A DNA stretch of 64,000 bases from Candidatus Nitrotoga sp. SPKER (GTDB lineage Bacteria; Pseudomonadota; Gammaproteobacteria; Burkholderiales; Gallionellaceae). A program made the translations under genes and the position numbers. Of this stretch, positions 1-64,000 are shown in pieces; position 1 is the stretch's first letter, and every line of letters begins with the position of its first letter. The stretch spans positions 1 to 64,000 of the forward strand of contig QFXG01000006.1 in NCBI GenBank assembly GCA_003402285.1, written 5' to 3'. The notes under the pieces were generated by a model. It worked only from the letters and a program-made list of their open reading frames with translations. It was not told the DNA's origin and searched no databases.

Positions 1-692
1 CGGCACAAAGCTTGAGCCAGGCAGCGAGCGAACAGGCGTCTTCTGTAGAAGAAACCAGCGCATCGGTCGAACAGATGAGTGCTTCGGTCAACATAAACAC
101 CGAAAACGCCAAAGTGACAGATAACATGGCCTCGCAAGCGGCCAAACAGGCCACCGAAGGTGGCGAAGCTGTGCAACAGACTGTGTTAGCCATGAAGGAA
201 ATTGCCCAAAAAATTGGCATCATAGATGACATCGCCTACCAGACGAATTTACTGGCGCTCAATGCCGCTATCGAAGCCGCGCGCGCGGGTGATGCCGGAC
301 GCGGCTTCGCCGTGGTAGCAGCGGAAGTTCGCAAGCTTGCTGAACGCAGCCAAGTGGCAGCGCAGGAAATAGGTGAAGTAGCTGGTAATAGTGTCGAATT
401 GGCCGAACGCGCCGGAAAACTGCTAGATGAAATGGTACCCAACATTAACAAAACTTCCGAGCTGGTGCAGGAAATCGCGGCAGCAAGTGCAGAGCAATCA
501 ACGGGAGTAGCGCAAATCAATATGGCAATGGGACAGATGAACAAGACCACCCAGCAAAACGCTGCGGGCAGCGAAGAGCTTGCGGCGACGGCAGAAGAAA
601 TGTCGACCCAGTCCGAACAACTGCAAAACCTGGTTTCCTTTTTTAAAACTGATGTAGGAAACAACTCGGCTATTACCACCAAAAACCGATGA
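1..692 (+). CDS. Methyl-accepting chemotaxis protein, C-terminal signalling part (5' end outside window)
   Basis: The reading frame is open to the first base, so the gene is cut by the window edge. About 229 residues of the cytoplasmic signalling domain are visible. The hairpin tip is unmistakable: [20 protein letters not shown], followed by [18 protein letters not shown], the contact site for CheA and CheW. Flanking heptad-rich helices ([12 protein letters not shown], and later [15 protein letters not shown]) form the antiparallel coiled coil and carry likely methylation Glu/Gln sites. The protein ends shortly after the coiled coil without a CheR-binding pentapeptide. The sensory domain, membrane segments and ligand lie upstream and cannot be judged. 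It presumably relays a signal to CheA to steer motility. Confidence 0.95.
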
Positions 693-943
693 TGCTTTGA
701 GATTCGAATTTCAGATAACAACGCTGTTTTCGTAATACTTTTGCTAGATACTACTTGTCGGACCAATGTACGTACACCAGTATAATGTCCCTTAAATATA
801 GGGGTCGTCATGTCGGTTACAGTTCATGCCAAAGCCGTGTGAATTGATGTTCGCGCTAGTCAGTACTGTCAGGTTAACAGTCTAAAAAATGCCTCTGACC
901 GAAATCAATCCATTAACCTTAAGCCCAACACTGGAATTTTTAA

Positions 944-1588
944 ATGCTCGCAGACAAGGCAGCACCCAACGGTCTATTCACCGACGATAATCACACTACG
1001 CGCTGTATCTGGTGTCGCGCCTCCCCCTTGTATCAGCACTATCACGACCACGAATGGGGGGTTCCCGTTAAGAACGATGAGCGATTGTTCGAAAAAATTT
1101 GTCTGGAAGGGTTTCAGGCGGGTCTGAGTTGGTTGACTATTTTGAACAAGCGAGAAGCTTTTAGAGCCGCTTTTGCTAACTTCGATATCGATCGGGTTGC
1201 TTCCTTTGGCGCGTCAGATATTAAACGTCTGTTACTGAACGCAGGCATTGTTCGTCATGCTGGCAAAATTGCCTCAACGATCAACAATGCACAACGAGCC
1301 CAGGAGTTACGCCAGGAATTTGGCTCTCTGGGCCACTATTTCTGGCAATTTGAGCCCAATTCGACTAGTCGCCCCGTAACCATTACTTACCAGACATTAA
1401 GCGGCATTTCTACCTCGCCAGAGTCCATTGCCATGTCCAAGGATCTTAAGATAAGGGGTTGGAGTTTCGTGGGTCCCACGACCATGTATGCCTTCATGCA
1501 AGCCATGGGCTTGGTCAATGACCACATCCATGGATGTCATGCACGAATGACCGTGCTCGCTGCACGTGCGGCTTTCATCTCTCCGTAG
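944..1588 (+). CDS. tag: DNA-3-methyladenine glycosylase I
   Basis: Base-excision repair enzyme that removes 3-methyladenine from alkylated DNA. The 214-residue protein matches the TagI family along its length. The zinc-site residues known in E. coli Tag are visible: Cys21 in RCIWC, His34 in YHDHEWG, and the His/Cys pair in NDHIHGCH. The catalytic/base-recognition stretch ICLEGFQAGLSW is intact, and GIVRHAGKI follows as in the family. The ATG at 944 gives about 17 residues more than E. coli Tag at the N-terminus and has no clear Shine-Dalgarno, so the exact start is uncertain. It stands alone between a chemoreceptor gene and a convergent oxidoreductase gene. Confidence 0.95.
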   Translation: MLADKAAPNGLFTDDNHTTRCIWCRASPLYQHYHDHEWGVPVKNDERLFEKICLEGFQAGLSWLTILNKREAFRAAFANFDIDRVASFGASDIKRLLLNAGIVRHAGKIASTINNAQRAQELRQEFGSLGHYFWQFEPNSTSRPVTITYQTLSGISTSPESIAMSKDLKIRGWSFVGPTTMYAFMQAMGLVNDHIHGCHARMTVLAARAAFISP

Positions 1589-1687
1589 CCATGCCCCTTT
1601 ATTTCGCATTTTTTGGCAAACTCATTATGCGGCATTCTTCAACTGGACCGTAAATTAGTTTTCTCGAACTGCATTGGACGTCCTATC

Positions 1688-2323
1688 TCACTGCGCTGCC
1701 CATGCTTTTTGCAATACCTCAGAAAGCACCTCGACAGATTGAGCACCAGATATACCGATTTTCTCATCAAATAAAAAGAACGGCACGCCTGTAATGCCTG
1801 ATTTTTCTGCACGTGCTTCATCTGCCCGTACTTGAACAGAATAAGCATCGCCTTCCAACATCGTTAACGCCTCATTTTCGGCGATACCAAACTCTGACGC
1901 CAAGCCTGCCAGCGCCATCCGTTCTCCCACCCTAAATCCTTCACAGAAATAAGCATGCATAATACGCTCTATGGCAATGTTACCCAGCTGTCGCGATGCA
2001 GCGAAGTGAAGCAGACGGTGCGCATCAAAAGTATTACCAGGACGCGCTTTATTCAAATGATATTCCAGCCCGATTTCCATTGCGAGTGATGTTACGCGCA
2101 AATTCATAGCTTCAGCCTGTTGACGGCTAACACCGTATTTCCGTGCCAACACCTCCACCTGTGTTTCTGAATGCTGCTGCAGTGCATTAGGATCAAGCTC
2201 AAAACTACGCCAAATAACGTACACTTTTTCCCGTTGCACGAAGTCAGCAAGTGCCATTTCAAATCGCCGCTTACCGATGTAGCACCAAGGGCAAATTATG
2301 TCAGACCAAATTTCGACTTGCAT
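1688..2323 (-). CDS. DsbA-family oxidoreductase, FrnE-like
   Basis: Thioredoxin-fold protein of 211 residues with the redox motif CPWC at residues 11-14 (IWSDIICPWCYIG) and the helical insertion typical of the FrnE/2-hydroxychromene-2-carboxylate isomerase-like group. The late stretch GITGVPFFLFDEK supplies the cis-proline loop (GVPFF) next to the active site. No signal peptide is present, so it is probably a cytoplasmic dithiol-disulfide oxidoreductase, linked in other bacteria to stress tolerance. I chose the ATG at 2323 because GGGAG lies a suitable distance upstream and the protein then starts at MQVEIW, as homologues do. A longer reading from 2392 would add 23 unlikely residues. Confidence 0.88.
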   Translation of the reverse strand: MQVEIWSDIICPWCYIGKRRFEMALADFVQREKVYVIWRSFELDPNALQQHSETQVEVLARKYGVSRQQAEAMNLRVTSLAMEIGLEYHLNKARPGNTFDAHRLLHFAASRQLGNIAIERIMHAYFCEGFRVGERMALAGLASEFGIAENEALTMLEGDAYSVQVRADEARAEKSGITGVPFFLFDEKIGISGAQSVEVLSEVLQKAWAAQ

Positions 2324-2843
2324 GTCATGTATCTCCCTGCTGCTGTATTTTATCGATAATTTTCTAAAACATAGCGCTGATAATTCATGCACTGAGCCTT
2401 ACTGAAGTATTGTCAAATTAACTATCAAAAAAAGCGATAGACAATTGAACCGTAAAAATCCCTCTCTTGTCTCTAGTTCATTATCTGAAACGTCTCTGGA
2501 TAATTTCATGATAGCTCTTTGCTGCCAACAAATGCCGTTTTGGTTGGAAGAAAGATGTGATGACACCCAAGCTCGTAAGAAATTTTTGAGTGTATCCCGC
2601 TAATATAAAAATCGCATTGGGCATTTTCGTTCTCACGAGGATTGATGCAAATTCTCTATATCATTATTTACTCGTTTGTCCTGAATGCGTTTGACATCGG
2701 GTAATAGCTCCATTTAACGACGACACAACTACCAAACTTGCCTGTGATGATGAATCGAGAGGTGTACTACAATTCTTTAAACAACTTACAGAAGCGCTTC
2801 TTCACTTCACATCGTTACTTCACTTAACAGTACTCGCGTATGT
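2324..2843. other. Non-coding stretch, no gene recognised
   Basis: AT-rich 520-base gap between two minus-strand genes. A plus-strand reading stretch around 2445-2602 is free of stops for about 50 codons and contains QQMPFWLEERCDD, which looks protein-like. It has no start codon with a ribosome binding site, and I could not match it to a family. It may be a gene remnant. No terminator or RNA gene was seen. Confidence 0.4.
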
Positions 2844-4505
2844 CTATTCGAAGTGCTTATTTAATTGTACAATTTGCACCGCATCGTCAACGCTTAGACC
2901 ACTAAAAATTGGCGCCGCCAAGCTGGGGGGTGCTACCTGCTTTAGAATCTCATGAACAGGGTGTTTTAGTCGCGCCAAAATAAGCCGCTTTCCTTCACCA
3001 GCGATAGACTCAAAGAAATCAAGCAATGCTTCAAGGCTAGAGCTGTCTAAATCTGGAGTTTCTTCCAGACTTATTATAACGGTACTAATTGATGGCCCTG
3101 CTGCGGCAACGGTTTGACGGATTTGCGTCAATATGCGATCAATATTTGCGAAAAAAAGAGGTTCATCCGGGCGCAAAATAACAACCCCCGCAATTGACCT
3201 GGCTTCCGGATGTACTGCCATATCCACAAAATTATGGCTTTCCCCGAGTCTTCCAAGCACCGCGGTTGTTGACTCCGAAAATCGTCGCAGCATCATTATC
3301 AGACTAATAGCGATAGCGATTAACAGTCCATCCAATACACCCAAAAATAAAACACCAATCACGGCCGTCAACATCACCAGGCGATCCCGACGCCAAACAA
3401 AATAAGGACGAAAGATAGCTGGATTTAAGGTGGGACTCACCGCATGGATTACAATTGCGGCAAGTACTGGCTCTGGGGTCAGTGCGATACTGGATAGTAC
3501 AGTCAATACCATGGCAAGAACCACGACGGCGGCGATCCCACCCGCAAGGCGCGTGTTGGCTCCAGCCGCTTCATTGGCAGATGTAGCAGAATACCCTGCT
3601 CCGACTGGCAATCCTTGGAATAGTCCGGACACCAGATTGGACATACCCAATGCAAGTAAATCCCGATTTGAAGAGATCGAGTCACCGTGTTTCATCGCAA
3701 AGTAACGAATTGAACCGTAAGATTCTGAATACAAAATCATTGCCATAGCGAATCCTAACTCGCCCAACCGCAGCCATTCTGCACGTGACAAGGCCGGTAG
3801 TGTGGGATGGCTTATCTGCAAATTGATGGTGCCAATGGTGCTGACCCCATAATTCGAAAGGTCTAGCCAGTGACTCGCAGCAATGCCGATCCCCATGACA
3901 ATCAATCCCCCCGGCAAATAGCGGAAACGCGCGAACAGAAATAACAAACCTAACGCGACCACACCAACAGCGATACTCACCTGATTCCAATCCGCAATCT
4001 GGCTCAATAAAGCGGAGAAAAGCTCAAGAATATCGCTGTGATTGACATGTACTCCGACAATGCTCGCACATTGTTTGAGAACAATGACAACAGCTAAACC
4101 AAAAGCAAAGCCACGTAAAACAGGTTTGGCGATGAAGGCGGTAATGTTATCGACTCGTGCTAGCCCAGCAATTACAAAAAATAGCCCAGTGATAATCACC
4201 AAACCGCTAGCCAGCATCAGCCTGAGAATATTGTTATCTCCAGCAAGCGTAGCAGTAGCGGCTGCCAGCACGACCGCCGATGACGAGGTGGCAGAAACAA
4301 TTGCAAAACGGCTGTTGCCAAACAGGCCATAGCAAATCAACCCTACAAACAGGGCAATCAGGCCGGTTTGTGGGGGGAGGTTAGCGATGCTTGAATAGGC
4401 CACCGCCTCAGGCAGCAACAGACCAGCGATCGACAGCCCGGCAATTCCGTCCTGCCAGTAAGCTTTGGCGGGTTGGATTTTCGAATTTATATCGATAACG
4501 GGCAC
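2844..4505 (-). CDS. SulP-family anion transporter with C-terminal STAS domain
   Basis: Inner-membrane transporter of the SLC26/SulP family, 553 residues. The N-terminal signature region (GIAGLSIAGLLLPEAVAYSSIANLPPQTGL, given here in part as LLLPEAVAYSSIANLPPQTG) marks the family, followed by many hydrophobic segments to about residue 410. The last roughly 110 residues form a STAS domain (VVILRPDEPLFFANIDRI, then SLEETPDLDSSSLEALLDFF). Substrates in the family include sulfate, bicarbonate and other anions, and the sequence does not decide which. In an autotroph bicarbonate is a possibility, but nothing in the neighbourhood supports it. The start at 4505 is a GTG without a visible Shine-Dalgarno, so it could be displaced by some codons. 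Confidence 0.9.
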   Translation of the reverse strand: MPVIDINSKIQPAKAYWQDGIAGLSIAGLLLPEAVAYSSIANLPPQTGLIALFVGLICYGLFGNSRFAIVSATSSSAVVLAAATATLAGDNNILRLMLASGLVIITGLFFVIAGLARVDNITAFIAKPVLRGFAFGLAVVIVLKQCASIVGVHVNHSDILELFSALLSQIADWNQVSIAVGVVALGLLFLFARFRYLPGGLIVMGIGIAASHWLDLSNYGVSTIGTINLQISHPTLPALSRAEWLRLGELGFAMAMILYSESYGSIRYFAMKHGDSISSNRDLLALGMSNLVSGLFQGLPVGAGYSATSANEAAGANTRLAGGIAAVVVLAMVLTVLSSIALTPEPVLAAIVIHAVSPTLNPAIFRPYFVWRRDRLVMLTAVIGVLFLGVLDGLLIAIAISLIMMLRRFSESTTAVLGRLGESHNFVDMAVHPEARSIAGVVILRPDEPLFFANIDRILTQIRQTVAAAGPSISTVIISLEETPDLDSSSLEALLDFFESIAGEGKRLILARLKHPVHEILKQVAPPSLAAPIFSGLSVDDAVQIVQLNKHFE

Positions 4506-5055
4506 AGGGATTTATAGATGTTCGGGATATTATGAAACTGCAATAAATTCGCGCCTCACACCGGTATTACCATAGGGTGCACCCATTTGTAATGATCCAC
4601 TCAACCCAGAAATTGAGGAGCACAAACCAAGATATGCCTTTCGCCTTCATCAGGCTAACAGTTTTGACATCCTCTGCCAGCAACGTCAATCCAAAACAAT
4701 AGTGACCAACGATATCATACCTATCTTCGCGACCCAATAAAAAGGCTCCCTAAAAGTTCCCGTTTCTCTTCTCCCATTGTGTTACATGGTGGTGCATCAA
4801 AGCAGAATAATCGTAATGATTTGCGTATTGATGGAAAAACAAAAATTAAAATCGCGCCCGCAAAAAATCTACAGGAAAACTCATCTGTAAGAGATTTGTC
4901 GTTTTTGATAGCGGGTATTAGCCCACTGTATGCAAAGAACAAAATAAGGACACTACTTATTTACTTTTCATAAACGTCGGTTCATCATAATCCCGCAGGT
5001 TGTATTACTAATTCAAGGTACCTAGATACTCAACAAAATATCCAAGGAGTGGAGC
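4506..5055. other. Non-coding stretch, no gene recognised
   Basis: A 550-base AT-rich gap between divergent genes (the SulP gene leaving leftwards, an unknown secreted protein leaving rightwards). Short open frames exist, for example 4779-4973 plus, but they lack ribosome binding sites and protein-like composition. Promoters for both neighbours must lie here, but no boundary can be assigned with confidence. The only clear signal is the AAGGAG ribosome binding site just before 5056. Confidence 0.4.
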
Positions 5056-5655
5056 ATGACAAAATCGATCATTACCATAGGCGCGATGGTTGTGGCTTTG
5101 ACCATAGCATTCGCCCAGACTGCAATTGGCACCGATATAACAATGCCAGCAGCGGATATAAAAGCCCACGCAACTTCTACCACCAATAAAAATTTGATCC
5201 GAAGTGCGATGCAAGCCGCGCCGAAAAAAGTGAGTGCTGCAGCAACAATCATCATCATGAACGCGGATGGTACGATGAGGACCCTGCGCGAGGGAACAAA
5301 TGGATTCACTTGTATGCCGGACAACCCGGCAACCCCTGGGCCTGATCCAATGTGCATGGACAAGACCGCAATGGAATGGGCTGGCGCATGGATTGCCCAT
5401 AAGCCACCTGTCAGTGGCAAAATTGGTTTAATGTACATGCTTGCGGGAGGAACAAACGCCAGCAATACAGACCCCTACGCAAAAAAACCCGGCGTCAAAA
5501 ATCACTGGATCAAGACCGGGCCGCACGTAATGATTGTGGGCGCCGATAACAGCTTTTACGATATGTATCCAAAGCATACAGATCCTGACACGTCGGTTCC
5601 CTATGTGATGTGGTCAGGGACACCGTACCAGCACCTGATGATCCCGATTAAGTGA
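5056..5655 (+). CDS. Conserved-looking secreted protein of unknown function
   Basis: A 199-residue protein with a Sec-type signal peptide (MTKSIITIGAMVVALTIAFA, cleavage near AIG) that should leave the cytoplasm. The start is well supported: AAGGAG lies six bases before the ATG. The mature part is rich in Met, Pro, Gly and His. It carries a Cys pair (CMPDNPATPGPDPMC) and a C-terminal half with the distinctive stretch TGPHVMIVGADNSFYDMYP and a closing PYQHLMIPIK. I recall similar unnamed hypothetical proteins in other bacteria but cannot assign a family or function. The gene stands alone, with long gaps on both sides. Confidence 0.8.
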   Translation: MTKSIITIGAMVVALTIAFAQTAIGTDITMPAADIKAHATSTTNKNLIRSAMQAAPKKVSAAATIIIMNADGTMRTLREGTNGFTCMPDNPATPGPDPMCMDKTAMEWAGAWIAHKPPVSGKIGLMYMLAGGTNASNTDPYAKKPGVKNHWIKTGPHVMIVGADNSFYDMYPKHTDPDTSVPYVMWSGTPYQHLMIPIK

Positions 5656-5916
5656 ATACTTACCGAAACTGAATGTCCAATAACAGCTTAGTCCCATTTC
5701 AAAACACAAGACCGCCATACTTCACAGTGGTCAGCTTTGCGTCTATTGAGTAAAGCGATCAAAAAAGCTGGGGAAGCGCGTGGCTTGCATATAAATTATG
5801 CTTCTGCTCGCGACAATGTCATTGAAGCAGTTGAGAAAAATCAGATACACGTATGAATAATACAAAGTTCTAGGCAGCCTAGGCGTTACTTTTTATTATA
5901 ACTTTAGGAAAAAACT

Positions 5917-6342
5917 ATGGGACTCTTTGATTCAATCGTCGGGCAAGTTAGTAGCGCACTGTCTAATTCCAATAACAACAATCACAATCCGGATGGCTTG
6001 ATGGGAACAATCATAGGCCTGATTAACAACCCAGAAACTGGTGGCATCCAAGGGCTGATCGACACTTTTAAAGAAAAAGGACTTGGAGATACTTTTGCTT
6101 CATGGATCGGCACGGGGCAAAACTTACCAGTATCCAACGAACAGATACAGGCGGTACTCGGTAGCGAACAAGTGCAATCCATTGCACAAAAACTTGGAAT
6201 TTCTTCCGCAGACGCATCCAGTGGTATTGCTAATCTGTTACCTCAAGTAATAGATAAACTGACGCCTAATGGCCAATTCCCCACAGGTGATATCTTAGAG
6301 CAGGGAATAGAATTGCTGAAAGGCTTTGGCAAACAAGACTAA
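5917..6342 (+). CDS. YidB-like DUF937 family protein
   Basis: A 141-residue protein of the YidB/DUF937 family. It begins MGLFDSIVGQVSSAL, has an Asn-rich linker (NSNNNNHNP), and then the family core with GLIDTFKEKGLGDTFASWIG, LPVSNEQIQAVLG and GISSADASSGIANLLPQVID. The function of the family is unknown, and its members are small soluble helical proteins. The start is secure, with AGGAAAAAACT before the ATG. Just upstream (about 5739-5855) a stop-free stretch reads LLSKAIKKAGEARGLHINYA and on to a TGA. It has no start codon and may be a remnant of an older gene. Confidence 0.88.
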   Translation: MGLFDSIVGQVSSALSNSNNNNHNPDGLMGTIIGLINNPETGGIQGLIDTFKEKGLGDTFASWIGTGQNLPVSNEQIQAVLGSEQVQSIAQKLGISSADASSGIANLLPQVIDKLTPNGQFPTGDILEQGIELLKGFGKQD

Positions 6343-6502
6343 CCTACCTATAGAGAAAGTATCGTCATTACCACATCGTGCACGTGAACCAAAAAATTTC
6401 AAGATCAGACGTGCCATAAGAGCTAGGTTTTAACATTTGGCAGGCGGAAAAAAGATTGAACATGCCAAGTGTAAGATCAGCCTTAATACTGTTCGGATAA
6501 TG

Positions 6503-6571
6503 CCGTTCGCCCTGGGTTTGTCTAAGGATGAGTGTTCGATCATAAGGCTTTGATAAGTTCAGCCCGAACGG
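6503..6571. repeat. Degenerate inverted repeat, REP/MITE-like
   Basis: Left arm 6503-6527 (CCGTTCGCCCTGGGTTTGTC then TAAGG) and right arm 6545-6571. The reverse complement of the right arm begins CCGTTCGGGCTGAACTTATC. The arms match over most of about 25 positions around a 17-base loop. The arms resemble the dispersed CCGTTCG...CTGAGCTTGTCGAAG palindromic element found in many proteobacterial genomes. That resemblance is from memory. The dyad itself is seen directly. Confidence 0.6.
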
Positions 6572-6663
6572 GCTTCTGGTTTAGCTTGCTTTAACCAAAC
6601 AGTATTGAGACCTCCCCCTTACACCAGGTCGACGGTAAAAACATGTGTTCGCCCTTTTGTGAT

Positions 6664-6693
6664 GTTGGGCTTCATTTCATTCAGCACAGCCTG
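6664..6693. repeat. Diverged copy of the GTTGGGCTTCATTT hairpin repeat
   Basis: Reads GTTGGGCTTCATTTCATTCA followed by GCACAGCCT. It matches the element at 26811-26840 except for a few changes that spoil the right arm of the hairpin. Two copies in one window indicate a dispersed repeat. Confidence 0.55.
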
Positions 6694-6753
6694 CTACGCT
6701 CGAACAACTAGCGAGCGATATACGTTGCTACAGCAGTAGATTTAAGTTGTAGT

Positions 6754-6843
<90 letters not shown>

Positions 6844-6892
6844 GTAGATCTTGATTTTACCATCAAAGCATAAAATCAGGCAGAATGTTCAT

Positions 6893-8392
6893 ATGATCAA
6901 GTCTCTACATTCATTTCTTTCAAGCACAAGATTCTTCACATTTGCGTTGCTGAATATCGCTTTGCTCGTCGCGTGTGCACCTGAAGAGCCGTCCAAAAAA
7001 CCATGGCGAGAAGAATTAACGGTCATCGTCGTCCCAGGTGAAAATAGTGTGGATGCTGAATTTGAGCGCCAGCTCGTTAATCTTTTTGCCGAACAATTGA
7101 ACGTAAAAATAAAGTTTGTGCCACTACCCTTGGATCAAGTGAAGCAGTCTATTGTGGCGAGCAATGCACATTTCGCCGCATCTGGATCAAGAAGCAACGA
7201 TAGTGAGAGCGTAAAGTTTGGCCCCCCCTATCAAACTGTAACTGAGCAGGCGGTATGCAAAGGTGTGCCGCTACGACGCATGGAAGGACTCTTTAAAAAA
7301 AATATCGCCGTCGCAGCTGGCTCCGCGCAAGAAAGTGCCTTGCATGAAGCACACAAGAAGTTTCCAGCGCTGCACTGGCACACACGCCCTAATCAGTCTG
7401 TTGCACAGCTACTAAAAGAGGTGGCGGAAGGCAAACTGGAATGCACAGTCGCGAACGAGGAGCAACTGGCGTTGGCACGCAATTACTATCCCAACCTGGA
7501 TTCCACACTCGAAATTGCTACCCCTTCCAAATTAGCCTGGACGTTTGCACCGGACGCCGACGCCGAACTGTTGGCAGAAGCACAAAAATTTTTCGCTCTC
7601 ATTAAACAAAATGGCACTTTGCATCGCCTGCTGGAGCGCTATTACGGACACAACAAACAACTTGACTCAGACGACGCGGTTGCATTTATCACCAAGACAC
7701 AAACAGTGTTACCCCATATTCGAAATCTGTTTGAAGAAGCGGCCACTTTAACCGGGATGGATTGGCAACTATTCGCTGCTCTCGCCTATCATGAATCGCA
7801 TTGGGATCCGCTTGCCACTTCGCCTACCAAAGTACGTGGCATGATGATGCTGACTGAAGACACAGCTGACCGTATGGGCGTAACTAACCGGCTTGATGCA
7901 CGCCAAAGCATTATTGGCGGGGCAAAATACCTGCTGTTACTGAAAGAACAGCTGCCGCTGCGCATCAGTGACCCAGATCGCACCTGGCTAGCTCTGGCAG
8001 CTTATAACCAAGGGTATGGGCACCTGGAGGATGCACGCGTGCTGGCCCAACAACAAGGTTACAATCCAGATATATGGGCAGATGTAAAGAAGGTGATGCC
8101 GCTACTGGCACAACCGCTGTATTTTGAAAAGACCAAACACGGTTATGCACGCGGGGGCGAAGCGGTCTTTCTGGTTGAAACGGTACGTATGCACCATGAC
8201 ATGTTGTACAGCCTACCTTTAGGCAGTGTGCCGCGACTGATTCCTCCGGCGCAAGATTATAAGATACTGGGAAAGAGAAAAAATGAAGCGCAGCACCGCT
8301 TATCTTCAAGTGCAAGCAACAATCTATCCGCACCGAGCAAACCTCTTGGTATTTATCACCCTGCAAGGAACGAGGTGCAACCCGCACGCTAA
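6893..8392 (+). CDS. mltF: Membrane-bound lytic murein transglycosylase F
   Basis: Outer-membrane lipoprotein that cleaves peptidoglycan glycan strands, 499 residues. A signal peptide ends in the lipobox LLVAC with Cys28. Residues about 40-255 form a periplasmic solute-binding-like domain (SBP_bac_3 type), characteristic of MltF. Residues about 275-440 form the SLT lysozyme-like domain, with catalytic Glu301 in AYHESHWDP, then the family motifs GMMMLTEDTADRMGV and LAAYNQGYGHL. I chose the ATG at 6893 because it places the hydrophobic segment at the N-terminus. An ATG at 6851 would add 14 residues and begin inside the presumed promoter next to tRNA-Ser. The gene is monocistronic. Confidence 0.92.
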   Translation: MIKSLHSFLSSTRFFTFALLNIALLVACAPEEPSKKPWREELTVIVVPGENSVDAEFERQLVNLFAEQLNVKIKFVPLPLDQVKQSIVASNAHFAASGSRSNDSESVKFGPPYQTVTEQAVCKGVPLRRMEGLFKKNIAVAAGSAQESALHEAHKKFPALHWHTRPNQSVAQLLKEVAEGKLECTVANEEQLALARNYYPNLDSTLEIATPSKLAWTFAPDADAELLAEAQKFFALIKQNGTLHRLLERYYGHNKQLDSDDAVAFITKTQTVLPHIRNLFEEAATLTGMDWQLFAALAYHESHWDPLATSPTKVRGMMMLTEDTADRMGVTNRLDARQSIIGGAKYLLLLKEQLPLRISDPDRTWLALAAYNQGYGHLEDARVLAQQQGYNPDIWADVKKVMPLLAQPLYFEKTKHGYARGGEAVFLVETVRMHHDMLYSLPLGSVPRLIPPAQDYKILGKRKNEAQHRLSSSASNNLSAPSKPLGIYHPARNEVQPAR

Positions 8393-8432
8393 TTGAACTC
8401 CTCCTGCCTCCAAGTTCGCTGCACTTCACGAA

Positions 8433-8945
8433 TCACCAAGAAAATTTAATAACCATCACTTTCATATATTCTTGATTCACACGTTCCAGCATTATTTTAA
8501 GTTCCTCTTGCCAAGCACCTGTCAATTTTAACAAGCCATCTTCTTTATTTAGTGCTTTAAGAGCGGTCGAATCCGGTATATTCTCATTGAGAAGCTGTTT
8601 AAGGTTAAGTACCGATTTGTAAAAATCGGCACAGCTTTTTGCAAAATCCTTGAAACGCCAGTCAATTGCCAGATACAGAAGAATTGAACTCTCCTCTTCC
8701 AGAAATATGCTATCCACATTTTTCAAATCATCCATCAGACTCATCATTTTCTTTTCAGAAGCGCCAGAATCTACTTCGCTCGCTTGGCTAGCAATGCGGA
8801 ACGTACTTTTCAAATGTATCGCCAATTTTTGGCAACTTTCTTGCAGCTCAGCTGCCAGTTCTCTGCGCTGAGCAAGAGCATCACTTCTGGGCTCAATGAG
8901 GCGCTTCAAAATGGTACTCAATGTTGAAATTTCCGATATTTCCAT
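8433..8945 (-). CDS. Hypothetical helical cytoplasmic protein
   Basis: A 170-residue protein with no signal peptide or membrane segment. It is rich in Leu, Lys, Glu and Ser and looks mainly alpha-helical throughout (for example LKRLIEPRSDALAQRRELAA and MLERVNQEYMKVMVIKF). I do not recognise a family. The ATG at 8945 has an excellent AAGGAGAT seven bases upstream, so it is very probably translated. A reading from 8972 would put that site inside the gene. It is convergent with mltF across a 40-base gap and lies downstream of serS, separated by 210 bases. Confidence 0.7.
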   Translation of the reverse strand: MEISEISTLSTILKRLIEPRSDALAQRRELAAELQESCQKLAIHLKSTFRIASQASEVDSGASEKKMMSLMDDLKNVDSIFLEEESSILLYLAIDWRFKDFAKSCADFYKSVLNLKQLLNENIPDSTALKALNKEDGLLKLTGAWQEELKIMLERVNQEYMKVMVIKFSW

Positions 8946-9155
8946 TTTTATCTCCTTGTACTCATACCACAACGTCTATCTCGTAGACACATTTTTTAAA
9001 TATACATTACCGCAGGGTAACGGATCTATCACAACATTTTAAATTTCTAAAATTTTTTAGTATAGCTCGACAAAGCGAGAAAGCGTAGCATCATCCCTCG
9101 GATATTTTGCGTATCCACTTCGTGACATCACCTCTCATTGCGACAACAATGATCA

Positions 9156-10484
<1,329 letters not shown>

Positions 10485-10497
10485 TTACATGCTGTAA

Positions 10498-11826
10498 TTA
10501 TTTTTCATTTCTCTTTGCCGCAGCATCCAGCTCACGGAGATGGGCTAGTTTTTCTGCGATTTTCGCTTCCAGGCCTCGCTCGGCAGGTTGGTAAAAACTT
10601 ACTTCCGGCAACCCTTCAGGAAAATAATTTTCACCGGCTGCATAGCTTTCCATTTCATTGTGTGCGTAACGATAATCCTTGCCGTAATCAAGCTGCTTCA
10701 TCAATTTGGTCGGCGCATTGCGCAAATGCAACGGTACCGGACGCGATCCATCTTGAGCGACCAAGGCGCGGGCGGCATTATACGCGACATAGCCCGCATT
10801 CGACTTGGCCGCTGCTGCCAGGTAGAGCACCGCTTGCGCCAATGCCAGCTCACCTTCCGGCGAACCCAGTTGCTCATAAGTCTGGGCGGCATTTAACGTT
10901 AATTGAATTGCTCGCGGATCAGCCAAGCCGATATCTTCCCATGCCATACGCACAATGCGTCGCGCCAGATAACGTGGATCGGCACCGCCATCCAGCATAC
11001 GCACCAGCCAATACAGAGCAGCATCGGGATTAGAACCTCGCACCGATTTATGCAATGCGGAGATCTGATCATAAAATGCTTCGCCACCCTTATCGAAACG
11101 ACGCAGGTTCTGCGCCAAAGCGTTGTCCAGGAAATCGATTTCGATACGCGTTACATGGGCGGTCTGAGCGGCGGTTTGCAACTGCTCAAGCACGTTGAGC
11201 AAACGGCGCGCATCACCATCGGCATAGCCGACGATGCGTTCACGTACCGCATCATCAAATTTCAAATGCGGCAAGGCAAGCTGTTGCGCACGCTTGAACA
11301 GTTGATTCAATTCCGCCTCGGACAAGGCTTGCAGCACATAAACCTGGGCGCGCGACAACAACGCACTGATCACTTCAAATGAAGGATTTTCAGTGGTCGC
11401 GCCGATGAAGGTGACCAAACCTTGTTCGACGTAAGGCAGAAATGCATCTTGCTGTGATTTATTAAAACGATGTACTTCATCCACAAATAAAATCGTGTGC
11501 CGCCCGCTCTGCTGCAAAGTGTGCTGCGCTTGCGCAATAGCATCGCGGATGTCCTTCACTCCGGATAAAACAGCCGATAGCGGCACGAACTCGGCATCAA
11601 AGGCCGAGGCCATGAGCCTGGCTAAAGTGGTCTTACCCACGCCGGGTGGCCCCCACAAAATCATGGAATGCAGCTTGCCCGATTCAAACGCCAAGCGCAG
11701 TGGCCGCCCCGAACCCAGCAGATGAGATTGCCCGATCACCTCATTGATGTGCTTGGGACGCAGACGCTCAGCCAGGGGCGCGGCAGGTACCGACGTGTCA
11801 AACAGATTATCGCGAGAGGGGAACAT
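10498..11826 (-). CDS. rarA: Replication-associated recombination protein A (AAA+ ATPase)
   Basis: Cytoplasmic AAA+ protein of the RarA/MgsA/WRNIP1 family, 442 residues, acting at stalled replication forks. Walker A is GPPGVGKTTLARL (about residues 59-71), Walker B ILFVDEVHRFNKSQQD, and sensor 1 FIGATTENPSFEV. The C-terminal helical/tetramerisation part contains YWLVRMLDGGADPRYLARRI and the conserved closing YPHN-like stretch YRYAHNEMESYAAGENYFPE. The length is normal. It sits between lolA (56-base gap) and serS in the common lolA-rarA-serS order. Confidence 0.96.
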   Translation of the reverse strand: MFPSRDNLFDTSVPAAPLAERLRPKHINEVIGQSHLLGSGRPLRLAFESGKLHSMILWGPPGVGKTTLARLMASAFDAEFVPLSAVLSGVKDIRDAIAQAQHTLQQSGRHTILFVDEVHRFNKSQQDAFLPYVEQGLVTFIGATTENPSFEVISALLSRAQVYVLQALSEAELNQLFKRAQQLALPHLKFDDAVRERIVGYADGDARRLLNVLEQLQTAAQTAHVTRIEIDFLDNALAQNLRRFDKGGEAFYDQISALHKSVRGSNPDAALYWLVRMLDGGADPRYLARRIVRMAWEDIGLADPRAIQLTLNAAQTYEQLGSPEGELALAQAVLYLAAAAKSNAGYVAYNAARALVAQDGSRPVPLHLRNAPTKLMKQLDYGKDYRYAHNEMESYAAGENYFPEGLPEVSFYQPAERGLEAKIAEKLAHLRELDAAAKRNEK

Positions 11827-11882
11827 AATCCGAAAATAACAATATGATCTTATTTCCCGAATAAACCAAGCAGGGAAAAAAC

Positions 11883-12494
11883 TTATTCACCCAGTACATC
11901 CGCCCCTTTAGGCGGCACAAACTTGAACAATTGCGGTGAAAGTTTCGGATTGCGTTGCAGCTTAGAGAAACGAAGTACAGTGGTGTGGCCAAAGGAATCT
12001 TGCAATTCCATGACCATCAATTCAGATTGCGCGTTAAACGCCATAAGAATTTTCTCAAAACTGGTGTCTTGCGCACGGGGTGTGGCTTGCAGCCATTCCA
12101 GGCTATCCTTGGTTCCATTGTCTTTCAACTTAAAGCCGCGTTCAATTTCATTGTTACCGGACAGGAGTGCCGCCGGACTACTACCCAACGCAGCATCTAT
12201 TTTTTTCACTGTGACCTGATTGAGTTCCACGTCATGTAGCCAGAATTTCTCGCCATCCCCCACGATCAATTGTTCAAAGGGCTTCTGATAGACCCAGCGA
12301 AATTTTCCGGGTCGTACAAACTGCATGGTGCCGGAAGCCGACTGAATGCGCTTGCCACTTTTATCCAGCACTTCTTGAGTGAAATTGGCCTGTGCTGAAT
12401 GGGTAGACGCGATGAAATTTTTCAGCTTATCGGTGGCTCCGGCATACGCTGAAAAAGGCAAAGCAAAAAATAAAAAAATAAAAAACTTGAACAT
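11883..12494 (-). CDS. lolA: Outer-membrane lipoprotein carrier protein LolA
   Basis: Periplasmic chaperone that ferries lipoproteins from the LolCDE transporter to LolB, 203 residues. The start is the ATG at 12494, preceded by GAGAGGAA. It gives a clean signal peptide (MFKFFIFLFFALPFSAYAGA). The mature protein has the family landmarks ANFTQEVLDKSGK, SGTMQFVRPGKFRW and the late DSFGHTTVLRFSKLQRNPKL. A longer reading from 12581 would overlap ftsK and bury the signal peptide. It lies between ftsK (64-base gap) and rarA, a conserved proteobacterial order, and is probably part of the ftsK-lolA-rarA transcript. Confidence 0.95.
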   Translation of the reverse strand: MFKFFIFLFFALPFSAYAGATDKLKNFIASTHSAQANFTQEVLDKSGKRIQSASGTMQFVRPGKFRWVYQKPFEQLIVGDGEKFWLHDVELNQVTVKKIDAALGSSPAALLSGNNEIERGFKLKDNGTKDSLEWLQATPRAQDTSFEKILMAFNAQSELMVMELQDSFGHTTVLRFSKLQRNPKLSPQLFKFVPPKGADVLGE

Positions 12495-12558
12495 ATGGAA
12501 TTCCTCTCTGCTTGACTTCTTCTTGGCGAAAGATGTTAGATGAATTGGGTTTAACTGA

Positions 12559-14841
12559 TTACTCCTGCCTGGCAGGTGCAATCACTTCACGGTTACCGTT
12601 ACTCTGCATGGGCGTCACCACTCCGGCACGCTCCATCTGTTCCACCAAACGCGCGGCACGGTTGTAGCCAATACGCAAATGACGCTGTACCAGCGAGATA
12701 GAAGCTCGGCGCGATTTCAGCACGATGTCGACCGCCTGATCATAGAGTGCATCGGCTTCTGTACTTCCTCCGCTTTCGACTTCGCCGCCAGCTTCAAGTT
12801 CATCCAACGAAGTTAGTACGCCTTCAACATATTGCGGTACACCCAGCGCCTTGAGATATTCTGCGACACGATGCACTTCCTGATCAGAAACAAAAGCGCC
12901 ATGCACTCGCTGCGGGTAGCCAGTACCAGGCGGTAAATAAAGCATGTCACCTTGGCCGAGCAAAGCCTCCGCACCCATCTGATCAAGGATAGTGCGCGAA
13001 TCGATCTTGCTGGATACCTGGAACGCCACGCGGGTTGGTACATTAGCCTTGATCAAACCCGTGATAACGTCCACCGAGGGACGTTGCGTCGCCAATACCA
13101 GATGAATACCGGAAGCGCGCGCCTTCTGCGCCAGACGTGCAATCAACACCTCAACTTTCTTGCCCACTACCATCATTAGATCAGCCAATTCGTCGATGAA
13201 TACCACGATGAACGGCAACTCTTCCGCTGCTTCAGGATTATCTGGCGTAAGCGTAAAGGGATTAGTCAGCGGTTGATCCGCCTTGATGGCATCCCGCACC
13301 TTCTGATTGTAACCAGCGATGTTGCGCACACCGAGGGACGCCATCAGGCGATAACGCTTGTCCATTTCCTGCACACACCAGTTGAGCGCAGACGCAGCTT
13401 GGCGCATATCCGTCACCACGGGAGCTAACAAATGCGGAACGCCTTCATACACGGACAATTCCAGCATCTTGGGATCAACCAGCAACAGCCGCACTTGCTG
13501 CGGCGTGGCCTTGTAGAGCAAACTCAGAATCATGGCATTGATCGCCACCGATTTCCCGGAACCGGTGGTACCTGCCACCAGGACATGCGGCATCTTGCCC
13601 AGATCGGCAACCACGGGTTTGCCGGAAATATCCTTGCCCATTGCCATCGTGAGCGACGAGTTCATGCCCGCGTAGTCCTGTGAACTAAGAATTTCGGACA
13701 ATCTCACCATCTGCCGCTTCGGATTAGGCAATTCCAGCGCCATGTAGGATTTTCCTGGAATAGTTTCCACCACGCGAATACTGACCACTGACAGTGCGCG
13801 TGCCAGATCCCGCACCAAATTGGTGATCTGACTACCTTTTACCCCTACTGCAGGCTCGATCTCGTAGCGCGTGATGACCGGCCCCGGATAGGCCGCCACC
13901 ACTTTCACCTCCACGCAGAAATCCTTGAGTTTGCGTTCAATTAAACGAGAAGTAAATTCCAGCGTGTCGGCAGACAACATTTCAATCTCATGCACCGGCT
14001 GATCCAGCAGATGCAGCGGCGGCAACGGTGAATCCGGCATATCGGGAAACAATGGCACCTGTTTCTCTTCAGACACGCGCGCAGACTGTCGCACTTCAAT
14101 CAGCGGCTGCTCAATATAAATTGGTAGATGGTTCTCTACACGTTTTTTTTCTTCTTCCACTACCACCTGGCGCTCATTCAATGATTGCGCACCAACACGC
14201 TTATCCTGCCAGGTCAGCCAGGTATTTTTCGTCCAGAAATAAAAAGCTTCCAGAGCTGCTCCGGCTCGATCCGTAAACCGCAGCCACGACAAACCACTAA
14301 ACACACTAAATCCAATGGCCATCAATACCAGCAAAAACAAGGTAGCACCGGTAAACCCCAGCAAGTGCGCCAATCCGTCACCCAGCACCCGGCCCAACAT
14401 ACCGCCTGGCTCAAGTGGCAGCACGACCTTCAGCGTATGCAACCGCAGCGCTTCCAATGAACTGCTGGCCAGCAATAACACGACAAAGCCGATCAGCGCT
14501 ACCCATAAGGCGCGGCGATCAAACAAACTATTTTGCGATATGCCGCGATAGTCCACCCATATCTGCTGCAGCAGGAATGCAACCCACCACCAGGCAGAAA
14601 AACCGAATACATACAGCAGCACGTCCGCCAACCAAGCACCGAATACACCGCCCGAATTATGTAGCACAGCATTGCTGGCACTATTCGACCAGGCAGGATC
14701 ATTCCGATCATAACCATACAGGATTAGAATTAAATAAATTGCCACCGCAACCAGCAGCAGCAAGCGCGATTCACGCAGCAATGCAGCCAATCGACCTGAT
14801 AGCGGAGAGGGTTTTTCAAGCTTGCTACTTAATAACGCCAT
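12559..14841 (-). CDS. ftsK: DNA translocase FtsK
   Basis: Septum-anchored DNA pump that clears the terminus and activates XerCD at dif, about 760 residues. The N-terminus has four membrane spans (to about residue 190), then a short linker. The short linker makes the protein much smaller than the 1329-residue E. coli form. The motor carries Walker [15 protein letters not shown] and Walker [14 protein letters not shown]. The C-terminal gamma winged helix (about 62 residues, [20 protein letters not shown]) reads KOPS sites. Start choice is moderate: ATG 14841 (MALLSSKL) has GAGG 12 bases upstream, and a GTG at 14874 is the longer alternative. Confidence 0.95.
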
Positions 14842-15027
14842 AGTGCGTTCATACCTCATTTTTTTGACCATCACATCTTACAGCGAGGTGAAAAGCTTCT
14901 CGGCTTAAGATGTTTTGACACGCCATGTGCCGTAACAATAGTTAGTCTGCGCATGCAATTCAGCCCGCAGGCCATGCTTCTAAGGAAATAACAAATTCAT
15001 ATAACCTCGTAATCCTGAATTAAATCC

Positions 15028-15702
15028 CTATATTTCTTCTAATAATTCAAGTTTGAGTTTCAAGGCCATCATCTTCGCATCCGGCTGCGGCTGCGACTGC
15101 CAAGGTACCACTCCAAGCAGCGGTGCGGCCAAACGTTGCTGCAATGCCTCAATATTAGGTTGAAGCGCGAGCATATCGGCATCCAGCACGTTGGCCACCC
15201 ATCCGGCACATTTTAATCCACACGCCTCAATCGCGCTTGCTGTCAGCAACGCATGGTTGAGACAGCCCAAACGCATGCCTACTACTAAAATGACAGACAA
15301 GCCCAATTGCACAGCCAAATCGGCGATATCTTGCTTGTTATTCAGCGGGACTCTAAATCCTCCTGCACCTTCTATGATCACCACATCCGCTTGAGATGCC
15401 AGCTCATAATATGAAGTCAGGATGCGTGCAAAATCGATGCGCACCCCCGCATTCTGCGCAGCAATATGCGGCGCAATCGGATCTAGAAAACTATAGGGAT
15501 TGATCTGTCCATAGCTCACCAGTACATTGCTGGCCGCCTGTAATTGTTTCACATCCTGATTATGCCCATTGTCGTCACAACCCACCGCCACCGGCTTCAT
15601 GCCGACGACGCGCTGCCCTTGCGCAGCAAAAGCATACAGCAATGCACAACTGATCAACGTCTTACCAACGCCGGTATCGGTACCCGTTATAAAATAACTC
15701 AT
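15028..15702 (-). CDS. bioD: Dethiobiotin synthetase
   Basis: ATP-dependent enzyme that closes the ureido ring of dethiobiotin from 7,8-diaminopelargonate and CO2, 224 residues. The P-loop is GTDTGVGKT at the N-terminus (residues 7-15), the catalytic MKPVAVG follows, and IIEGAGGFRVPL is the conserved glycine-rich loop. The ATG is preceded by AAGGGA. It is the last biotin gene on this strand but lies about 5 kb beyond bioC, with unrelated genes between them. Whether it still shares a transcript with bioBFHC is doubtful. The diaminopelargonate aminotransferase (bioA) is not in the window. Confidence 0.95.
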   Translation of the reverse strand: MSYFITGTDTGVGKTLISCALLYAFAAQGQRVVGMKPVAVGCDDNGHNQDVKQLQAASNVLVSYGQINPYSFLDPIAPHIAAQNAGVRIDFARILTSYYELASQADVVIIEGAGGFRVPLNNKQDIADLAVQLGLSVILVVGMRLGCLNHALLTASAIEACGLKCAGWVANVLDADMLALQPNIEALQQRLAAPLLGVVPWQSQPQPDAKMMALKLKLELLEEI

Positions 15703-15837
15703 TTCTATCCCTTAATTTCCAGGTTTCCTACACTCAGAATAAGATAGTTCGATGCATAAATACTAACGCTGAATAAATGAGCGCCACCAGCATAGACTCA
15801 TAATAACCGGTTCCAGCGAGACATATTAAGGGCTGCA

Positions 15838-16095
15838 ATGAATGATGAAGGCAAGAAATTAAGCATCACGCTCATCCCTAACTACAAGGATAAATGTGGT
15901 AACTGTGTCAAACCTGAAATCGAAATGAAGCTGCCTGAGATGTTATCTATCAGCAGCGTACGCTGCATTGAATGTTCCCTGGGGAATGCAAAAAGGGACA
16001 CATTTTATATGATGACATTTGGTATTTCTGTATTACCAGCATCCTGTTTTTTAATTTTACATAGCGTTAATTTATGCACATCGCAACCTGAATAG
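15838..16095 (+). CDS. Small Cys-rich hypothetical protein
   Basis: An 85-residue frame reading against the surrounding genes. AAGGG lies seven bases before the ATG. The N-terminal half has two CxxC-type pairs (DKCGNCVKPE and VRCIECSLG), a spacing that could bind zinc. The C-terminal half has a hydrophobic run (FGISVLPASCFLILHSV) long enough for one membrane span. No family is recognised. It could be a chance frame, but the paired cysteines and the ribosome binding site favour a real small gene. Confidence 0.45.
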   Translation: MNDEGKKLSITLIPNYKDKCGNCVKPEIEMKLPEMLSISSVRCIECSLGNAKRDTFYMMTFGISVLPASCFLILHSVNLCTSQPE

Positions 16096-16163
16096 ATCGC
16101 AATGTGCATAAAGGAAATTTATTCTAGAATAATTTTCTTCGTATCTATGTTATTGGTTGTGGC

Positions 16164-17009
16164 CTAATTTCCTCCGCCCTGTACACCCAGGTGACCACCC
16201 GTTCCTAGTCCACCTTTAACCTCTTGTGCTTTGTAAGAACGCACGGCTTTCACCAGATTATTATAAGAATCAGTAAATGCGGCAACAATAACCTTGCCTT
16301 CTGCAGTGTTGGAATAACCTCCACCTGCTCCGCCAATTGCGCCTCCGAATAAGCCGCCCAAGAATCCAAAGTCCATATTACGTGAACTACCCTCAGCTGC
16401 AGCTAGCTGAACGCCAGAACGGTTATCAACCAAAGTCAACATGGTGCTGGATTCTTTGGCAGACATACTGCCGCCCAATAGAGCACCAACGGACCCAAAG
16501 AGACCACCAAGAGCAGCGCCTGCGCCACCTGCATTCGTATTACTGAACGTGATAGAAGGGCTCATAGAAAAGTCAGCCGCTACCATTTGTCCTTTTTGGA
16601 ATTTAGAGTTATTACGTAACTCTCCCGATTCCGCCAGTGCACGTTCACCCATCATATTACCCATCGCACGTCCCCGGTCTACCACTACAAAGCAGTTAGA
16701 CTGTTGAACAAGCATTTTAAGTACGGGAGTCGTCGATCCTAGTTTCATTTGCCCAGTTAAGATACCGTACCATGGGGCGTTGGTATCCTCGACGACTGCC
16801 AAAGTACCCAAAGATTCAGCACATTTTTCAAGCTTGCTGTTGGCATTCTGTGATGTTGCACCACCCGCAGAGCCAGTGGCGGTCGTTTTTGCTTCCTGAG
16901 ACCCCATTTTCATGTCGGCGCAACCGGCCAGGAAAGCACAACTTGCCATGAAAATAGAAACAACCGTTACCGTGGTTGTACGGCAGAAACCGTTAGAAAC
17001 ATTCTTCAT
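16164..17009 (-). CDS. CsgG-like lipoprotein
   Basis: A 281-residue predicted outer-membrane lipoprotein. The signal peptide ends at the lipobox FLAGC with Cys30. The ATG has a strong GGGGAGGT site. The body resembles the CsgG/curli-assembly fold: LKMLVQQSNCFVVVDRGRAM matches the family pattern of a short helix followed by a strand, and AEGKVIVAAFTDSYNNLVKAV ends the domain. Two glycine/alanine-rich hydrophobic stretches (NAGGAGAALGGLFGSVGALL and FGFLGGLFGGAIGGAGGGYS) could insert in a membrane. No curli genes lie nearby. Assignment to the CsgG family is by pattern only, and the role is unknown. Confidence 0.7.
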   Translation of the reverse strand: MKNVSNGFCRTTTVTVVSIFMASCAFLAGCADMKMGSQEAKTTATGSAGGATSQNANSKLEKCAESLGTLAVVEDTNAPWYGILTGQMKLGSTTPVLKMLVQQSNCFVVVDRGRAMGNMMGERALAESGELRNNSKFQKGQMVAADFSMSPSITFSNTNAGGAGAALGGLFGSVGALLGGSMSAKESSTMLTLVDNRSGVQLAAAEGSSRNMDFGFLGGLFGGAIGGAGGGYSNTAEGKVIVAAFTDSYNNLVKAVRSYKAQEVKGGLGTGGHLGVQGGGN

Positions 17010-17244
17010 AATTTACCTCCCCTTAATTTTTTGTATTATTAAATATTTAAGCAAATACTTTTTTATTACAACTATATACTTATTGTGAACACAACTGATA
17101 AGACTTTAAAAATTATACTACAGCTTCATAACTGTACAAGATATCCTGACTTGGCACTGGATTTATATACAGCCCCTTCATTAATGAAGTTACGCGCAAA
17201 CCGTTATCCATCTTAATCCACCCACTTCAAAATTTCACTACACA

Positions 17245-18129
17245 TCAATTTAAAGGGGTAGCGTTAATGCTAACCATCTGATCAAACTCAGACTTAAGCT
17301 TCTGACCTATCGTTTGCCATTGTGCAATATATTGACTGGGTAGTTCATATCTCAAATAGAAAACCGTCTTTTTAACGGACTTAGATAGTGCCACCTCCGG
17401 CGCAGGACTATAAGAAGTTTCAACTACGCAAATTGGAAATGCACTGTGGAAAAAATTCTCATCAACACACCGGATACGCACCAGTTCGTCAGTAGGATGG
17501 TCGTGGCTAAAGAATATATCGGCCTTGCCGGATGGATCGTAGTAATGCAACATCCCAGGCAATTTTGGCAAATCGGGTTGTCGCTGCAATTTCTCAAAAA
17601 AATATTTAAAGTATTGGTCCCACGGCCTCGTATGCGTAATTGAAGCGTGCAAGTTTTGTCCCCATTCTAATTTTTGAAATTGCGCTAGATTATCTTCCCT
17701 CAATGGAGAAAGATCTGGCAATATGGCATCAATTTTGATGGCATCAACAACCGGCCTTTTTTTACCTTCAATCTGTTTTCGCGGCACATTCCCCCAGCCG
17801 GGTAATTGCTGGTTGTATCCTCTAAAGTTATAGGCAAGCGGCACATCAAAATTAACGTCATCCATGCTTACGTGAATATTGATTTTTTGAGCCTCTGCCA
17901 GATTGATTACCTGCCGCTGTGGAATAGTCGATTGCGTTATCTTCCCGCGATACAAAACAGTCTCCGCCCATACTGGCAGCTGTTGCCATGTCACCGCGGT
18001 AATCACAGCAACGGTCAAACTTCCCCACACTAACGGATTTTTACCACGCATCCTTGCCGCTTTAGCCGCAAAGAAACCCAGCAAAACAATACCTAAAATA
18101 ATGGGTAATAATCCGATTTTGAATACCAT
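17245..18129 (-). CDS. Unknown membrane-anchored protein
   Basis: About 294 residues. Two N-terminal hydrophobic segments (VFKIGLLPIILGIVLLGFFA and WGSLTVAVITAVTWQ) anchor a large, probably periplasmic, domain. The domain has stretches such as YNFRGYNQQLPGWGNVPRKQ and GMLHYYDPSGKADIFFSHDH but no motif I recognise. The start is chosen at the ATG at 18129, with AGGCGA seven bases upstream. An ATG two codons earlier is the alternative. It lies between katG and the CsgG-like lipoprotein on the same strand, within the DNA that separates bioC from bioD. The gaps on both sides exceed 100 bases, so co-transcription is uncertain. Confidence 0.65.
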   Translation of the reverse strand: MVFKIGLLPIILGIVLLGFFAAKAARMRGKNPLVWGSLTVAVITAVTWQQLPVWAETVLYRGKITQSTIPQRQVINLAEAQKINIHVSMDDVNFDVPLAYNFRGYNQQLPGWGNVPRKQIEGKKRPVVDAIKIDAILPDLSPLREDNLAQFQKLEWGQNLHASITHTRPWDQYFKYFFEKLQRQPDLPKLPGMLHYYDPSGKADIFFSHDHPTDELVRIRCVDENFFHSAFPICVVETSYSPAPEVALSKSVKKTVFYLRYELPSQYIAQWQTIGQKLKSEFDQMVSINATPLN

Positions 18130-18269
18130 TATCATTTCGCCTGGCAAATTTTCAGATGACTATTTATTTGGTCGTTTATACGGCTCCGATATTAACGCAG
18201 CTTGCCATCTCAATTCACTTACAAAACTGTATTACAGAGTTAAATCTGCTAACCAATTTCCCGCCAGTA

Positions 18270-20504
<2,235 letters not shown>

Positions 20505-20661
20505 TCAAGAAAATAAAAATGGGATTACTATCAGCAGTATTTTCATGGCTTGATTCTTAGCAAGCTAACATTAGTAGGGGTAGTTGAGCAAGTTCAAAAT
20601 ATACTGCGCTCTACAGATTAACTATCAGAAAGATAATTAAAAATACTGACCCGCCTCAGCC

Positions 20662-21531
20662 TCATAGCTTAAATGGTGTCTGAATAATATGCGCACCATC
20701 CGCTGTCACCCTCGACTTGGGCTTCCATGCATGGCCGTAGATTACTTCAAAAGTCGCGGGCAACTTGCCGTTTTGTCGGAATCGTTCGTAATTCTCCTGT
20801 AGCGCTTGCCATGCAGCCTTACCCATCATGCCTTGCCCGCGTCCGACAGTAGCATTATGTGCACCTATGCTACGCAAATCCTGCATCACCGCTTTTAGAT
20901 TATCGTAAGTCAGCGTGATAATTTCCATATCCATCACCGGTGCAGCAAAACCGCTGGCCTTCAGCATGTCGCCGATGTCGTGCATGTCCGCGAACCGATT
21001 AACATGCCTATGCTCATCTACGTCACGAAAAGCATTGCGTAGTTCCTTGAGCGTATCCGGGCCGAAGGTGCTGAACATCACCAAGCCCTCCACTTTCAAT
21101 ACGCGGTGTAGCTCGCTGAAGGTGGCGGGTAAATCGTTGCACCATTGCAAGGTCAGATTTGACCATACCAGCTCTATACTGTTGGCGGCTAACGGCAAGG
21201 CTTCGACATCGGCGCACACATAACTATGCTTGCCACTGTCAACTAACTTGCGCCACCAACTTAACCTGCTGCGCGATACATTGAGCATACTCATTGCCAT
21301 ATCAAGCGCTAATAGATGCGCCGCCGGGTAGCGCTGCGATAGCTGACGCGTGCCCCAGCCAGTACCGCTGCCCACATCCAGTACACACGCTGGTTTTTGT
21401 TTTACATAATCCAGCCGTTCCAACATACGGCTGCACACCTCACGCTGCAATACTGCGGCAGTATCGTATCCATTGGCCGCGCGATTGAAAGCCATCCGCA
21501 CCTGGCGTTTATCAATCAGGAAATCATCCAT
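20662..21531 (-). CDS. bioC: Malonyl-ACP O-methyltransferase
   Basis: SAM-dependent methyltransferase that caps malonyl-ACP to start pimelate synthesis for biotin, 289 residues. The N-terminal signature DKRQVRMAFNRAANGYD is typical of BioC, and the SAM site is VLDVGSGTGWGTRQL. The post-I motif is LLALDMAMSML, and VWSNLTLQWCNDLP is the usual motif IV region. The ATG overlaps the end of bioH by eight bases, so translation is probably coupled. It is the last gene of the contiguous bioB-F-H-C run. Confidence 0.94.
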   Translation of the reverse strand: MDDFLIDKRQVRMAFNRAANGYDTAAVLQREVCSRMLERLDYVKQKPACVLDVGSGTGWGTRQLSQRYPAAHLLALDMAMSMLNVSRSRLSWWRKLVDSGKHSYVCADVEALPLAANSIELVWSNLTLQWCNDLPATFSELHRVLKVEGLVMFSTFGPDTLKELRNAFRDVDEHRHVNRFADMHDIGDMLKASGFAAPVMDMEIITLTYDNLKAVMQDLRSIGAHNATVGRGQGMMGKAAWQALQENYERFRQNGKLPATFEVIYGHAWKPKSRVTADGAHIIQTPFKL

Positions 21532-22303
21532 TTAAAAATGCCTCGATCCGTTGCACAAAAATATCCGGGTGAGATAAAAACGGCGCATGTGACGCGCCCT
21601 TGATATTGAGCCACTGCGCATTGGGCAACTGCTGCGCGAGATAGCCTGATGCTGCGAGTGGAGTCAACACATCGCGCTCGCCCGCAATGACCAATGCAGC
21701 TTGCATAATTTGCGGCAGCACCGCGCGCAGATCGGTATTACGCAATATTTCCAGCCCCCCGCGCAATGCCTCAATATCCGGTTCACCGCGACTGAACAAG
21801 TGGGCACGCAAATCTGTCAGCAACTCGCGTTCATGTTCGCTGCCGCGCACCTGTAAAGCAATAAATCGCTTCAACGTCAGCGCATGATTTTCCAGCAACG
21901 CCACAGAAAATTCATGCAAGGTATTCGCCGCCATTGCACATTCCCAGTCGTTACGCTGCACAAAGCTGGGCGTGGTAGCAACCAGCACAAGCTTATTGAT
22001 CTGGTGCGGCGCATGGTGCGCCCAGCGCAATGCAATCTGTCCACCTAGCGACCAGCCACACAACGCTAGCGGCTCATTGCCATGTTCAGTATGCCAATAC
22101 TCAGATAACCGCTGTACCAAACCATCTAAATCATATTGCGCGATGATCGGGCTGGCACCGTATCCTGGCAAGTCCACACAGTGCACGCGGAAGTGTTGAG
22201 CAAGTTGTGCCACCACATTGCCCCAGATACCGCCGTGCATCCCCCAACCGTGTATCAGTAACAGCGGTGCTCCGGCACCCCAACTCTCAATGTGCAAGCT
22301 CAT
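21524..22303 (-). CDS. bioH: Pimeloyl-ACP methyl ester carboxylesterase
   Basis: Alpha/beta hydrolase that removes the BioC methyl group from pimeloyl-ACP methyl ester, 259 residues. Nucleophile Ser85 lies in CGWSLGGQ. The oxyanion region is LIHGWGMHGGIWG, the acid is in AGERDVLTP, and the catalytic His is in GASHAPFLSHPD. It overlaps bioF by 17 bases and bioC by 8, as expected for a tight operon. BioC plus BioH form the E. coli-type pimelate route. Confidence 0.94.
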   Translation of the reverse strand: MSLHIESWGAGAPLLLIHGWGMHGGIWGNVVAQLAQHFRVHCVDLPGYGASPIIAQYDLDGLVQRLSEYWHTEHGNEPLALCGWSLGGQIALRWAHHAPHQINKLVLVATTPSFVQRNDWECAMAANTLHEFSVALLENHALTLKRFIALQVRGSEHERELLTDLRAHLFSRGEPDIEALRGGLEILRNTDLRAVLPQIMQAALVIAGERDVLTPLAASGYLAQQLPNAQWLNIKGASHAPFLSHPDIFVQRIEAFLNG

Positions 22304-23453
22304 GTAAGGCTGAAATCAATTGCGCCACATCCTGCTCGCTATGCGCTGCCGATAGCGAAATGCGTAGTCGCGCTGTTCCCTGCGGAACGGTTGGGGGGCG
22401 AATAGCTGGCACCCAGATGCCACGTGCGCGTAGACCTTCGCTCAAGGCTACCGCAGCATTATTGTTGCCGACCAGCAATGGCTGAATCGGAGTATCAGAA
22501 TGCATTAGCACCCACGGGAGTCCGGCCAGACCAGCGCGCAACTGCGCAACCAATTTCCATAATTGTGCGCGCCGCCACTCTTCTTTCTGCAAGAAGCGCA
22601 AACTGGCCAGCACCGCGCAGGACAGCGCAGGTGGACTGGCAGTTGTGTAGATGTAGCTGCGCGCATTCTGTACCAGCGTATCAATCACAACCTGTTCCGC
22701 AGCAATAAAAGCACCGGATACGCCCGCAGCCTTGCCCAACGTCGCCATGTAAATAATGCGCGGCGAAGTGGGGCAAAATGAATTTCGATGGTGAAATAAT
22801 GAGCCACGTCCCTGTTCACCCAATATGCCAAAGCCATGCGCATCATCCACCAATAACCAGGCATCATGTTGCTCACACAACGCCAGTATTTCCGGCAACG
22901 GCGCAAGATCGCCATCCATGCTGAATACCGCATCGGTAATAACCAGTTTGCGACCACTATTTGGCTGCCCCAATAATTGCGCGAGATGTGCCCTATCGTT
23001 GTGGCGATAGCGGTGCACCTGCGCACGTGACAACAACATGGCGTCATTGAGTGATGCGTGATTCAGCTTATCGGCAAAGATTCTATCGTTCCTGCCAATC
23101 AGCGCTTGCACCGCTCCGAGATTAGCCAGATAACCGGAAGAAAATAACAGTGCTGCGGGCTTGCCGACGAATTCAGCAAGTGCCTGTTCCAACTCCTGGT
23201 GTGCGCTGAAATGACCACTGACCAGATGGGATGCGCCCGCACCCAATCCATACTGTTGCGTACCCGCCTGCAAAGCGGCAAGCAACTGCGGGTGATAAGC
23301 TAAACCGAGGTAGTCGTTGCTGGAAAATGACAGAGTCGGCTTGCCATTGACCTTGACGCATGTGCCTTGCGCACTTTGCAACTCATAGCGATGGCGCAGG
23401 AGTCCTTGGGCTGCGCGGGTGTTGAGTTCGTCCTGCAGCACTTCAAAAGGCAT
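22287..23453 (-). CDS. bioF: 8-amino-7-oxononanoate synthase
   Basis: PLP enzyme condensing pimeloyl-ACP with L-alanine, 388 residues. The PLP lysine is Lys241 in YMATLGKAAGVSGAF. The Asp-His pair holding the cofactor is LLVDDAHGFG, and the substrate region SFSSNDYLGLA and GAGASHLVSG are intact. It lies 42 bases after bioB and overlaps bioH. The ribosome binding site before the ATG is weak. Confidence 0.95.
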   Translation of the reverse strand: MPFEVLQDELNTRAAQGLLRHRYELQSAQGTCVKVNGKPTLSFSSNDYLGLAYHPQLLAALQAGTQQYGLGAGASHLVSGHFSAHQELEQALAEFVGKPAALLFSSGYLANLGAVQALIGRNDRIFADKLNHASLNDAMLLSRAQVHRYRHNDRAHLAQLLGQPNSGRKLVITDAVFSMDGDLAPLPEILALCEQHDAWLLVDDAHGFGILGEQGRGSLFHHRNSFCPTSPRIIYMATLGKAAGVSGAFIAAEQVVIDTLVQNARSYIYTTASPPALSCAVLASLRFLQKEEWRRAQLWKLVAQLRAGLAGLPWVLMHSDTPIQPLLVGNNNAAVALSEGLRARGIWVPAIRPPTVPQGTARLRISLSAAHSEQDVAQLISALHELAH

Positions 23454-23495
23454 TGAAATTTTCCATCACAGGCAAAGGAATTTGTTCAATGCACT

Positions 23496-24509
23496 TTAAT
23501 TTTTTGCCGCAAGCGGATACATACCCAATTTATCAAGTAGAGCGAGGTCGCGCTCCACCTCTGGATTCCCGGTAGTCAGCAGCTGGTCGCCATAAAATAT
23601 TGAGTTGGCGCCCGCGAGAAAACATAAAGCCTGTACCGCTTCGCTCATTTGTTGCCGCCCGGCAGACAATCGCACTCGCGCCTTGGGCATAGTGATACGC
23701 GCCACCGCGATGGAACGAACAAAATCCAGCGGATCCAGCGCTTTGGTGTCGGCCAGCGGCGTGCCTTCTACCTGCACCAGCAAGTTGATGGGTACGCTTT
23801 CAGGATAGGGGTCAAGGTTAGCCAGTTGCGCAATCAAGCCGGCGCGTTGAGCAAGGCTTTCACCCATGCCAACGATACCGCCACAGCATACATTCAAGTT
23901 CGCATTGCGAACCCGCTCCAGCGTGTCTAGCCTGTCCTGATAATCACGAGTGGTAATGATTTCGTCGTAGAACTCAGGCGCGGTGTCCAGATTGTGATTG
24001 TAGTAATCCAGCCCGGCGTTTTTTAGCTGCTCAGCCTGACCGTCTTTCAACATACCCAACGTAGCGCAGGTTTCCAGCCCCAGCGCTTTGACTTCGCGCA
24101 CCATTGTCAGCACCGATTCCAGATCGCGCTGCTTGGGGCCGCGCCAGGCAGCGCCCATACAAAAGCGGGTCGCGCCAGCATCCCTGGCAGCGCGGGCAGC
24201 CACCAACACATCGTCAAGCTCCATCAATGCCTGGCTTTTCACGCTGGTATCATAGCGTGCAGCTTGCGGGCAATAGCCGCAGTCTTCTGGACAGCCGCCT
24301 GTTTTAATGGACAGCAACGTAGACAACTGTACCGCGTTGGGATCGAAATGCTCACGATGCACCTGCTGTGCGCGATAGAGCAAATCGGCAAACGGCAGCG
24401 TGAACAGCACCTCAACTTGGGCAAGACTCCAGCACTGTGCTTCGTTTGATGGTTGAGAGGATGCCGAGGGTTTGGAGGGGCGGGTAAATTGTACGGTGTG
24501 GGTCGTCAT
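23496..24509 (-). CDS. bioB: Biotin synthase
   Basis: Radical-SAM enzyme inserting sulfur into dethiobiotin, 337 residues. The [4Fe-4S] cluster cysteines are Cys73, Cys77 and Cys80 in CPEDCGYC. Further conserved stretches are [27 protein letters not shown] and [11 protein letters not shown], which supply ligands of the second cluster. It is the first gene of the bio operon and is divergent from comF across 56 bases, so both promoters must lie in a very small space. The ATG has no strong Shine-Dalgarno. No BirA operator was recognised. Confidence 0.97.
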
Positions 24510-24565
24510 GGCTTGCAGTCTAATGAATTACAATGATCCGGCATCATCCATGAAAGGGCGCAATC

Positions 24566-25282
24566 TTGTCAATTTTGACTCGTCATTTTTTGAACATCCG
24601 CACAAAATTGTGGCAAGCCCTGCCCGCACAACCCTGTTTTCTGTGCGGCGCAGCCAGCCGCAATGGCGTATGGTGCACCGCGTGCGATGCTGACTTACCC
24701 TATTTGACTGCGGCATGTTGCCCGGTGTGTGCCCTGCCTACGCACGATGGCGCGACCTGCGGCCATTGCTTGCAACAAGCGCCACATTTTGACCGCACAG
24801 TGGCCGTGTTCGCCTACGCTTTCCCGCTCAACAAGCTAGTGCAGGCCCTAAAACATCATGAAAAACTGGTACTGGCAAACAGCCTTGCGGACAAGCTGAC
24901 ACAGCGTATTGCGGTGCGTCCTGATTGTCTTGTTGCAATGCCATTACATCCAGTGCGTTTGCGCGCCCGCGGTTTCAATCAGTCATTCGAGCTGGCGCGG
25001 CATATTGGGCGGCAGATGAATATTTCAGTTCTGTTGAATGCTTGCCAGCGCAGCCGCGATACGCCGCCACAAACGGCGTTATCACGAAAAGAAAGAGATA
25101 AGAACGTACGTCAGGCTTTCATTTGTACCCAGAATTTCTCAGGCAAGCATGTCGCCATCGTGGATGATGTCATGACCAGCGGTGCATCGCTAAACGAAGT
25201 GGCACAAACCTTACGCAAAGCGGGCGCACGCGAAATCAGTGCCTGGGTCATTGCGCGGACATTGCCGCATTCTGCTTCGTAA
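24566..25282 (+). CDS. comF: ComF-family phosphoribosyltransferase-like protein
   Basis: A 238-residue protein. A zinc-finger-like N-terminus (CFLCGA, CTAC, CCPVC, CGHC pairs at about residues 24-68) is followed by a type I phosphoribosyltransferase domain with the PRPP loop VAIVDDVMTSGASLNEV. The family is tied to natural transformation (ComF in Gram-positives, GntX/ComF elsewhere), though its reaction is not firmly known. The start is a TTG at 24566 with AAGGG upstream. It is adjacent and divergent to bioB, a common arrangement in beta- and gammaproteobacteria. Confidence 0.9.
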   Translation: MSILTRHFLNIRTKLWQALPAQPCFLCGAASRNGVWCTACDADLPYLTAACCPVCALPTHDGATCGHCLQQAPHFDRTVAVFAYAFPLNKLVQALKHHEKLVLANSLADKLTQRIAVRPDCLVAMPLHPVRLRARGFNQSFELARHIGRQMNISVLLNACQRSRDTPPQTALSRKERDKNVRQAFICTQNFSGKHVAIVDDVMTSGASLNEVAQTLRKAGAREISAWVIARTLPHSAS

Positions 25283-25393
25283 GGTTATTATTTACACCCG
25301 TTCGCCACGCATTTTCCAGCCTCTGCCAACACATATCACAATCACTGCACGCGAAAGTTAGATGCGCATCCACTCAAACCAGAGGCTCCCATA

Positions 25394-25870
25394 ATGTTTA
25401 ATGTAATCCTCTTCCAGCCTGAGATTCCGCCTAATACCGGAAACGTCATCCGCCTGTGTGCCAACACCGGGACGCAACTGCATTTGATCCGGCCGCTCGG
25501 ATTTGAGCTGGATGATAAACAGCTGCGGCGCGCCGGGCTGGATTATCACGAATACGCCAATCTGCATGTATACGACGACCTCGCCGCCTGCCTGCAAACC
25601 CTGCCGGGTGCGCGTCTGTTTGCATACACGACCAAAGGCAAACAGCCTTATCACGAGATATGTTATCAAGCAGGTGATGCATTTCTATTCGGACCGGAAA
25701 CTCGTGGCTTGCCTGTGGATATATTGGCATCATTATCGCCAGAGCAGTGCCTGCGCATGCCTATGCTGCCGAATAATCGCAGCCTGAATTTATCCAACAC
25801 AGTTGCGGTAGCGGTGTTTGAAGCGTGGCGTCAATGCGGGTTTGCGGGGGCTGATAGATCGTTCCGTTAA
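25394..25870 (+). CDS. trmL: tRNA (cytidine(34)-2'-O)-methyltransferase
   Basis: SPOUT-class methyltransferase that 2'-O-methylates the wobble base of tRNA-Leu, 158 residues. Motifs are FQPEIPPNTGNVIRLCANTG at the N-terminus, then FLFGPETRGLP, and the knot-forming MPMLPNNRSLNLSNTVAVAV. GAGG precedes the ATG. The length is normal for TrmL. It is the last ordinary gene before the decayed region starting near 25.9 kb. Confidence 0.95.
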   Translation: MFNVILFQPEIPPNTGNVIRLCANTGTQLHLIRPLGFELDDKQLRRAGLDYHEYANLHVYDDLAACLQTLPGARLFAYTTKGKQPYHEICYQAGDAFLFGPETRGLPVDILASLSPEQCLRMPMLPNNRSLNLSNTVAVAVFEAWRQCGFAGADRSFR

Positions 25871-25977
25871 AAAATTACAGCATAAATAAATGTAACAAAT
25901 CAATGAGGTAAATGGGATCCAGCCATTTACGAAGTGCAACAAAGTTTGTTGGAATGTTAACCATCTAGCCATGTAGG

Positions 25978-25999
25978 GTGGGCACGGTTTTGTGCCCAC
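25978..25999. repeat. REP hairpin, left copy
   Basis: Perfect eight-base arms GTGGGCAC and GTGCCCAC around a six-base loop, with GTAGG before and GCGG after. It matches the right copy at 26468-26489 in inverted orientation. The two bracket a dead REP-associated transposase gene. Confidence 0.85.
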
Positions 26000-26028
26000 G
26001 CGGATTCGACATTTTGGAGTAGACAGCT

Positions 26029-26462
26029 ACGTCACGTTATCGCTGCGCAATGGCTGCTGGCTCACGCCATTTCTTTACGGTGGTTGCTTACCCGCGGCAG
26101 TCAATTCTATGTGATGAAGCTATTCGTAATGCATTGCGCGCCTCAATCTAAACGGTGCGCGTGGCGCGCCCTTTCGTCATTGATGTATGGGTATTGTTGC
26201 CTAACCATTTACATTGCGTGTGAACATTGCCTGACGGTGATGCCGATTTTTCCACCCGTTGGATGATGATCAAGCGAGCGGTTTCTTTGACCTGCAGAGA
26301 AGATTATCGTCGTGCCGACTGGGTGACTGCATCAAAACTCAAACATCGCGAATCAACTATCTGGCAACGGCGATTCTGGGAACACCAAATTCGTGATGAA
26401 AATGATTTTGCCCGCCATGTCGATTACATTCATTTCAACCCGTTTAAACACGGGCCTAGTTG
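26029..26462 (+). pseudogene. REP-associated tyrosine transposase (RAYT), inactivated
   Basis: One frame from 26029 reads as a RAYT (TnpA_REP, Y1/IS200-like HUH) protein almost throughout. It shows SRYRCAMAAGSRHFFTVV, then the HUH motif region LLPNHLHCV, then GDADFSTRWMMIKRAVS, and the catalytic-Tyr region HVDYIHFNPFKHG. Lesions: the expected ATG is ACG (26029), with GGAG upstream. There are two in-frame stops, TAA after RASI and TGA where homologues have Trp after HLHCV. One extra G lies after KHG, beyond which the next frame reads LVARV before the sequence runs into the right REP. The C-terminal tail is missing. REP hairpins flank it on both sides. Confidence 0.88.
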
Positions 26463-26467
26463 CCCGC

Positions 26468-26489
26468 GTGGGCACAAAAACGTGCCCCC
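26468..26489. repeat. REP hairpin, right copy, inverted
   Basis: GTGGGCAC, six-base loop, GTGCCCCC (one mismatch). Its reverse complement, including flanks, matches the left REP (GTAG...GGGCACG...TTTTGTGCCCACGCGG). It joins the truncated transposase to the yicC fragment. Confidence 0.8.
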
Positions 26490-26507
26490 TCTACTTGGCT
26501 ACTTGGC

Positions 26508-26677
26508 TGGTCAAAGGCGGGACAGTAGGCAAGCGGCTGGATTTTCTGATGCAGGAACTACACCGCGAGGCGAATACGCTAGGCTCGAAGTCCGTCGATG
26601 CAGAAGTCTCACGTGCGTCCATGGAAATGAAGCTATTGATTGAGCAGATGCATGAACAAATTCAGAACTTGGAGTGA
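26508..26677 (+). pseudogene. 3' fragment of yicC
   Basis: The last roughly 55 codons of a YicC-family gene (endoribonuclease/YicC). They read KGGTVGKRLDFLMQELHREA, then NTLGSKSVDAEVSRASMEMK, and end in LIEQMHEQIQNLE and a TGA. The fragment is well conserved but has no N-terminal part. Upstream sequence is REP and transposase debris. The intact protein is usually close to 290 residues, so this is a truncated relic, possibly of a duplicate copy. A strong hairpin terminator follows at 26713, probably that of the original gene. Confidence 0.9.
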
Positions 26678-26712
26678 CATTTTAGATCGTCACATGTCAT
26701 CGCAGATAACCA

Positions 26713-26741
26713 AAAGAAGCCTCTAAAATTGAGGCTTCTTT
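26713..26741. terminator. Bidirectional rho-independent terminator
   Basis: Arms AAAGAAGCCTC and GAGGCTTCTTT around a seven-base AT loop (TAAAATT), with A-rich and T-rich ends. It lies 35 bases after the yicC fragment and faces the 3' end of the nuclease-like gene. Confidence 0.85.
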
Positions 26742-26809
26742 GCATCTTGCTGTTGCGGCATCGGATTGGAGTGGACAAATAGGTGATGGAGTAGATGGTG
26801 AGCGGTGAA

Positions 26810-26840
26810 AGGTTGGGCTTCATTTTATTCAGCCCAACCT
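26810..26840. repeat. GGTTGGGCTTCATTT hairpin repeat
   Basis: Perfect ten-base arms AGGTTGGGCT and AGCCCAACCT with an 11-base loop. A diverged copy lies at 6664-6693. The stop codon and last few codons of the nuclease-like gene (ending at 26825) lie inside it, so it may also act as its terminator. Confidence 0.75.
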
Positions 26841-28237
26841 TCCGAGCTTTGATTAATATCGAATTCAACGATGCCGGAAGCCTTAATCATATCTTGCAGT
26901 ATTTGGGCACCTTTTGATTTATCGTTCATAAATAGGCAGAATGCTTCAAAGAACTTAGCGCTTGAAATCAATGCGATATTCCACTGCTCTGCCCGTGAGA
27001 TTACATTATCAGGGAACTCTGGTTTCTCGGATGTGTTTCTTTCCTCAGGAGGAAATATTCGCCATGAGTTACCAAATAGAATCCCCTTACACGCCTTTCC
27101 CATATCCTCTTCATATTTCAAAATATAATCGTTAAGTTGCCGTATGTGCCCTAAAGAGATGCTTTTACTAACGCCTTTAACTTCTATTAGATATTCAACT
27201 TCATCATATTCCAATATGTATTCTTCCTGCCCATACTTGGCGGGAGTAACTTTGGCTCCTAATTCCTCAAGGCATATTTTTACAATTTCCTCCAGATCAA
27301 ACCCTGACGAATATAATAGTTTGCGATAGTTATTGAGAGACTCACGCCTATTTGCTAGCTTTCCGATCTCTCCAGATATCACGTCAATCCGATATTCCTT
27401 TTCTTTTATCTCAATTTCAATCTCCGCTATATGTGGAACAACTATGGAATCGACCCAACTTGGCGGGGCATATCCCATTGGGCTGCCGATCAGATCTTCA
27501 AGTACCAAACGTACAGCTTCTTTGTGATCAAGTTTCTCGATCAATGGAAGTAAAACAATTTCACCCGTTACATGGTCTCGTGTATCGGGATAATCATCGT
27601 AGGAGTTATAGCCTGAAGATTTACGTTGCTTAAAGGTTACTTCAATGTGGATTGCTCCTGCTATTGTTTTCTCATACCGATTTTCAACGAATGAAGATAA
27701 TGGGACACCATATTTTACTTCACTGGTAGCACCATAAAATTCTGTGAGTTGCTGGGACAGACAACTAGTAGGTACGAAAAAATAATAAGGCCAATTTTGG
27801 AGGTGCTGGATATAGCGAGGGAATCGCGTTTCCTTAATTTCTAGGCTCTCACCTGACTCATTCGATATTCCAATATTTACTGGACACCAATCATAGTTAT
27901 CAGCGGAACCGGGGTATTGTTTTGGTCGCGCATGCCTTTTTATAAAGTCGGTTACAACGATGATGCGGCCATTGGAGTCCAAAAGACGTGTTAATTGGTG
28001 TCGAATGGCTTCCAAACGTTTGTTTGATACAAAAGAGAGCTTTTTTTCATCTAATGCTCTCACATCCACGATTATCACATCGTAATCTACTAAATTTGGT
28101 AGTACTTCCACATCCCACTCTACCGCATCAATGCCGCTATATCCAGATGAACCAAGGACAAGGCATTTTTCATTTGGCGCTAGAAGCGCTGCATCTTCGG
28201 CTGTCTCACCAGGGTGAATATTTATTGTTTGCGCCAT
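26825..28237 (-). CDS. Standalone PD-(D/E)xK nuclease-like protein of unknown function
   Basis: A 470-residue cytoplasmic protein in AT-rich DNA. The N-terminal part (about residues 20-130) looks Rossmann-like: KCLVLGSSG, then LVDYDVIIVDVRALDE and LLDSNGRIIVVTDF. The middle (130-270) is unrecognised. Residues about 272-305 are charged and probably coiled coil (AEIEIEIKEKEYRIDVISGE). The C-terminal part from about 312 fits a restriction-endonuclease fold. It begins with helix DLEEIVKICLEELGAKV, then a strand with EYDEVEYLIEVKG, giving Glu352-x-Lys354 with an acidic partner at Asp345 or nearby, and then SLGHIRQLNDYILKY. No methyltransferase or helicase partner is adjacent. Relic genes and palindromes surround it. 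A defence or DNA-processing role is inference only. Confidence 0.72.
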   Translation of the reverse strand: MAQTINIHPGETAEDAALLAPNEKCLVLGSSGYSGIDAVEWDVEVLPNLVDYDVIIVDVRALDEKKLSFVSNKRLEAIRHQLTRLLDSNGRIIVVTDFIKRHARPKQYPGSADNYDWCPVNIGISNESGESLEIKETRFPRYIQHLQNWPYYFFVPTSCLSQQLTEFYGATSEVKYGVPLSSFVENRYEKTIAGAIHIEVTFKQRKSSGYNSYDDYPDTRDHVTGEIVLLPLIEKLDHKEAVRLVLEDLIGSPMGYAPPSWVDSIVVPHIAEIEIEIKEKEYRIDVISGEIGKLANRRESLNNYRKLLYSSGFDLEEIVKICLEELGAKVTPAKYGQEEYILEYDEVEYLIEVKGVSKSISLGHIRQLNDYILKYEEDMGKACKGILFGNSWRIFPPEERNTSEKPEFPDNVISRAEQWNIALISSAKFFEAFCLFMNDKSKGAQILQDMIKASGIVEFDINQSSEGWAE

Positions 28238-28309
28238 TTAAGTCAGTAAGCTCCAAGTAAATCTAATATTAAACAGAGGGCATAGCAGTAGCCACAATAC
28301 AAGCGCGGG

Positions 28310-28354
28310 GTCAGATATAACATTCAATCAGAATACTGGAATGTTATATCTGAC
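28310..28354. repeat. Perfect 16-base inverted repeat
   Basis: GTCAGATATAACATTC (28310-28325) and its exact reverse complement (28339-28354) enclose 13 bases. It starts GGGGTCAGA, like the next element, and lies 73 bases upstream of the nuclease-like gene. No T-tract follows, so a terminator role is unlikely. Confidence 0.85.
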
Positions 28355-28363
28355 TTCATGACT

Positions 28364-28436
28364 GAGGTCAGAGTAAACTTAAAGCTTCTGTTATGCCATC
28401 TTAAATTATTCACTTCGCTAAATTTATTCTAACCCC
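28364..28436. repeat. Imperfect inverted repeat ending at the cbpA relic
   Basis: Left arm GAGGTCAGAGTAAACTTA (28364-28381) and right arm 28419-28436, whose reverse complement is GGGGTTAGAATAAATTTA. The arms agree at 14 of 18 positions. The outer ends share the GGGGTCAGA-like start with the neighbouring palindrome and look like transposon or MITE ends. Confidence 0.6.
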
Positions 28437-28446
28437 AGCCATGTAA

Positions 28447-28667
28447 CTATTGGTAGCCTTGGCCAATGCGGTCATAGGCGGCAAATTTTTCCGGATCGGA
28501 CAGTACGGCGTAGGCATCATTAATTTCTTTCATCCGACCCTCCGCGTCTTTTACGTGAGACACGTCCTGATGATATTTGCGCGCCAGTTTGCGGAAAGAT
28601 TTCTTGATCTCTTCCGCCGTGCATCTCGCGATATGGCCGGTATCTTGTAATAGTCCTGATATTGTAT
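28447..28667 (-). pseudogene. cbpA J-domain remnant, inactivated
   Basis: Remnant of a DnaJ-type co-chaperone (CbpA). After GGAGAGGTTC the frame begins ATA instead of ATG and reads QYQDYYKI, then a J-domain in the next frame: [20 protein letters not shown] and [20 protein letters not shown] then YDRIGQGYQ, and stop. At least three lesions are visible. The start codon is ATG to ATA. One base is missing between SRDA and TAEE. The HPD motif that stimulates DnaK ATPase is HQD. Everything after the J-domain is missing, cut close to the inverted repeat at 28364-28436. It is divergent from the hsp20 pair, suggesting a former heat-shock cluster. Confidence 0.88.
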
Positions 28668-28731
28668 GAACCTCTCCAGAATATTTCTGACCCATAAACT
28701 ATACGTGGTCAGATTTTTCCACTTTCAAACA

Positions 28732-28760
28732 CTTGAAAATTTATGTTCGTGTCCACAGAT
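28732..28760 (+). promoter_or_regulatory. Candidate sigma32 heat-shock promoter
   Basis: CTTGAAA (28732-28738), 14 bases, then CCACAGAT (28753-28760). This is close to the RpoH consensus CTTGAAA-N13/14-CCCCATnT. It lies 50 bases upstream of the first hsp20 gene, which fits. Confidence 0.6.
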
Positions 28761-28809
28761 TGTGTGGTATGGCAATCCTGCCAGCATTTACACGTTGAAA
28801 GGAGACATC

Positions 28810-29229
28810 ATGCATTATCGAGGTATTTTTCCCCGCGATCTGTTTTCGGAACTGGAGCGGTTGCAGCGTGAGTTTGACGGCTCCCCCAGCATTCGCGGTG
28901 CGGCGCCAGGCTATCCGGCCATGAACGTTGGCACAACACCGAAGTCGGTTGAGGTCTATGCCTTTGCGCCCGGCATGACACCGGAGGAATTCGATGTGCA
29001 AGTCGAGAATGGCGTGCTGACCATCAGTGGCGAGCGCAAAAACATAGTGCCGCCTGAGGGAGCGACCATACATATTGGCGAACATTTCTCCGGGCGTTTC
29101 CGACGTGTCGTATCGCTGCCGGACGACATCGAGCCGAATTCGACTACGGCCAGTTATCGCGATGGCGTGCTACACGTCTGCGTGGCGCGCAGGGAAGCTG
29201 CCCAATCGCGCCGGATTTCGGTTCAATAA
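28810..29229 (+). CDS. Hsp20/alpha-crystallin small heat-shock protein (first copy)
   Basis: A 139-residue ATP-independent holdase that binds unfolding proteins. The alpha-crystallin domain spans about residues 38-139: PAMNVGTTPKSVEVYAFAPG, then FDVQVENGVLTISGERK and SYRDGVLHVCVARRE, which is the usual GVL motif. The start is the ATG with AAGGAG nine bases before it. A longer upstream frame exists but lacks this site. It forms a two-gene operon with the next hsp20 (14-base gap), behind a sigma32-like promoter. The C-terminal IxI anchor appears as RISV, so the motif is weak. Confidence 0.93.
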   Translation: MHYRGIFPRDLFSELERLQREFDGSPSIRGAAPGYPAMNVGTTPKSVEVYAFAPGMTPEEFDVQVENGVLTISGERKNIVPPEGATIHIGEHFSGRFRRVVSLPDDIEPNSTTASYRDGVLHVCVARREAAQSRRISVQ

Positions 29230-29243
29230 GAAAGGAGAACACC

Positions 29244-29618
29244 ATGAGCGAGAAAGCCATCAAGCGTGAAAATGCGAGTGAAGAAAGTGCAGCCATGCGC
29301 CCTGCAGTGAACGTAGTTGAAGATGCGACCGGTATCACACTGTATGCCGACCTGCCTGGAGTGCCAAAAGAAAAATTGTCCATCCATGTGGAAGGCGACA
29401 ATCTGATTCTGGAAGGCGAGCTGGAAATAAATTCCCCGCCAAACACGGAGGCGATCCACGCTGAAGTCGATCTGTCGCGTTACCGTCGGGTATTCACCCT
29501 GTCGCGAGAACTGGATGGCGACAAGGTATCGGCAGAATTTCGGCATGGCATGCTGAAATTGCGTATTCCGAAAGCCGAGCATGCCAAGCCGCGCCGGATC
29601 GTAGTGCAAACTACCTGA
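29244..29618 (+). CDS. Hsp20/alpha-crystallin small heat-shock protein (second copy)
   Basis: A 124-residue small heat-shock protein. The domain reads RPAVNVVEDATGITLYADLP, LSIHVEGDNLILEGELE and FRHGMLKLRIPKAEHAKPRR, then IVV as the C-terminal anchor. AAAGGAG lies before the ATG. It differs clearly from the first copy, so the pair could form mixed oligomers, as known for tandem Hsp20 genes in other bacteria. A GC-rich hairpin follows. Confidence 0.93.
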   Translation: MSEKAIKRENASEESAAMRPAVNVVEDATGITLYADLPGVPKEKLSIHVEGDNLILEGELEINSPPNTEAIHAEVDLSRYRRVFTLSRELDGDKVSAEFRHGMLKLRIPKAEHAKPRRIVVQTT

Positions 29619-29627
29619 TCTCATCAC

Positions 29628-29654
29628 CCGGCGGTGGATTTACTCCACTGCCGG
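29628..29654 (+). terminator. Hairpin after the hsp20 pair
   Basis: Arms CCGGCGGTGGA and TCCACTGCCGG (one mismatch) with a five-base loop. It lacks a U-tract, so it may be an attenuator or a 3'-stabilising hairpin rather than a full terminator. Confidence 0.55.
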
Positions 29655-29662
29655 CTATAGAT

Positions 29663-29680
29663 AGGAGGCTCATCATGTAA
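29663..29680 (+). other. Orphan ribosome binding site and start codon followed at once by a stop
   Basis: AGGAGG (29663-29668), six bases, ATG (29675-29677), then TAA (29678-29680). This is a textbook translation start with no gene behind it. It suggests that a third gene of the hsp20 operon was deleted and its first codon fused to unrelated sequence. Confidence 0.6.
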
Positions 29681-29732
29681 ATTAAAAGAATTTAAGAGTA
29701 GATGGGGCTGCTAGCCCCTTTAATTTCTCCCA

Positions 29733-29990
29733 CTCCAACGTCTTGAATACCACCTCTTGTCCATCCTTGGACAAGACTTTGGTTGCGGCACCTTTCTGCA
29801 ACGCGGCCTGCATCTGCTGTTTCAGCGCGGGCTGGTATTTTTTCCAGTGATCCAGGAATTGAGCTTGTTCAACGCGATCATTTGTTCTGTCCAGAAGGCA
29901 TGACCGCTGCCATCCGCTGCATAAAACTGTGACGGATTGCCGTTGCAGAAACTCGATATCAGACAGCGTGCGCGGTTGGGATTGAGACAC
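29733..29990 (-). pseudogene. 3' fragment of pepN (aminopeptidase N), frameshifted
   Basis: The minus strand reads the end of an M1 aminopeptidase N in two frames. First comes LNPNRARCLISSFCNGNPSQ then FYAADGSGHAFWTEQMIALN KLN. After a small deletion the other frame continues LDHWKKYQPALKQQMQAALQ and ends VLSKDGQEVVFKTLE. The intervening PQVAARL-type residues of PepN are missing, and the normal stop is replaced by Trp, so the frame runs on. Only about the last 90 of roughly 870 residues remain. A 102-codon frame here (29682-29990) is therefore not a gene. Confidence 0.82.
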
Positions 29991-30097
29991 CCCCTGTCAG
30001 TCAGATATGCTACGCTTTCATCTGACGGGCGTGATCTGCAAATTCAATGGTAACCCCCAATTTCCCCAACGCCATAAATCAAAATGGAGATCCAAAA

Positions 30098-30532
30098 TTG
30101 AATTACTATGTGTTCATTCTCGGCCTCTTTGTCATCGCCGGGTTTGTTGGCGTCCTATGGGGCTGGTTCATTATCGCCAAGGCCCGAAAAACGCTGCGCT
30201 GGCCCATGGTGGAAGGCGTCATTGAGCAATCCGCGCTCACGTCAGAAGCCGACGACCTGCTGCCACACATCCTGTTCAGCTACACAGTGGCTACGTACAC
30301 TTATCAGCGCACCCTGGAGTTTCCCAATGGTACCAACCCATCACCAGAGCTCGCCTCCAGCTATGCCAAAAAATATCCTGTCGGTGCCAAAGTATCCGTG
30401 TATTACAACCCAGATCAGCCTGATCAAGCCACACTTGAGCCCGGCCTGGCCAGGGGCGACTGGATGATCCCTGTCTTGGGAATCGCCGCAATGGCTTTGG
30501 GGATCTTCGCCCTGTTTTTCAGCAACTACTGA
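30098..30532 (+). CDS. DUF3592-type membrane protein
   Basis: About 144 residues. Two hydrophobic segments, one at each end (YYVFILGLFVIAGFVGVLWG and MIPVLGIAAMALGIFALFF), enclose a periplasmic or extracellular beta-rich domain. The domain ends YPVGAKVSVYYNPDQPDQAT, the hallmark of DUF3592. Its function is unknown. The start is probably the TTG at 30098, with GGAG eight bases upstream. An ATG at 30047 would add 17 residues that do not look like the family and lacks a ribosome binding site. It lies between two gene relics but is itself intact. Confidence 0.75.
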   Translation: MNYYVFILGLFVIAGFVGVLWGWFIIAKARKTLRWPMVEGVIEQSALTSEADDLLPHILFSYTVATYTYQRTLEFPNGTNPSPELASSYAKKYPVGAKVSVYYNPDQPDQATLEPGLARGDWMIPVLGIAAMALGIFALFFSNY

Positions 30533-30541
30533 AAGTAAGGC

Positions 30542-30802
30542 TAGTGAAACTTTCTCTTTCCAGATCTCTACCGAAGATCAAGATGAAACAGATCGGTATT
30601 GGATCACTATCGTCAATAACGGCGGATTCGAAAGCCAATACGGCTGGTACAAAGACAGATGGGGTATCAGTTGGCAAATTACTCCGCGTATTTTGACGGA
30701 AGCAATGACCAAGGTGATGATGTGGCTAAACGTGCTTTTAATGCCATGATGCCATTGCGCGAGATTAACGTTGCCACTATTCAGGCTGCTGTGCGCGGTT
30801 AA
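30542..30802 (+). pseudogene. 3' fragment of a PhnB-like VOC-family gene
   Basis: Reads ASETFSFQISTEDQDETDRY, then GGFESQYGWYKDRWGISWQI and TPRILTEAMTK. After a one-base deletion it continues [20 protein letters not shown] and ends ATIQAAVRG, stop. This is the C-terminal half of the PhnB/3-demethylubiquinone-methyltransferase-like VOC (glyoxalase fold) family. The N-terminal half is absent: the fragment begins just after the DUF3592 stop. It is truncated and frameshifted, hence dead. Confidence 0.85.
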
Positions 30803-30883
30803 GTGCGTACCAATTTTTAGAAACCAACTTAACGTTACGCATCTCAAGCTTTACACATTTTTGTTAACTTTAAAGGAAATAAA

Positions 30884-31573
30884 AATGAAACAGTACGGTG
30901 CAGAGTTTCTTGGTACGTTTTGGTTGGTTCTTGGTGGCTGTGGCAGCGCAGTTCTCGCGGCAGCTTTTCCCGGATTAGGTATCGGTTTTGTCGGCGTATC
31001 GCTGCTTTCGGCCTTACCGTATTGACCATGGCGTACGCCATCGGGCACATATCTGGCTGCCACCTAAATCCCGCTGTTTCGATTGGTTTGTGGGCTGGCG
31101 GGCGATTCCCGGCTAATAAACTTGCCCCATACATCGTTGCTCAAGTCTTGGGAGCCATCGTCGCAGGTGCCGTACTTTATGTCATTGCAAACGGCGCAGC
31201 TGGATTTGATGTTTCAAAAGGCTTCGCATCAAACGGTTACGATACCCATTCGCCCGGTGGCTATTCGCTTCTGGCCGCACTGGTCACCGAAATCGTAATG
31301 ACCATGTTTTTTCTAATTGTGATTCTTGGCGCAACTGACAAACGCGCTCCAGCAGGTCTTGCGCCTATCGCCATCGGCCTTTGCCTTACACTGATCCATC
31401 TCATCAGCATTCCAGTTACGAATACATCTGTTAATCCGGCAAGAAGTACGGGGGTCGCGCTTTTCGTCGGCGACTGGGCAACTGGTCAGCTTTGGCTATT
31501 CTGGGTTGCTCCGGTGATCGGTGCCTTGCTTGGCGCCGCGGTCTATCGTTTTATCGGTAGTAGTGACGACTAA
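30884..31573 (+). pseudogene. aqpZ: Aquaporin Z, single-base frameshift
   Basis: Six-span water channel of the MIP family. The frame opens [20 protein letters not shown] with GGAAAT before the ATG and runs to a TGA at 31023. From about 31005 another frame continues the protein: [20 protein letters not shown] and on to the end at 31573. One base is missing near 31002-31006, where homologues read [11 protein letters not shown]. Both pore motifs survive (HLNPAVS and SVNPARS), as do all later helices. There is no homopolymer at the site, so a sequencing error is possible but not obviously favoured. If real, the channel is lost. Confidence 0.88.
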
Positions 31574-31636
31574 ATGTGTCCATTGAAGGGCTTTTCACAA
31601 AAAATATCCGATTGGGGGAGACGGCAAGCTCATAAC

Positions 31637-32095
31637 ATGCACTATTCTACAGGGCTCATATTATTTGTTTTTGGGCTGGGGAGCGCGAGCGCTCTGACGC
31701 CGCCGCTGGATAACTTCCCCAGTTTTTTTGCAGGCGAATGGGCTGGAACAGGGGAGAAAGGGAGCTACTGCTATCTAAATCTAGGTGTTGATGGCTGGGG
31801 ATTGGTGCTCATCGATGGCGGTGTGGGTGACTGGCTTGGCGCGCGAATGCAATGGCGTAACCTGCATCAGACGCTACAGGTCGAAAAGGTCGTACCACTC
31901 GCCATCTCAATCCAGCAACGCATCATGCCATTAAAAACATTCCTGCTCCGCAGTGAATTTAATCAATCCCTAAGCTTGACCTGGAACGCAGAGGCCTCTG
32001 GTTGCCAACTGCAAAAGATCGAAACAACAGCACACCAGCTAAATCGGGCACGCAATACCATTGAAGGATTGCTAGACAAGAAAGACAAGCGATGA
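31637..32095 (+). CDS. Unknown exported protein
   Basis: About 152 residues with a signal peptide (MHYSTGLILFVFGLGSASA, then LTPP). The mature protein has two Cys (GSYCYLNLGV and ASGCQLQKIE) that could form a disulfide. It has no family I recognise. The ATG at 31637 is chosen because it places the signal peptide first. An ATG at 31574, directly after the aqpZ stop, would add 21 residues ahead of it. It overlaps the next gene by four bases (ATGA), so the two are translated together. Confidence 0.65.
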   Translation: MHYSTGLILFVFGLGSASALTPPLDNFPSFFAGEWAGTGEKGSYCYLNLGVDGWGLVLIDGGVGDWLGARMQWRNLHQTLQVEKVVPLAISIQQRIMPLKTFLLRSEFNQSLSLTWNAEASGCQLQKIETTAHQLNRARNTIEGLLDKKDKR

Positions 32096-32574
32096 AGGGC
32101 CAGAAGCCATACGGGTGGTATGTTCGCGTCTCCTGGCCTTTGCTAGGCGGCATGTGGGGCGCTTGGCTGGGATTTGGCAGTTACTTTCATCTTCCTCACA
32201 ATGCAAATAGCTTTGGAACATTTTTCGCATCGGGCTTTTTTATTTTTTTCGCTGGGGTGGGTCTTGTCGCTGGCGCGGCATTAGGCGCATTGATTGGCGG
32301 ATTAGCTGAATGGTTACTGCGGCGCTCTGGTGCTGGAATTGTCGCGGCCTTGAGCGTGGCAACCTTGGTTAATATGCTAACGCTCTGGCAAATCAGCGAT
32401 TTCGTCCAGGCGAAATATCCTGGATTGCGCGCCGACAGCGGAACCAAAACGCATCATAGCAATAAGACTGGGGCGTTCACCCCTTCTGACAAAGGTTCCC
32501 AGCAAAAACCTTGTTCAGGCCCCGTTCCAACAAATACTAGAGAACGTGCAAACTGGGATACAGAATGTCGTTGA
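32092..32574 (+). CDS. Unknown membrane protein
   Basis: A 160-residue protein with about three hydrophobic segments in the first 110 residues (PLLGGMWGAWLGFGSYF; FGTFFASGFFIFFAGVGLVA; GIVAALSVATLVNMLTLW) and a polar C-terminal tail of about 45 residues (THHSNKTGAFTPSDKGSQQK). The family is not recognised. Its start overlaps the stop of the exported-protein gene, indicating a two-gene unit. Confidence 0.65.
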   Translation: MKGQKPYGWYVRVSWPLLGGMWGAWLGFGSYFHLPHNANSFGTFFASGFFIFFAGVGLVAGAALGALIGGLAEWLLRRSGAGIVAALSVATLVNMLTLWQISDFVQAKYPGLRADSGTKTHHSNKTGAFTPSDKGSQQKPCSGPVPTNTRERANWDTECR

Positions 32575-32763
32575 CATGAGGTCATAGTGGTATATGAACA
32601 TACAAAGTGGCTAACCATTTATTCCAACCTATCGAAAAATAGGAACAGCAACGATTTAAAGATTTGCACACGAAAATAAAATTTCTAAGTTTAAGTGCAA
32701 TGAGCACCTACTATACCGCTGACCACAAAACTAACCCTCATCTTCCCAACTCACGACAGTCCC

Positions 32764-33243
32764 ATGACAGAACAGACAAACCCGATCGCCATTAACGCCG
32801 TTGATGCACCTGCTCGCACCAAACCCTCGGTTTATCCAGAGCCATTTGCATCACGTATGGCGGGCAGAGAGAAGCGACCCCTTGGGGATTTGTTTGGCCT
32901 CAAAAACTTCGGCGTCAACCTCACGCACTTGGCTCCCAATGCAGTTTCTGCACTTCGTCACGCTCACACCAAGCAAGACGAGTTCATCTACGTACTGCAG
33001 GGTCGACCTACGCTGCACACCGACGAAGGCCGAACCCAACTTTCGCCTGGTATGTGTGCGGGCTTCAAAGCGGGCACCGAGAACGGTCACTGCTTGATCA
33101 ACGAAACAGCTGAGGAAGTTTTGTATCTCGAAATCGGCGATAGAACTACGGGAGATGAAGGAACTTATCCCGACGATGATCTCAAGGCATTACTGGTAAA
33201 GGGCAATTGGCAGTTTACCCACAAAGACGGCAGGCCATACTAA
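32764..33243 (+). CDS. Cupin-domain protein
   Basis: A 159-residue single-domain cupin. Motif 1 is SALRHAHTKQDEFIYVLQGR, with two His and a Glu positioned to bind a metal. Motif 2 contains PGMCAGFKAGTENGHCLIN. The ending DGRPY is common in cupins annotated only as such, and the substrate cannot be inferred. No Shine-Dalgarno precedes the ATG. It is separate from the genes on both sides. Confidence 0.88.
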   Translation: MTEQTNPIAINAVDAPARTKPSVYPEPFASRMAGREKRPLGDLFGLKNFGVNLTHLAPNAVSALRHAHTKQDEFIYVLQGRPTLHTDEGRTQLSPGMCAGFKAGTENGHCLINETAEEVLYLEIGDRTTGDEGTYPDDDLKALLVKGNWQFTHKDGRPY

Positions 33244-33361
33244 TGCGGCCTGCGCAAAATCAGCGATTAATGGCTAGCCCATTAAAGCAAAATATTCCGC
33301 AATCAATTGATAAATAAAAAACTGTTCATTACGAATATAGTAGCTTTACTGGAATGCACGA

Positions 33362-34351
33362 TTAGTTAAATTCGGAGTTAGGGGCACGATTGAGCAAGGC
33401 CTCGACCGCGCTGGCTGCTGGAACCTGCTCATACAATACGCTATACACCGCCGCACAGATCGGCATGTCTACGCCCAGGCGTTGTGCCAAGTGATTCACT
33501 TCCCGCACGGTATAGACTCCCTCCGCCACGTGACCCAGTTGGCTCAAAATATCCGGCAACGACTGCTGTTGTGCCAGTAAAATACCCACCTGCCGGTTAC
33601 GAGATAAGTCTCCGGTGCAGGTCAAAATCAAATCTCCCGCACCAGACAACCCACTCAAGGTTTCCGCGCGCACACCCATTTTCAATCCTAACCTTGTCAT
33701 TTCTGCCAGCCCGCGTGTAATCAGCCCGGCGCGTGCATTTTGCCCATAACCCATACCTTCGGAGATGCCAGCGGCAATAGCCAGCACGTTCTTGACAGCG
33801 CCACCCACCTCTACACCCATCACATCAGTGCTCGAGTAAATACGCAAGGAGGAATGATGCAAGGATTGCGCAACCTGCTTGGCAAATTTGCCATCACTCG
33901 ATGCCAAAATCATGGCCGTAGGAAGCCTGCGCGCCACTTCCAAAGCGAAGCTCGGCCCGGATAGCACGCCGCAGGGGGAATTTGGCGGTAAGATTTCTGC
34001 AGCCACTTGATGTGGTAGCTGTGTGGTGCCCGCCTCAAAGCCCTTGCACGCCAAGATTACCGGGATTGCTTTGGGAATTGCCGCGATCCGCTGTAGCGTG
34101 GTGCGCAATGCCGCAATGGGCACAGCAACCAATATTAATTCCGCACTCGTGAATGCAGCATGCCAGTCAGCAGTAAGATTTAGTTCCTGCGGCAATGCAA
34201 TTTCCGGCAGATAACGCTGATTGTAGCCGGTGGCACGCATTGCTTCGATTTGCGCCACATCGCACGCCCACAAGGTGACGTGATGACGCGCAGATAGATT
34301 GATAGCCAACGCGCTGCCCCATGCGCCAGCACCCAGTATAGTAATGTTCAT
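33362..34351 (-). CDS. gpsA: Glycerol-3-phosphate dehydrogenase [NAD(P)+]
   Basis: Cytoplasmic enzyme reducing dihydroxyacetone phosphate to sn-glycerol 3-phosphate for phospholipid synthesis, 329 residues. The Rossmann motif is ILGAGAWGSALA (residues 4-15). The catalytic Lys lies in GGAVKNVLAIAAGISEG, and GVLSGPSFALEVA and LTCTGDLSRNRQVG are family signatures. It is the distal gene of the conserved rhodanese-grxC-secB-(SH3)-gpsA block. Confidence 0.96.
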   Translation of the reverse strand: MNITILGAGAWGSALAINLSARHHVTLWACDVAQIEAMRATGYNQRYLPEIALPQELNLTADWHAAFTSAELILVAVPIAALRTTLQRIAAIPKAIPVILACKGFEAGTTQLPHQVAAEILPPNSPCGVLSGPSFALEVARRLPTAMILASSDGKFAKQVAQSLHHSSLRIYSSTDVMGVEVGGAVKNVLAIAAGISEGMGYGQNARAGLITRGLAEMTRLGLKMGVRAETLSGLSGAGDLILTCTGDLSRNRQVGILLAQQQSLPDILSQLGHVAEGVYTVREVNHLAQRLGVDMPICAAVYSVLYEQVPAASAVEALLNRAPNSEFN

Positions 34352-34370
34352 TTTGTAAAGAAACGGATGG

Positions 34371-34817
34371 CTAATCGCCCCACACTTCGGTCGCCCTCAC
34401 ATAGCCTTTCATGCCATCCGGATGACGTACTTTGACCCAGCCATTGCCCGAACTTTCCAGCCACTCCAGCGCTACTTGCTGACGTATATTGAACGCTACC
34501 GGTGCATCCGCCGCTGCCGACTGATATACCGTAGCAAGCGGTGTGATCACTGCCACGAAACGCTTGCTGTTTAAGGCCTGTTTTTCTATCCACGCCAAGC
34601 TACCGGAACTGTCACGTACTTTAACCCAATCATCCAGGCTAACGACCTGCTCCAACGGCAAGTAACGATTCACCACAAAGATTTTTTTTGCTTTAAGCGA
34701 GGGTGCATCATAAAGAATGGCGGAACTGACCGCGACAGACGCATAGTCCAGCGCCTGCGCGAAACCTGTTGCTGTCACTAAAGCAATAAACAGAGTTAAA
34801 GTGACAGAAAATTTCAT
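34371..34817 (-). CDS. SH3-domain exported protein
   Basis: A 148-residue protein with a signal peptide (MKFSVTLTLFIALVTATGFA). Two bacterial SH3-like repeats follow. The first is around YASVAVSSAILYDAPSLKAK and WVKVRDSSGSLAWIEKQAL. The second is around ITPLATVYQSAAADAPVAF and WVKVRHPDGMKGYVRATEVW. Such repeats bind cell-wall peptides or proteins. The start is the ATG at 34817, two codons inside a TTG alternative that overlaps secB. It is inserted between secB and gpsA, as in many betaproteobacteria. Confidence 0.85.
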   Translation of the reverse strand: MKFSVTLTLFIALVTATGFAQALDYASVAVSSAILYDAPSLKAKKIFVVNRYLPLEQVVSLDDWVKVRDSSGSLAWIEKQALNSKRFVAVITPLATVYQSAAADAPVAFNIRQQVALEWLESSGNGWVKVRHPDGMKGYVRATEVWGD

Positions 34818-34819
34818 TT

Positions 34820-35296
34820 TCAATGCTGGGTATTCGTTGCGGCCTGTGCCAGCTGCTGTTTCTGCTGATGATACAACGCTTCGAAATTGATCGGATTGAG
34901 CAACACGGGCGTGAACCCGGCGTGAATCGCCATATTCGATACCACTTCCCGCAGATAGGGGTAAAGAATATTAGGGCAGACGATCGCCAATACCGACTCC
35001 AGCTCGTCTGACGGGAAATTGCGCACTTGGAAAATACCGGCTTGTTTGGCCTCGATCAGGAACATCACTTTGTCTTTTTCCGGCAATTTGGCGGTAACCG
35101 TAACAGTGACCGTTACTTCATATAGGCCCTCTTCCATAAAATGGCTTTGAGTATTTAATTGCAGATCAATCTTTGGGTTTTCACGTTCCAAAAAAATACT
35201 CGGCGCATTAGGGCTTTCCAGCGACAGGTCTTTCACATACAGTTTTTCGATATTGAATAGCGGTTGTTGCTGTTCGGATGCGGCTGCTTCACTCAT
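34820..35296 (-). CDS. secB: Protein-export chaperone SecB
   Basis: Tetrameric cytosolic chaperone that keeps preproteins unfolded and delivers them to SecA, 158 residues. Family stretches include FNIEKLYVKDLSLESPNAPS, EVTVTVTVTAKLPEKD and the SecA-contact region ILFPYLR-like ILYPYLREVVSNMAIHAGF, then PVLLNPINFEALY. It follows grxC by 23 bases and lies within the conserved export/redox block. Confidence 0.97.
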   Translation of the reverse strand: MSEAAASEQQQPLFNIEKLYVKDLSLESPNAPSIFLERENPKIDLQLNTQSHFMEEGLYEVTVTVTVTAKLPEKDKVMFLIEAKQAGIFQVRNFPSDELESVLAIVCPNILYPYLREVVSNMAIHAGFTPVLLNPINFEALYHQQKQQLAQAATNTQH

Positions 35297-35319
35297 TATA
35301 TTTATCCTTCATTTTTAAA

Positions 35320-35577
35320 TTAACTATTCAATAACTGACTTAATTCACCACTATGCTCTAACGCCACCAGGTTATCGTAAGTACCCACAAAGCGTGTGCC
35401 TATATAAATTTGCGGCACGGTACGACACCCGGTAATTTCCATCATTAACCGACGTTGCTCCGGTTGCAGATCGACACGTATTTTTTCGATTTCCGTTACA
35501 CCCCGGGCGCGCAACAGCCGCTCGGCCAGCACACAATACGGGCATACTGCGGTGCAATACATTAATACCTTGGGCAT
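35320..35577 (-). CDS. grxC: Glutaredoxin 3
   Basis: An 85-residue dithiol glutaredoxin. Active site CPYC is at residues 12-15 (MYCTAVCPYCVLAERLL), and cis-proline TVPQIYIG and GTYDNLVALEHSG form the glutathione-binding side. The ATG at 35577 is the natural start. A longer frame would add 12 residues overlapping the rhodanese gene. It lies two bases after the rhodanese stop, so the two are co-translated. Confidence 0.95.
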   Translation of the reverse strand: MPKVLMYCTAVCPYCVLAERLLRARGVTEIEKIRVDLQPEQRRLMMEITGCRTVPQIYIGTRFVGTYDNLVALEHSGELSQLLNS

Positions 35578-35579
35578 CG

Positions 35580-35990
35580 CTATTTTTGCAATGGCAAGCC
35601 AGCCTTTTGCCAAGCCGACACGCCACCCACCAAATTATACGCCAACTCAAATCCATGCTTGTTTAGCAACACACACGCTGCAGACGAACGTAGACCGCTG
35701 CTGTCCATTACGACGATGGGTTGCGTACGATAGCGTTCTAATTCTCCAATGCTCTCATCAAGCTTGCCAAACGGAATCTGTTTGGCATTCAGGACATGCC
35801 CGGCATTAAATTCTGCCACTTCGCGCACATCCAGAACCAATGCATTTTTGTAATTGATCAGTTGCAGAGCGGCAGCAGTGCTTACTTCTTTTACTCCACG
35901 TATGCTGTTGCCAATAAACGACCATAGCAACATCAATCCGCTACTCACCGCCACTAAAATCATCCAGATATTATCTTGCATGAACTGCAT
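35580..35990 (-). CDS. Membrane-anchored rhodanese-like protein (YibN type) without active-site Cys
   Basis: A 136-residue protein. One N-terminal membrane span (IWMILVAVSSGLMLLWSFI) is followed by a single rhodanese domain (LVLDVREVAEFNAGHVLNAK to YNLVGGVSAWQKAGLPL). The active-site loop reads VMDSSGLRSS, where sulfurtransferases have Cys in place of Asp, so it cannot use the usual persulfide chemistry. E. coli YibN, in the same position before grxC-secB-gpsA, also lacks this Cys. The start at 35990 has AGGAG upstream and overlaps the end of the ligase gene by 20 bases. Confidence 0.88.
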   Translation of the reverse strand: MQFMQDNIWMILVAVSSGLMLLWSFIGNSIRGVKEVSTAAALQLINYKNALVLDVREVAEFNAGHVLNAKQIPFGKLDESIGELERYRTQPIVVMDSSGLRSSAACVLLNKHGFELAYNLVGGVSAWQKAGLPLQK

Positions 35991-37722
35991 ACTGCCGCTC
36001 CTCATATTTTTGGAGGGCAAATTCTAGCAGAGCAGCGAAGTTCTCGGGGTTTTTCTGTGCCAACGCACTTAACTCTTTACGCGTCGCCTGAAAATCATCG
36101 GGATAGGACCAGATGGCACGTTTCATCTGTAATTGTGCCGCCGCCTGCTCACCGGACAGCGCTAGCAGCAATGCCTCGCGGTACACGACTGTACCAATCG
36201 GTACAAAAGACATCACGCTCTCGTTCAATATGCGCTTATCCGCAAGATAGTCAGCCCCCATCTTTATCTTGCCACTCATAAATAAATCAAAATAAGGACG
36301 CAACGGAATTTGGGTGTCCGCTGCCATCAGATCTTTACTCAAGGAATAACCGTCCTTGCTTACTGCGTGCCGCAACCCCATTAACATTTCCAGATTACGG
36401 TAATTCTGCAATATTTGCACCAAGGACAGCACTCCAAGCAGTAATACAGCCATTAGCGCCAGACGTCCCATAGAGCGTGATTGCAAGCGATAAATGGCGG
36501 TATCCAGCATGCCCAGAGTAAGCGCCGCTACCCCAAGAAAATAGGCATACCATAACGGATATTCCAACAAGCTGTGTATAGCTAACACACCAAGCAAGGC
36601 ATAGCCCCACCAATGGTAAACAGTACGCTGTGAACGACCACACTGCATGAGCCACATCGCCAACATACCCAATAGAATAAGCAAGCCAGCCAAGCCCATT
36701 TCTGCGGCAATCTGCAATACCAACGAATGCGCGTTATTATATAAGCCGACAATGCTGGTGTTTTGCAAAACCGGGCCGAGCTGAAAATGCTGCCATGCAA
36801 ACTGGCCAAAACCCGCCCCCAGCAGAGGAAACTGGGTAAATATCTGCCATCCTTCGCGCCACAAATACAGCCGGATACTGCCGCCAGTCCCTTCACCAAA
36901 CAGACGTCGCATCGTGGTAATACTGCCAGACGCCCCTTCCAGCCAGGGAATTTGTACCACTGCATGCATCAAACCGAAGCCCAGCAATAACAGCCAGGTA
37001 TAACGCCAAAGGGGTAAACTAGATTTATCACCACGCTGCCACAACCAGGCCGTTCCCGCCATAAGCAGCAAATACAACCAGACGCTACGCGAACCACTCA
37101 ATACCAGAACAAATAGTAACGGCATGGCCAACAACGCAACATACTGTACGCGTAGTAAACTGCGCACGTACAACAGACCCAATGAGATTAACCCCAACGT
37201 AATATAGTTGGCGAAATGATTAGGCTGAGCCACATTGCCATAGACGGCTACGGAAATCTTGACAGTAATCACAGCATCCAAAAAAGTATGCCAGCGATAA
37301 TGTTGCAATATACCGGCCAGCGCATTGAGCTCAGCCCCCACCAGCAGGAAGGAAGCCAGTGCTGTCGCCAATGCGGGCAAACCCAATTCCTCGCGCAGAC
37401 GTTGACCAAGCATCATGAGTAGCGCCGCCCATAGCAAGTACTGAGCAAGCAACAAAATCTGATCAAAATAGCTCACTCTGCCCAGCACAAACTGCATCAT
37501 GCCTACCAGTAGCAGCCCTATAGGCAACAAAACGATGAGTGGAAATTCCGGTCGCAGCCAATAACGTTTTGTTACCAGCAGAGGCATGGCGCATAGCCCA
37601 AGAACAGCGGCACTCCATTCCTGATAGAAAGTAGTGATCGGATAGGCATGGGAATAATATAAAAACGGCAAAACCCACATTAACCCGACGAATGTCAGGC
37701 TAATGTGGGCAATACTGGGCAA
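35971..37722 (-). CDS. PglL/Wzy-type O-oligosaccharyltransferase or O-antigen ligase
   Basis: A 583-residue inner-membrane protein with about 12 hydrophobic segments. The Wzy_C ligase core lies around residues 150-400: QPNHFANYITLGLISLGLLY, SGSRSVWLYLLLMAGTAW, and the periplasmic loop FTQFPLLGAGFGQFAWQHFQ with YNNAHSLVLQIAAEMGLAGL. Its C-terminal extension (about 430-583) is soluble. The QPNHFA...S/R and NNAHS patterns favour the PglL pilin-glycosylation type, known from Neisseria and betaproteobacteria, over a lipid A-core ligase. The start is a TTG with GAGGAG six bases upstream. Confidence 0.85.
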   Translation of the reverse strand: MPSIAHISLTFVGLMWVLPFLYYSHAYPITTFYQEWSAAVLGLCAMPLLVTKRYWLRPEFPLIVLLPIGLLLVGMMQFVLGRVSYFDQILLLAQYLLWAALLMMLGQRLREELGLPALATALASFLLVGAELNALAGILQHYRWHTFLDAVITVKISVAVYGNVAQPNHFANYITLGLISLGLLYVRSLLRVQYVALLAMPLLFVLVLSGSRSVWLYLLLMAGTAWLWQRGDKSSLPLWRYTWLLLLGFGLMHAVVQIPWLEGASGSITTMRRLFGEGTGGSIRLYLWREGWQIFTQFPLLGAGFGQFAWQHFQLGPVLQNTSIVGLYNNAHSLVLQIAAEMGLAGLLILLGMLAMWLMQCGRSQRTVYHWWGYALLGVLAIHSLLEYPLWYAYFLGVAALTLGMLDTAIYRLQSRSMGRLALMAVLLLGVLSLVQILQNYRNLEMLMGLRHAVSKDGYSLSKDLMAADTQIPLRPYFDLFMSGKIKMGADYLADKRILNESVMSFVPIGTVVYREALLLALSGEQAAAQLQMKRAIWSYPDDFQATRKELSALAQKNPENFAALLEFALQKYEERQYAVHAR

Positions 37723-37782
37723 ACGATCTCCTCATTTTCTTTTTAATGGATGGTATAACGAGCAGAATATAAAAAAGAAATG

Positions 37783-38649
37783 CTAAGGTTTAATGCGATA
37801 AAATCGCGTCTCCAGCGTTTTCCCTTTTACATCTTCTAAGCGAGCATTCATGGCAAGCCCCAACTTTTCTAATCGGTCATCTGGATGGGGATGTGTTTTG
37901 AACAGCAGCGCCACACTGCCGTCATCTTTGGAAAAATGACCTATTTGTTGTAGTACTTCGGGCAATGCAAAAGCATCATAACCGGCGCGCGCGGCAAGCA
38001 CCACCGCGATGCGGTCAGCCTCGAACTCAGCGTTTTTGTCGAGTGAGCGTGCCACAATTTCCGCACCGTTACCAATCAATTTCTGTACTTTGTCATTGCC
38101 GCCGATTCGTTTGGAAATTAATTTTCCACCCACGTCTACCAGGCTACTTTGCTGTAAAATTTTTAAATGATGCTTACGGATAACATGGCCAATTTCGTGC
38201 CCCAGCACTCCAGCCAGCTCTGCCTCATTTTGCAATAAGCTATACAGCCCGCGAGTCAGAAAAATATACCCTCCCGGTGCGGCGAAAGCATTAACATCGC
38301 TCGATTCCATCACCCCGAAATGCCAAGGCAAATCGGGACGCTCGCTTTGATTTGCCACCCAACGCCCGACATTATTGACATATACCTGCAAACTTTGGTC
38401 TTTGACAAGCGCAGATGCACCAAGCAAATTGCCCGCAATTTGTCGACCAATTGTAATTTCCTCTTCCTGTGAAATCCCAACGAGCCCTAACAATGCACTA
38501 CTCGTTGCGGCGTCAGATTTTTCTTCAATCTTTTTTTGCACACCATCTTTGAGTACTTTTTTGAATTCCTCCTCGAAATCAAAGCTCCAAGCGGCACAAC
38601 AAGCAAGCGTCAATGCCATAACCAACAAGTATTTCATTATCGCTTTCAT
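37783..38649 (-). CDS. M48-family zinc metalloprotease
   Basis: A 288-residue exported peptidase. The signal peptide is MKAIMKYLLVMALTLACCAA, then WS. The zinc motif is HEIGH (His151, Glu152, His155), with the third ligand Glu in NAEFEADRIAVVLAARAGYD. The family stretch APGGYIFLTRGLYSLLQNEA precedes it, and LFKTHPHPDDRLEKL closes the domain. It resembles the catalytic domains of LoiP/BepA, periplasmic proteases that watch over outer-membrane proteins, but lacks TPR repeats. It lies 12 bases after an SH3 gene in a three-gene operon headed by a CHASE2 protein. Confidence 0.92.
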   Translation of the reverse strand: MKAIMKYLLVMALTLACCAAWSFDFEEEFKKVLKDGVQKKIEEKSDAATSSALLGLVGISQEEEITIGRQIAGNLLGASALVKDQSLQVYVNNVGRWVANQSERPDLPWHFGVMESSDVNAFAAPGGYIFLTRGLYSLLQNEAELAGVLGHEIGHVIRKHHLKILQQSSLVDVGGKLISKRIGGNDKVQKLIGNGAEIVARSLDKNAEFEADRIAVVLAARAGYDAFALPEVLQQIGHFSKDDGSVALLFKTHPHPDDRLEKLGLAMNARLEDVKGKTLETRFYRIKP

Positions 38650-38661
38650 CCGAGCGATCCT

Positions 38662-39168
38662 TTATTTTGGAGAAACATCTGGGGAAGGAAGGTAATCGAA
38701 TTTACGCGCAACAAGCTTTCCTTGAGTAGCAAACACCTGGGCTTCAGCCCGGTTTTTAGTATACGACTCGACCAGACTCAGCTCGGCCTCATTATATTTA
38801 GCAGCCTGTAATTCTACTTCGTCAAGTCCGCGGATGCCTGTCGTGGCAACGACTTTTCCTGTTCCGGCACGCCCCGACGCCATGCTCAAGAGTCCGCCTA
38901 ACTCACCAGCATCCTTACGCATTTCACCTTTACGAACATTCAACATATGCACCCAGCCCTTGCCCTTTGGACTGTTTATTTGTAACCAACCGCCATTTTT
39001 TTTAACAATTTCCACTTTATCGCCAATCGATAGCATGGCAGTTGTTTTAGCGTCCCGGAACGGTTCGACCTTGATTTCATCGGATCGGATCACCCTTCCT
39101 GTTTCAGCGGCAAATGCAGGCATAGCCATTAAAGAAACTAGAACAATTCCTAACCTGATCGAACTCAT
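38662..39168 (-). CDS. SH3-domain exported protein (CHASE2-M48 operon)
   Basis: A 168-residue protein with a signal peptide (IRLGIVLVSLMAMPAFA). One bacterial SH3 domain spans about residues 28-80 (IKVEPFRDAKTTAMLSIGDK, then GGWLQINSPKGKGWVHMLNV). The C-terminal half is helical with a glycine-rich stretch (ATTGIRGLDEVELQAAKYNE). It overlaps the CHASE2 gene by four bases and precedes the M48 gene by 12, so it is certainly in the operon. It may link the protease to peptidoglycan, which is inference. Confidence 0.85.
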   Translation of the reverse strand: MSSIRLGIVLVSLMAMPAFAAETGRVIRSDEIKVEPFRDAKTTAMLSIGDKVEIVKKNGGWLQINSPKGKGWVHMLNVRKGEMRKDAGELGGLLSMASGRAGTGKVVATTGIRGLDEVELQAAKYNEAELSLVESYTKNRAEAQVFATQGKLVARKFDYLPSPDVSPK

Positions 39169-40874
39169 AGTGCCTTCTCTTGTTGTTCATTCCAGCGCAA
39201 CAATGCTTCAGCAAACATTACGCGCCAACAATCGCGCGCCTCTTTGCCCCCAGAAATTTTCCCTTGATGTACAACCCAACTCACCCCAATGTCAGGGGCA
39301 ATTATACATTTGCTTACCAGTTGCGGGAACGCAGCGATCACCGCTGCAACATCCTCTGTCACCCGTGCAGCGCCATTCGTATCCTCCTGATCCACTATCC
39401 AGGAAATCGTAAATGTCTTTTCGAATAAGTCCCACAAGCCTTTTTGATAACCTCTCAACACTTCCACACTTTTCTGTTCCATTCCAGTTTTTTCAAGGCC
39501 GTAGCGGATTTTTTCCATCATTGCATCGGTCAGTATATTTTGAGCAACGTCGAGGCGAATTAATAACAATGTGGCATGTAATGTCCCCTCATGCTCACTG
39601 GAAACACGTACCATGCTTTGTTCCAGTATCTTGCCAGTGGCAGCAGAATATACACGTGCGATGGCAAAATAAATCAGACCTAATGTGACCGACCCGGTAA
39701 TGTTGATGTAAGTGTCGACAAAGTTAATGCTGGCATAAGAAATACCAATCAATATAAATTGCGACGCGCCAAATAGAAGGTCTATTTTGCTGCGCCCGAC
39801 ATTGTTATAAAAGCCCCAAGCTGTGGCCCAAATAATGCACAGTGTTATTAAAAGATAAACCTCGCGTGCTTCAGGAAAACGCAGGTAATCATTATGTTTG
39901 AAGTTATCTATAGCAGTAGCAAGAATTTCCACGCCCGGGTGCATTTTGCTCATAGGCGTAGGTTTGATGTCGAACAAACTAGGCGCCGTAGAACCGATAA
40001 TAACAATTTTATTTTTGAATTCATCTTGCGGGCGCTTTTTTTCTTTACTACCCATATCCGTGAATACGTCGTGGAAACTGACATATTGATACGAAAATGG
40101 CGGTCCGCGCCAATTAAGCAAAACACGCTGTACAGCAGGCTCAGTCCAGCCAAGATCACGCATCACCCGCGCTGGCAATGACGGCAGCTTCCACCCATAA
40201 TCGTCGCGATAAACGCTATACTGGCGCACAATGCCATCCGCGTCGGGATAAATATTATGTAATCCAAGACGTCCCCCTTTCAGGGCTGCCGGAAATTGTG
40301 GCAGTACTACAGCGACGGTAGCCTCCGGCTGAGCATCATTGAATAGCGGTACAACACCGGGAATCATGGCAGGTTTCACCTGGCTCAGGGGATCATTCGA
40401 CGGATCAAGACGCAGCAAGGGGAAATAAGTATTGTTTGTGGCAGCAATGGCAGAGTCAAAATAAGCATCGCTGTCAGGATTATATATGTCAGCATCGCTG
40501 AACAAAATGTCGAACACTATTGCTTTAGGTTGCTGCTTTTCGACCTGCTCGATAAACTCCCCCAGCACTTGGCGCGGCCAGGGCCAACGCCCATAATCCT
40601 TGGACATAGCGGCAAGGCTGGCCTCATTGATGTCCACAATTACAATATCACTATCAGGCTCAGGCACAATAATGCGGTAACGCACCATTGCGTCAAAAGC
40701 CTGCTGACGCATGCCAGAAATAATATGCAATTGCACGGTATCAAGCACGGCAAACAACGTGAACAGTGCTGCAAGATAAAGATAGAATTTTTTTTGCCAA
40801 AACCTGGCGAGCAGTGCAGAAGATTTGGAATAAGCCAAACGCAACCGATTAGTGACATGAACATTAAGATTCAT
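39165..40874 (-). CDS. CHASE2-domain membrane sensor with an unrecognised cytoplasmic output domain
   Basis: A 569-residue protein. One N-terminal membrane span (KFYLYLAALFTLFAVLDTVQ) leads into a periplasmic CHASE2 domain, about residues 55-330, with IVIVDINEASLAAMSKDYGR, WPWPRQVLGEFIEQV and KNKIVIIGSTAPSLFDIKPT. Three further spans follow (about 342-415). CHASE2 is usually joined to an adenylate cyclase, kinase or GGDEF domain. Here the last 150 residues (ILEQSMVRVSSEHEGTLHAT to the end) match none of these that I can see. They contain WDLFEKTFTISWIVDQED. It heads an operon with an SH3 protein and an M48 protease. Confidence 0.85.
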   Translation of the reverse strand: MNLNVHVTNRLRLAYSKSSALLARFWQKKFYLYLAALFTLFAVLDTVQLHIISGMRQQAFDAMVRYRIIVPEPDSDIVIVDINEASLAAMSKDYGRWPWPRQVLGEFIEQVEKQQPKAIVFDILFSDADIYNPDSDAYFDSAIAATNNTYFPLLRLDPSNDPLSQVKPAMIPGVVPLFNDAQPEATVAVVLPQFPAALKGGRLGLHNIYPDADGIVRQYSVYRDDYGWKLPSLPARVMRDLGWTEPAVQRVLLNWRGPPFSYQYVSFHDVFTDMGSKEKKRPQDEFKNKIVIIGSTAPSLFDIKPTPMSKMHPGVEILATAIDNFKHNDYLRFPEAREVYLLITLCIIWATAWGFYNNVGRSKIDLLFGASQFILIGISYASINFVDTYINITGSVTLGLIYFAIARVYSAATGKILEQSMVRVSSEHEGTLHATLLLIRLDVAQNILTDAMMEKIRYGLEKTGMEQKSVEVLRGYQKGLWDLFEKTFTISWIVDQEDTNGAARVTEDVAAVIAAFPQLVSKCIIAPDIGVSWVVHQGKISGGKEARDCWRVMFAEALLRWNEQQEKAL

Positions 40875-41235
40875 TGCGAAAGCCCAATATTGATACCGTA
40901 TCGCTCTGTTTTACGCATTTTAATAGCGCATTCAACTCAACTTATGTAAGGTTCCAAATTATGTAAGATTACAGGGAATATGTCGCCCACTCCAAAATAC
41001 TATTCTCCGAATGCTCACACGAAACCACCCGATATAGAATTCGCCGCAAATCATTCCTGTCAGCTTGAGAGTGCGCAAATCATCAATTCAATAAGATAAC
41101 AAGGCTTGCAAAATATCATCATCTCTATGTTATTTGACATTGTGCGAACCCCATAATGCCTGGCAGTCAAGAAATCAGCTAAAATAGCACTCTTAAACTA
41201 GTAGCCAATTAATATTTAAACTCCCAAAATCCGGT
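40875..41235. other. Divergent intergenic region between the CHASE2 operon and gpmI
   Basis: A 361-base gap holding the promoters of both divergent units. A short direct repeat (TTATGTAAGGTT and TTATGTAAGATT, about 40941-40972) lies on the CHASE2 side and could be a binding site. No gene, tRNA or terminator was seen. Confidence 0.4.
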
Positions 41236-42774
41236 ATGAAAATCACCCCTGTCCTCTTACTTATCCTCGACGGCTTCGGCTACAGTGAAGAAACTGACCA
41301 TAATGCTATCGCCCATGCGCACAAACCAAACTGGGATAGGCTCTGGCGTGATTATCCTCACGCACTAATCCGTACGTCTGAATTATCGGTAGGACTTCCA
41401 CAAGGTCAAATGGGAAACTCTGAAGTGGGCCATCTCAATATCGGCGCAGGTCGCGTGATATATCAGGAACTCTCGCGGGTGGATGCAGCCATTCAGGACG
41501 GAAGTTTCTACAGTAATCCGGCGTTCATGCAAGCCATTGAACATGCCAAACAGCATAACACTGCGCTCCATATCATTGGGCTGCTGTCGCCCGGCGGGGT
41601 GCATAGTCACGAAGATCATATCCACGCCATGTTGGAACTGGCAGTGCGCGCGGGATTGCGCAAAATATTTATCCATGCTTTTCTCGATGGTCGCGACACC
41701 CCACCGAGAAGCGCCGCACCCTCACTACAGCGGCTACAGGAAAAATGTGCCGCCTTGGGCGCAGGACGTATTGCGTCCATCATTGGCCGCTATTATGCAA
41801 TGGATCGAGATAACCGCTGGGAAAGAGTGCAGGAAGCCTATAACTTATTGACTCAAGGCAAGGCTGAATTCTACTCATCTGATACTCAGGATGGATTACA
41901 GCAAGCCTATGCACGCGGGGAAAACGACGAATTCGTTAAAGCAACGATCCTCACTTCACCCACTGAACCACCTGCCACCATGCAAGATGGAGACGTCGCG
42001 GTGTTCATGAACTACCGCGCCGACCGCGCACGTCAGTTGACCCGCGCACTGACCGACCCAACGTTTGATGGTTTTACCCGTGCCTATTTTCCCAAGCTGG
42101 CAAGCTTTGTCACATTAAGCAGCTATGGTGAAGATTTCCATATTCCAGCAGCATTCATGCCCACAACCATCCACAATTGTTTTGGCGAGTATCTTTCCAA
42201 CTTGGGGCTGAAACAATTACGCATCGCAGAAACAGAAAAATATGCCCATGTTACCTATTTCTTCAATGGCGGTAAGGAGCATCCTTACCCCGGCGAGGAC
42301 CGTATCCTGGTGCCATCTCCCAAAGTGGCAACCTATGACCTCAAACCAGAAATGAGTGCTTTTGAGGTCACTGACAAACTGGAAGGGGCCATTCGTAGCG
42401 GACAGTATCAAGCCATGATATGCAATTATGCCAACGGTGACATGGTTGGCCATAGCGGTATTATGGAAGCGGCCGTCAAGGCCATTGAAGCCTTGGATGT
42501 ATGTATCGGACGGGTAGTCAACACCATGCTGGAACATGGCGGCGAGGTGCTGATTACCGCCGATCACGGCAATGCCGAACAGATGCTGGATCGCATCACG
42601 CAACAAGCCCATACGGCACACACACTTAATTTGGTACCTTTATTATATGTCGGTCGTAAAGCGCAAATCGCTGATAGTGGCTCGCTTCAGGATGTTACTC
42701 CAACTTTGCTCGCCATGATGGGGCTGCCACAACCGCCTGAAATGACAGGTCAGCCGCTTATCTCAATCCAGTGA
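41236..42774 (+). CDS. gpmI: 2,3-bisphosphoglycerate-independent phosphoglycerate mutase
   Basis: Manganese-dependent glycolytic/gluconeogenic enzyme, 512 residues. Ser62, the phosphorylated nucleophile, lies in [17 protein letters not shown]. Metal ligands are in [10 protein letters not shown] at the N-terminus and in [11 protein letters not shown] near the C-terminus, with [15 protein letters not shown] following. The length is standard. It starts a plus-strand run with envC and ctpA. In an autotroph it connects Calvin-cycle 3-phosphoglycerate to pyruvate. Confidence 0.97.
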
Positions 42775-43943
42775 CCGTACTGATCCGCCAAGCCTTACTG
42801 CTGTGTATTTGCTTGGTGACAGGCATAAATAGTGCTCCTGCCTTACAACAGGAAGAGCTGGATAACCTGCGCAAGCAAATCTCTGTGCTGCAGAAAGAAT
42901 TAGAAAAAACCACTGAATCTCAATCCGAAGCAACAGACGAACTCCGTGAATCAGAACGCGCTATTAGCAATAGCAAGCGCAAGCTGGCTGAGCTGTCATT
43001 GCAACACCGTGCTGCAAACCATACTTTAGAGAAACTGCGACAACAAACGCAGCAACTGGAAAGAGAGATGCAGACCCAGCAAACCATGCTAAGCAAACTG
43101 CTCTACCAGCAATATTTGGGCGGTAAACAAGAATATTTCAAGCTGTTACTCAACAATCATGACCCCGATCAAACCGCACGTGAAATGCGCTATTACGAAT
43201 ATATCGCACGCAGCCGTTCAACTTGGCTGGATATGTTACGCGTAAATCTTGCACAGCTAAACGAAGTTGCCCAACTCACGCAGCAAAAAAGCGGGGAAAT
43301 TGCGGCACTGCAAGCAGAAGAGAATGCACAGCAGAAAATTTTGGAAAAAGACAAGCTTGCACGTCAACAAGTAATCAATCAGTTCGCCCAGCAACTCAAA
43401 CAACAACGCCACGAAATTGGTCGCCTGCAGCGCGACGAAAACCGCTTGTCACAACTAGTGGCCAAGCTCTCCAAAATGTTGGCCCAGAAAAAAGGTAAAG
43501 GGGTATTCAACAATGATAAATTGCCTGATAATCGCTTCGACGGCAAGCCGTTCGAGCAACTTAAAGGCAAGCTGACGCTGCCGGTCATGGGTCAGGTAGT
43601 CAATAAATTCGGCAGCGCGCGTCCAGACAGTACAGTACTTTGGAGAGGCTTGCTATTACGAGCAGCAAACGGACAGCCAGTGAAATCGGTAGCGGCTGGA
43701 CGTGTCGTATTTGCCGACTGGTTGCGCGGCTTCGGGAACTTATTGATCATTGATCATGGCAAAGGCTATATGAGCCTGTATGGCAATAATGAAACACTAT
43801 ACAAGCAAGTTGGTGACATCTTGCGTGGAGGCGACACCGTAGCGGCCGTTGGCAACAGCGGCGGAAATGAAGATTCCGGTGTATACTTTGAGTTACGTTA
43901 CAGGGGTGAGCCTCTAGACCCTATTAAGTGGATAGCCCGATAA
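42771..43943 (+). CDS. envC: EnvC-type murein hydrolase activator
   Basis: A 390-residue periplasmic protein. After the signal peptide a long coiled coil (about residues 25-245, [20 protein letters not shown] onward) precedes a C-terminal LytM/M23 domain ([20 protein letters not shown] to the end). The zinc ligands of active M23 peptidases are missing: the first His is replaced in VLWRGLLLR, and the HxH is YFELRYRG. That is characteristic of EnvC, which activates division amidases rather than cutting itself. The GTG start overlaps the gpmI stop by four bases. Confidence 0.92.
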
Positions 43944-43993
43944 ATTTACCCATGAAGCATCATGTTGCAACAAAACAACTTTAGAGGTCATAC

Positions 43994-45403
43994 ATGCGTA
44001 GTCGTATTGAAAAAACTGGATTAATCGGACTAGGGCTTATCGCAGGTGTGTTGATCAGCCTGCAACTCTCTGCCATTGCAGATAAGGATAGCGCAGAGCC
44101 GCTGCCGATTGAAGAACTGCGTGCCTTCTCAGAGGTATTTGGCCGCATCAAGAGTGACTATGTAGAACCGGTCACCGACAAAAAACTGATTACCGAAGCC
44201 ATCACAGGCATGCTGACCGGCCTGGATCCGCACTCCGCTTATCTGGATGCCGATGCATTCAAGGAACTACAAATCGGCACGCAAGGCGAATTCGGCGGTT
44301 TGGGTATTGAGGTAGGGATGGAAGATGGACTGGTGAAAGTAATTTCGCCAATTGAAGACTCCCCTGCCTATCATGCAGGCATGAAGAGTGGCGATCTGAT
44401 CATCAAACTCGACGACGTAATGGTGAAGAGCCTGACGCTCGGTGATGCGGTTAAGCGCATGCGCGGTAAGCCAGGCAGCAAAATTATCTTGACCGTGATT
44501 CGCAAGGACGCGCCCAAGCCGCTGACCTTTACTCTAACTCGCGCCATTATTAAAGTACAAAGTGTAAAGTCCAAGTTGATCGAGCCTGGCTACGCTTTTA
44601 TTCGCATTACTCAATTTCAGGAGCACACCGGTGAGAACCTCGCTACTGCACTGAACAACCTGTTCAAACAGAACCAAGGTAGCATGAAAGGCTTGGTATT
44701 GGATCTACGTAACGACCCAGGTGGCCTGCTCAATAGTTCGGTAGCAGCATCTGCCGCCTTCCTGCCCAAGGACACTCTGGTGGTATACACCGAAGGGCGT
44801 AACTCAGATGCAAAAATGCGCCTGACCGCCGTTCCTAATGACTACCTACGCAACAACGAAAAAGATTACCTGAAAAATCTTCCTGCGGCAGTCAAGACCG
44901 TACCAATGATCGTACTGGTGAATGGCGGCTCTGCCTCCGCTTCAGAAATCGTCGCAGGTGCGTTGCAAGATCATAAACGCGCTATCATCATGGGTACCCA
45001 AACCTTCGGCAAAGGCTCAGTACAGTCCGTTCTACCACTAGGCAACAATACCGCCATCAAGCTCACCACGGCGCGTTATTTCACCCCTGGGGGTCGCTCT
45101 ATTCAAGCCAAGGGTATCGTCCCTGACATCGTAGTGGAAGATCCAACGACAGTCGAAGATCAAGCTTTCCGCATGCGTGAAGCCGATTTGGAACGTCACT
45201 TGAGCAATAGTCAAGAAACTGATGTAAAGGCAGGCGCAACCGTAAAACCGACAGCTCCGGCTACACCCGTTAAGTCACCGACCAAACGCGAGGAAGGCGA
45301 TACAACAAAACCAAAAATGCTCGAATTTGGATCAAAAGAAGATTACCAGTTACATCAAGCTTTAAACTTGTTGAAGGGTATGAATATATTGCAAGGGAAG
45401 TAG
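43994..45403 (+). CDS. ctpA: C-terminal processing protease (S41 family, PDZ domain)
   Basis: A 469-residue periplasmic serine protease. One N-terminal hydrophobic segment (GLIGLGLIAGVLISLQLSA) is followed by a PDZ domain (about residues 90-180, GEFGGLGIEVGMEDGLVKVI). The S41 catalytic core has Ser in NGGSASASEIVAGALQDHKR and Lys in GTQTFGKGSVQSVLPL. The C-terminal region has a Pro/Lys/Thr-rich linker. The gene follows envC by 50 bases with AGAGG before the ATG. The gpmI-envC-ctpA order is conserved in proteobacteria, and Ctp proteases in other species degrade or regulate murein hydrolases. Confidence 0.95.
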   Translation: MRSRIEKTGLIGLGLIAGVLISLQLSAIADKDSAEPLPIEELRAFSEVFGRIKSDYVEPVTDKKLITEAITGMLTGLDPHSAYLDADAFKELQIGTQGEFGGLGIEVGMEDGLVKVISPIEDSPAYHAGMKSGDLIIKLDDVMVKSLTLGDAVKRMRGKPGSKIILTVIRKDAPKPLTFTLTRAIIKVQSVKSKLIEPGYAFIRITQFQEHTGENLATALNNLFKQNQGSMKGLVLDLRNDPGGLLNSSVAASAAFLPKDTLVVYTEGRNSDAKMRLTAVPNDYLRNNEKDYLKNLPAAVKTVPMIVLVNGGSASASEIVAGALQDHKRAIIMGTQTFGKGSVQSVLPLGNNTAIKLTTARYFTPGGRSIQAKGIVPDIVVEDPTTVEDQAFRMREADLERHLSNSQETDVKAGATVKPTAPATPVKSPTKREEGDTTKPKMLEFGSKEDYQLHQALNLLKGMNILQGK

Positions 45404-45438
45404 GCGGATTAACCTAACTTTCTCCTCATCCCTATCAT

Positions 45439-46188
45439 ATGAATGACGAACAGTTACTGCGTTATAGCCGCCACATCCTGTTGCCCGACATTGGCATCGA
45501 AGGGCAACAAAAATTACGGGATGCGCACGCACTGATAATCGGTACTGGCGGACTCGGTTCTCCTGCTGCCATGTACCTCACCTCCAGCGGTGTTGGCACG
45601 CTGACTTTGTGCGACGGTGACACGGTAGACCTGACCAATCTGCAACGCCAGATCGTACACCGCACCTCCAGCATCGGGGTGGCTAAAGTAGATTCCGCCC
45701 ATACCCTGCTCGCTGAAATCAATCCCGATGTTCGTTTGATAGCCTTGAATGAACGTGCAGATCAAACGCGGTTATTTGAGCTCGTTAGCCAAGCCGATGT
45801 CATACTGGATTGCAGCGATAATTTTGCCACGCGCTATGCGCTTAACCAGGTTTGCGTGCAATTAAAAAAACCTTTTGTATCCGGCGCGGCTACACGCTTT
45901 GACGGCCAGGTAGCCGTATTTGACATGCGCCATCCTCACAGCCCTTGTTATCACTGTCTGTACCCAGAACAAACTGATGCTTTAGAAACACGTTGCGCGG
46001 TAATGGGGGTGTTTGCCCCGCTAGTCGGCATTATCGGGAGCATGCAAGCCGCCGAGGCACTTAAGTTATTAATGGGAATAGGCACTCTACTGTGTAGCAG
46101 ATTGCTGGTAACAGATTTGCTGCATATGGAACTGCGCACCGTTAAATTGAAAAAAGATCCAGCTTGCTTAATCTGTGGTACGCCATAA
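45439..46188 (+). CDS. moeB: HesA/MoeB/ThiF-family adenylyltransferase
   Basis: Adenylates the C-terminal Gly of a ubiquitin-like sulfur carrier (MoaD or ThiS), 249 residues. The nucleotide-binding loop is IIGTGGLGSPAAMYLTSSGV, followed by LCDGDTVDLTNLQRQIVH with the conserved Arg/Gln. Zinc-binding CxxC pairs are CYHCLYPE and ACLICGTP. MoeB and ThiF cannot be separated by eye. It lies 35 bases after ctpA, a common neighbour in betaproteobacteria, and ends the plus-strand run. Confidence 0.93.
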   Translation: MNDEQLLRYSRHILLPDIGIEGQQKLRDAHALIIGTGGLGSPAAMYLTSSGVGTLTLCDGDTVDLTNLQRQIVHRTSSIGVAKVDSAHTLLAEINPDVRLIALNERADQTRLFELVSQADVILDCSDNFATRYALNQVCVQLKKPFVSGAATRFDGQVAVFDMRHPHSPCYHCLYPEQTDALETRCAVMGVFAPLVGIIGSMQAAEALKLLMGIGTLLCSRLLVTDLLHMELRTVKLKKDPACLICGTP

Positions 46189-46491
46189 CGTAAATTCCTG
46201 TAATTTTTGTACGAGCAAATTCCCTGCTTGCTAAAACGAGACCCATGGAAATGGGCATCTCATTCTGCTTCAACTACTCACCTGTGTAAGAGTACTCTAA
46301 ATCGAGAAACTATCCGGACTGGCTAGAACAAATAACCATTCCGGATAGATAATTACATCAAATCTTATTGCATAACGCTCTAGAAGGGAAAGTGGTTTCG
46401 ATAATCAAATGATTATTTTAAATATTAATCAGTCAGTTTTTGAAAATCTTATATTCGAATTACCAGCAATGCAGAAACCCAGCAATAACCG
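46189..46491. other. Intergenic region between convergent genes
   Basis: A 303-base AT-rich gap. A short imperfect hairpin (GAGACCCAT-GGAA-ATGGGCATCTC, 46238-46261) could terminate moeB but lacks a T-tract. No gene was seen. Confidence 0.4.
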
Positions 46492-46806
46492 TTATGGCTT
46501 ATTAAAAAGTTTGCCAATTTCTTGATGAGCAAGCTGTTCCATATTCTGTGGGAATGAACCACGAGCTGAAAGCGCTCTAAGAACCAAATGCGCCGGCAGT
46601 CTGGATAAGGTCATCGGTGGGCGTACAGGGTCTTGACCCCCAGTCGTACCTTCATCCTCTATTCCTGCGACGATACCAACATTACTTACTACTTTTGTTA
46701 CTGCGTGGTAATCTTTTTGGTCTTTTAATGCGTGAATAATTGCAACTTGAGTATTAACAATACCAATCAATAATTCGGTCAGATCTTTTTCAGTTATTGC
46801 AGCCAT
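46492..46806 (-). CDS. Small hypothetical protein
   Basis: A 104-residue soluble protein, start MAAITEKDLTELLIGIVNTQ, with AAGGA six bases before the ATG. The first half is helical and hydrophobic-patterned. The second half is Pro/Gly/Arg-rich (GTTGGQDPVRPPMTLSRLPA). No family is recognised. It lies alone, 134 bases downstream of dsbD. Confidence 0.6.
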   Translation of the reverse strand: MAAITEKDLTELLIGIVNTQVAIIHALKDQKDYHAVTKVVSNVGIVAGIEDEGTTGGQDPVRPPMTLSRLPAHLVLRALSARGSFPQNMEQLAHQEIGKLFNKP

Positions 46807-46940
46807 AATGAATCCTTTAAAATTAAGTATTAAATAAAAGTGGTAAAGCAGGTTGGTGATTTATAAATCACAAAGCAACAGTAATATTTTACATATCAGA
46901 TTACTTTAGCGCACTATTTCGTAGAAAAATAATCTAAGAA

Positions 46941-48785
46941 TCATAACCCCACATAGTTCAACGATTGAAGAAACTGTCCTGCATTCTGGTACCCTATCAC
47001 ACGACGAACATCCTGCTCATGCCCTTGTGCATCAAAAAACAGGATGGCGGGTGGCCCGAATAATTCAAAACGTTTTAGTACTGATTTATCCTCATTATTA
47101 TTGGCCGTAACGTCGACTTGTAGCAATACAATCTTTTTCAATTTAGCTTGAACCTGAGCATCGGTAAACGTGTAGCGCTCCATCTCCTTGCACGATATGC
47201 ACCAGTCCGCATAGAAATCCAGCATCACAGTCTTGCCTTTCGCCTGTGCAATTCGGGCATCCAGTTCAGCCACATTCTTTACCCGCATAAATTGCAGAGT
47301 CGAGGCCGCTGCTGCCTGGCCATTACCAAGTGCTGCCAGCGGACGCAGGATGTCACGTGCGCCTGAGAGTGCGCCAATCAAATATGCGCTGCCAAGCAAA
47401 AGGGCGAGAATACCGATGCCTTTCCATAGCTTCTGCCAACCTGAAGCATTGTTTGGCAGCGCATCCAGCGCGTGCATATAAATGGCTGAAAGCACTAACA
47501 ATGCCGCCCACAAAAGCATCTGTATGCTAAGTGGAATCAGCGGTGAGATGAGCCAGATCGCGAGCGCCAGCATTACCACACCAAAGAAATGCTTGACTGC
47601 TTCCATCCAGACACCCGCCTTGGGCAATAGTGCGCCAGCTGAAGCGCCAATCAATAACAATGGCAAGCCCATTCCCATTGCGAGTGCGAACAACGCTGTT
47701 CCGCCCAACCAGGCGTCATGCGTCTGTCCGATATACAACAGAGCAGCCGCCATAGGTGCAGCGACACATGGACTGACGATAACGGCAGATAGTGCGCCCA
47801 TCACAAACACGCCGCTCAGATGGCCGCCATGCAGCTGATTACTGGTATTGGTCAATTTACTTTGCAGGGCCGCGGGAAGTTGTAGCTCATAAAAACCGAA
47901 CATTGATAACGACAGTAGCACGAACACGGCGGCGAAGCTGCCCAGTGCCCAAGGCGTTTGCAACGCACTGGATAATAGCGTGCCAGAAAGACCAGCAGCC
48001 ACCCCGATCGCTGCATAGGTTAATGCCATGCCAAGCACGTAGGCAAGCGACAAGAGGAAGCCGTGCATTTTGGTGGGATGTGAGCTGCGGCCCACGATGA
48101 TACCGGAAAGAATGGGAATCATCGGCAGCACGCAGGGGGTAAACGCAAGTAACAACCCGGCACCAAAGAAAAATGACACGATCAGCCAAAAGCTACCTTG
48201 CTTGAATAGTTTGGCGAGCTGCGTACTTTCAGAATCAGCAGGCATTGCGAGACCTTGCGCCGACTGCGGCGAGACTTGCATCTGTGACGTAATGGTTGTT
48301 GCGAGACTTGCCTTTGGTAGCAGGATGTTGAACTGCTTATCAATCGGCGCGTAACAAAGATCGTTTTCTTTGCATCCCTGATAACTGGCTGCCAGCGTAA
48401 TTTCCTGAGCCGTATCAGTGTTACGATCCAGCGTAATCACCGCCTGGAAAGACTGATGAAATACTGTCATGTCACCAAAATTGGGGTCAGACTTCATTTC
48501 CCCTTTTGGCATGGACACATTTGTAATTTTTACGCCCGCAGTTTTTGCGGAATCGCCCGATATAGTGAAAGTAACCTTGTCACGATATAAATAGTAGCCG
48601 GGCGTGATCTTGAAATTGGTAAGCAGGGTGGATGCATCGCGCACGTTGACTTCCAGCCCAAATGCCTTATCTGGATGCAAGATAACACTTTGCTTCGCGC
48701 CACCCAAAAGCGGCAAGCGGTCCAGAAAACTGTCCGCATGGGATAACGGAATCAAGCATAACAATATCAACAGTAAGAAACGCAT
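46941..48785 (-). CDS. dsbD: Thiol:disulfide interchange protein DsbD
   Basis: Membrane protein that carries electrons from cytoplasmic thioredoxin to periplasmic DsbC/CcmG-type partners, about 614 residues. After the signal peptide (MRFLLLILLCLIPLSHA) the N-terminal DsbD-alpha domain has its Cys pair around YQGCKENDLCYAP. Eight membrane spans carry FTPCVLPMIPILSG and VSPCVAAPMAAALLY. The C-terminal thioredoxin domain has FYADWCISCKEMERYTF. The start is the ATG at 48785. A TTG three codons upstream is possible. It is the last gene of the leuS-lptE-holA-cutA-dsbD run. Confidence 0.96.
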   Translation of the reverse strand: MRFLLLILLCLIPLSHADSFLDRLPLLGGAKQSVILHPDKAFGLEVNVRDASTLLTNFKITPGYYLYRDKVTFTISGDSAKTAGVKITNVSMPKGEMKSDPNFGDMTVFHQSFQAVITLDRNTDTAQEITLAASYQGCKENDLCYAPIDKQFNILLPKASLATTITSQMQVSPQSAQGLAMPADSESTQLAKLFKQGSFWLIVSFFFGAGLLLAFTPCVLPMIPILSGIIVGRSSHPTKMHGFLLSLAYVLGMALTYAAIGVAAGLSGTLLSSALQTPWALGSFAAVFVLLSLSMFGFYELQLPAALQSKLTNTSNQLHGGHLSGVFVMGALSAVIVSPCVAAPMAAALLYIGQTHDAWLGGTALFALAMGMGLPLLLIGASAGALLPKAGVWMEAVKHFFGVVMLALAIWLISPLIPLSIQMLLWAALLVLSAIYMHALDALPNNASGWQKLWKGIGILALLLGSAYLIGALSGARDILRPLAALGNGQAAAASTLQFMRVKNVAELDARIAQAKGKTVMLDFYADWCISCKEMERYTFTDAQVQAKLKKIVLLQVDVTANNNEDKSVLKRFELFGPPAILFFDAQGHEQDVRRVIGYQNAGQFLQSLNYVGL

Positions 48786-48835
48786 CGCTTTCAAAACCTT
48801 AGTGGGTGTTACCTATCAATCAGTAATTTGACGAA

Positions 48836-49171
48836 CTAAATTCCGCCAGTTGAAGGCGATGTTTCTTGCATGACCCACTGTAAATAGCCGGGCAACCCTG
48901 CGTTAATCGAGACAGCAATGATCTCGGGAAGTTCATAAGGATGATGTAAACGGATAACGGCCTCAAGTTGCGGGTAGGCGGCGCGGGTGGTCTTGATCAG
49001 CAGCGGCACCTCACTAGCCGTTTCTATTTTTCCCTGCCAGCGATAGACAGAGGTGCATTCCGCCAGCATGTTGATACATGCGGCGGCGCGACTTTCAATC
49101 AAAGCACTGGCCACGCGCTGGGCGCTCTCACGATTTGGCAAGTTGGTTAGGACTAAAAGAATTTCGTCCAT
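48836..49171 (-). CDS. cutA: Divalent-cation tolerance protein CutA
   Basis: Small trimeric protein of the CutA1 family, 111 residues. Conserved stretches are LVLTNLPNRESAQRVASALI, AACINMLAECTSVYRWQGKI and the final HHPYELPEIIAVSINAGLPG, then YLQWV. Its molecular role is unsettled (copper tolerance in E. coli, signalling-protein fold). It overlaps no gene and lies five bases after holA, with dsbD 50 bases beyond, the same pairing as in E. coli. Confidence 0.94.
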   Translation of the reverse strand: MDEILLVLTNLPNRESAQRVASALIESRAAACINMLAECTSVYRWQGKIETASEVPLLIKTTRAAYPQLEAVIRLHHPYELPEIIAVSINAGLPGYLQWVMQETSPSTGGI

Positions 49172-49176
49172 CGACT

Positions 49177-50190
49177 TTATACTGCTTTCACATTAGCGCA
49201 ACGAACCCCCAATTGCAGCAATTCATCCCACACGTTGCCACGGCGCAAACCCTTCACCACCTTGTCCACGTGCGCGGCCTGACGCAGAGCGCGCTCGGCT
49301 ATCGCTGGACTGAAACGCCGTACAGCGCGCTCCACGAACTTTTGGCGTGTGCCCCATACACGCGCATCGCGTAGTGCAGAAGACAAACTGCCACTATCTT
49401 GCATAGCGCGTAACACCTTGCTCAACGTACGGATGTCTTCCACCAGCGCCCATAGTATCAGCACGGCAGCCGTGCCTTCCGCACGCAGACCATCGAGGAT
49501 GTGCGCATACCGTGCTACATCACCCGCCAGCATGGCCTCAGATAGCTTGAATACGTCATAACGTGCAACATTCATTACAGAATCTTTCACCTGTACAAAA
49601 GATAATGGCCCGGCGGGAAATAACAGGGCAAGCTTCTGGATTTCCTGATATGCCGCCAACAGATTACCTTCTACCCGTTCCGCGAGAAATCTCAAAGTAT
49701 CCGCATCAGCGGATTGATTCTGTCGTTTTAATCGGCCTGCAATCCATACCGGTAGTGCATTCAGTGCAATTTCCTCAGAGGCGATAATCACCCCCTGCGC
49801 TGACAGCGCGGTAAACCACTTGCTACTCAGGGCAGTTTTGTCCAATCTTGGCAGCGATACCAAGGTAACGGTATCGGTGTTCAATTTCTGGCAATAATCC
49901 TGCAAGGCCTGCGCACCTTCCACACCCGGCTTACCCGATGGAATACGGAGATCCACTAATTTTCGCGTAGAAAAAAGCGACAAACTTTGCGCGCTGTTAA
50001 GCAACTCTGTCCACTTAAAGCCCGACTCAGCAATTAATACCTCACGTTCGCTATAACCCGCCGTGCGTGCAGCAACCCGGATGGCATCAGCAGCCTCTAT
50101 AGCCAGCAACAATGCCTCGCCATGTATGACGTACAGTGGCGCAAGCCCTTGGGCAAGATGATGCGATAAATCCTCCCCGGAAAGCTTCAT
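49177..50190 (-). CDS. holA: DNA polymerase III subunit delta
   Basis: Clamp-loader subunit that opens the beta clamp, 337 residues. The family pattern is seen in APLYVIHGEALLLAIEAADA at the N-terminus (the degenerate AAA+ fold), FSTRKLVDLRIPSGKPG, and the C-terminal collar domain with LSEAMLAGDVARYAHILDGL and LILWALVEDIRTL. It follows lptE by 16 bases, the classic leuS-lptE-holA order. Confidence 0.95.
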   Translation of the reverse strand: MKLSGEDLSHHLAQGLAPLYVIHGEALLLAIEAADAIRVAARTAGYSEREVLIAESGFKWTELLNSAQSLSLFSTRKLVDLRIPSGKPGVEGAQALQDYCQKLNTDTVTLVSLPRLDKTALSSKWFTALSAQGVIIASEEIALNALPVWIAGRLKRQNQSADADTLRFLAERVEGNLLAAYQEIQKLALLFPAGPLSFVQVKDSVMNVARYDVFKLSEAMLAGDVARYAHILDGLRAEGTAAVLILWALVEDIRTLSKVLRAMQDSGSLSSALRDARVWGTRQKFVERAVRRFSPAIAERALRQAAHVDKVVKGLRRGNVWDELLQLGVRCANVKAV

Positions 50191-50206
50191 GGTAAGTACG
50201 CTAGCT

Positions 50207-50722
50207 TCATTGTGGTGATGGCGGTGCTTTGGCCAGACTCAAGCGACGTAATATCTGCTGAACTGCGTCATTACGCATGTCTTGATAAAGTAGCGTCTCC
50301 TCCATTTCCTTCGCAAGGACCTGTGTGTTGTCATAAGATAAATAACGTTGCAGCACAATTTCATCTGCGGGAACCCATTCATCCAGCTTGATATCATAAG
50401 CACGCAACGAAACACGATAATTCAATTGATATTCGCGCACACGACCAGCATCACTCAAGGAAAGTATCTGCTTGTTCATAGTTTCGGAAACGATATGCAG
50501 CGTTAATTGTGCATTTGCGGACGAATCAGCAAGCTTTATGTTGTATAACTGCACAGTCCTTTTTAAATCAACAATAAAGGGTGTATTGGCATTAGGTGAC
50601 AGTATGAATAATGTCTGAAACGGGAACGTAAATCCCCCCCCTTGTCCGCGCAAATGGAAGCCGCATGCAGCCAACAGTAACGTGAGTATCAACAACGGTA
50701 ATATCAGTAGATTTGTGCGCAT
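50207..50722 (-). CDS. lptE: LPS-assembly lipoprotein LptE
   Basis: Outer-membrane lipoprotein that plugs the LptD barrel for lipopolysaccharide export, 171 residues. Signal peptide with lipobox LLAAC (Cys20), then GFHLRGQGG as in nearly all LptE proteins. The late stretch DNTQVLAKEMEETLLYQDMR and ILRRLSLA is typical. The start is the ATG at 50722 with GGGAAG upstream. An ATG two codons earlier abuts that site. It follows leuS by 17 bases. Confidence 0.93.
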   Translation of the reverse strand: MRTNLLILPLLILTLLLAACGFHLRGQGGGFTFPFQTLFILSPNANTPFIVDLKRTVQLYNIKLADSSANAQLTLHIVSETMNKQILSLSDAGRVREYQLNYRVSLRAYDIKLDEWVPADEIVLQRYLSYDNTQVLAKEMEETLLYQDMRNDAVQQILRRLSLAKAPPSPQ

Positions 50723-50739
50723 TGGCATCTTCCCATAGC

Positions 50740-53544
<2,805 letters not shown>

Positions 53545-53731
53545 TTAGTTCGTCCAGTCGACATTATACCGGCATAATCCTGCCCAAGCTGCGCGCGAAC
53601 TGACGGACGCGAACTAACAAAGCACTCACAAATAAGACTGCCCATAATTAGTACGTTAAGATGCCTCGGGGTGCGAGGTTCTGCTAGAATGCCGCCGAAA
53701 TAATTTTTTAATATTCTTGGAGAGTTTTACT

Positions 53732-54619
53732 ATGTCCCGCAAGCACCCCGTGATTGCTGTGACCGGTTCATCCGGCGCCGGCACTACTACCGCCAAGCGC
53801 GCTTTTGAAAATATTTTTCGCCGCGAACACATAAATGCCGCCGTAATTGAAGGTGACAGCCTGCACAGCCTGGATCGCATGGAATTTCGGGCTGCTGTGG
53901 CTGAAGCTGGCAAAACAGGCAATCATTCGTTCAGCCATTTTGGACCCGAAGCCAACCATTTCGACAAGATCGAAGAAACCTTCAAGTCGTATGGAGAAAC
54001 CGGTTCTTGTAAGCGCCGCTATTACATTCATAGCGATGCTGAAGCAAAGGAGCTGAATGCGCGCTTGAACACCAGCTTAAATCCTGGTCAATTTACACCG
54101 TGGGAAGATATTGCTGCCGGTTCCGACCTGCTGTTTTACGAAGGTTTGCACGGCATGGTGAAGACCGATACTGTGGATGCAGCCAAGCATGTTGATTTGA
54201 GCATCGGTGTGGTTCCCATCGTCAATCTGGAGTGGATACAGAAAATCCATCGTGATCAAGCTGAGCGTGGTTATTCCGCTGAAGCGACGGTAGATACCAT
54301 CCTGCGCCGCATGCCGGACTATATTAACTTCATCACACCACAATTTTCACGTACTGATATTAACTTTCAGCGCGTGTCTACTGTAGATACCTCCAATCCT
54401 TTTATCGCACGTGACATCCCTACACCGGACGAAAGTTTTGTAGTGATTCGTTTCCGCGACCCCAAGGGTGTCGATTTCCCATACCTTACTGACATGATTC
54501 AACATTCGTTCATGTCACGCTCAAACACCATTGTGGTCCCCGGTGGAAAAATGAGCTTCGCGATGGAAGTGATACTGGCTCCAATCATGCATGAGATGCT
54601 GCAAAATAGAAATAAATAA
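53732..54619 (+). CDS. prkB: Phosphoribulokinase (class I, proteobacterial)
   Basis: Calvin-cycle enzyme making ribulose 1,5-bisphosphate from ribulose 5-phosphate and ATP, 295 residues. The P-loop is TGSSGAGTTTAKRAFE (residues 11-26). The conserved body has IEGDSLHSLDRMEF and SHFGPEANHFDKIE. LLFYEGLHGMV carries the Walker B-type region. The closing VPGGKMSFAMEVILAPIMHE matches the octameric bacterial form. The ATG at 53732 has GGAGAG seven bases upstream. RuBisCO genes are not in the window, and the gene is monocistronic with its own terminator. This is the strongest sign of autotrophy. Confidence 0.96.
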   Translation: MSRKHPVIAVTGSSGAGTTTAKRAFENIFRREHINAAVIEGDSLHSLDRMEFRAAVAEAGKTGNHSFSHFGPEANHFDKIEETFKSYGETGSCKRRYYIHSDAEAKELNARLNTSLNPGQFTPWEDIAAGSDLLFYEGLHGMVKTDTVDAAKHVDLSIGVVPIVNLEWIQKIHRDQAERGYSAEATVDTILRRMPDYINFITPQFSRTDINFQRVSTVDTSNPFIARDIPTPDESFVVIRFRDPKGVDFPYLTDMIQHSFMSRSNTIVVPGGKMSFAMEVILAPIMHEMLQNRNK

Positions 54620-54641
54620 TTTTCTGTAATTTGATGTTGGC

Positions 54642-54677
54642 GGGGAATCAGGCATAGTTTCTGGTTCCCCGTTTTTT
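54642..54677 (+). terminator. Rho-independent terminator of prkB
   Basis: GGGGAATCAG, nine-base loop, CTGGTTCCCC, then GTTTTTTT. It is a strong hairpin with a U-tract, ending 15 bases before uvrD. Confidence 0.9.
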
Positions 54678-54691
54678 TACGGATATTCCGA

Positions 54692-56863
54692 ATGGATTTT
54701 CTTTCTGGCCTTAATCCAGAACAGCGCGCTGCCGTTACCCTGCCGGAACAATCGGCGCTAATCCTGGCCGGTGCGGGCAGTGGCAAAACACGCGTCCTAA
54801 CCACACGTATCGCCTGGCTGATCAGCACCGGGCAAGTCAGCCCACATGGCATTCTGGCTGTCACCTTCACAAACAAGGCGGCGAAGGAGATGCTCTCGCG
54901 CTTGTCCGCCATGCTGCCGATCAACATACGCGGACTATGGATGGGCACTTTTCATGGACTGTGTAACCGCATGTTGCGTACCCATCACCGTGAAGCCATG
55001 TTGCCACAAACTTTCCAGATTCTGGATAGCGCCGACCAGCTTGCTTCTATCAAGCGGTTAATGAAAGTGCTCAATGTGGATGACGAAAAATATCCACCTC
55101 GCGAAATTCAGAACTTTATCAGCGGCAACAAAGAGCAAGGCTTACGCGCGCATGAGGTGGAAGCCTTTGATCCCTACACTCGCCGCCGGGTGGAAATTTT
55201 TGCTGCTTATGATGAGCAGTGCCAGCGCGAAGGTGTAGTGGATTTTTCTGAATTGCTATTGCGTTGCTACGAATTAATGGCGCGTAATCAACCATTACGG
55301 GAGCATTACCAGGCTCGCTTCCGCCACATTTTGGTGGATGAATTTCAGGACACCAACCGCTTGCAGTATCAATGGCTCAAATTATTGGCTGGGCAACACA
55401 ATGCCTTGTTTGCGGTGGGTGACGACGACCAGTCCATTTATGCGTTTCGTGGCGCAAATGTCGGCAATATGCAGGAATTGACGCGCGATTTTCATGTGCA
55501 AAATATAATTAAACTGGAGCAAAACTATCGCTCACACGGCAATATCCTGGATGCCGCCAATACACTGATCAAAAATAATCGCAGCCGTCTAGGCAAAAAT
55601 TTATGGACCTCGGAAAATAAAGGAGAGCCATTACGCGTGTACGAAGCACCTACCGATGCGGAAGAAGCTCGATTCATCGTTGATGAAGTGCGCCAACTCA
55701 ACCGCGAAGGCATTCATCTGACCGAGATGGCCGTGCTATATCGTTCCAATGCTCAATCGCGCGTCATCGAACACGCATTGGTGTCAGCGGGAGTAGCTTA
55801 TCGCGTGTATGGTGGATTAAGGTTTTTCGAAAGACAGGAAATCAAGCATGCACTGGCTTATCTGCGGCTGATACAAAACCCTGATGACGATAACGCACTC
55901 CTGCGCATCATCAACTTTCCTACGCGCGGCATCGGTGCGCGCACTATCGAACAATTACAGGAAGCGGCGCGCACACAAAATGTCAGCCTTTGGCAAGTGG
56001 CAAAACAGTCGAGCGGCAAAGTGGCGACATTTGTAACTTTAATCGAAGTGATGGCCAATGCCACCCGAGAACTTCCACTGCCAGAAGTCATTGATCATAT
56101 AATTCTGCACAGCGGGTTGCTGATCCATTATCAAAACGAAACAGGTATCAAACAACGCGAGGCTCAGGAACGGCTGGAAAACCTTAATGAACTGATCAAT
56201 GCCGCGACGCTGTTTGTGCATGAAAACGAGGACGACAGTCTTACTTCATTCCTCACTCATGCCGCACTTGAATCAGGTGAAAGCCAGGCAGAAGCTAACG
56301 CGGATGCGCTGCATCTGATGACGGTACACTCATCCAAAGGTTTAGAATTTCATACTGTCTTCATAGGTGGGCTGGAAGAGGGCTTGTTCCCGCACCACAA
56401 CAGCCGCATGGCAGATGCGGGAGTGGATGAGGAACGTCGCCTGATGTATGTGGCTATCACGCGCGCACGGCGCAGACTGTATCTCACCTTTACACAAAGC
56501 CGCATGTTGCATGGACAGGTAAATTACAACTTGATGTCCAGCTTTTTGCGCGAGTTGCCGGAGGAGTTATTGAACTGGATCACGCCACGCATAACGGCAC
56601 GCAATAGCTTTGGCTCTTCTGGTTATTCAAGCTCTCTCACCCCCACCTCCCCTATTAATATGAAAGGGCTGGGGGGAGAAAAACGCATTGGCACAGAAAA
56701 TTCTCCGTGGCATATTAGCCAGGCAGTGCATCACGCCAAATTTGGCGAAGGGGTCATAGTCAACATTGAAGGCAGTGATTCAGATTTGCGCGTACAGGTG
56801 AAATTTCGCACAGCTGGCACGAAATGGCTGGCACTGGAGTACGCGAAGCTCACGCCACTTTAA
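54692..56863 (+). CDS. uvrD: DNA helicase II (UvrD/PcrA type)
   Basis: 3'-5' superfamily I helicase for nucleotide-excision and mismatch repair, 723 residues. It begins LSGLNPEQRAAVTLPEQSAL. Walker A is LAGAGSGKTRVLTTRI, Walker B ILVDEFQDTNRLQYQWLKLL, and motif III VGDDDQSIYAFRGANVGNM. Motifs V and VI are LMTVHSSKGLEFHTVFIGGL and VAITRARRRLYL. The C-terminal Tudor-like tail (VHHAKFGEGVIVNIEGSDSD) fits UvrD/PcrA rather than Rep. It sits directly after the prkB terminator. Confidence 0.95.
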   Translation: MDFLSGLNPEQRAAVTLPEQSALILAGAGSGKTRVLTTRIAWLISTGQVSPHGILAVTFTNKAAKEMLSRLSAMLPINIRGLWMGTFHGLCNRMLRTHHREAMLPQTFQILDSADQLASIKRLMKVLNVDDEKYPPREIQNFISGNKEQGLRAHEVEAFDPYTRRRVEIFAAYDEQCQREGVVDFSELLLRCYELMARNQPLREHYQARFRHILVDEFQDTNRLQYQWLKLLAGQHNALFAVGDDDQSIYAFRGANVGNMQELTRDFHVQNIIKLEQNYRSHGNILDAANTLIKNNRSRLGKNLWTSENKGEPLRVYEAPTDAEEARFIVDEVRQLNREGIHLTEMAVLYRSNAQSRVIEHALVSAGVAYRVYGGLRFFERQEIKHALAYLRLIQNPDDDNALLRIINFPTRGIGARTIEQLQEAARTQNVSLWQVAKQSSGKVATFVTLIEVMANATRELPLPEVIDHIILHSGLLIHYQNETGIKQREAQERLENLNELINAATLFVHENEDDSLTSFLTHAALESGESQAEANADALHLMTVHSSKGLEFHTVFIGGLEEGLFPHHNSRMADAGVDEERRLMYVAITRARRRLYLTFTQSRMLHGQVNYNLMSSFLRELPEELLNWITPRITARNSFGSSGYSSSLTPTSPINMKGLGGEKRIGTENSPWHISQAVHHAKFGEGVIVNIEGSDSDLRVQVKFRTAGTKWLALEYAKLTPL

Positions 56864-56978
56864 ATAACGGCCAGGATGTTAAAACATATCTCCTAACATT
56901 TTAGTACTACAATAAATTCAGTGATGTTGTTTTAATCAGGTTGGCACCTAATAATCTTAACCAAAGGAAATATTTGTT

Positions 56979-58028
56979 ATGAAATCTACACAATCATTAA
57001 AGTTTGTTGTGCTGGTAGTTTGCTCACTGGGTGCTCAAGCTGATGAAATTTTACTAAAAAATGGCGACCGGATTTCCGGTACCGTACTTAGTAAATCCGG
57101 AAAACTTCTAGAAATAAAAACCGCTTATGCCGAAAAAATTGTTATCAAATGGGATGCCGTGCAAACTTTAAAAACTGACAAACCTTTATCTATCACGCTC
57201 TCTGATAAACAGGAACTCATTGGTATTGCTAACACCGCAGCAGACGGCTCCTTAACCTTGAACAGCAGTGGCGTATACAACACCCAGCCTATTCCATTGG
57301 CCAATATACAAGAAATCAATAAGAAATTCTTTTCCGGGAGTGCCAATATCGGTGGCAATATGGCAGACGGTAATACCAATAGAAACTCTTTCCATGGTGA
57401 TGCAGATGTAACCATGCGGGGGCGTGACGACAAGGTTACTTTCGGTGGGCAATACAATTATGCTGACGCCCAGGTTGCCGGTAAAAACGAATTAAATGCA
57501 CGTAATTTCCAGATGTACGGTAACTACTCTCATTTTTTTACGGGTAAGACATACGGTTATGCGCACGGATTGTTCACCAATGATCGCTTCCAGGACATCC
57601 AATTACGTTCTGCCTTCGGTATTGGTGCTGGCTATGAAGTGTTTTCTTCTGAAGACTTAAATCTGTCATTCGAGGCAGGTCCCGATTACGTCAATGTTAA
57701 CCGTTATGATCATCCCTATATCATGGCTGGCTGTCAGAATGGCACCAACAAGCCTTGTAACTTGCCTGATGAGGCAAGTATGGCTGGCCGTTGGGCTGTT
57801 AATTATGACCAGTTCTTATTTAATCGTGGTGTACAGGTATTTCATAAACATGAAGGCATTATTGGTAACGGTTTATTCGTTAGAACCCGTACAGGTTTTC
57901 GTATGCCTCTATGGAGCGGCATTCAGTTTACTAACGAAGTACAGTTGGACTACTACGATAGAAACGCAGATTACGGCAAAAAAACTGTGGATACCCGTTA
58001 CTTATTCACCTTGGGTTATGGCTGGTAA
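56979..58028 (+). CDS. DUF481 outer-membrane beta-barrel protein
   Basis: A 349-residue protein with a signal peptide (LKFVVLVVCSLGAQA). The N-terminal part is a small beta domain (DEILLKNGDRISGTVLSKSG). From about residue 115 a DUF481/YdiY-type barrel follows, with alternating strands (FSGSANIGGNMADGNTNRNS; VTFGGQYNYADAQ; TRYLFTLGYGW). The final aromatic Trp fits an outer-membrane barrel. A Cys pair (GCQNGTNKPCN) sits in a probable loop. AAAGGAA precedes the ATG. Its function is unknown. E. coli YdiY is acid-induced. Confidence 0.88.
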   Translation: MKSTQSLKFVVLVVCSLGAQADEILLKNGDRISGTVLSKSGKLLEIKTAYAEKIVIKWDAVQTLKTDKPLSITLSDKQELIGIANTAADGSLTLNSSGVYNTQPIPLANIQEINKKFFSGSANIGGNMADGNTNRNSFHGDADVTMRGRDDKVTFGGQYNYADAQVAGKNELNARNFQMYGNYSHFFTGKTYGYAHGLFTNDRFQDIQLRSAFGIGAGYEVFSSEDLNLSFEAGPDYVNVNRYDHPYIMAGCQNGTNKPCNLPDEASMAGRWAVNYDQFLFNRGVQVFHKHEGIIGNGLFVRTRTGFRMPLWSGIQFTNEVQLDYYDRNADYGKKTVDTRYLFTLGYGW

Positions 58029-58279
58029 TTCTAAAGATAGATGATTGAAATGGCTGTGCTCACAAATCATATTGTCAGACCGTTTCCCCAATCGCCATAA
58101 CCAACCACTGCTAGGATTTCGGTTCACTATCTTTATCACGTTCGGGGGCACAAAACCAACCGAGATAATTGGCTAAGTAGCACGTGGCTATAAGATGCCC
58201 GATGCCTAGCTTACGTACTACGCTGGCAAATGCCTTGGTGCCGTCAAGTCAAAGTACAACATCTTTCGTCAAAGAACAG

Positions 58280-59425
58280 TCAGCGCCCACACGCGGCAAC
58301 ATTGCCAATGCGAAGCATAAGCGCGCTGCGTGCGCGGTTGTCGTACTCCTTGCGTTCATTGACCGTGTTGTTCGAGTCAATATCGACAAAAACTGAGAGG
58401 TTTGTGTCACGTGAAATCGAAGTTGGGATCATCACAGTGACCGGGAACGCGAGAGCGCCGTAACGCGAGACAGTCACGCTGTTGCGCGTCTGAAGTGTTG
58501 TTCCAGGCACCGCGGCACCATAGCCAGCCACGGGGTCGTCCGCGTAGATCCGAAGCTGAGTCGTTTCGGACTGAGTGCCAGTGTTACCGACCGAGACATA
58601 GAAACCGAGCGAATCGCCTGGACACTTCGCGATGACACCCGTGTAGGGCATGTCGCCGTTGCCCGGATCACTCGCGGTATTTATCAGCACGTTGTTTCGC
58701 AAGAGCTGCGATGATGCGAACAGATTGCGGTAGAACGGCGCAACCCCGTAAAGGTACTGCAGGCCGTAGACATCGTCGCCGACGTAGTAGCTACGGCTAC
58801 CGCCACTGCCCGGGCTTGAGGCGACAAAGGGAACGCGCGCCGCAGTGCCGTCGCGCATAATCGAATACTCGGCTGAGTGTTCTAGACCCATCGCATGACC
58901 CAACTCATGCTCCGCGACCACGAGCCCCATCGCAGTACCGATGGTCGTCGTGAGAAATCGCGATTCATCCGGAATGCTGAAGAGCATGTCATTCGCGAGC
59001 ATCACATCGGATTCCATAATGTGCTCCTCTTCCCAGGAGAATGTGCAGCCGTCGTTCTGTGTAATTGTAAGTCCGGCCCTACCGTCAATATCGCCGCGAT
59101 TAACGAGCGCGAAGACGGACTTATCATCGCCATGCTCGATCACGCAGCGGCCGTTCACGATGTGCGTCCACGTGCCACCGAATGAGACCGCGCCGACGTA
59201 ATTGCGCGCATCATAGAGCGCACCGATGTACGCGCGCTGCTCTGGGCTGGCATCAGGGATGCTGCAGCCATCCTGGATGATTGCGGTCGGATAAGATTTG
59301 AGCTTCACCGGCGTGTCGTTACAGGTGGAGATGTTCGCAGCTTCGACCGGATCAACGCCGCTCGCAAGTACGATCACACCAAGCGCCCAGAATACGATGT
59401 GCGTGAATAACTGTGGAATATTCAT
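58280..59425 (-). CDS. Secreted zinc metalloprotease (metzincin/matrixin-like)
   Basis: A 381-residue exported protein. The signal peptide ends near VEAANIS. The extended zinc motif HELGHAMGLEH (His173, His177, His183, with Glu174 as base) is followed by a Met-turn, SIMRDG (Met190), which together define a metzincin. Four Cys in the first 130 residues may form disulfides. The C-terminal half has CARDB-like beta stretches (LGFYVSVGNTGTQSETTQLR; LSVFVDIDSNNTVNERKEYD), which usually bind or present. GC-rich codons unlike the neighbours suggest acquisition. It lies 194 bases after a lipoprotein gene of the same composition. Confidence 0.82.
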   Translation of the reverse strand: MNIPQLFTHIVFWALGVIVLASGVDPVEAANISTCNDTPVKLKSYPTAIIQDGCSIPDASPEQRAYIGALYDARNYVGAVSFGGTWTHIVNGRCVIEHGDDKSVFALVNRGDIDGRAGLTITQNDGCTFSWEEEHIMESDVMLANDMLFSIPDESRFLTTTIGTAMGLVVAEHELGHAMGLEHSAEYSIMRDGTAARVPFVASSPGSGGSRSYYVGDDVYGLQYLYGVAPFYRNLFASSQLLRNNVLINTASDPGNGDMPYTGVIAKCPGDSLGFYVSVGNTGTQSETTQLRIYADDPVAGYGAAVPGTTLQTRNSVTVSRYGALAFPVTVMIPTSISRDTNLSVFVDIDSNNTVNERKEYDNRARSALMLRIGNVAACGR

Positions 59426-59619
59426 TGCGGCACTCCTCTTTTACCATGCGCTGGCGTGACACCCCAGCACCGCCAAAGCGGCTGCAGCGATAAATAGCCG
59501 CCCACCCTCACCTGCTCACGATCAGCGTTTTGCTTGATTGCGGCGATGAACGCCGCAGGCGTGAGCGCATCCCTTACTGCATCCGCAGTCGCGGTTGGCA
59601 AAATCGCCGGTCGCGCGAA

Positions 59620-60363
59620 TTAACCGGACGCAGCGATCTCGCGCGACGATGGACCATAACGTGGGGGGAGCATCTCGCCATCAGGCGGCATGATCACCGT
59701 CGACACCCGATCAGTCTTGCCGTCATCGGCTTGTCCGCCGCGACCGGCTTCCGGCCTCAACGCGCGATAACGATTGCCGGTCGGCTCGGTGAGTGCAACC
59801 GTGTTTGTCTCGATCCCTGTTTCGGAGATACCAGTGACGGCCTGCCCGTTTCCATTCACGAGTACGGATCGTCCAGCGATCGTCTCTACACGATAGGCAA
59901 GCTCGCCGATGATCGGAGCAAACGTCCAGTCGGTGTTGCGCATAAAGAACACATAGCGCGAGCCAATTGCAAAGCGCGGCATCTCGCTCGCGCGAAACCA
60001 GCGACCGTCAGGCATCGGACCGCCAAAAATACTGAGAACGATCTCCGATGCAACCGTCGTGCCAAGCACGCTGTGCGTGTTCACCACCTTAACCTTCGTG
60101 CGTGGGCCAGCGCAATCGTCAAAGTCAAACGCAATATCAGACACGTCGCCTTCAACTACGGCAGCGGTCTGCTCAAGGATCGCGCGCATCGACTCGAACG
60201 CACGCGGCGGGATCTTTGGCCCCGTTTTTTCGGGCGGAGGGGGTTCGACGCTGACCACCTGTATCGGGCCGTGACCACTGTACGTGCAGCCGACAACAAG
60301 CACAAATACTGCAAGTGGAGCAAACCGGTGATAACGGCTAACGATATTGCTGCGAATTTTCAT
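59620..60363 (-). CDS. Unknown lipoprotein paired with the metalloprotease
   Basis: A 247-residue predicted lipoprotein, lipobox LVVGC with Cys26. A Pro-rich linker (SVEPPPPEKTGPKIPPRAFE) follows. The main domain includes EQTAAVVEGDVSDIAFDFDD and RFAIGSRYVFFMRNTDWTFA, a pattern seen in small beta-rich domains, and it resembles no family I can name. The GC-rich codon use matches the metalloprotease gene downstream and differs from the rest of the window. No clear ribosome binding site was seen. A long frame on the opposite strand is an artefact of the high GC. Confidence 0.7.
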   Translation of the reverse strand: MKIRSNIVSRYHRFAPLAVFVLVVGCTYSGHGPIQVVSVEPPPPEKTGPKIPPRAFESMRAILEQTAAVVEGDVSDIAFDFDDCAGPRTKVKVVNTHSVLGTTVASEIVLSIFGGPMPDGRWFRASEMPRFAIGSRYVFFMRNTDWTFAPIIGELAYRVETIAGRSVLVNGNGQAVTGISETGIETNTVALTEPTGNRYRALRPEAGRGGQADDGKTDRVSTVIMPPDGEMLPPRYGPSSREIAASG

Positions 60364-60736
60364 TGGGCTACTTCAGGCTGAAATGAGCGAATCGCTCAGT
60401 GCGCGGACTGCAACATTACCCGCAACCGTGTGCAAGATGAAATTCAGATCATAAAGTGATATTAAAATCAGTCTGTGCGGTAGCGAACTTAATTTATTTA
60501 TTGGTCATCGGAAAGCAATGTCATTGGTTTATTACCGTAATGTTTACCTATAGGATAAATGCGCTTATGGTAGTCGAGACAAAATGTGGACGCTACTCTT
60601 TACTTTCATCTTCAGCACACATAAGGTAGCGTCCCCTTTCTGCCCTCCTCAAAAATGAAGGAATGAATTCGCGGAGGTTTATTTCCAAAAATATTGTTAT
60701 CTACCAAAACATCAATTAATAGCTTTCATTTCCCGC
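60364..60736. other. Intergenic region holding a repeat copy
   Basis: AT-rich gap between the GC-rich lipoprotein gene and the restriction-gene relic. It contains the repeat at 60588-60640. No gene was recognised. Confidence 0.45.
60588..60640. repeat. Hairpin plus repeat, first copy
   Basis: GGACGCTAC (60588-60596) and GTAGCGTCC (60626-60634) form nine-base arms. The stretch from 60608 (CATCTTCAGCACACATAAGG then TAGCGTCCCCTTT) recurs at 62609-62640 with several changes. Confidence 0.6.
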
Positions 60737-61377
60737 TTTATCTTTAATCCATCAGGGGAAATGGATCTGTTCAACGACAAATCAAACATCACACCCAACG
60801 GACGCCGCCCCAATTTTGCGCCAAAGTTCATTGCAGATTTTTCCGCGCGGCTGAAACTTGCTTTTGTGCCGGATGGTTGCGGCGACTTGCACAAAACTTT
60901 CGGACCAAAAAATATATTCCATTCACCAACCTATCGCAGCCACTACGCCGATTTTTTGAAAATAGATTTCCCGTGCTTACCTCTCACCAGCGATGTGGCA
61001 CTATTTCGCAGTCTATGTGCATCGGGCAAAGAGCTAGTGACAATACACCTGATGGAGCAACTCCCGAAACCCCGAGCACTCTATCCAGTGGCGGACGATA
61101 ACACGGTGAACAATGTTCACTACAGCGAACCGACAGACACTGTACCGGGGGGTGTATGGATCAACAAAAAACAGCATTTCGACAACGTGCCACCCAAAGT
61201 GGGTGGCTATCACATCGGCGGCTATCAGGTGTGCCATAAGTGACTGAAAGACCGCAAGGGCGGCAGCTTTCTTACGACAATCTGACGCATTATCAGGGTA
61301 TTGTCTCGGCACTGGCACACACCATCGAGTTACAGGCCGCGATTGATGAAATCATAGGCGAATGGTCGATGCAATAG
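60737..61377 (+). pseudogene. 3' fragment of a type ISP restriction-modification gene
   Basis: The C-terminal target-recognition end of a large helicase/N6-adenine methylase restriction enzyme (type ISP, LlaBIII-like). It shows PNFAPKFIADFSARLKLAFV, SPTYRSHYADFLKIDFPCLP, then VWINKKQHFDNVPPKVGGYH and IGGYQVCHK. A TGA (61241-61243) replaces the conserved Trp. After one frame change the rest is recognisable: LSYDNLTHYQGIVSALAHTI, then EIIGEWSMQ and the true stop at 61377. The upstream nuclease, helicase and methylase domains (more than a thousand residues in intact homologues) are absent. Confidence 0.9.
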
Positions 61378-61680
61378 TGCATACCTACGCCTATCGCTAC
61401 TATACCCTGGCCATGTGTTAGTAATGATTTTTTGATAAATTGAATCGATGTATTACATAGCCTTGAACGGAGGAGTCACTTTCAATATTCTGTAGTATCT
61501 ATTCAAGAAAATCTATGTGGTGCAGAGTGATACAATAATAGGCTTAAATTATGTTGCAGCCGATACTGGACTATCCCCTTTATTAAGTATGAAGGCTCTC
61601 ATTAATTTGTAGCTTGGTTAAAATATCTGTCTTCAACTAAGACATCATCACAATTAAAAAAACAATCAACGGGAGTAAGC
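61378..61680. other. Intergenic region upstream of the HDOD gene
   Basis: A 303-base AT-rich gap. It ends with the GGGAG ribosome binding site of the HDOD gene. No gene, RNA or convincing promoter was picked out. Confidence 0.4.
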
Positions 61681-62556
61681 ATGAGTGCCGGTAATACACC
61701 AGTCAATCTGAAGCAAGCCATCCGTAATCTTGATACGCTACCTACCATGCCGGTGATCGCTCAAAGATTACTTGATCTGAATATAGATAGTATTGAAGGT
61801 GAGCGTGCGATGCTCAAACTGATAGAGCAAGATCCTCAGATCGCCGCCAAGATTATCGGCCTTGCAAACACCCCCTTGTTTGGCACATCCAAAAGGGTCA
61901 GCTCGGTCTCGGATTCTGCCATATTGCTCGGCTTTACCCGCGTCAAGGCTGTCACTATGGGTATAGCGTTTATGTCCTCGTTGATAACAAAACCCGCAGG
62001 AAAACTAGACACACAGGGGCTTTGGCTGCACAGCTTAGCTATTGCTCTTGCGCTACGAACTCTCTCTCTTGCTATGCCACGCAACACACGCCCGCTCGAC
62101 GATGAAATTTTCTTGGCTGGATTACTCCATGATATAGGCTATGTTGTGCTGAACCATCTTGATCAAAAACGCAGCGATGAGTTGCACACACGCATCTCTT
62201 TAGAAAAAGACCGACCTTCTATCGAGATCGAAGCTGAGCTATTGGAAATGAACCACTGCGAATTGGGTGCAGAACTTGCTCACCTATGGAATCTACCAGA
62301 AGCTATCGTTACCGTGTTGCGCTATCATCATGACCCTGAAAATAAACATGCAGCAGCCGGACAACCACTAGTAAGCATGATGAACATTGCTGAAAAAGTA
62401 CTAGCAGGTTTTGGTATTTTCGAACACGTTACAGTTGATATTAATCATGAAGAATGGCAAGCATTAGGAATTGACCCAGCCAAGGCAGAAAAACTGATCG
62501 ACCAAATAACTAAACAGGCTGAAGCGGTCAAACAAACAGCCGGGAGCTTCTTTTAA
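61681..62556 (+). CDS. HDOD-domain protein
   Basis: A 291-residue cytoplasmic protein consisting of one HDOD domain (about residues 10-230): LDTLPTMPVIAQRLLDLN, QDPQIAAKIIGLANTPLFGT, then AILLGFTRVKAVTMGIAFMS. It keeps LAGLLHDIGYVVLNHL and the NHCELGAELAHLWNLPEAIV stretch. HDOD proteins are output or regulatory modules in signalling and motility and usually lack catalysis. Here the HD pair (LLHDIG) remains, as in the GSU/c-di-GMP-linked relatives. GGGAG precedes the ATG. It is monocistronic. The target is unknown. Confidence 0.9.
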   Translation: MSAGNTPVNLKQAIRNLDTLPTMPVIAQRLLDLNIDSIEGERAMLKLIEQDPQIAAKIIGLANTPLFGTSKRVSSVSDSAILLGFTRVKAVTMGIAFMSSLITKPAGKLDTQGLWLHSLAIALALRTLSLAMPRNTRPLDDEIFLAGLLHDIGYVVLNHLDQKRSDELHTRISLEKDRPSIEIEAELLEMNHCELGAELAHLWNLPEAIVTVLRYHHDPENKHAAAGQPLVSMMNIAEKVLAGFGIFEHVTVDINHEEWQALGIDPAKAEKLIDQITKQAEAVKQTAGSFF

Positions 62557-62566
62557 GTTGAAACAT

Positions 62567-62595
62567 TGGGACTCCCTGATAAAACAAGAGTCCCA
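62567..62595 (+). terminator. Possible terminator of the HDOD gene
   Basis: TGGGACTC and GAGTCCCA, eight-base perfect arms with a 13-base loop, ten bases after the stop. Only a short T-run follows, so it may be weak. Confidence 0.5.
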
Positions 62596-62608
62596 CCCCT
62601 TTGATTGC

Positions 62609-62640
62609 CATCTTCAGTACACGAATAGTAGCGTTCCTTT
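62609..62640. repeat. Second copy of the CATCTTCAG repeat
   Basis: CATCTTCAGTACACGAATAG then TAGCGTTCCTTT. It matches 60608-60640 with several substitutions and one gap. The two copies flank the restriction relic and the HDOD gene. Confidence 0.55.
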
Positions 62641-62702
62641 GATAAATTCATAACATTACAATATTCAAAAACTTTATTTAATAAATATTTAACGGAGAGA
62701 AA

Positions 62703-63929
62703 TTAGCTTTTAATTGCCCTCTCCACCGCGATAATCCGTGCCTCGCACACCTTTTCAGCAATAGCATTTTTATCTTCACATTGCTGCGCAATCTCCCCTG
62801 CATTCACCGTTTGCGCCACCCGTAACATTCGCAGCAGATAATCCGCCTGCGGATAAGCATCCTGTTCGTGTCCGGTCCGCCCCCGTGCATCCGAAGCACA
62901 AGCTAGCAACAGGTGCGCGAAACGTTCCGGCCTGCGCCACGCATCGCAACTATACAGCATGGCGACAATGGTATCGGGACGTAGCTCAAGGGCACGATGC
63001 ACATTACCGTGATAGCGTGCGACTAATAAGCCAAGGTCGCGACATTCGTTGGTTACACGCAAACGCACACACAAGGCACGCAACAAATTGACACTGCGTA
63101 TCTCATGGCCAATGTGACGCGGTAAAATATCCTTTGGTGTATTCCCCTTGCCGAGGTCGTGCGTAAGCGCAGAAAAACGCACTTCCAGTGGGTAGTCATG
63201 TTGTGCTGCATCGTCCAGCACCAGCATGGTGTGTATGCCGCAATCAATTTCCGGGTGATATTTAGGCGGCTGTGGCACGCCGAACAGCGCATCTACTTCC
63301 GGCAGAATTTTCACCAGCGCACCGCAATCACGTAGCGTATAAAAAAAGCGCGACGGCACTTTTTCCATCAGGCCACGCGCCAACTCTTGCCACACACGTT
63401 CCGGCACCAGCGCATCCACCTCACCATTTTCCACCATTGCGCGCATCAGTGACAACGTCTCCGGCGCTATGTTGAAACCAAAACGCGCTACGAAACGTGC
63501 TGCGCGCAGAATCCGTACCGGGTCTTCACTAAACGCCGAACTAACATGGCGTAATATTCCGGCCTTCAAATCAGCGATACCGTTGTAAGGGTCAATTAAA
63601 CTGCCGTCTTGATCGCGTGCAATGGCATTAATGGTGAAATCACGGCGCAACAAATCCTGTTCCAACGTCACGTCCGGCGCGGCATGAATAGCAAAACCCC
63701 TATAACCGGGCGCAGTTTTACGCTCGGTGCGTGCCAACGCATATTCCTCATGTTTATACGGATGCAAGAACACTGGAAAATCCTTGCCCACCGGCTTATA
63801 GCCGCGCGCAACCATGTCTTCCGGCGTACTTCCCACCACCACCCAATCATGGTCGTTTACTGGCAGACCGAGTAATTCGTCACGCACTGCGCCACCAACA
63901 CTGTAAATTTTCAGACCGCTATCTTTCAT
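62703..63929 (-). CDS. cca: CCA-adding tRNA nucleotidyltransferase with HD domain
   Basis: Adds or repairs the 3'-CCA of tRNAs, 408 residues. The nucleotidyltransferase head has YSVGGAVRDELLGLPVNDHD (GGxxR and the DxD metal site), then RRDFTINAIARD and DPVRILRAARFVARFGF. The C-terminal HD phosphohydrolase domain (HTMLVLDDAAQHDYPLEVRF, LTHDLGKG) matches the multifunctional proteobacterial enzyme, which also has phosphatase and 2',3'-cyclic phosphodiesterase activity. The start is the ATG at 63929, nine codons inside a longer frame. It overlaps the end of the upstream gene by 11 bases. Confidence 0.95.
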   Translation of the reverse strand: MKDSGLKIYSVGGAVRDELLGLPVNDHDWVVVGSTPEDMVARGYKPVGKDFPVFLHPYKHEEYALARTERKTAPGYRGFAIHAAPDVTLEQDLLRRDFTINAIARDQDGSLIDPYNGIADLKAGILRHVSSAFSEDPVRILRAARFVARFGFNIAPETLSLMRAMVENGEVDALVPERVWQELARGLMEKVPSRFFYTLRDCGALVKILPEVDALFGVPQPPKYHPEIDCGIHTMLVLDDAAQHDYPLEVRFSALTHDLGKGNTPKDILPRHIGHEIRSVNLLRALCVRLRVTNECRDLGLLVARYHGNVHRALELRPDTIVAMLYSCDAWRRPERFAHLLLACASDARGRTGHEQDAYPQADYLLRMLRVAQTVNAGEIAQQCEDKNAIAEKVCEARIIAVERAIKS

Positions 63930-64000
63930 CAGGAGTAGCCTGCTGATTAACAGCATTCTTTGCCGTAATCACACCCAAACGTTGCTTGAGGGAACGCGGC
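63919..64000 (-). CDS. C-terminal end of a gene upstream of cca (rest outside window)
   Basis: A frame open to the right window edge ends PRSLKQRLGVITAKNAVNQQ then ATPDER and a TAG at 63919-63921. Its end overlaps the cca start, which implies translational coupling. Only about 26 residues are visible, too few to name the product. In related genomes cca is often preceded by a lytic-transglycosylase gene, but this sequence neither proves nor excludes that. Confidence 0.5.
   Translation of the reverse strand, partial: PRSLKQRLGVITAKNAVNQQATPDER

Follow-up and report, generated by a model that had tools for sequence, protein, structure and literature searches.

A scattered, unnamed family of GATase1-like/PD-(D/E)xK proteins with a member in Candidatus Nitrotoga is a candidate one-gene antiviral defence

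Introduction

What does a lone, intact, nuclease-like gene do in a corridor of gene relics, and does its product belong to any known kind of defence protein? The gene lies in a 64,000-nt stretch of DNA from Candidatus Nitrotoga sp. SPKER (hereafter the window), and an original prediction, made from the sequence alone, had read it as encoding a standalone PD-(D/E)xK nuclease-like protein that could be a solo defence system. Proteins of broadly this kind include Shedu (SduA), described in parts of PMC12904381 and PMC12839542 as a nuclease encoded by one gene, with variable N-domains and an N-terminal clamp that senses the ends of DNA.

Results

An intact, AT-rich gene bordered by repeats

The reading frame runs on the reverse strand from an ATG start to a TAA stop and yields 470 aa with no internal stop, bearing out the claim of an intact gene (Table 1). 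Its GC content of 40.8% lies below the 48.8% of the window as a whole, and only 0.5% of gene-length segments taken in 100-b steps are lower; with relics on both sides, the description of an AT-rich gene among relics stands. The palindrome and hairpin repeat said to border it are both real, the former with 16-nt arms at 28310-28325 and 28339-28354 around a 13-nt loop, and the latter (26809-26841) with 11-nt arms at 26809-26819 and 26831-26841 that span the stop codon. The stretch holding this hairpin (26755-26848) is found again, mostly as partial copies, at many places in sister genomes. Read by eye, the ORFs of the 24-32 kb region include no DNA methylase, helicase or ATPase, in agreement with the original prediction; they do include a TrmL-like tRNA methyltransferase (25394-25870) and a DnaJ-like fragment (28447-28695, named by eye). 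The relic at 25967-26455 looks REP-transposase-like by eye, and a 37-bp stretch at 26464-26500 matches its start in inverted orientation.

Table 1. Features of the gene, its product and the cargo site, in window coordinates.
Feature	Position	Strand	Basis
470-aa gene, GATase1-like / coiled-coil / PD-(D/E)xK protein	26825..28237	-	ORF list, translation, model, profile homology
N-terminal domain, GATase1-like fold, about residues 23-254	27476..28171	-	predicted model, fold matches, family Cys count
Long helix, coiled-coil-like, residues 268-308	27314..27436	-	predicted model
PD-(D/E)xK nuclease-like domain, residues 311-438	26924..27307	-	predicted model, fold matches
E339, candidate motif-II position	27221..27223	-	ungapped spacing, 13 residues before E352
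E352, invariant catalytic-type Glu	27182..27184	-	A6 alignment
K354, canonical Lys	27176..27178	-	Glu in the other 48 rows of A6
Q367, helix after active-site strand, invariant in A6	27137..27139	-	A6 alignment
REP-transposase-like relic	25967..26455	+	similarity in sister genomes; named by eye
170-bp yicC tail (name by eye), left edge of cargo site	26506..26675	+	sister-genome matches
11-bp hairpin, terminator-like by eye, between yicC tail and gene	26713..26741	.	repeat scan
Dispersed repeat including 11-bp hairpin over stop codon	26755..26848	.	sister-genome matches
Perfect 16-bp inverted repeat upstream of gene	28310..28354	.	flank common to 4/9 sister sites
DnaJ-like fragment and two hsp20-like genes (by eye), right edge of cargo site	28301..29618	+	sister-genome matches

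Predicted structure and comparison with known families

The predicted model contains helix 312-325, strands 329-332, 339-344 and 347-356, helix 362-379 and strand 383-391, preceded by a long helix at residues 268-308, which matches the helix-strand arrangement and preceding coiled coil that had been claimed. In the predicted models these elements form the alpha-beta-beta-beta-alpha-beta core of the PD-(D/E)xK superfamily, and the core is predicted with good confidence (block-mean pLDDT of 85-98 over residues 271-460), so its absence, the outcome named beforehand as refuting the original prediction, did not occur. The closest solved folds to the nuclease half are the FokI cleavage domain, Nt.BspD6I, AF1548 and EndoMS, which share 6-20% sequence identity with it and carry different partner domains.

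Structure comparison of the predicted models matched the N-terminal half to GATase1 folds, among them class I glutamine amidotransferases and GATase1-like proteins (ADC synthase GATase, STM1381, 3rht and the IFT52 N-domain); in the window copy, pLDDT falls below 50 at residues 135-161 and 181-221. The N-terminus had been called unrecognised, but it can be placed by its fold. The N-domain has the predicted fold of class I glutamine amidotransferases but not the catalytic Cys: it has no conserved Cys column (the best is Cys in 17 of 48 rows), so that by this criterion the family is not an amidotransferase. Neither a trigger nor a DNA-binding domain was found.

Profile matches of the window protein were limited to weak ones to Cas4_II (E 0.0043), Histone_HNS_N (E 0.048), prfA (E 0.057) and Mrr_cat (PF04471, E 0.075), the last scoring 13.6 bits against a Pfam gathering score of 21. 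When 49 members were searched against Pfam, PADLOC and NCBIfam, each family that turned up did so for a single member, and the copies of these libraries that were used have no model for this family. The Pfam and PADLOC libraries do hold Shedu/DUF4263 models, to which there was no match from the window protein (to E 1) or from the 49 members (to E 0.01); the N-domain is GATase1-like here, and FokI, AF1548 and EndoMS fit the nuclease half better than Shedu does. Compared with the CARF nucleases Can2/Card1/Cdn1 and VC1899, the N-domain of the window protein appears different, as it matches GATase1 chains. Among the matches listed, most CARF-nuclease chains align over the nuclease half only, with 6sce aligning over both halves at an rmsd of 24. 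Membership in the Shedu, Mrr and CARF families was considered and dropped. An Enterobacter relative gave a weak PADLOC CARF3 match (E 0.001), in its coiled-coil part. Among PDB sequences, barstar chains were the sole profile matches (best E 0.15) and were taken as chance.

A sparse family with an invariant active-site Glu

Single-sequence searches gave no close match in PDB sequences (to E 1), phages, plasmids (1e-5), genome_contigs or viral_contigs. The gene was found in 1 of 61 near-relative genomes, the window's own counted, with no match in the 60 others, sister genomes included. Beyond these, a single sequence retrieved 2/399 genomes at order level (the window's own and G221) and 1/398 at phylum level, and an 8-row profile retrieved 1/321 at class level, the window's own being the only genome in both of the latter. 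The single sequence also gave a weak match in Fusobacterium, and with the G221 and Fusobacterium relatives as seeds, plasmid genes of Enterobacter, Klebsiella, Serratia and Streptomyces were reached; six plasmid-gene regions were fetched for comparison. With a four-row alignment, 66 pattern stretches then yielded 5 viral-contig loci and 418 such stretches yielded 61 genome loci, and a scan with the larger alignment A6 brought the viral-contig loci to 7, the new ones being L099 and L100. The Fusobacterium relative as query had no match in viral_contigs or phages.

Record titles place members in Pseudomonadota, Campylobacterota, Thermodesulfobacteriota, Spirochaetota, Planctomycetota, Verrucomicrobiota, Nitrospirota, Chloroflexota, Myxococcota and others, with one archaeal member in a Nanohaloarchaea MAG; some of these labels may be wrong because many loci are MAG contigs. 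The family appears sparse at the sensitivity of the searches used, which can miss distant members. When the genes of L005 and L007, from the Enterobacter plasmid and Klebsiella, were searched by blastn against 5,426 E. coli genomes, neither had a match; screens done in E. coli may therefore never have put the family to the test. The Enterobacter plasmid copy (L005, 9992-11374) has a stop after residue 446 followed by in-frame residues resembling the family C-terminus, and it may therefore have a truncated tail.

A 19-relative profile built without the window protein matched it by HHalign at E 2.6e-19 over residues 68-461, and the N-terminal part alone matched at E 2.5e-4 with a score of 34.0 (20 shuffles, at most 20.6; reversed sequence, 15.5). 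The window protein is therefore a distant full-length member, with homology across both the N-terminal and nuclease domains; its architecture and family membership are well supported. The existence of full-length homologues in many phyla with invariant active-site columns argues that the gene is more than chance. In a quick tree (leaving aside truncated homologues, rows containing X, L022 and L049), it falls outside a 53-row main clade (SH-aLRT 99) as a long branch whose exact place is uncertain.

Conservation was read from A6, whose 49 rows are the window protein and 48 of 53 listed relatives (L018, L021, L047, L051 and L072 left out), truncated or short ORFs having already been dropped from that list. 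E352, G355 and Q367 are unchanged across all 49 rows. The original residue numbering proved correct, IEVKG being residues 351-355. Where the main clade reads S-E-F-D ... G-E-[AV]-E-G-[KR]-D, the window protein reads Q-E-E-Y ... I-E-V-K-G. In the MAFFT alignment E339 falls in the invariant column of the S-E-F-D Glu, two residues before the Asp, and the window protein is gapped opposite that Asp; ungapped spacing instead sets E339 at the motif-II Asp of the relatives. That Asp is present in 47 of the 48 rows of alignment A9, the window copy having Glu or a gap, and the Fusobacterium, Klebsiella and Streptomyces relatives retain both the Asp and E-x-K. A motif-II acid followed by (D/E)-x-K on the next strand is thus found in the window copy as E339 (under ungapped spacing; a gap under MAFFT) and E352-x-K354, and the sequence suggests a putative nuclease with a canonical E-x-K but an unusual Glu in motif II. 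Its N-domain keeps the two Asp (51 and 53) but departs from the relatives at four well conserved positions (77, 78, 89 and 90), where they have His, Trp, Gly and Lys.

A variable cargo site in the genus

The gene sits between a yicC tail and a block of hsp20-like genes. Searching with this region gave matches in 18 of the 19 genomes of the genus, with that of the window counted, and the site was fetched from nine sisters, all of which lack the window gene. The right-edge block is 91-95% identical in the nine, with similarity starting at 28301 in four and at 28609-28707 in five. Both edges lie within the fetched stretch in 7/9 sisters, the yicC edge falling outside it in 2/9. Gap content differs among the seven: HEPN_Swt1 and DUF5343 in G006, GNAT in G009, SDR in G007, and in G003, G008, G013 and G017 REP-type transposases, ORFs that match nothing in Pfam, or a short ORF outside the scan. 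In G001, where the yicC edge is outside, that side holds a TIR protein and transposases about 3 kb away. The yicC tail of the window is a 95% match to the yicC of a sister and a 91% match to an intact yicC on contig C26 of its own genome; since this intact region sits on another contig, the tail is a partial second copy.

Genomic contexts of family members

Gene calls in the fetched loci were greedy longest ORFs, false ones included. Clustering the ORFs of 73 loci placed the family gene in one cluster at 67 of them; the next-largest cluster, of ABC-type ATPases, reached only 10/73 loci, and the third (late-control-type phage genes) four, with L004 and L022 carrying the same gene. As no partner gene recurs widely, the family gene is standalone, as had been predicted, and homologues confined to a well-described multi-gene system were not found. 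KAP-type NTPases adjoin family or related genes at L003 (by eye), L007 and L014, and at L007 the more distant Klebsiella relative follows pifC and an annotated P-loop NTPase gene. A KAP NTPase as an obligate partner was rejected, since only three genes have one beside them and none of the 45 largest neighbour clusters listed is of KAP type.

Some members lie on mobile elements. P2-like tail genes (named by eye) surround L012, L014 and L004/L022, and L099 lies within a Mu-like prophage (phage genes named by eye), three of the seven viral-contig loci having been classified by context; L052 is accompanied by a tRNA and an integrase-like ORF. The G221 relative corresponds to seven plasmid records, all Enterobacter, six of them typed conjugative. 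P2-like prophages bear hotspots of anti-phage systems, as part of PMC9122126 describes. By eye, the prophage cargo region of L014 also holds an AAA ATPase and HNH pair resembling Septu (969-2833), and in the P2-like prophage of L004 a second, Mrr-like nuclease ORF (7556-8575) lies just upstream of the family gene.

PADLOC defence models matched at least 6 of 114 nearest neighbours and 2 of 75 far genes (Fisher p 0.48); the near figure is a lower bound, drawn from the best 25 of the 197 families matched. In this count DruM2 and MTase_II are one protein, and mad3, mad8 and AriA, with matches in both sets, were dropped; the sets leave aside L002, L016, L021, L049, all loci below L012, and any gene that was cut, contained X or fell short of 90 aa. 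The sole CRISPR sign was one Cas10-model match, among the 75 far genes.

Discussion

On balance, and by a modest measure, we favour reading the protein as a single-protein sensor-nuclease, a one-gene defence that would work like Shedu without belonging to Shedu, and whose most probable role is to hold back phages or competing mobile elements. We propose that the GATase1-like N-domain, its amidotransferase nucleophile lost, serves as a sensing or docking module, that the coiled coil joins copies as an oligomer, and that the C-terminal PD-(D/E)xK domain would cut nucleic acid, most likely invading DNA, once the sensor meets a sign of infection, with prophages, plasmids and chromosomal sites carrying the gene as one-gene cargo. 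A bolder version, which we put forward tentatively and which may well not hold, is a new type of one-protein immunity: a dead glutamine-amidotransferase-like domain would sense infection through a metabolite or a phage protein and directly gate a FokI-like nuclease, and the gene would have reached many bacterial phyla, and one archaeal MAG, as cargo of prophages, plasmids and chromosomes.

Defence is what we infer from these contexts, which fit the suggestion of a possible solo defence system, whereas the non-significant neighbour comparison counts against it. For the window copy, the low GC, the lack of a match in 60 relatives and the cargo-variable site count for the sensor-nuclease reading; the Glu or gap in motif II, the absence of the relatives' His, Trp, Gly and Lys and the failure to find a trigger or a DNA-binding domain count against it. 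According to the part of PMC13092281 that describes DefensePredictor, PD-(D/E)xK domains occur in 13 of 31 further validated systems, and just one unit defended out of 24 that had remote homology but scored negative in the model, six of the 24 being PD-(D/E)xK nucleases; the latter outcome also counts against defence.

The family could be a nuclease family of which the window copy is impaired, the motif-II Glu leaving it weak or inactive, as a decaying copy or one that only binds DNA. The replacement of the near-universal Asp by E339 (ungapped spacing; a MAFFT gap), the long branch and the position among relics all point that way, yet the ORF is intact, E352, K354 and Q367 are retained, the change is acidic for acidic and the nuclease domain is predicted at high pLDDT, and we hold this to be unlikely. 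An effector triggered by a small molecule, in the manner of Can2, Card1 and Cdn1, would use the GATase1-like pocket to bind a metabolite or nucleotide and switch the nuclease on, perhaps killing the cell; as no synthase recurs among the neighbours at 73 loci, the N-domain fits GATase1 rather than CARF chains, and the window copy, although it retains both Asp, lacks the His, Trp, Gly and Lys, this seems distinctly improbable. Least probable to us is a nuclease of DNA repair or quality control, like EndoMS/NucS or Mrr-type enzymes, with no conflict role: EndoMS and AF1548 are indeed among the best fold matches, but the spread is patchy (1/61, 2/399, 1/398 and 1/321 genomes, the window's own counted in each) and some prophages and plasmids carry the family.

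We know of no GATase1-like fold described as the sensor of a single-gene defence nuclease. In the literature searched, supplements being outside its scope, so that a member tested under another name is possible, no protein joining GATase1-like and PD-(D/E)xK domains is described, nor does one appear in the parts of PMC10853773 and PMC12839542 covered. As judged from sequence, this scattered, unnamed family is a good candidate for a one-gene antiviral defence, and if it defends, a family of many phyla lacking profile models would join the single-gene defence nucleases. With one gene, two domains and clear catalytic-type residues, it also offers a clean test case.

If the gene defends, the yicC-hsp20 site would be a compact place in the genus to seek further defence genes. 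Two yicC tails about 8-16 kb apart are also present in five sisters.
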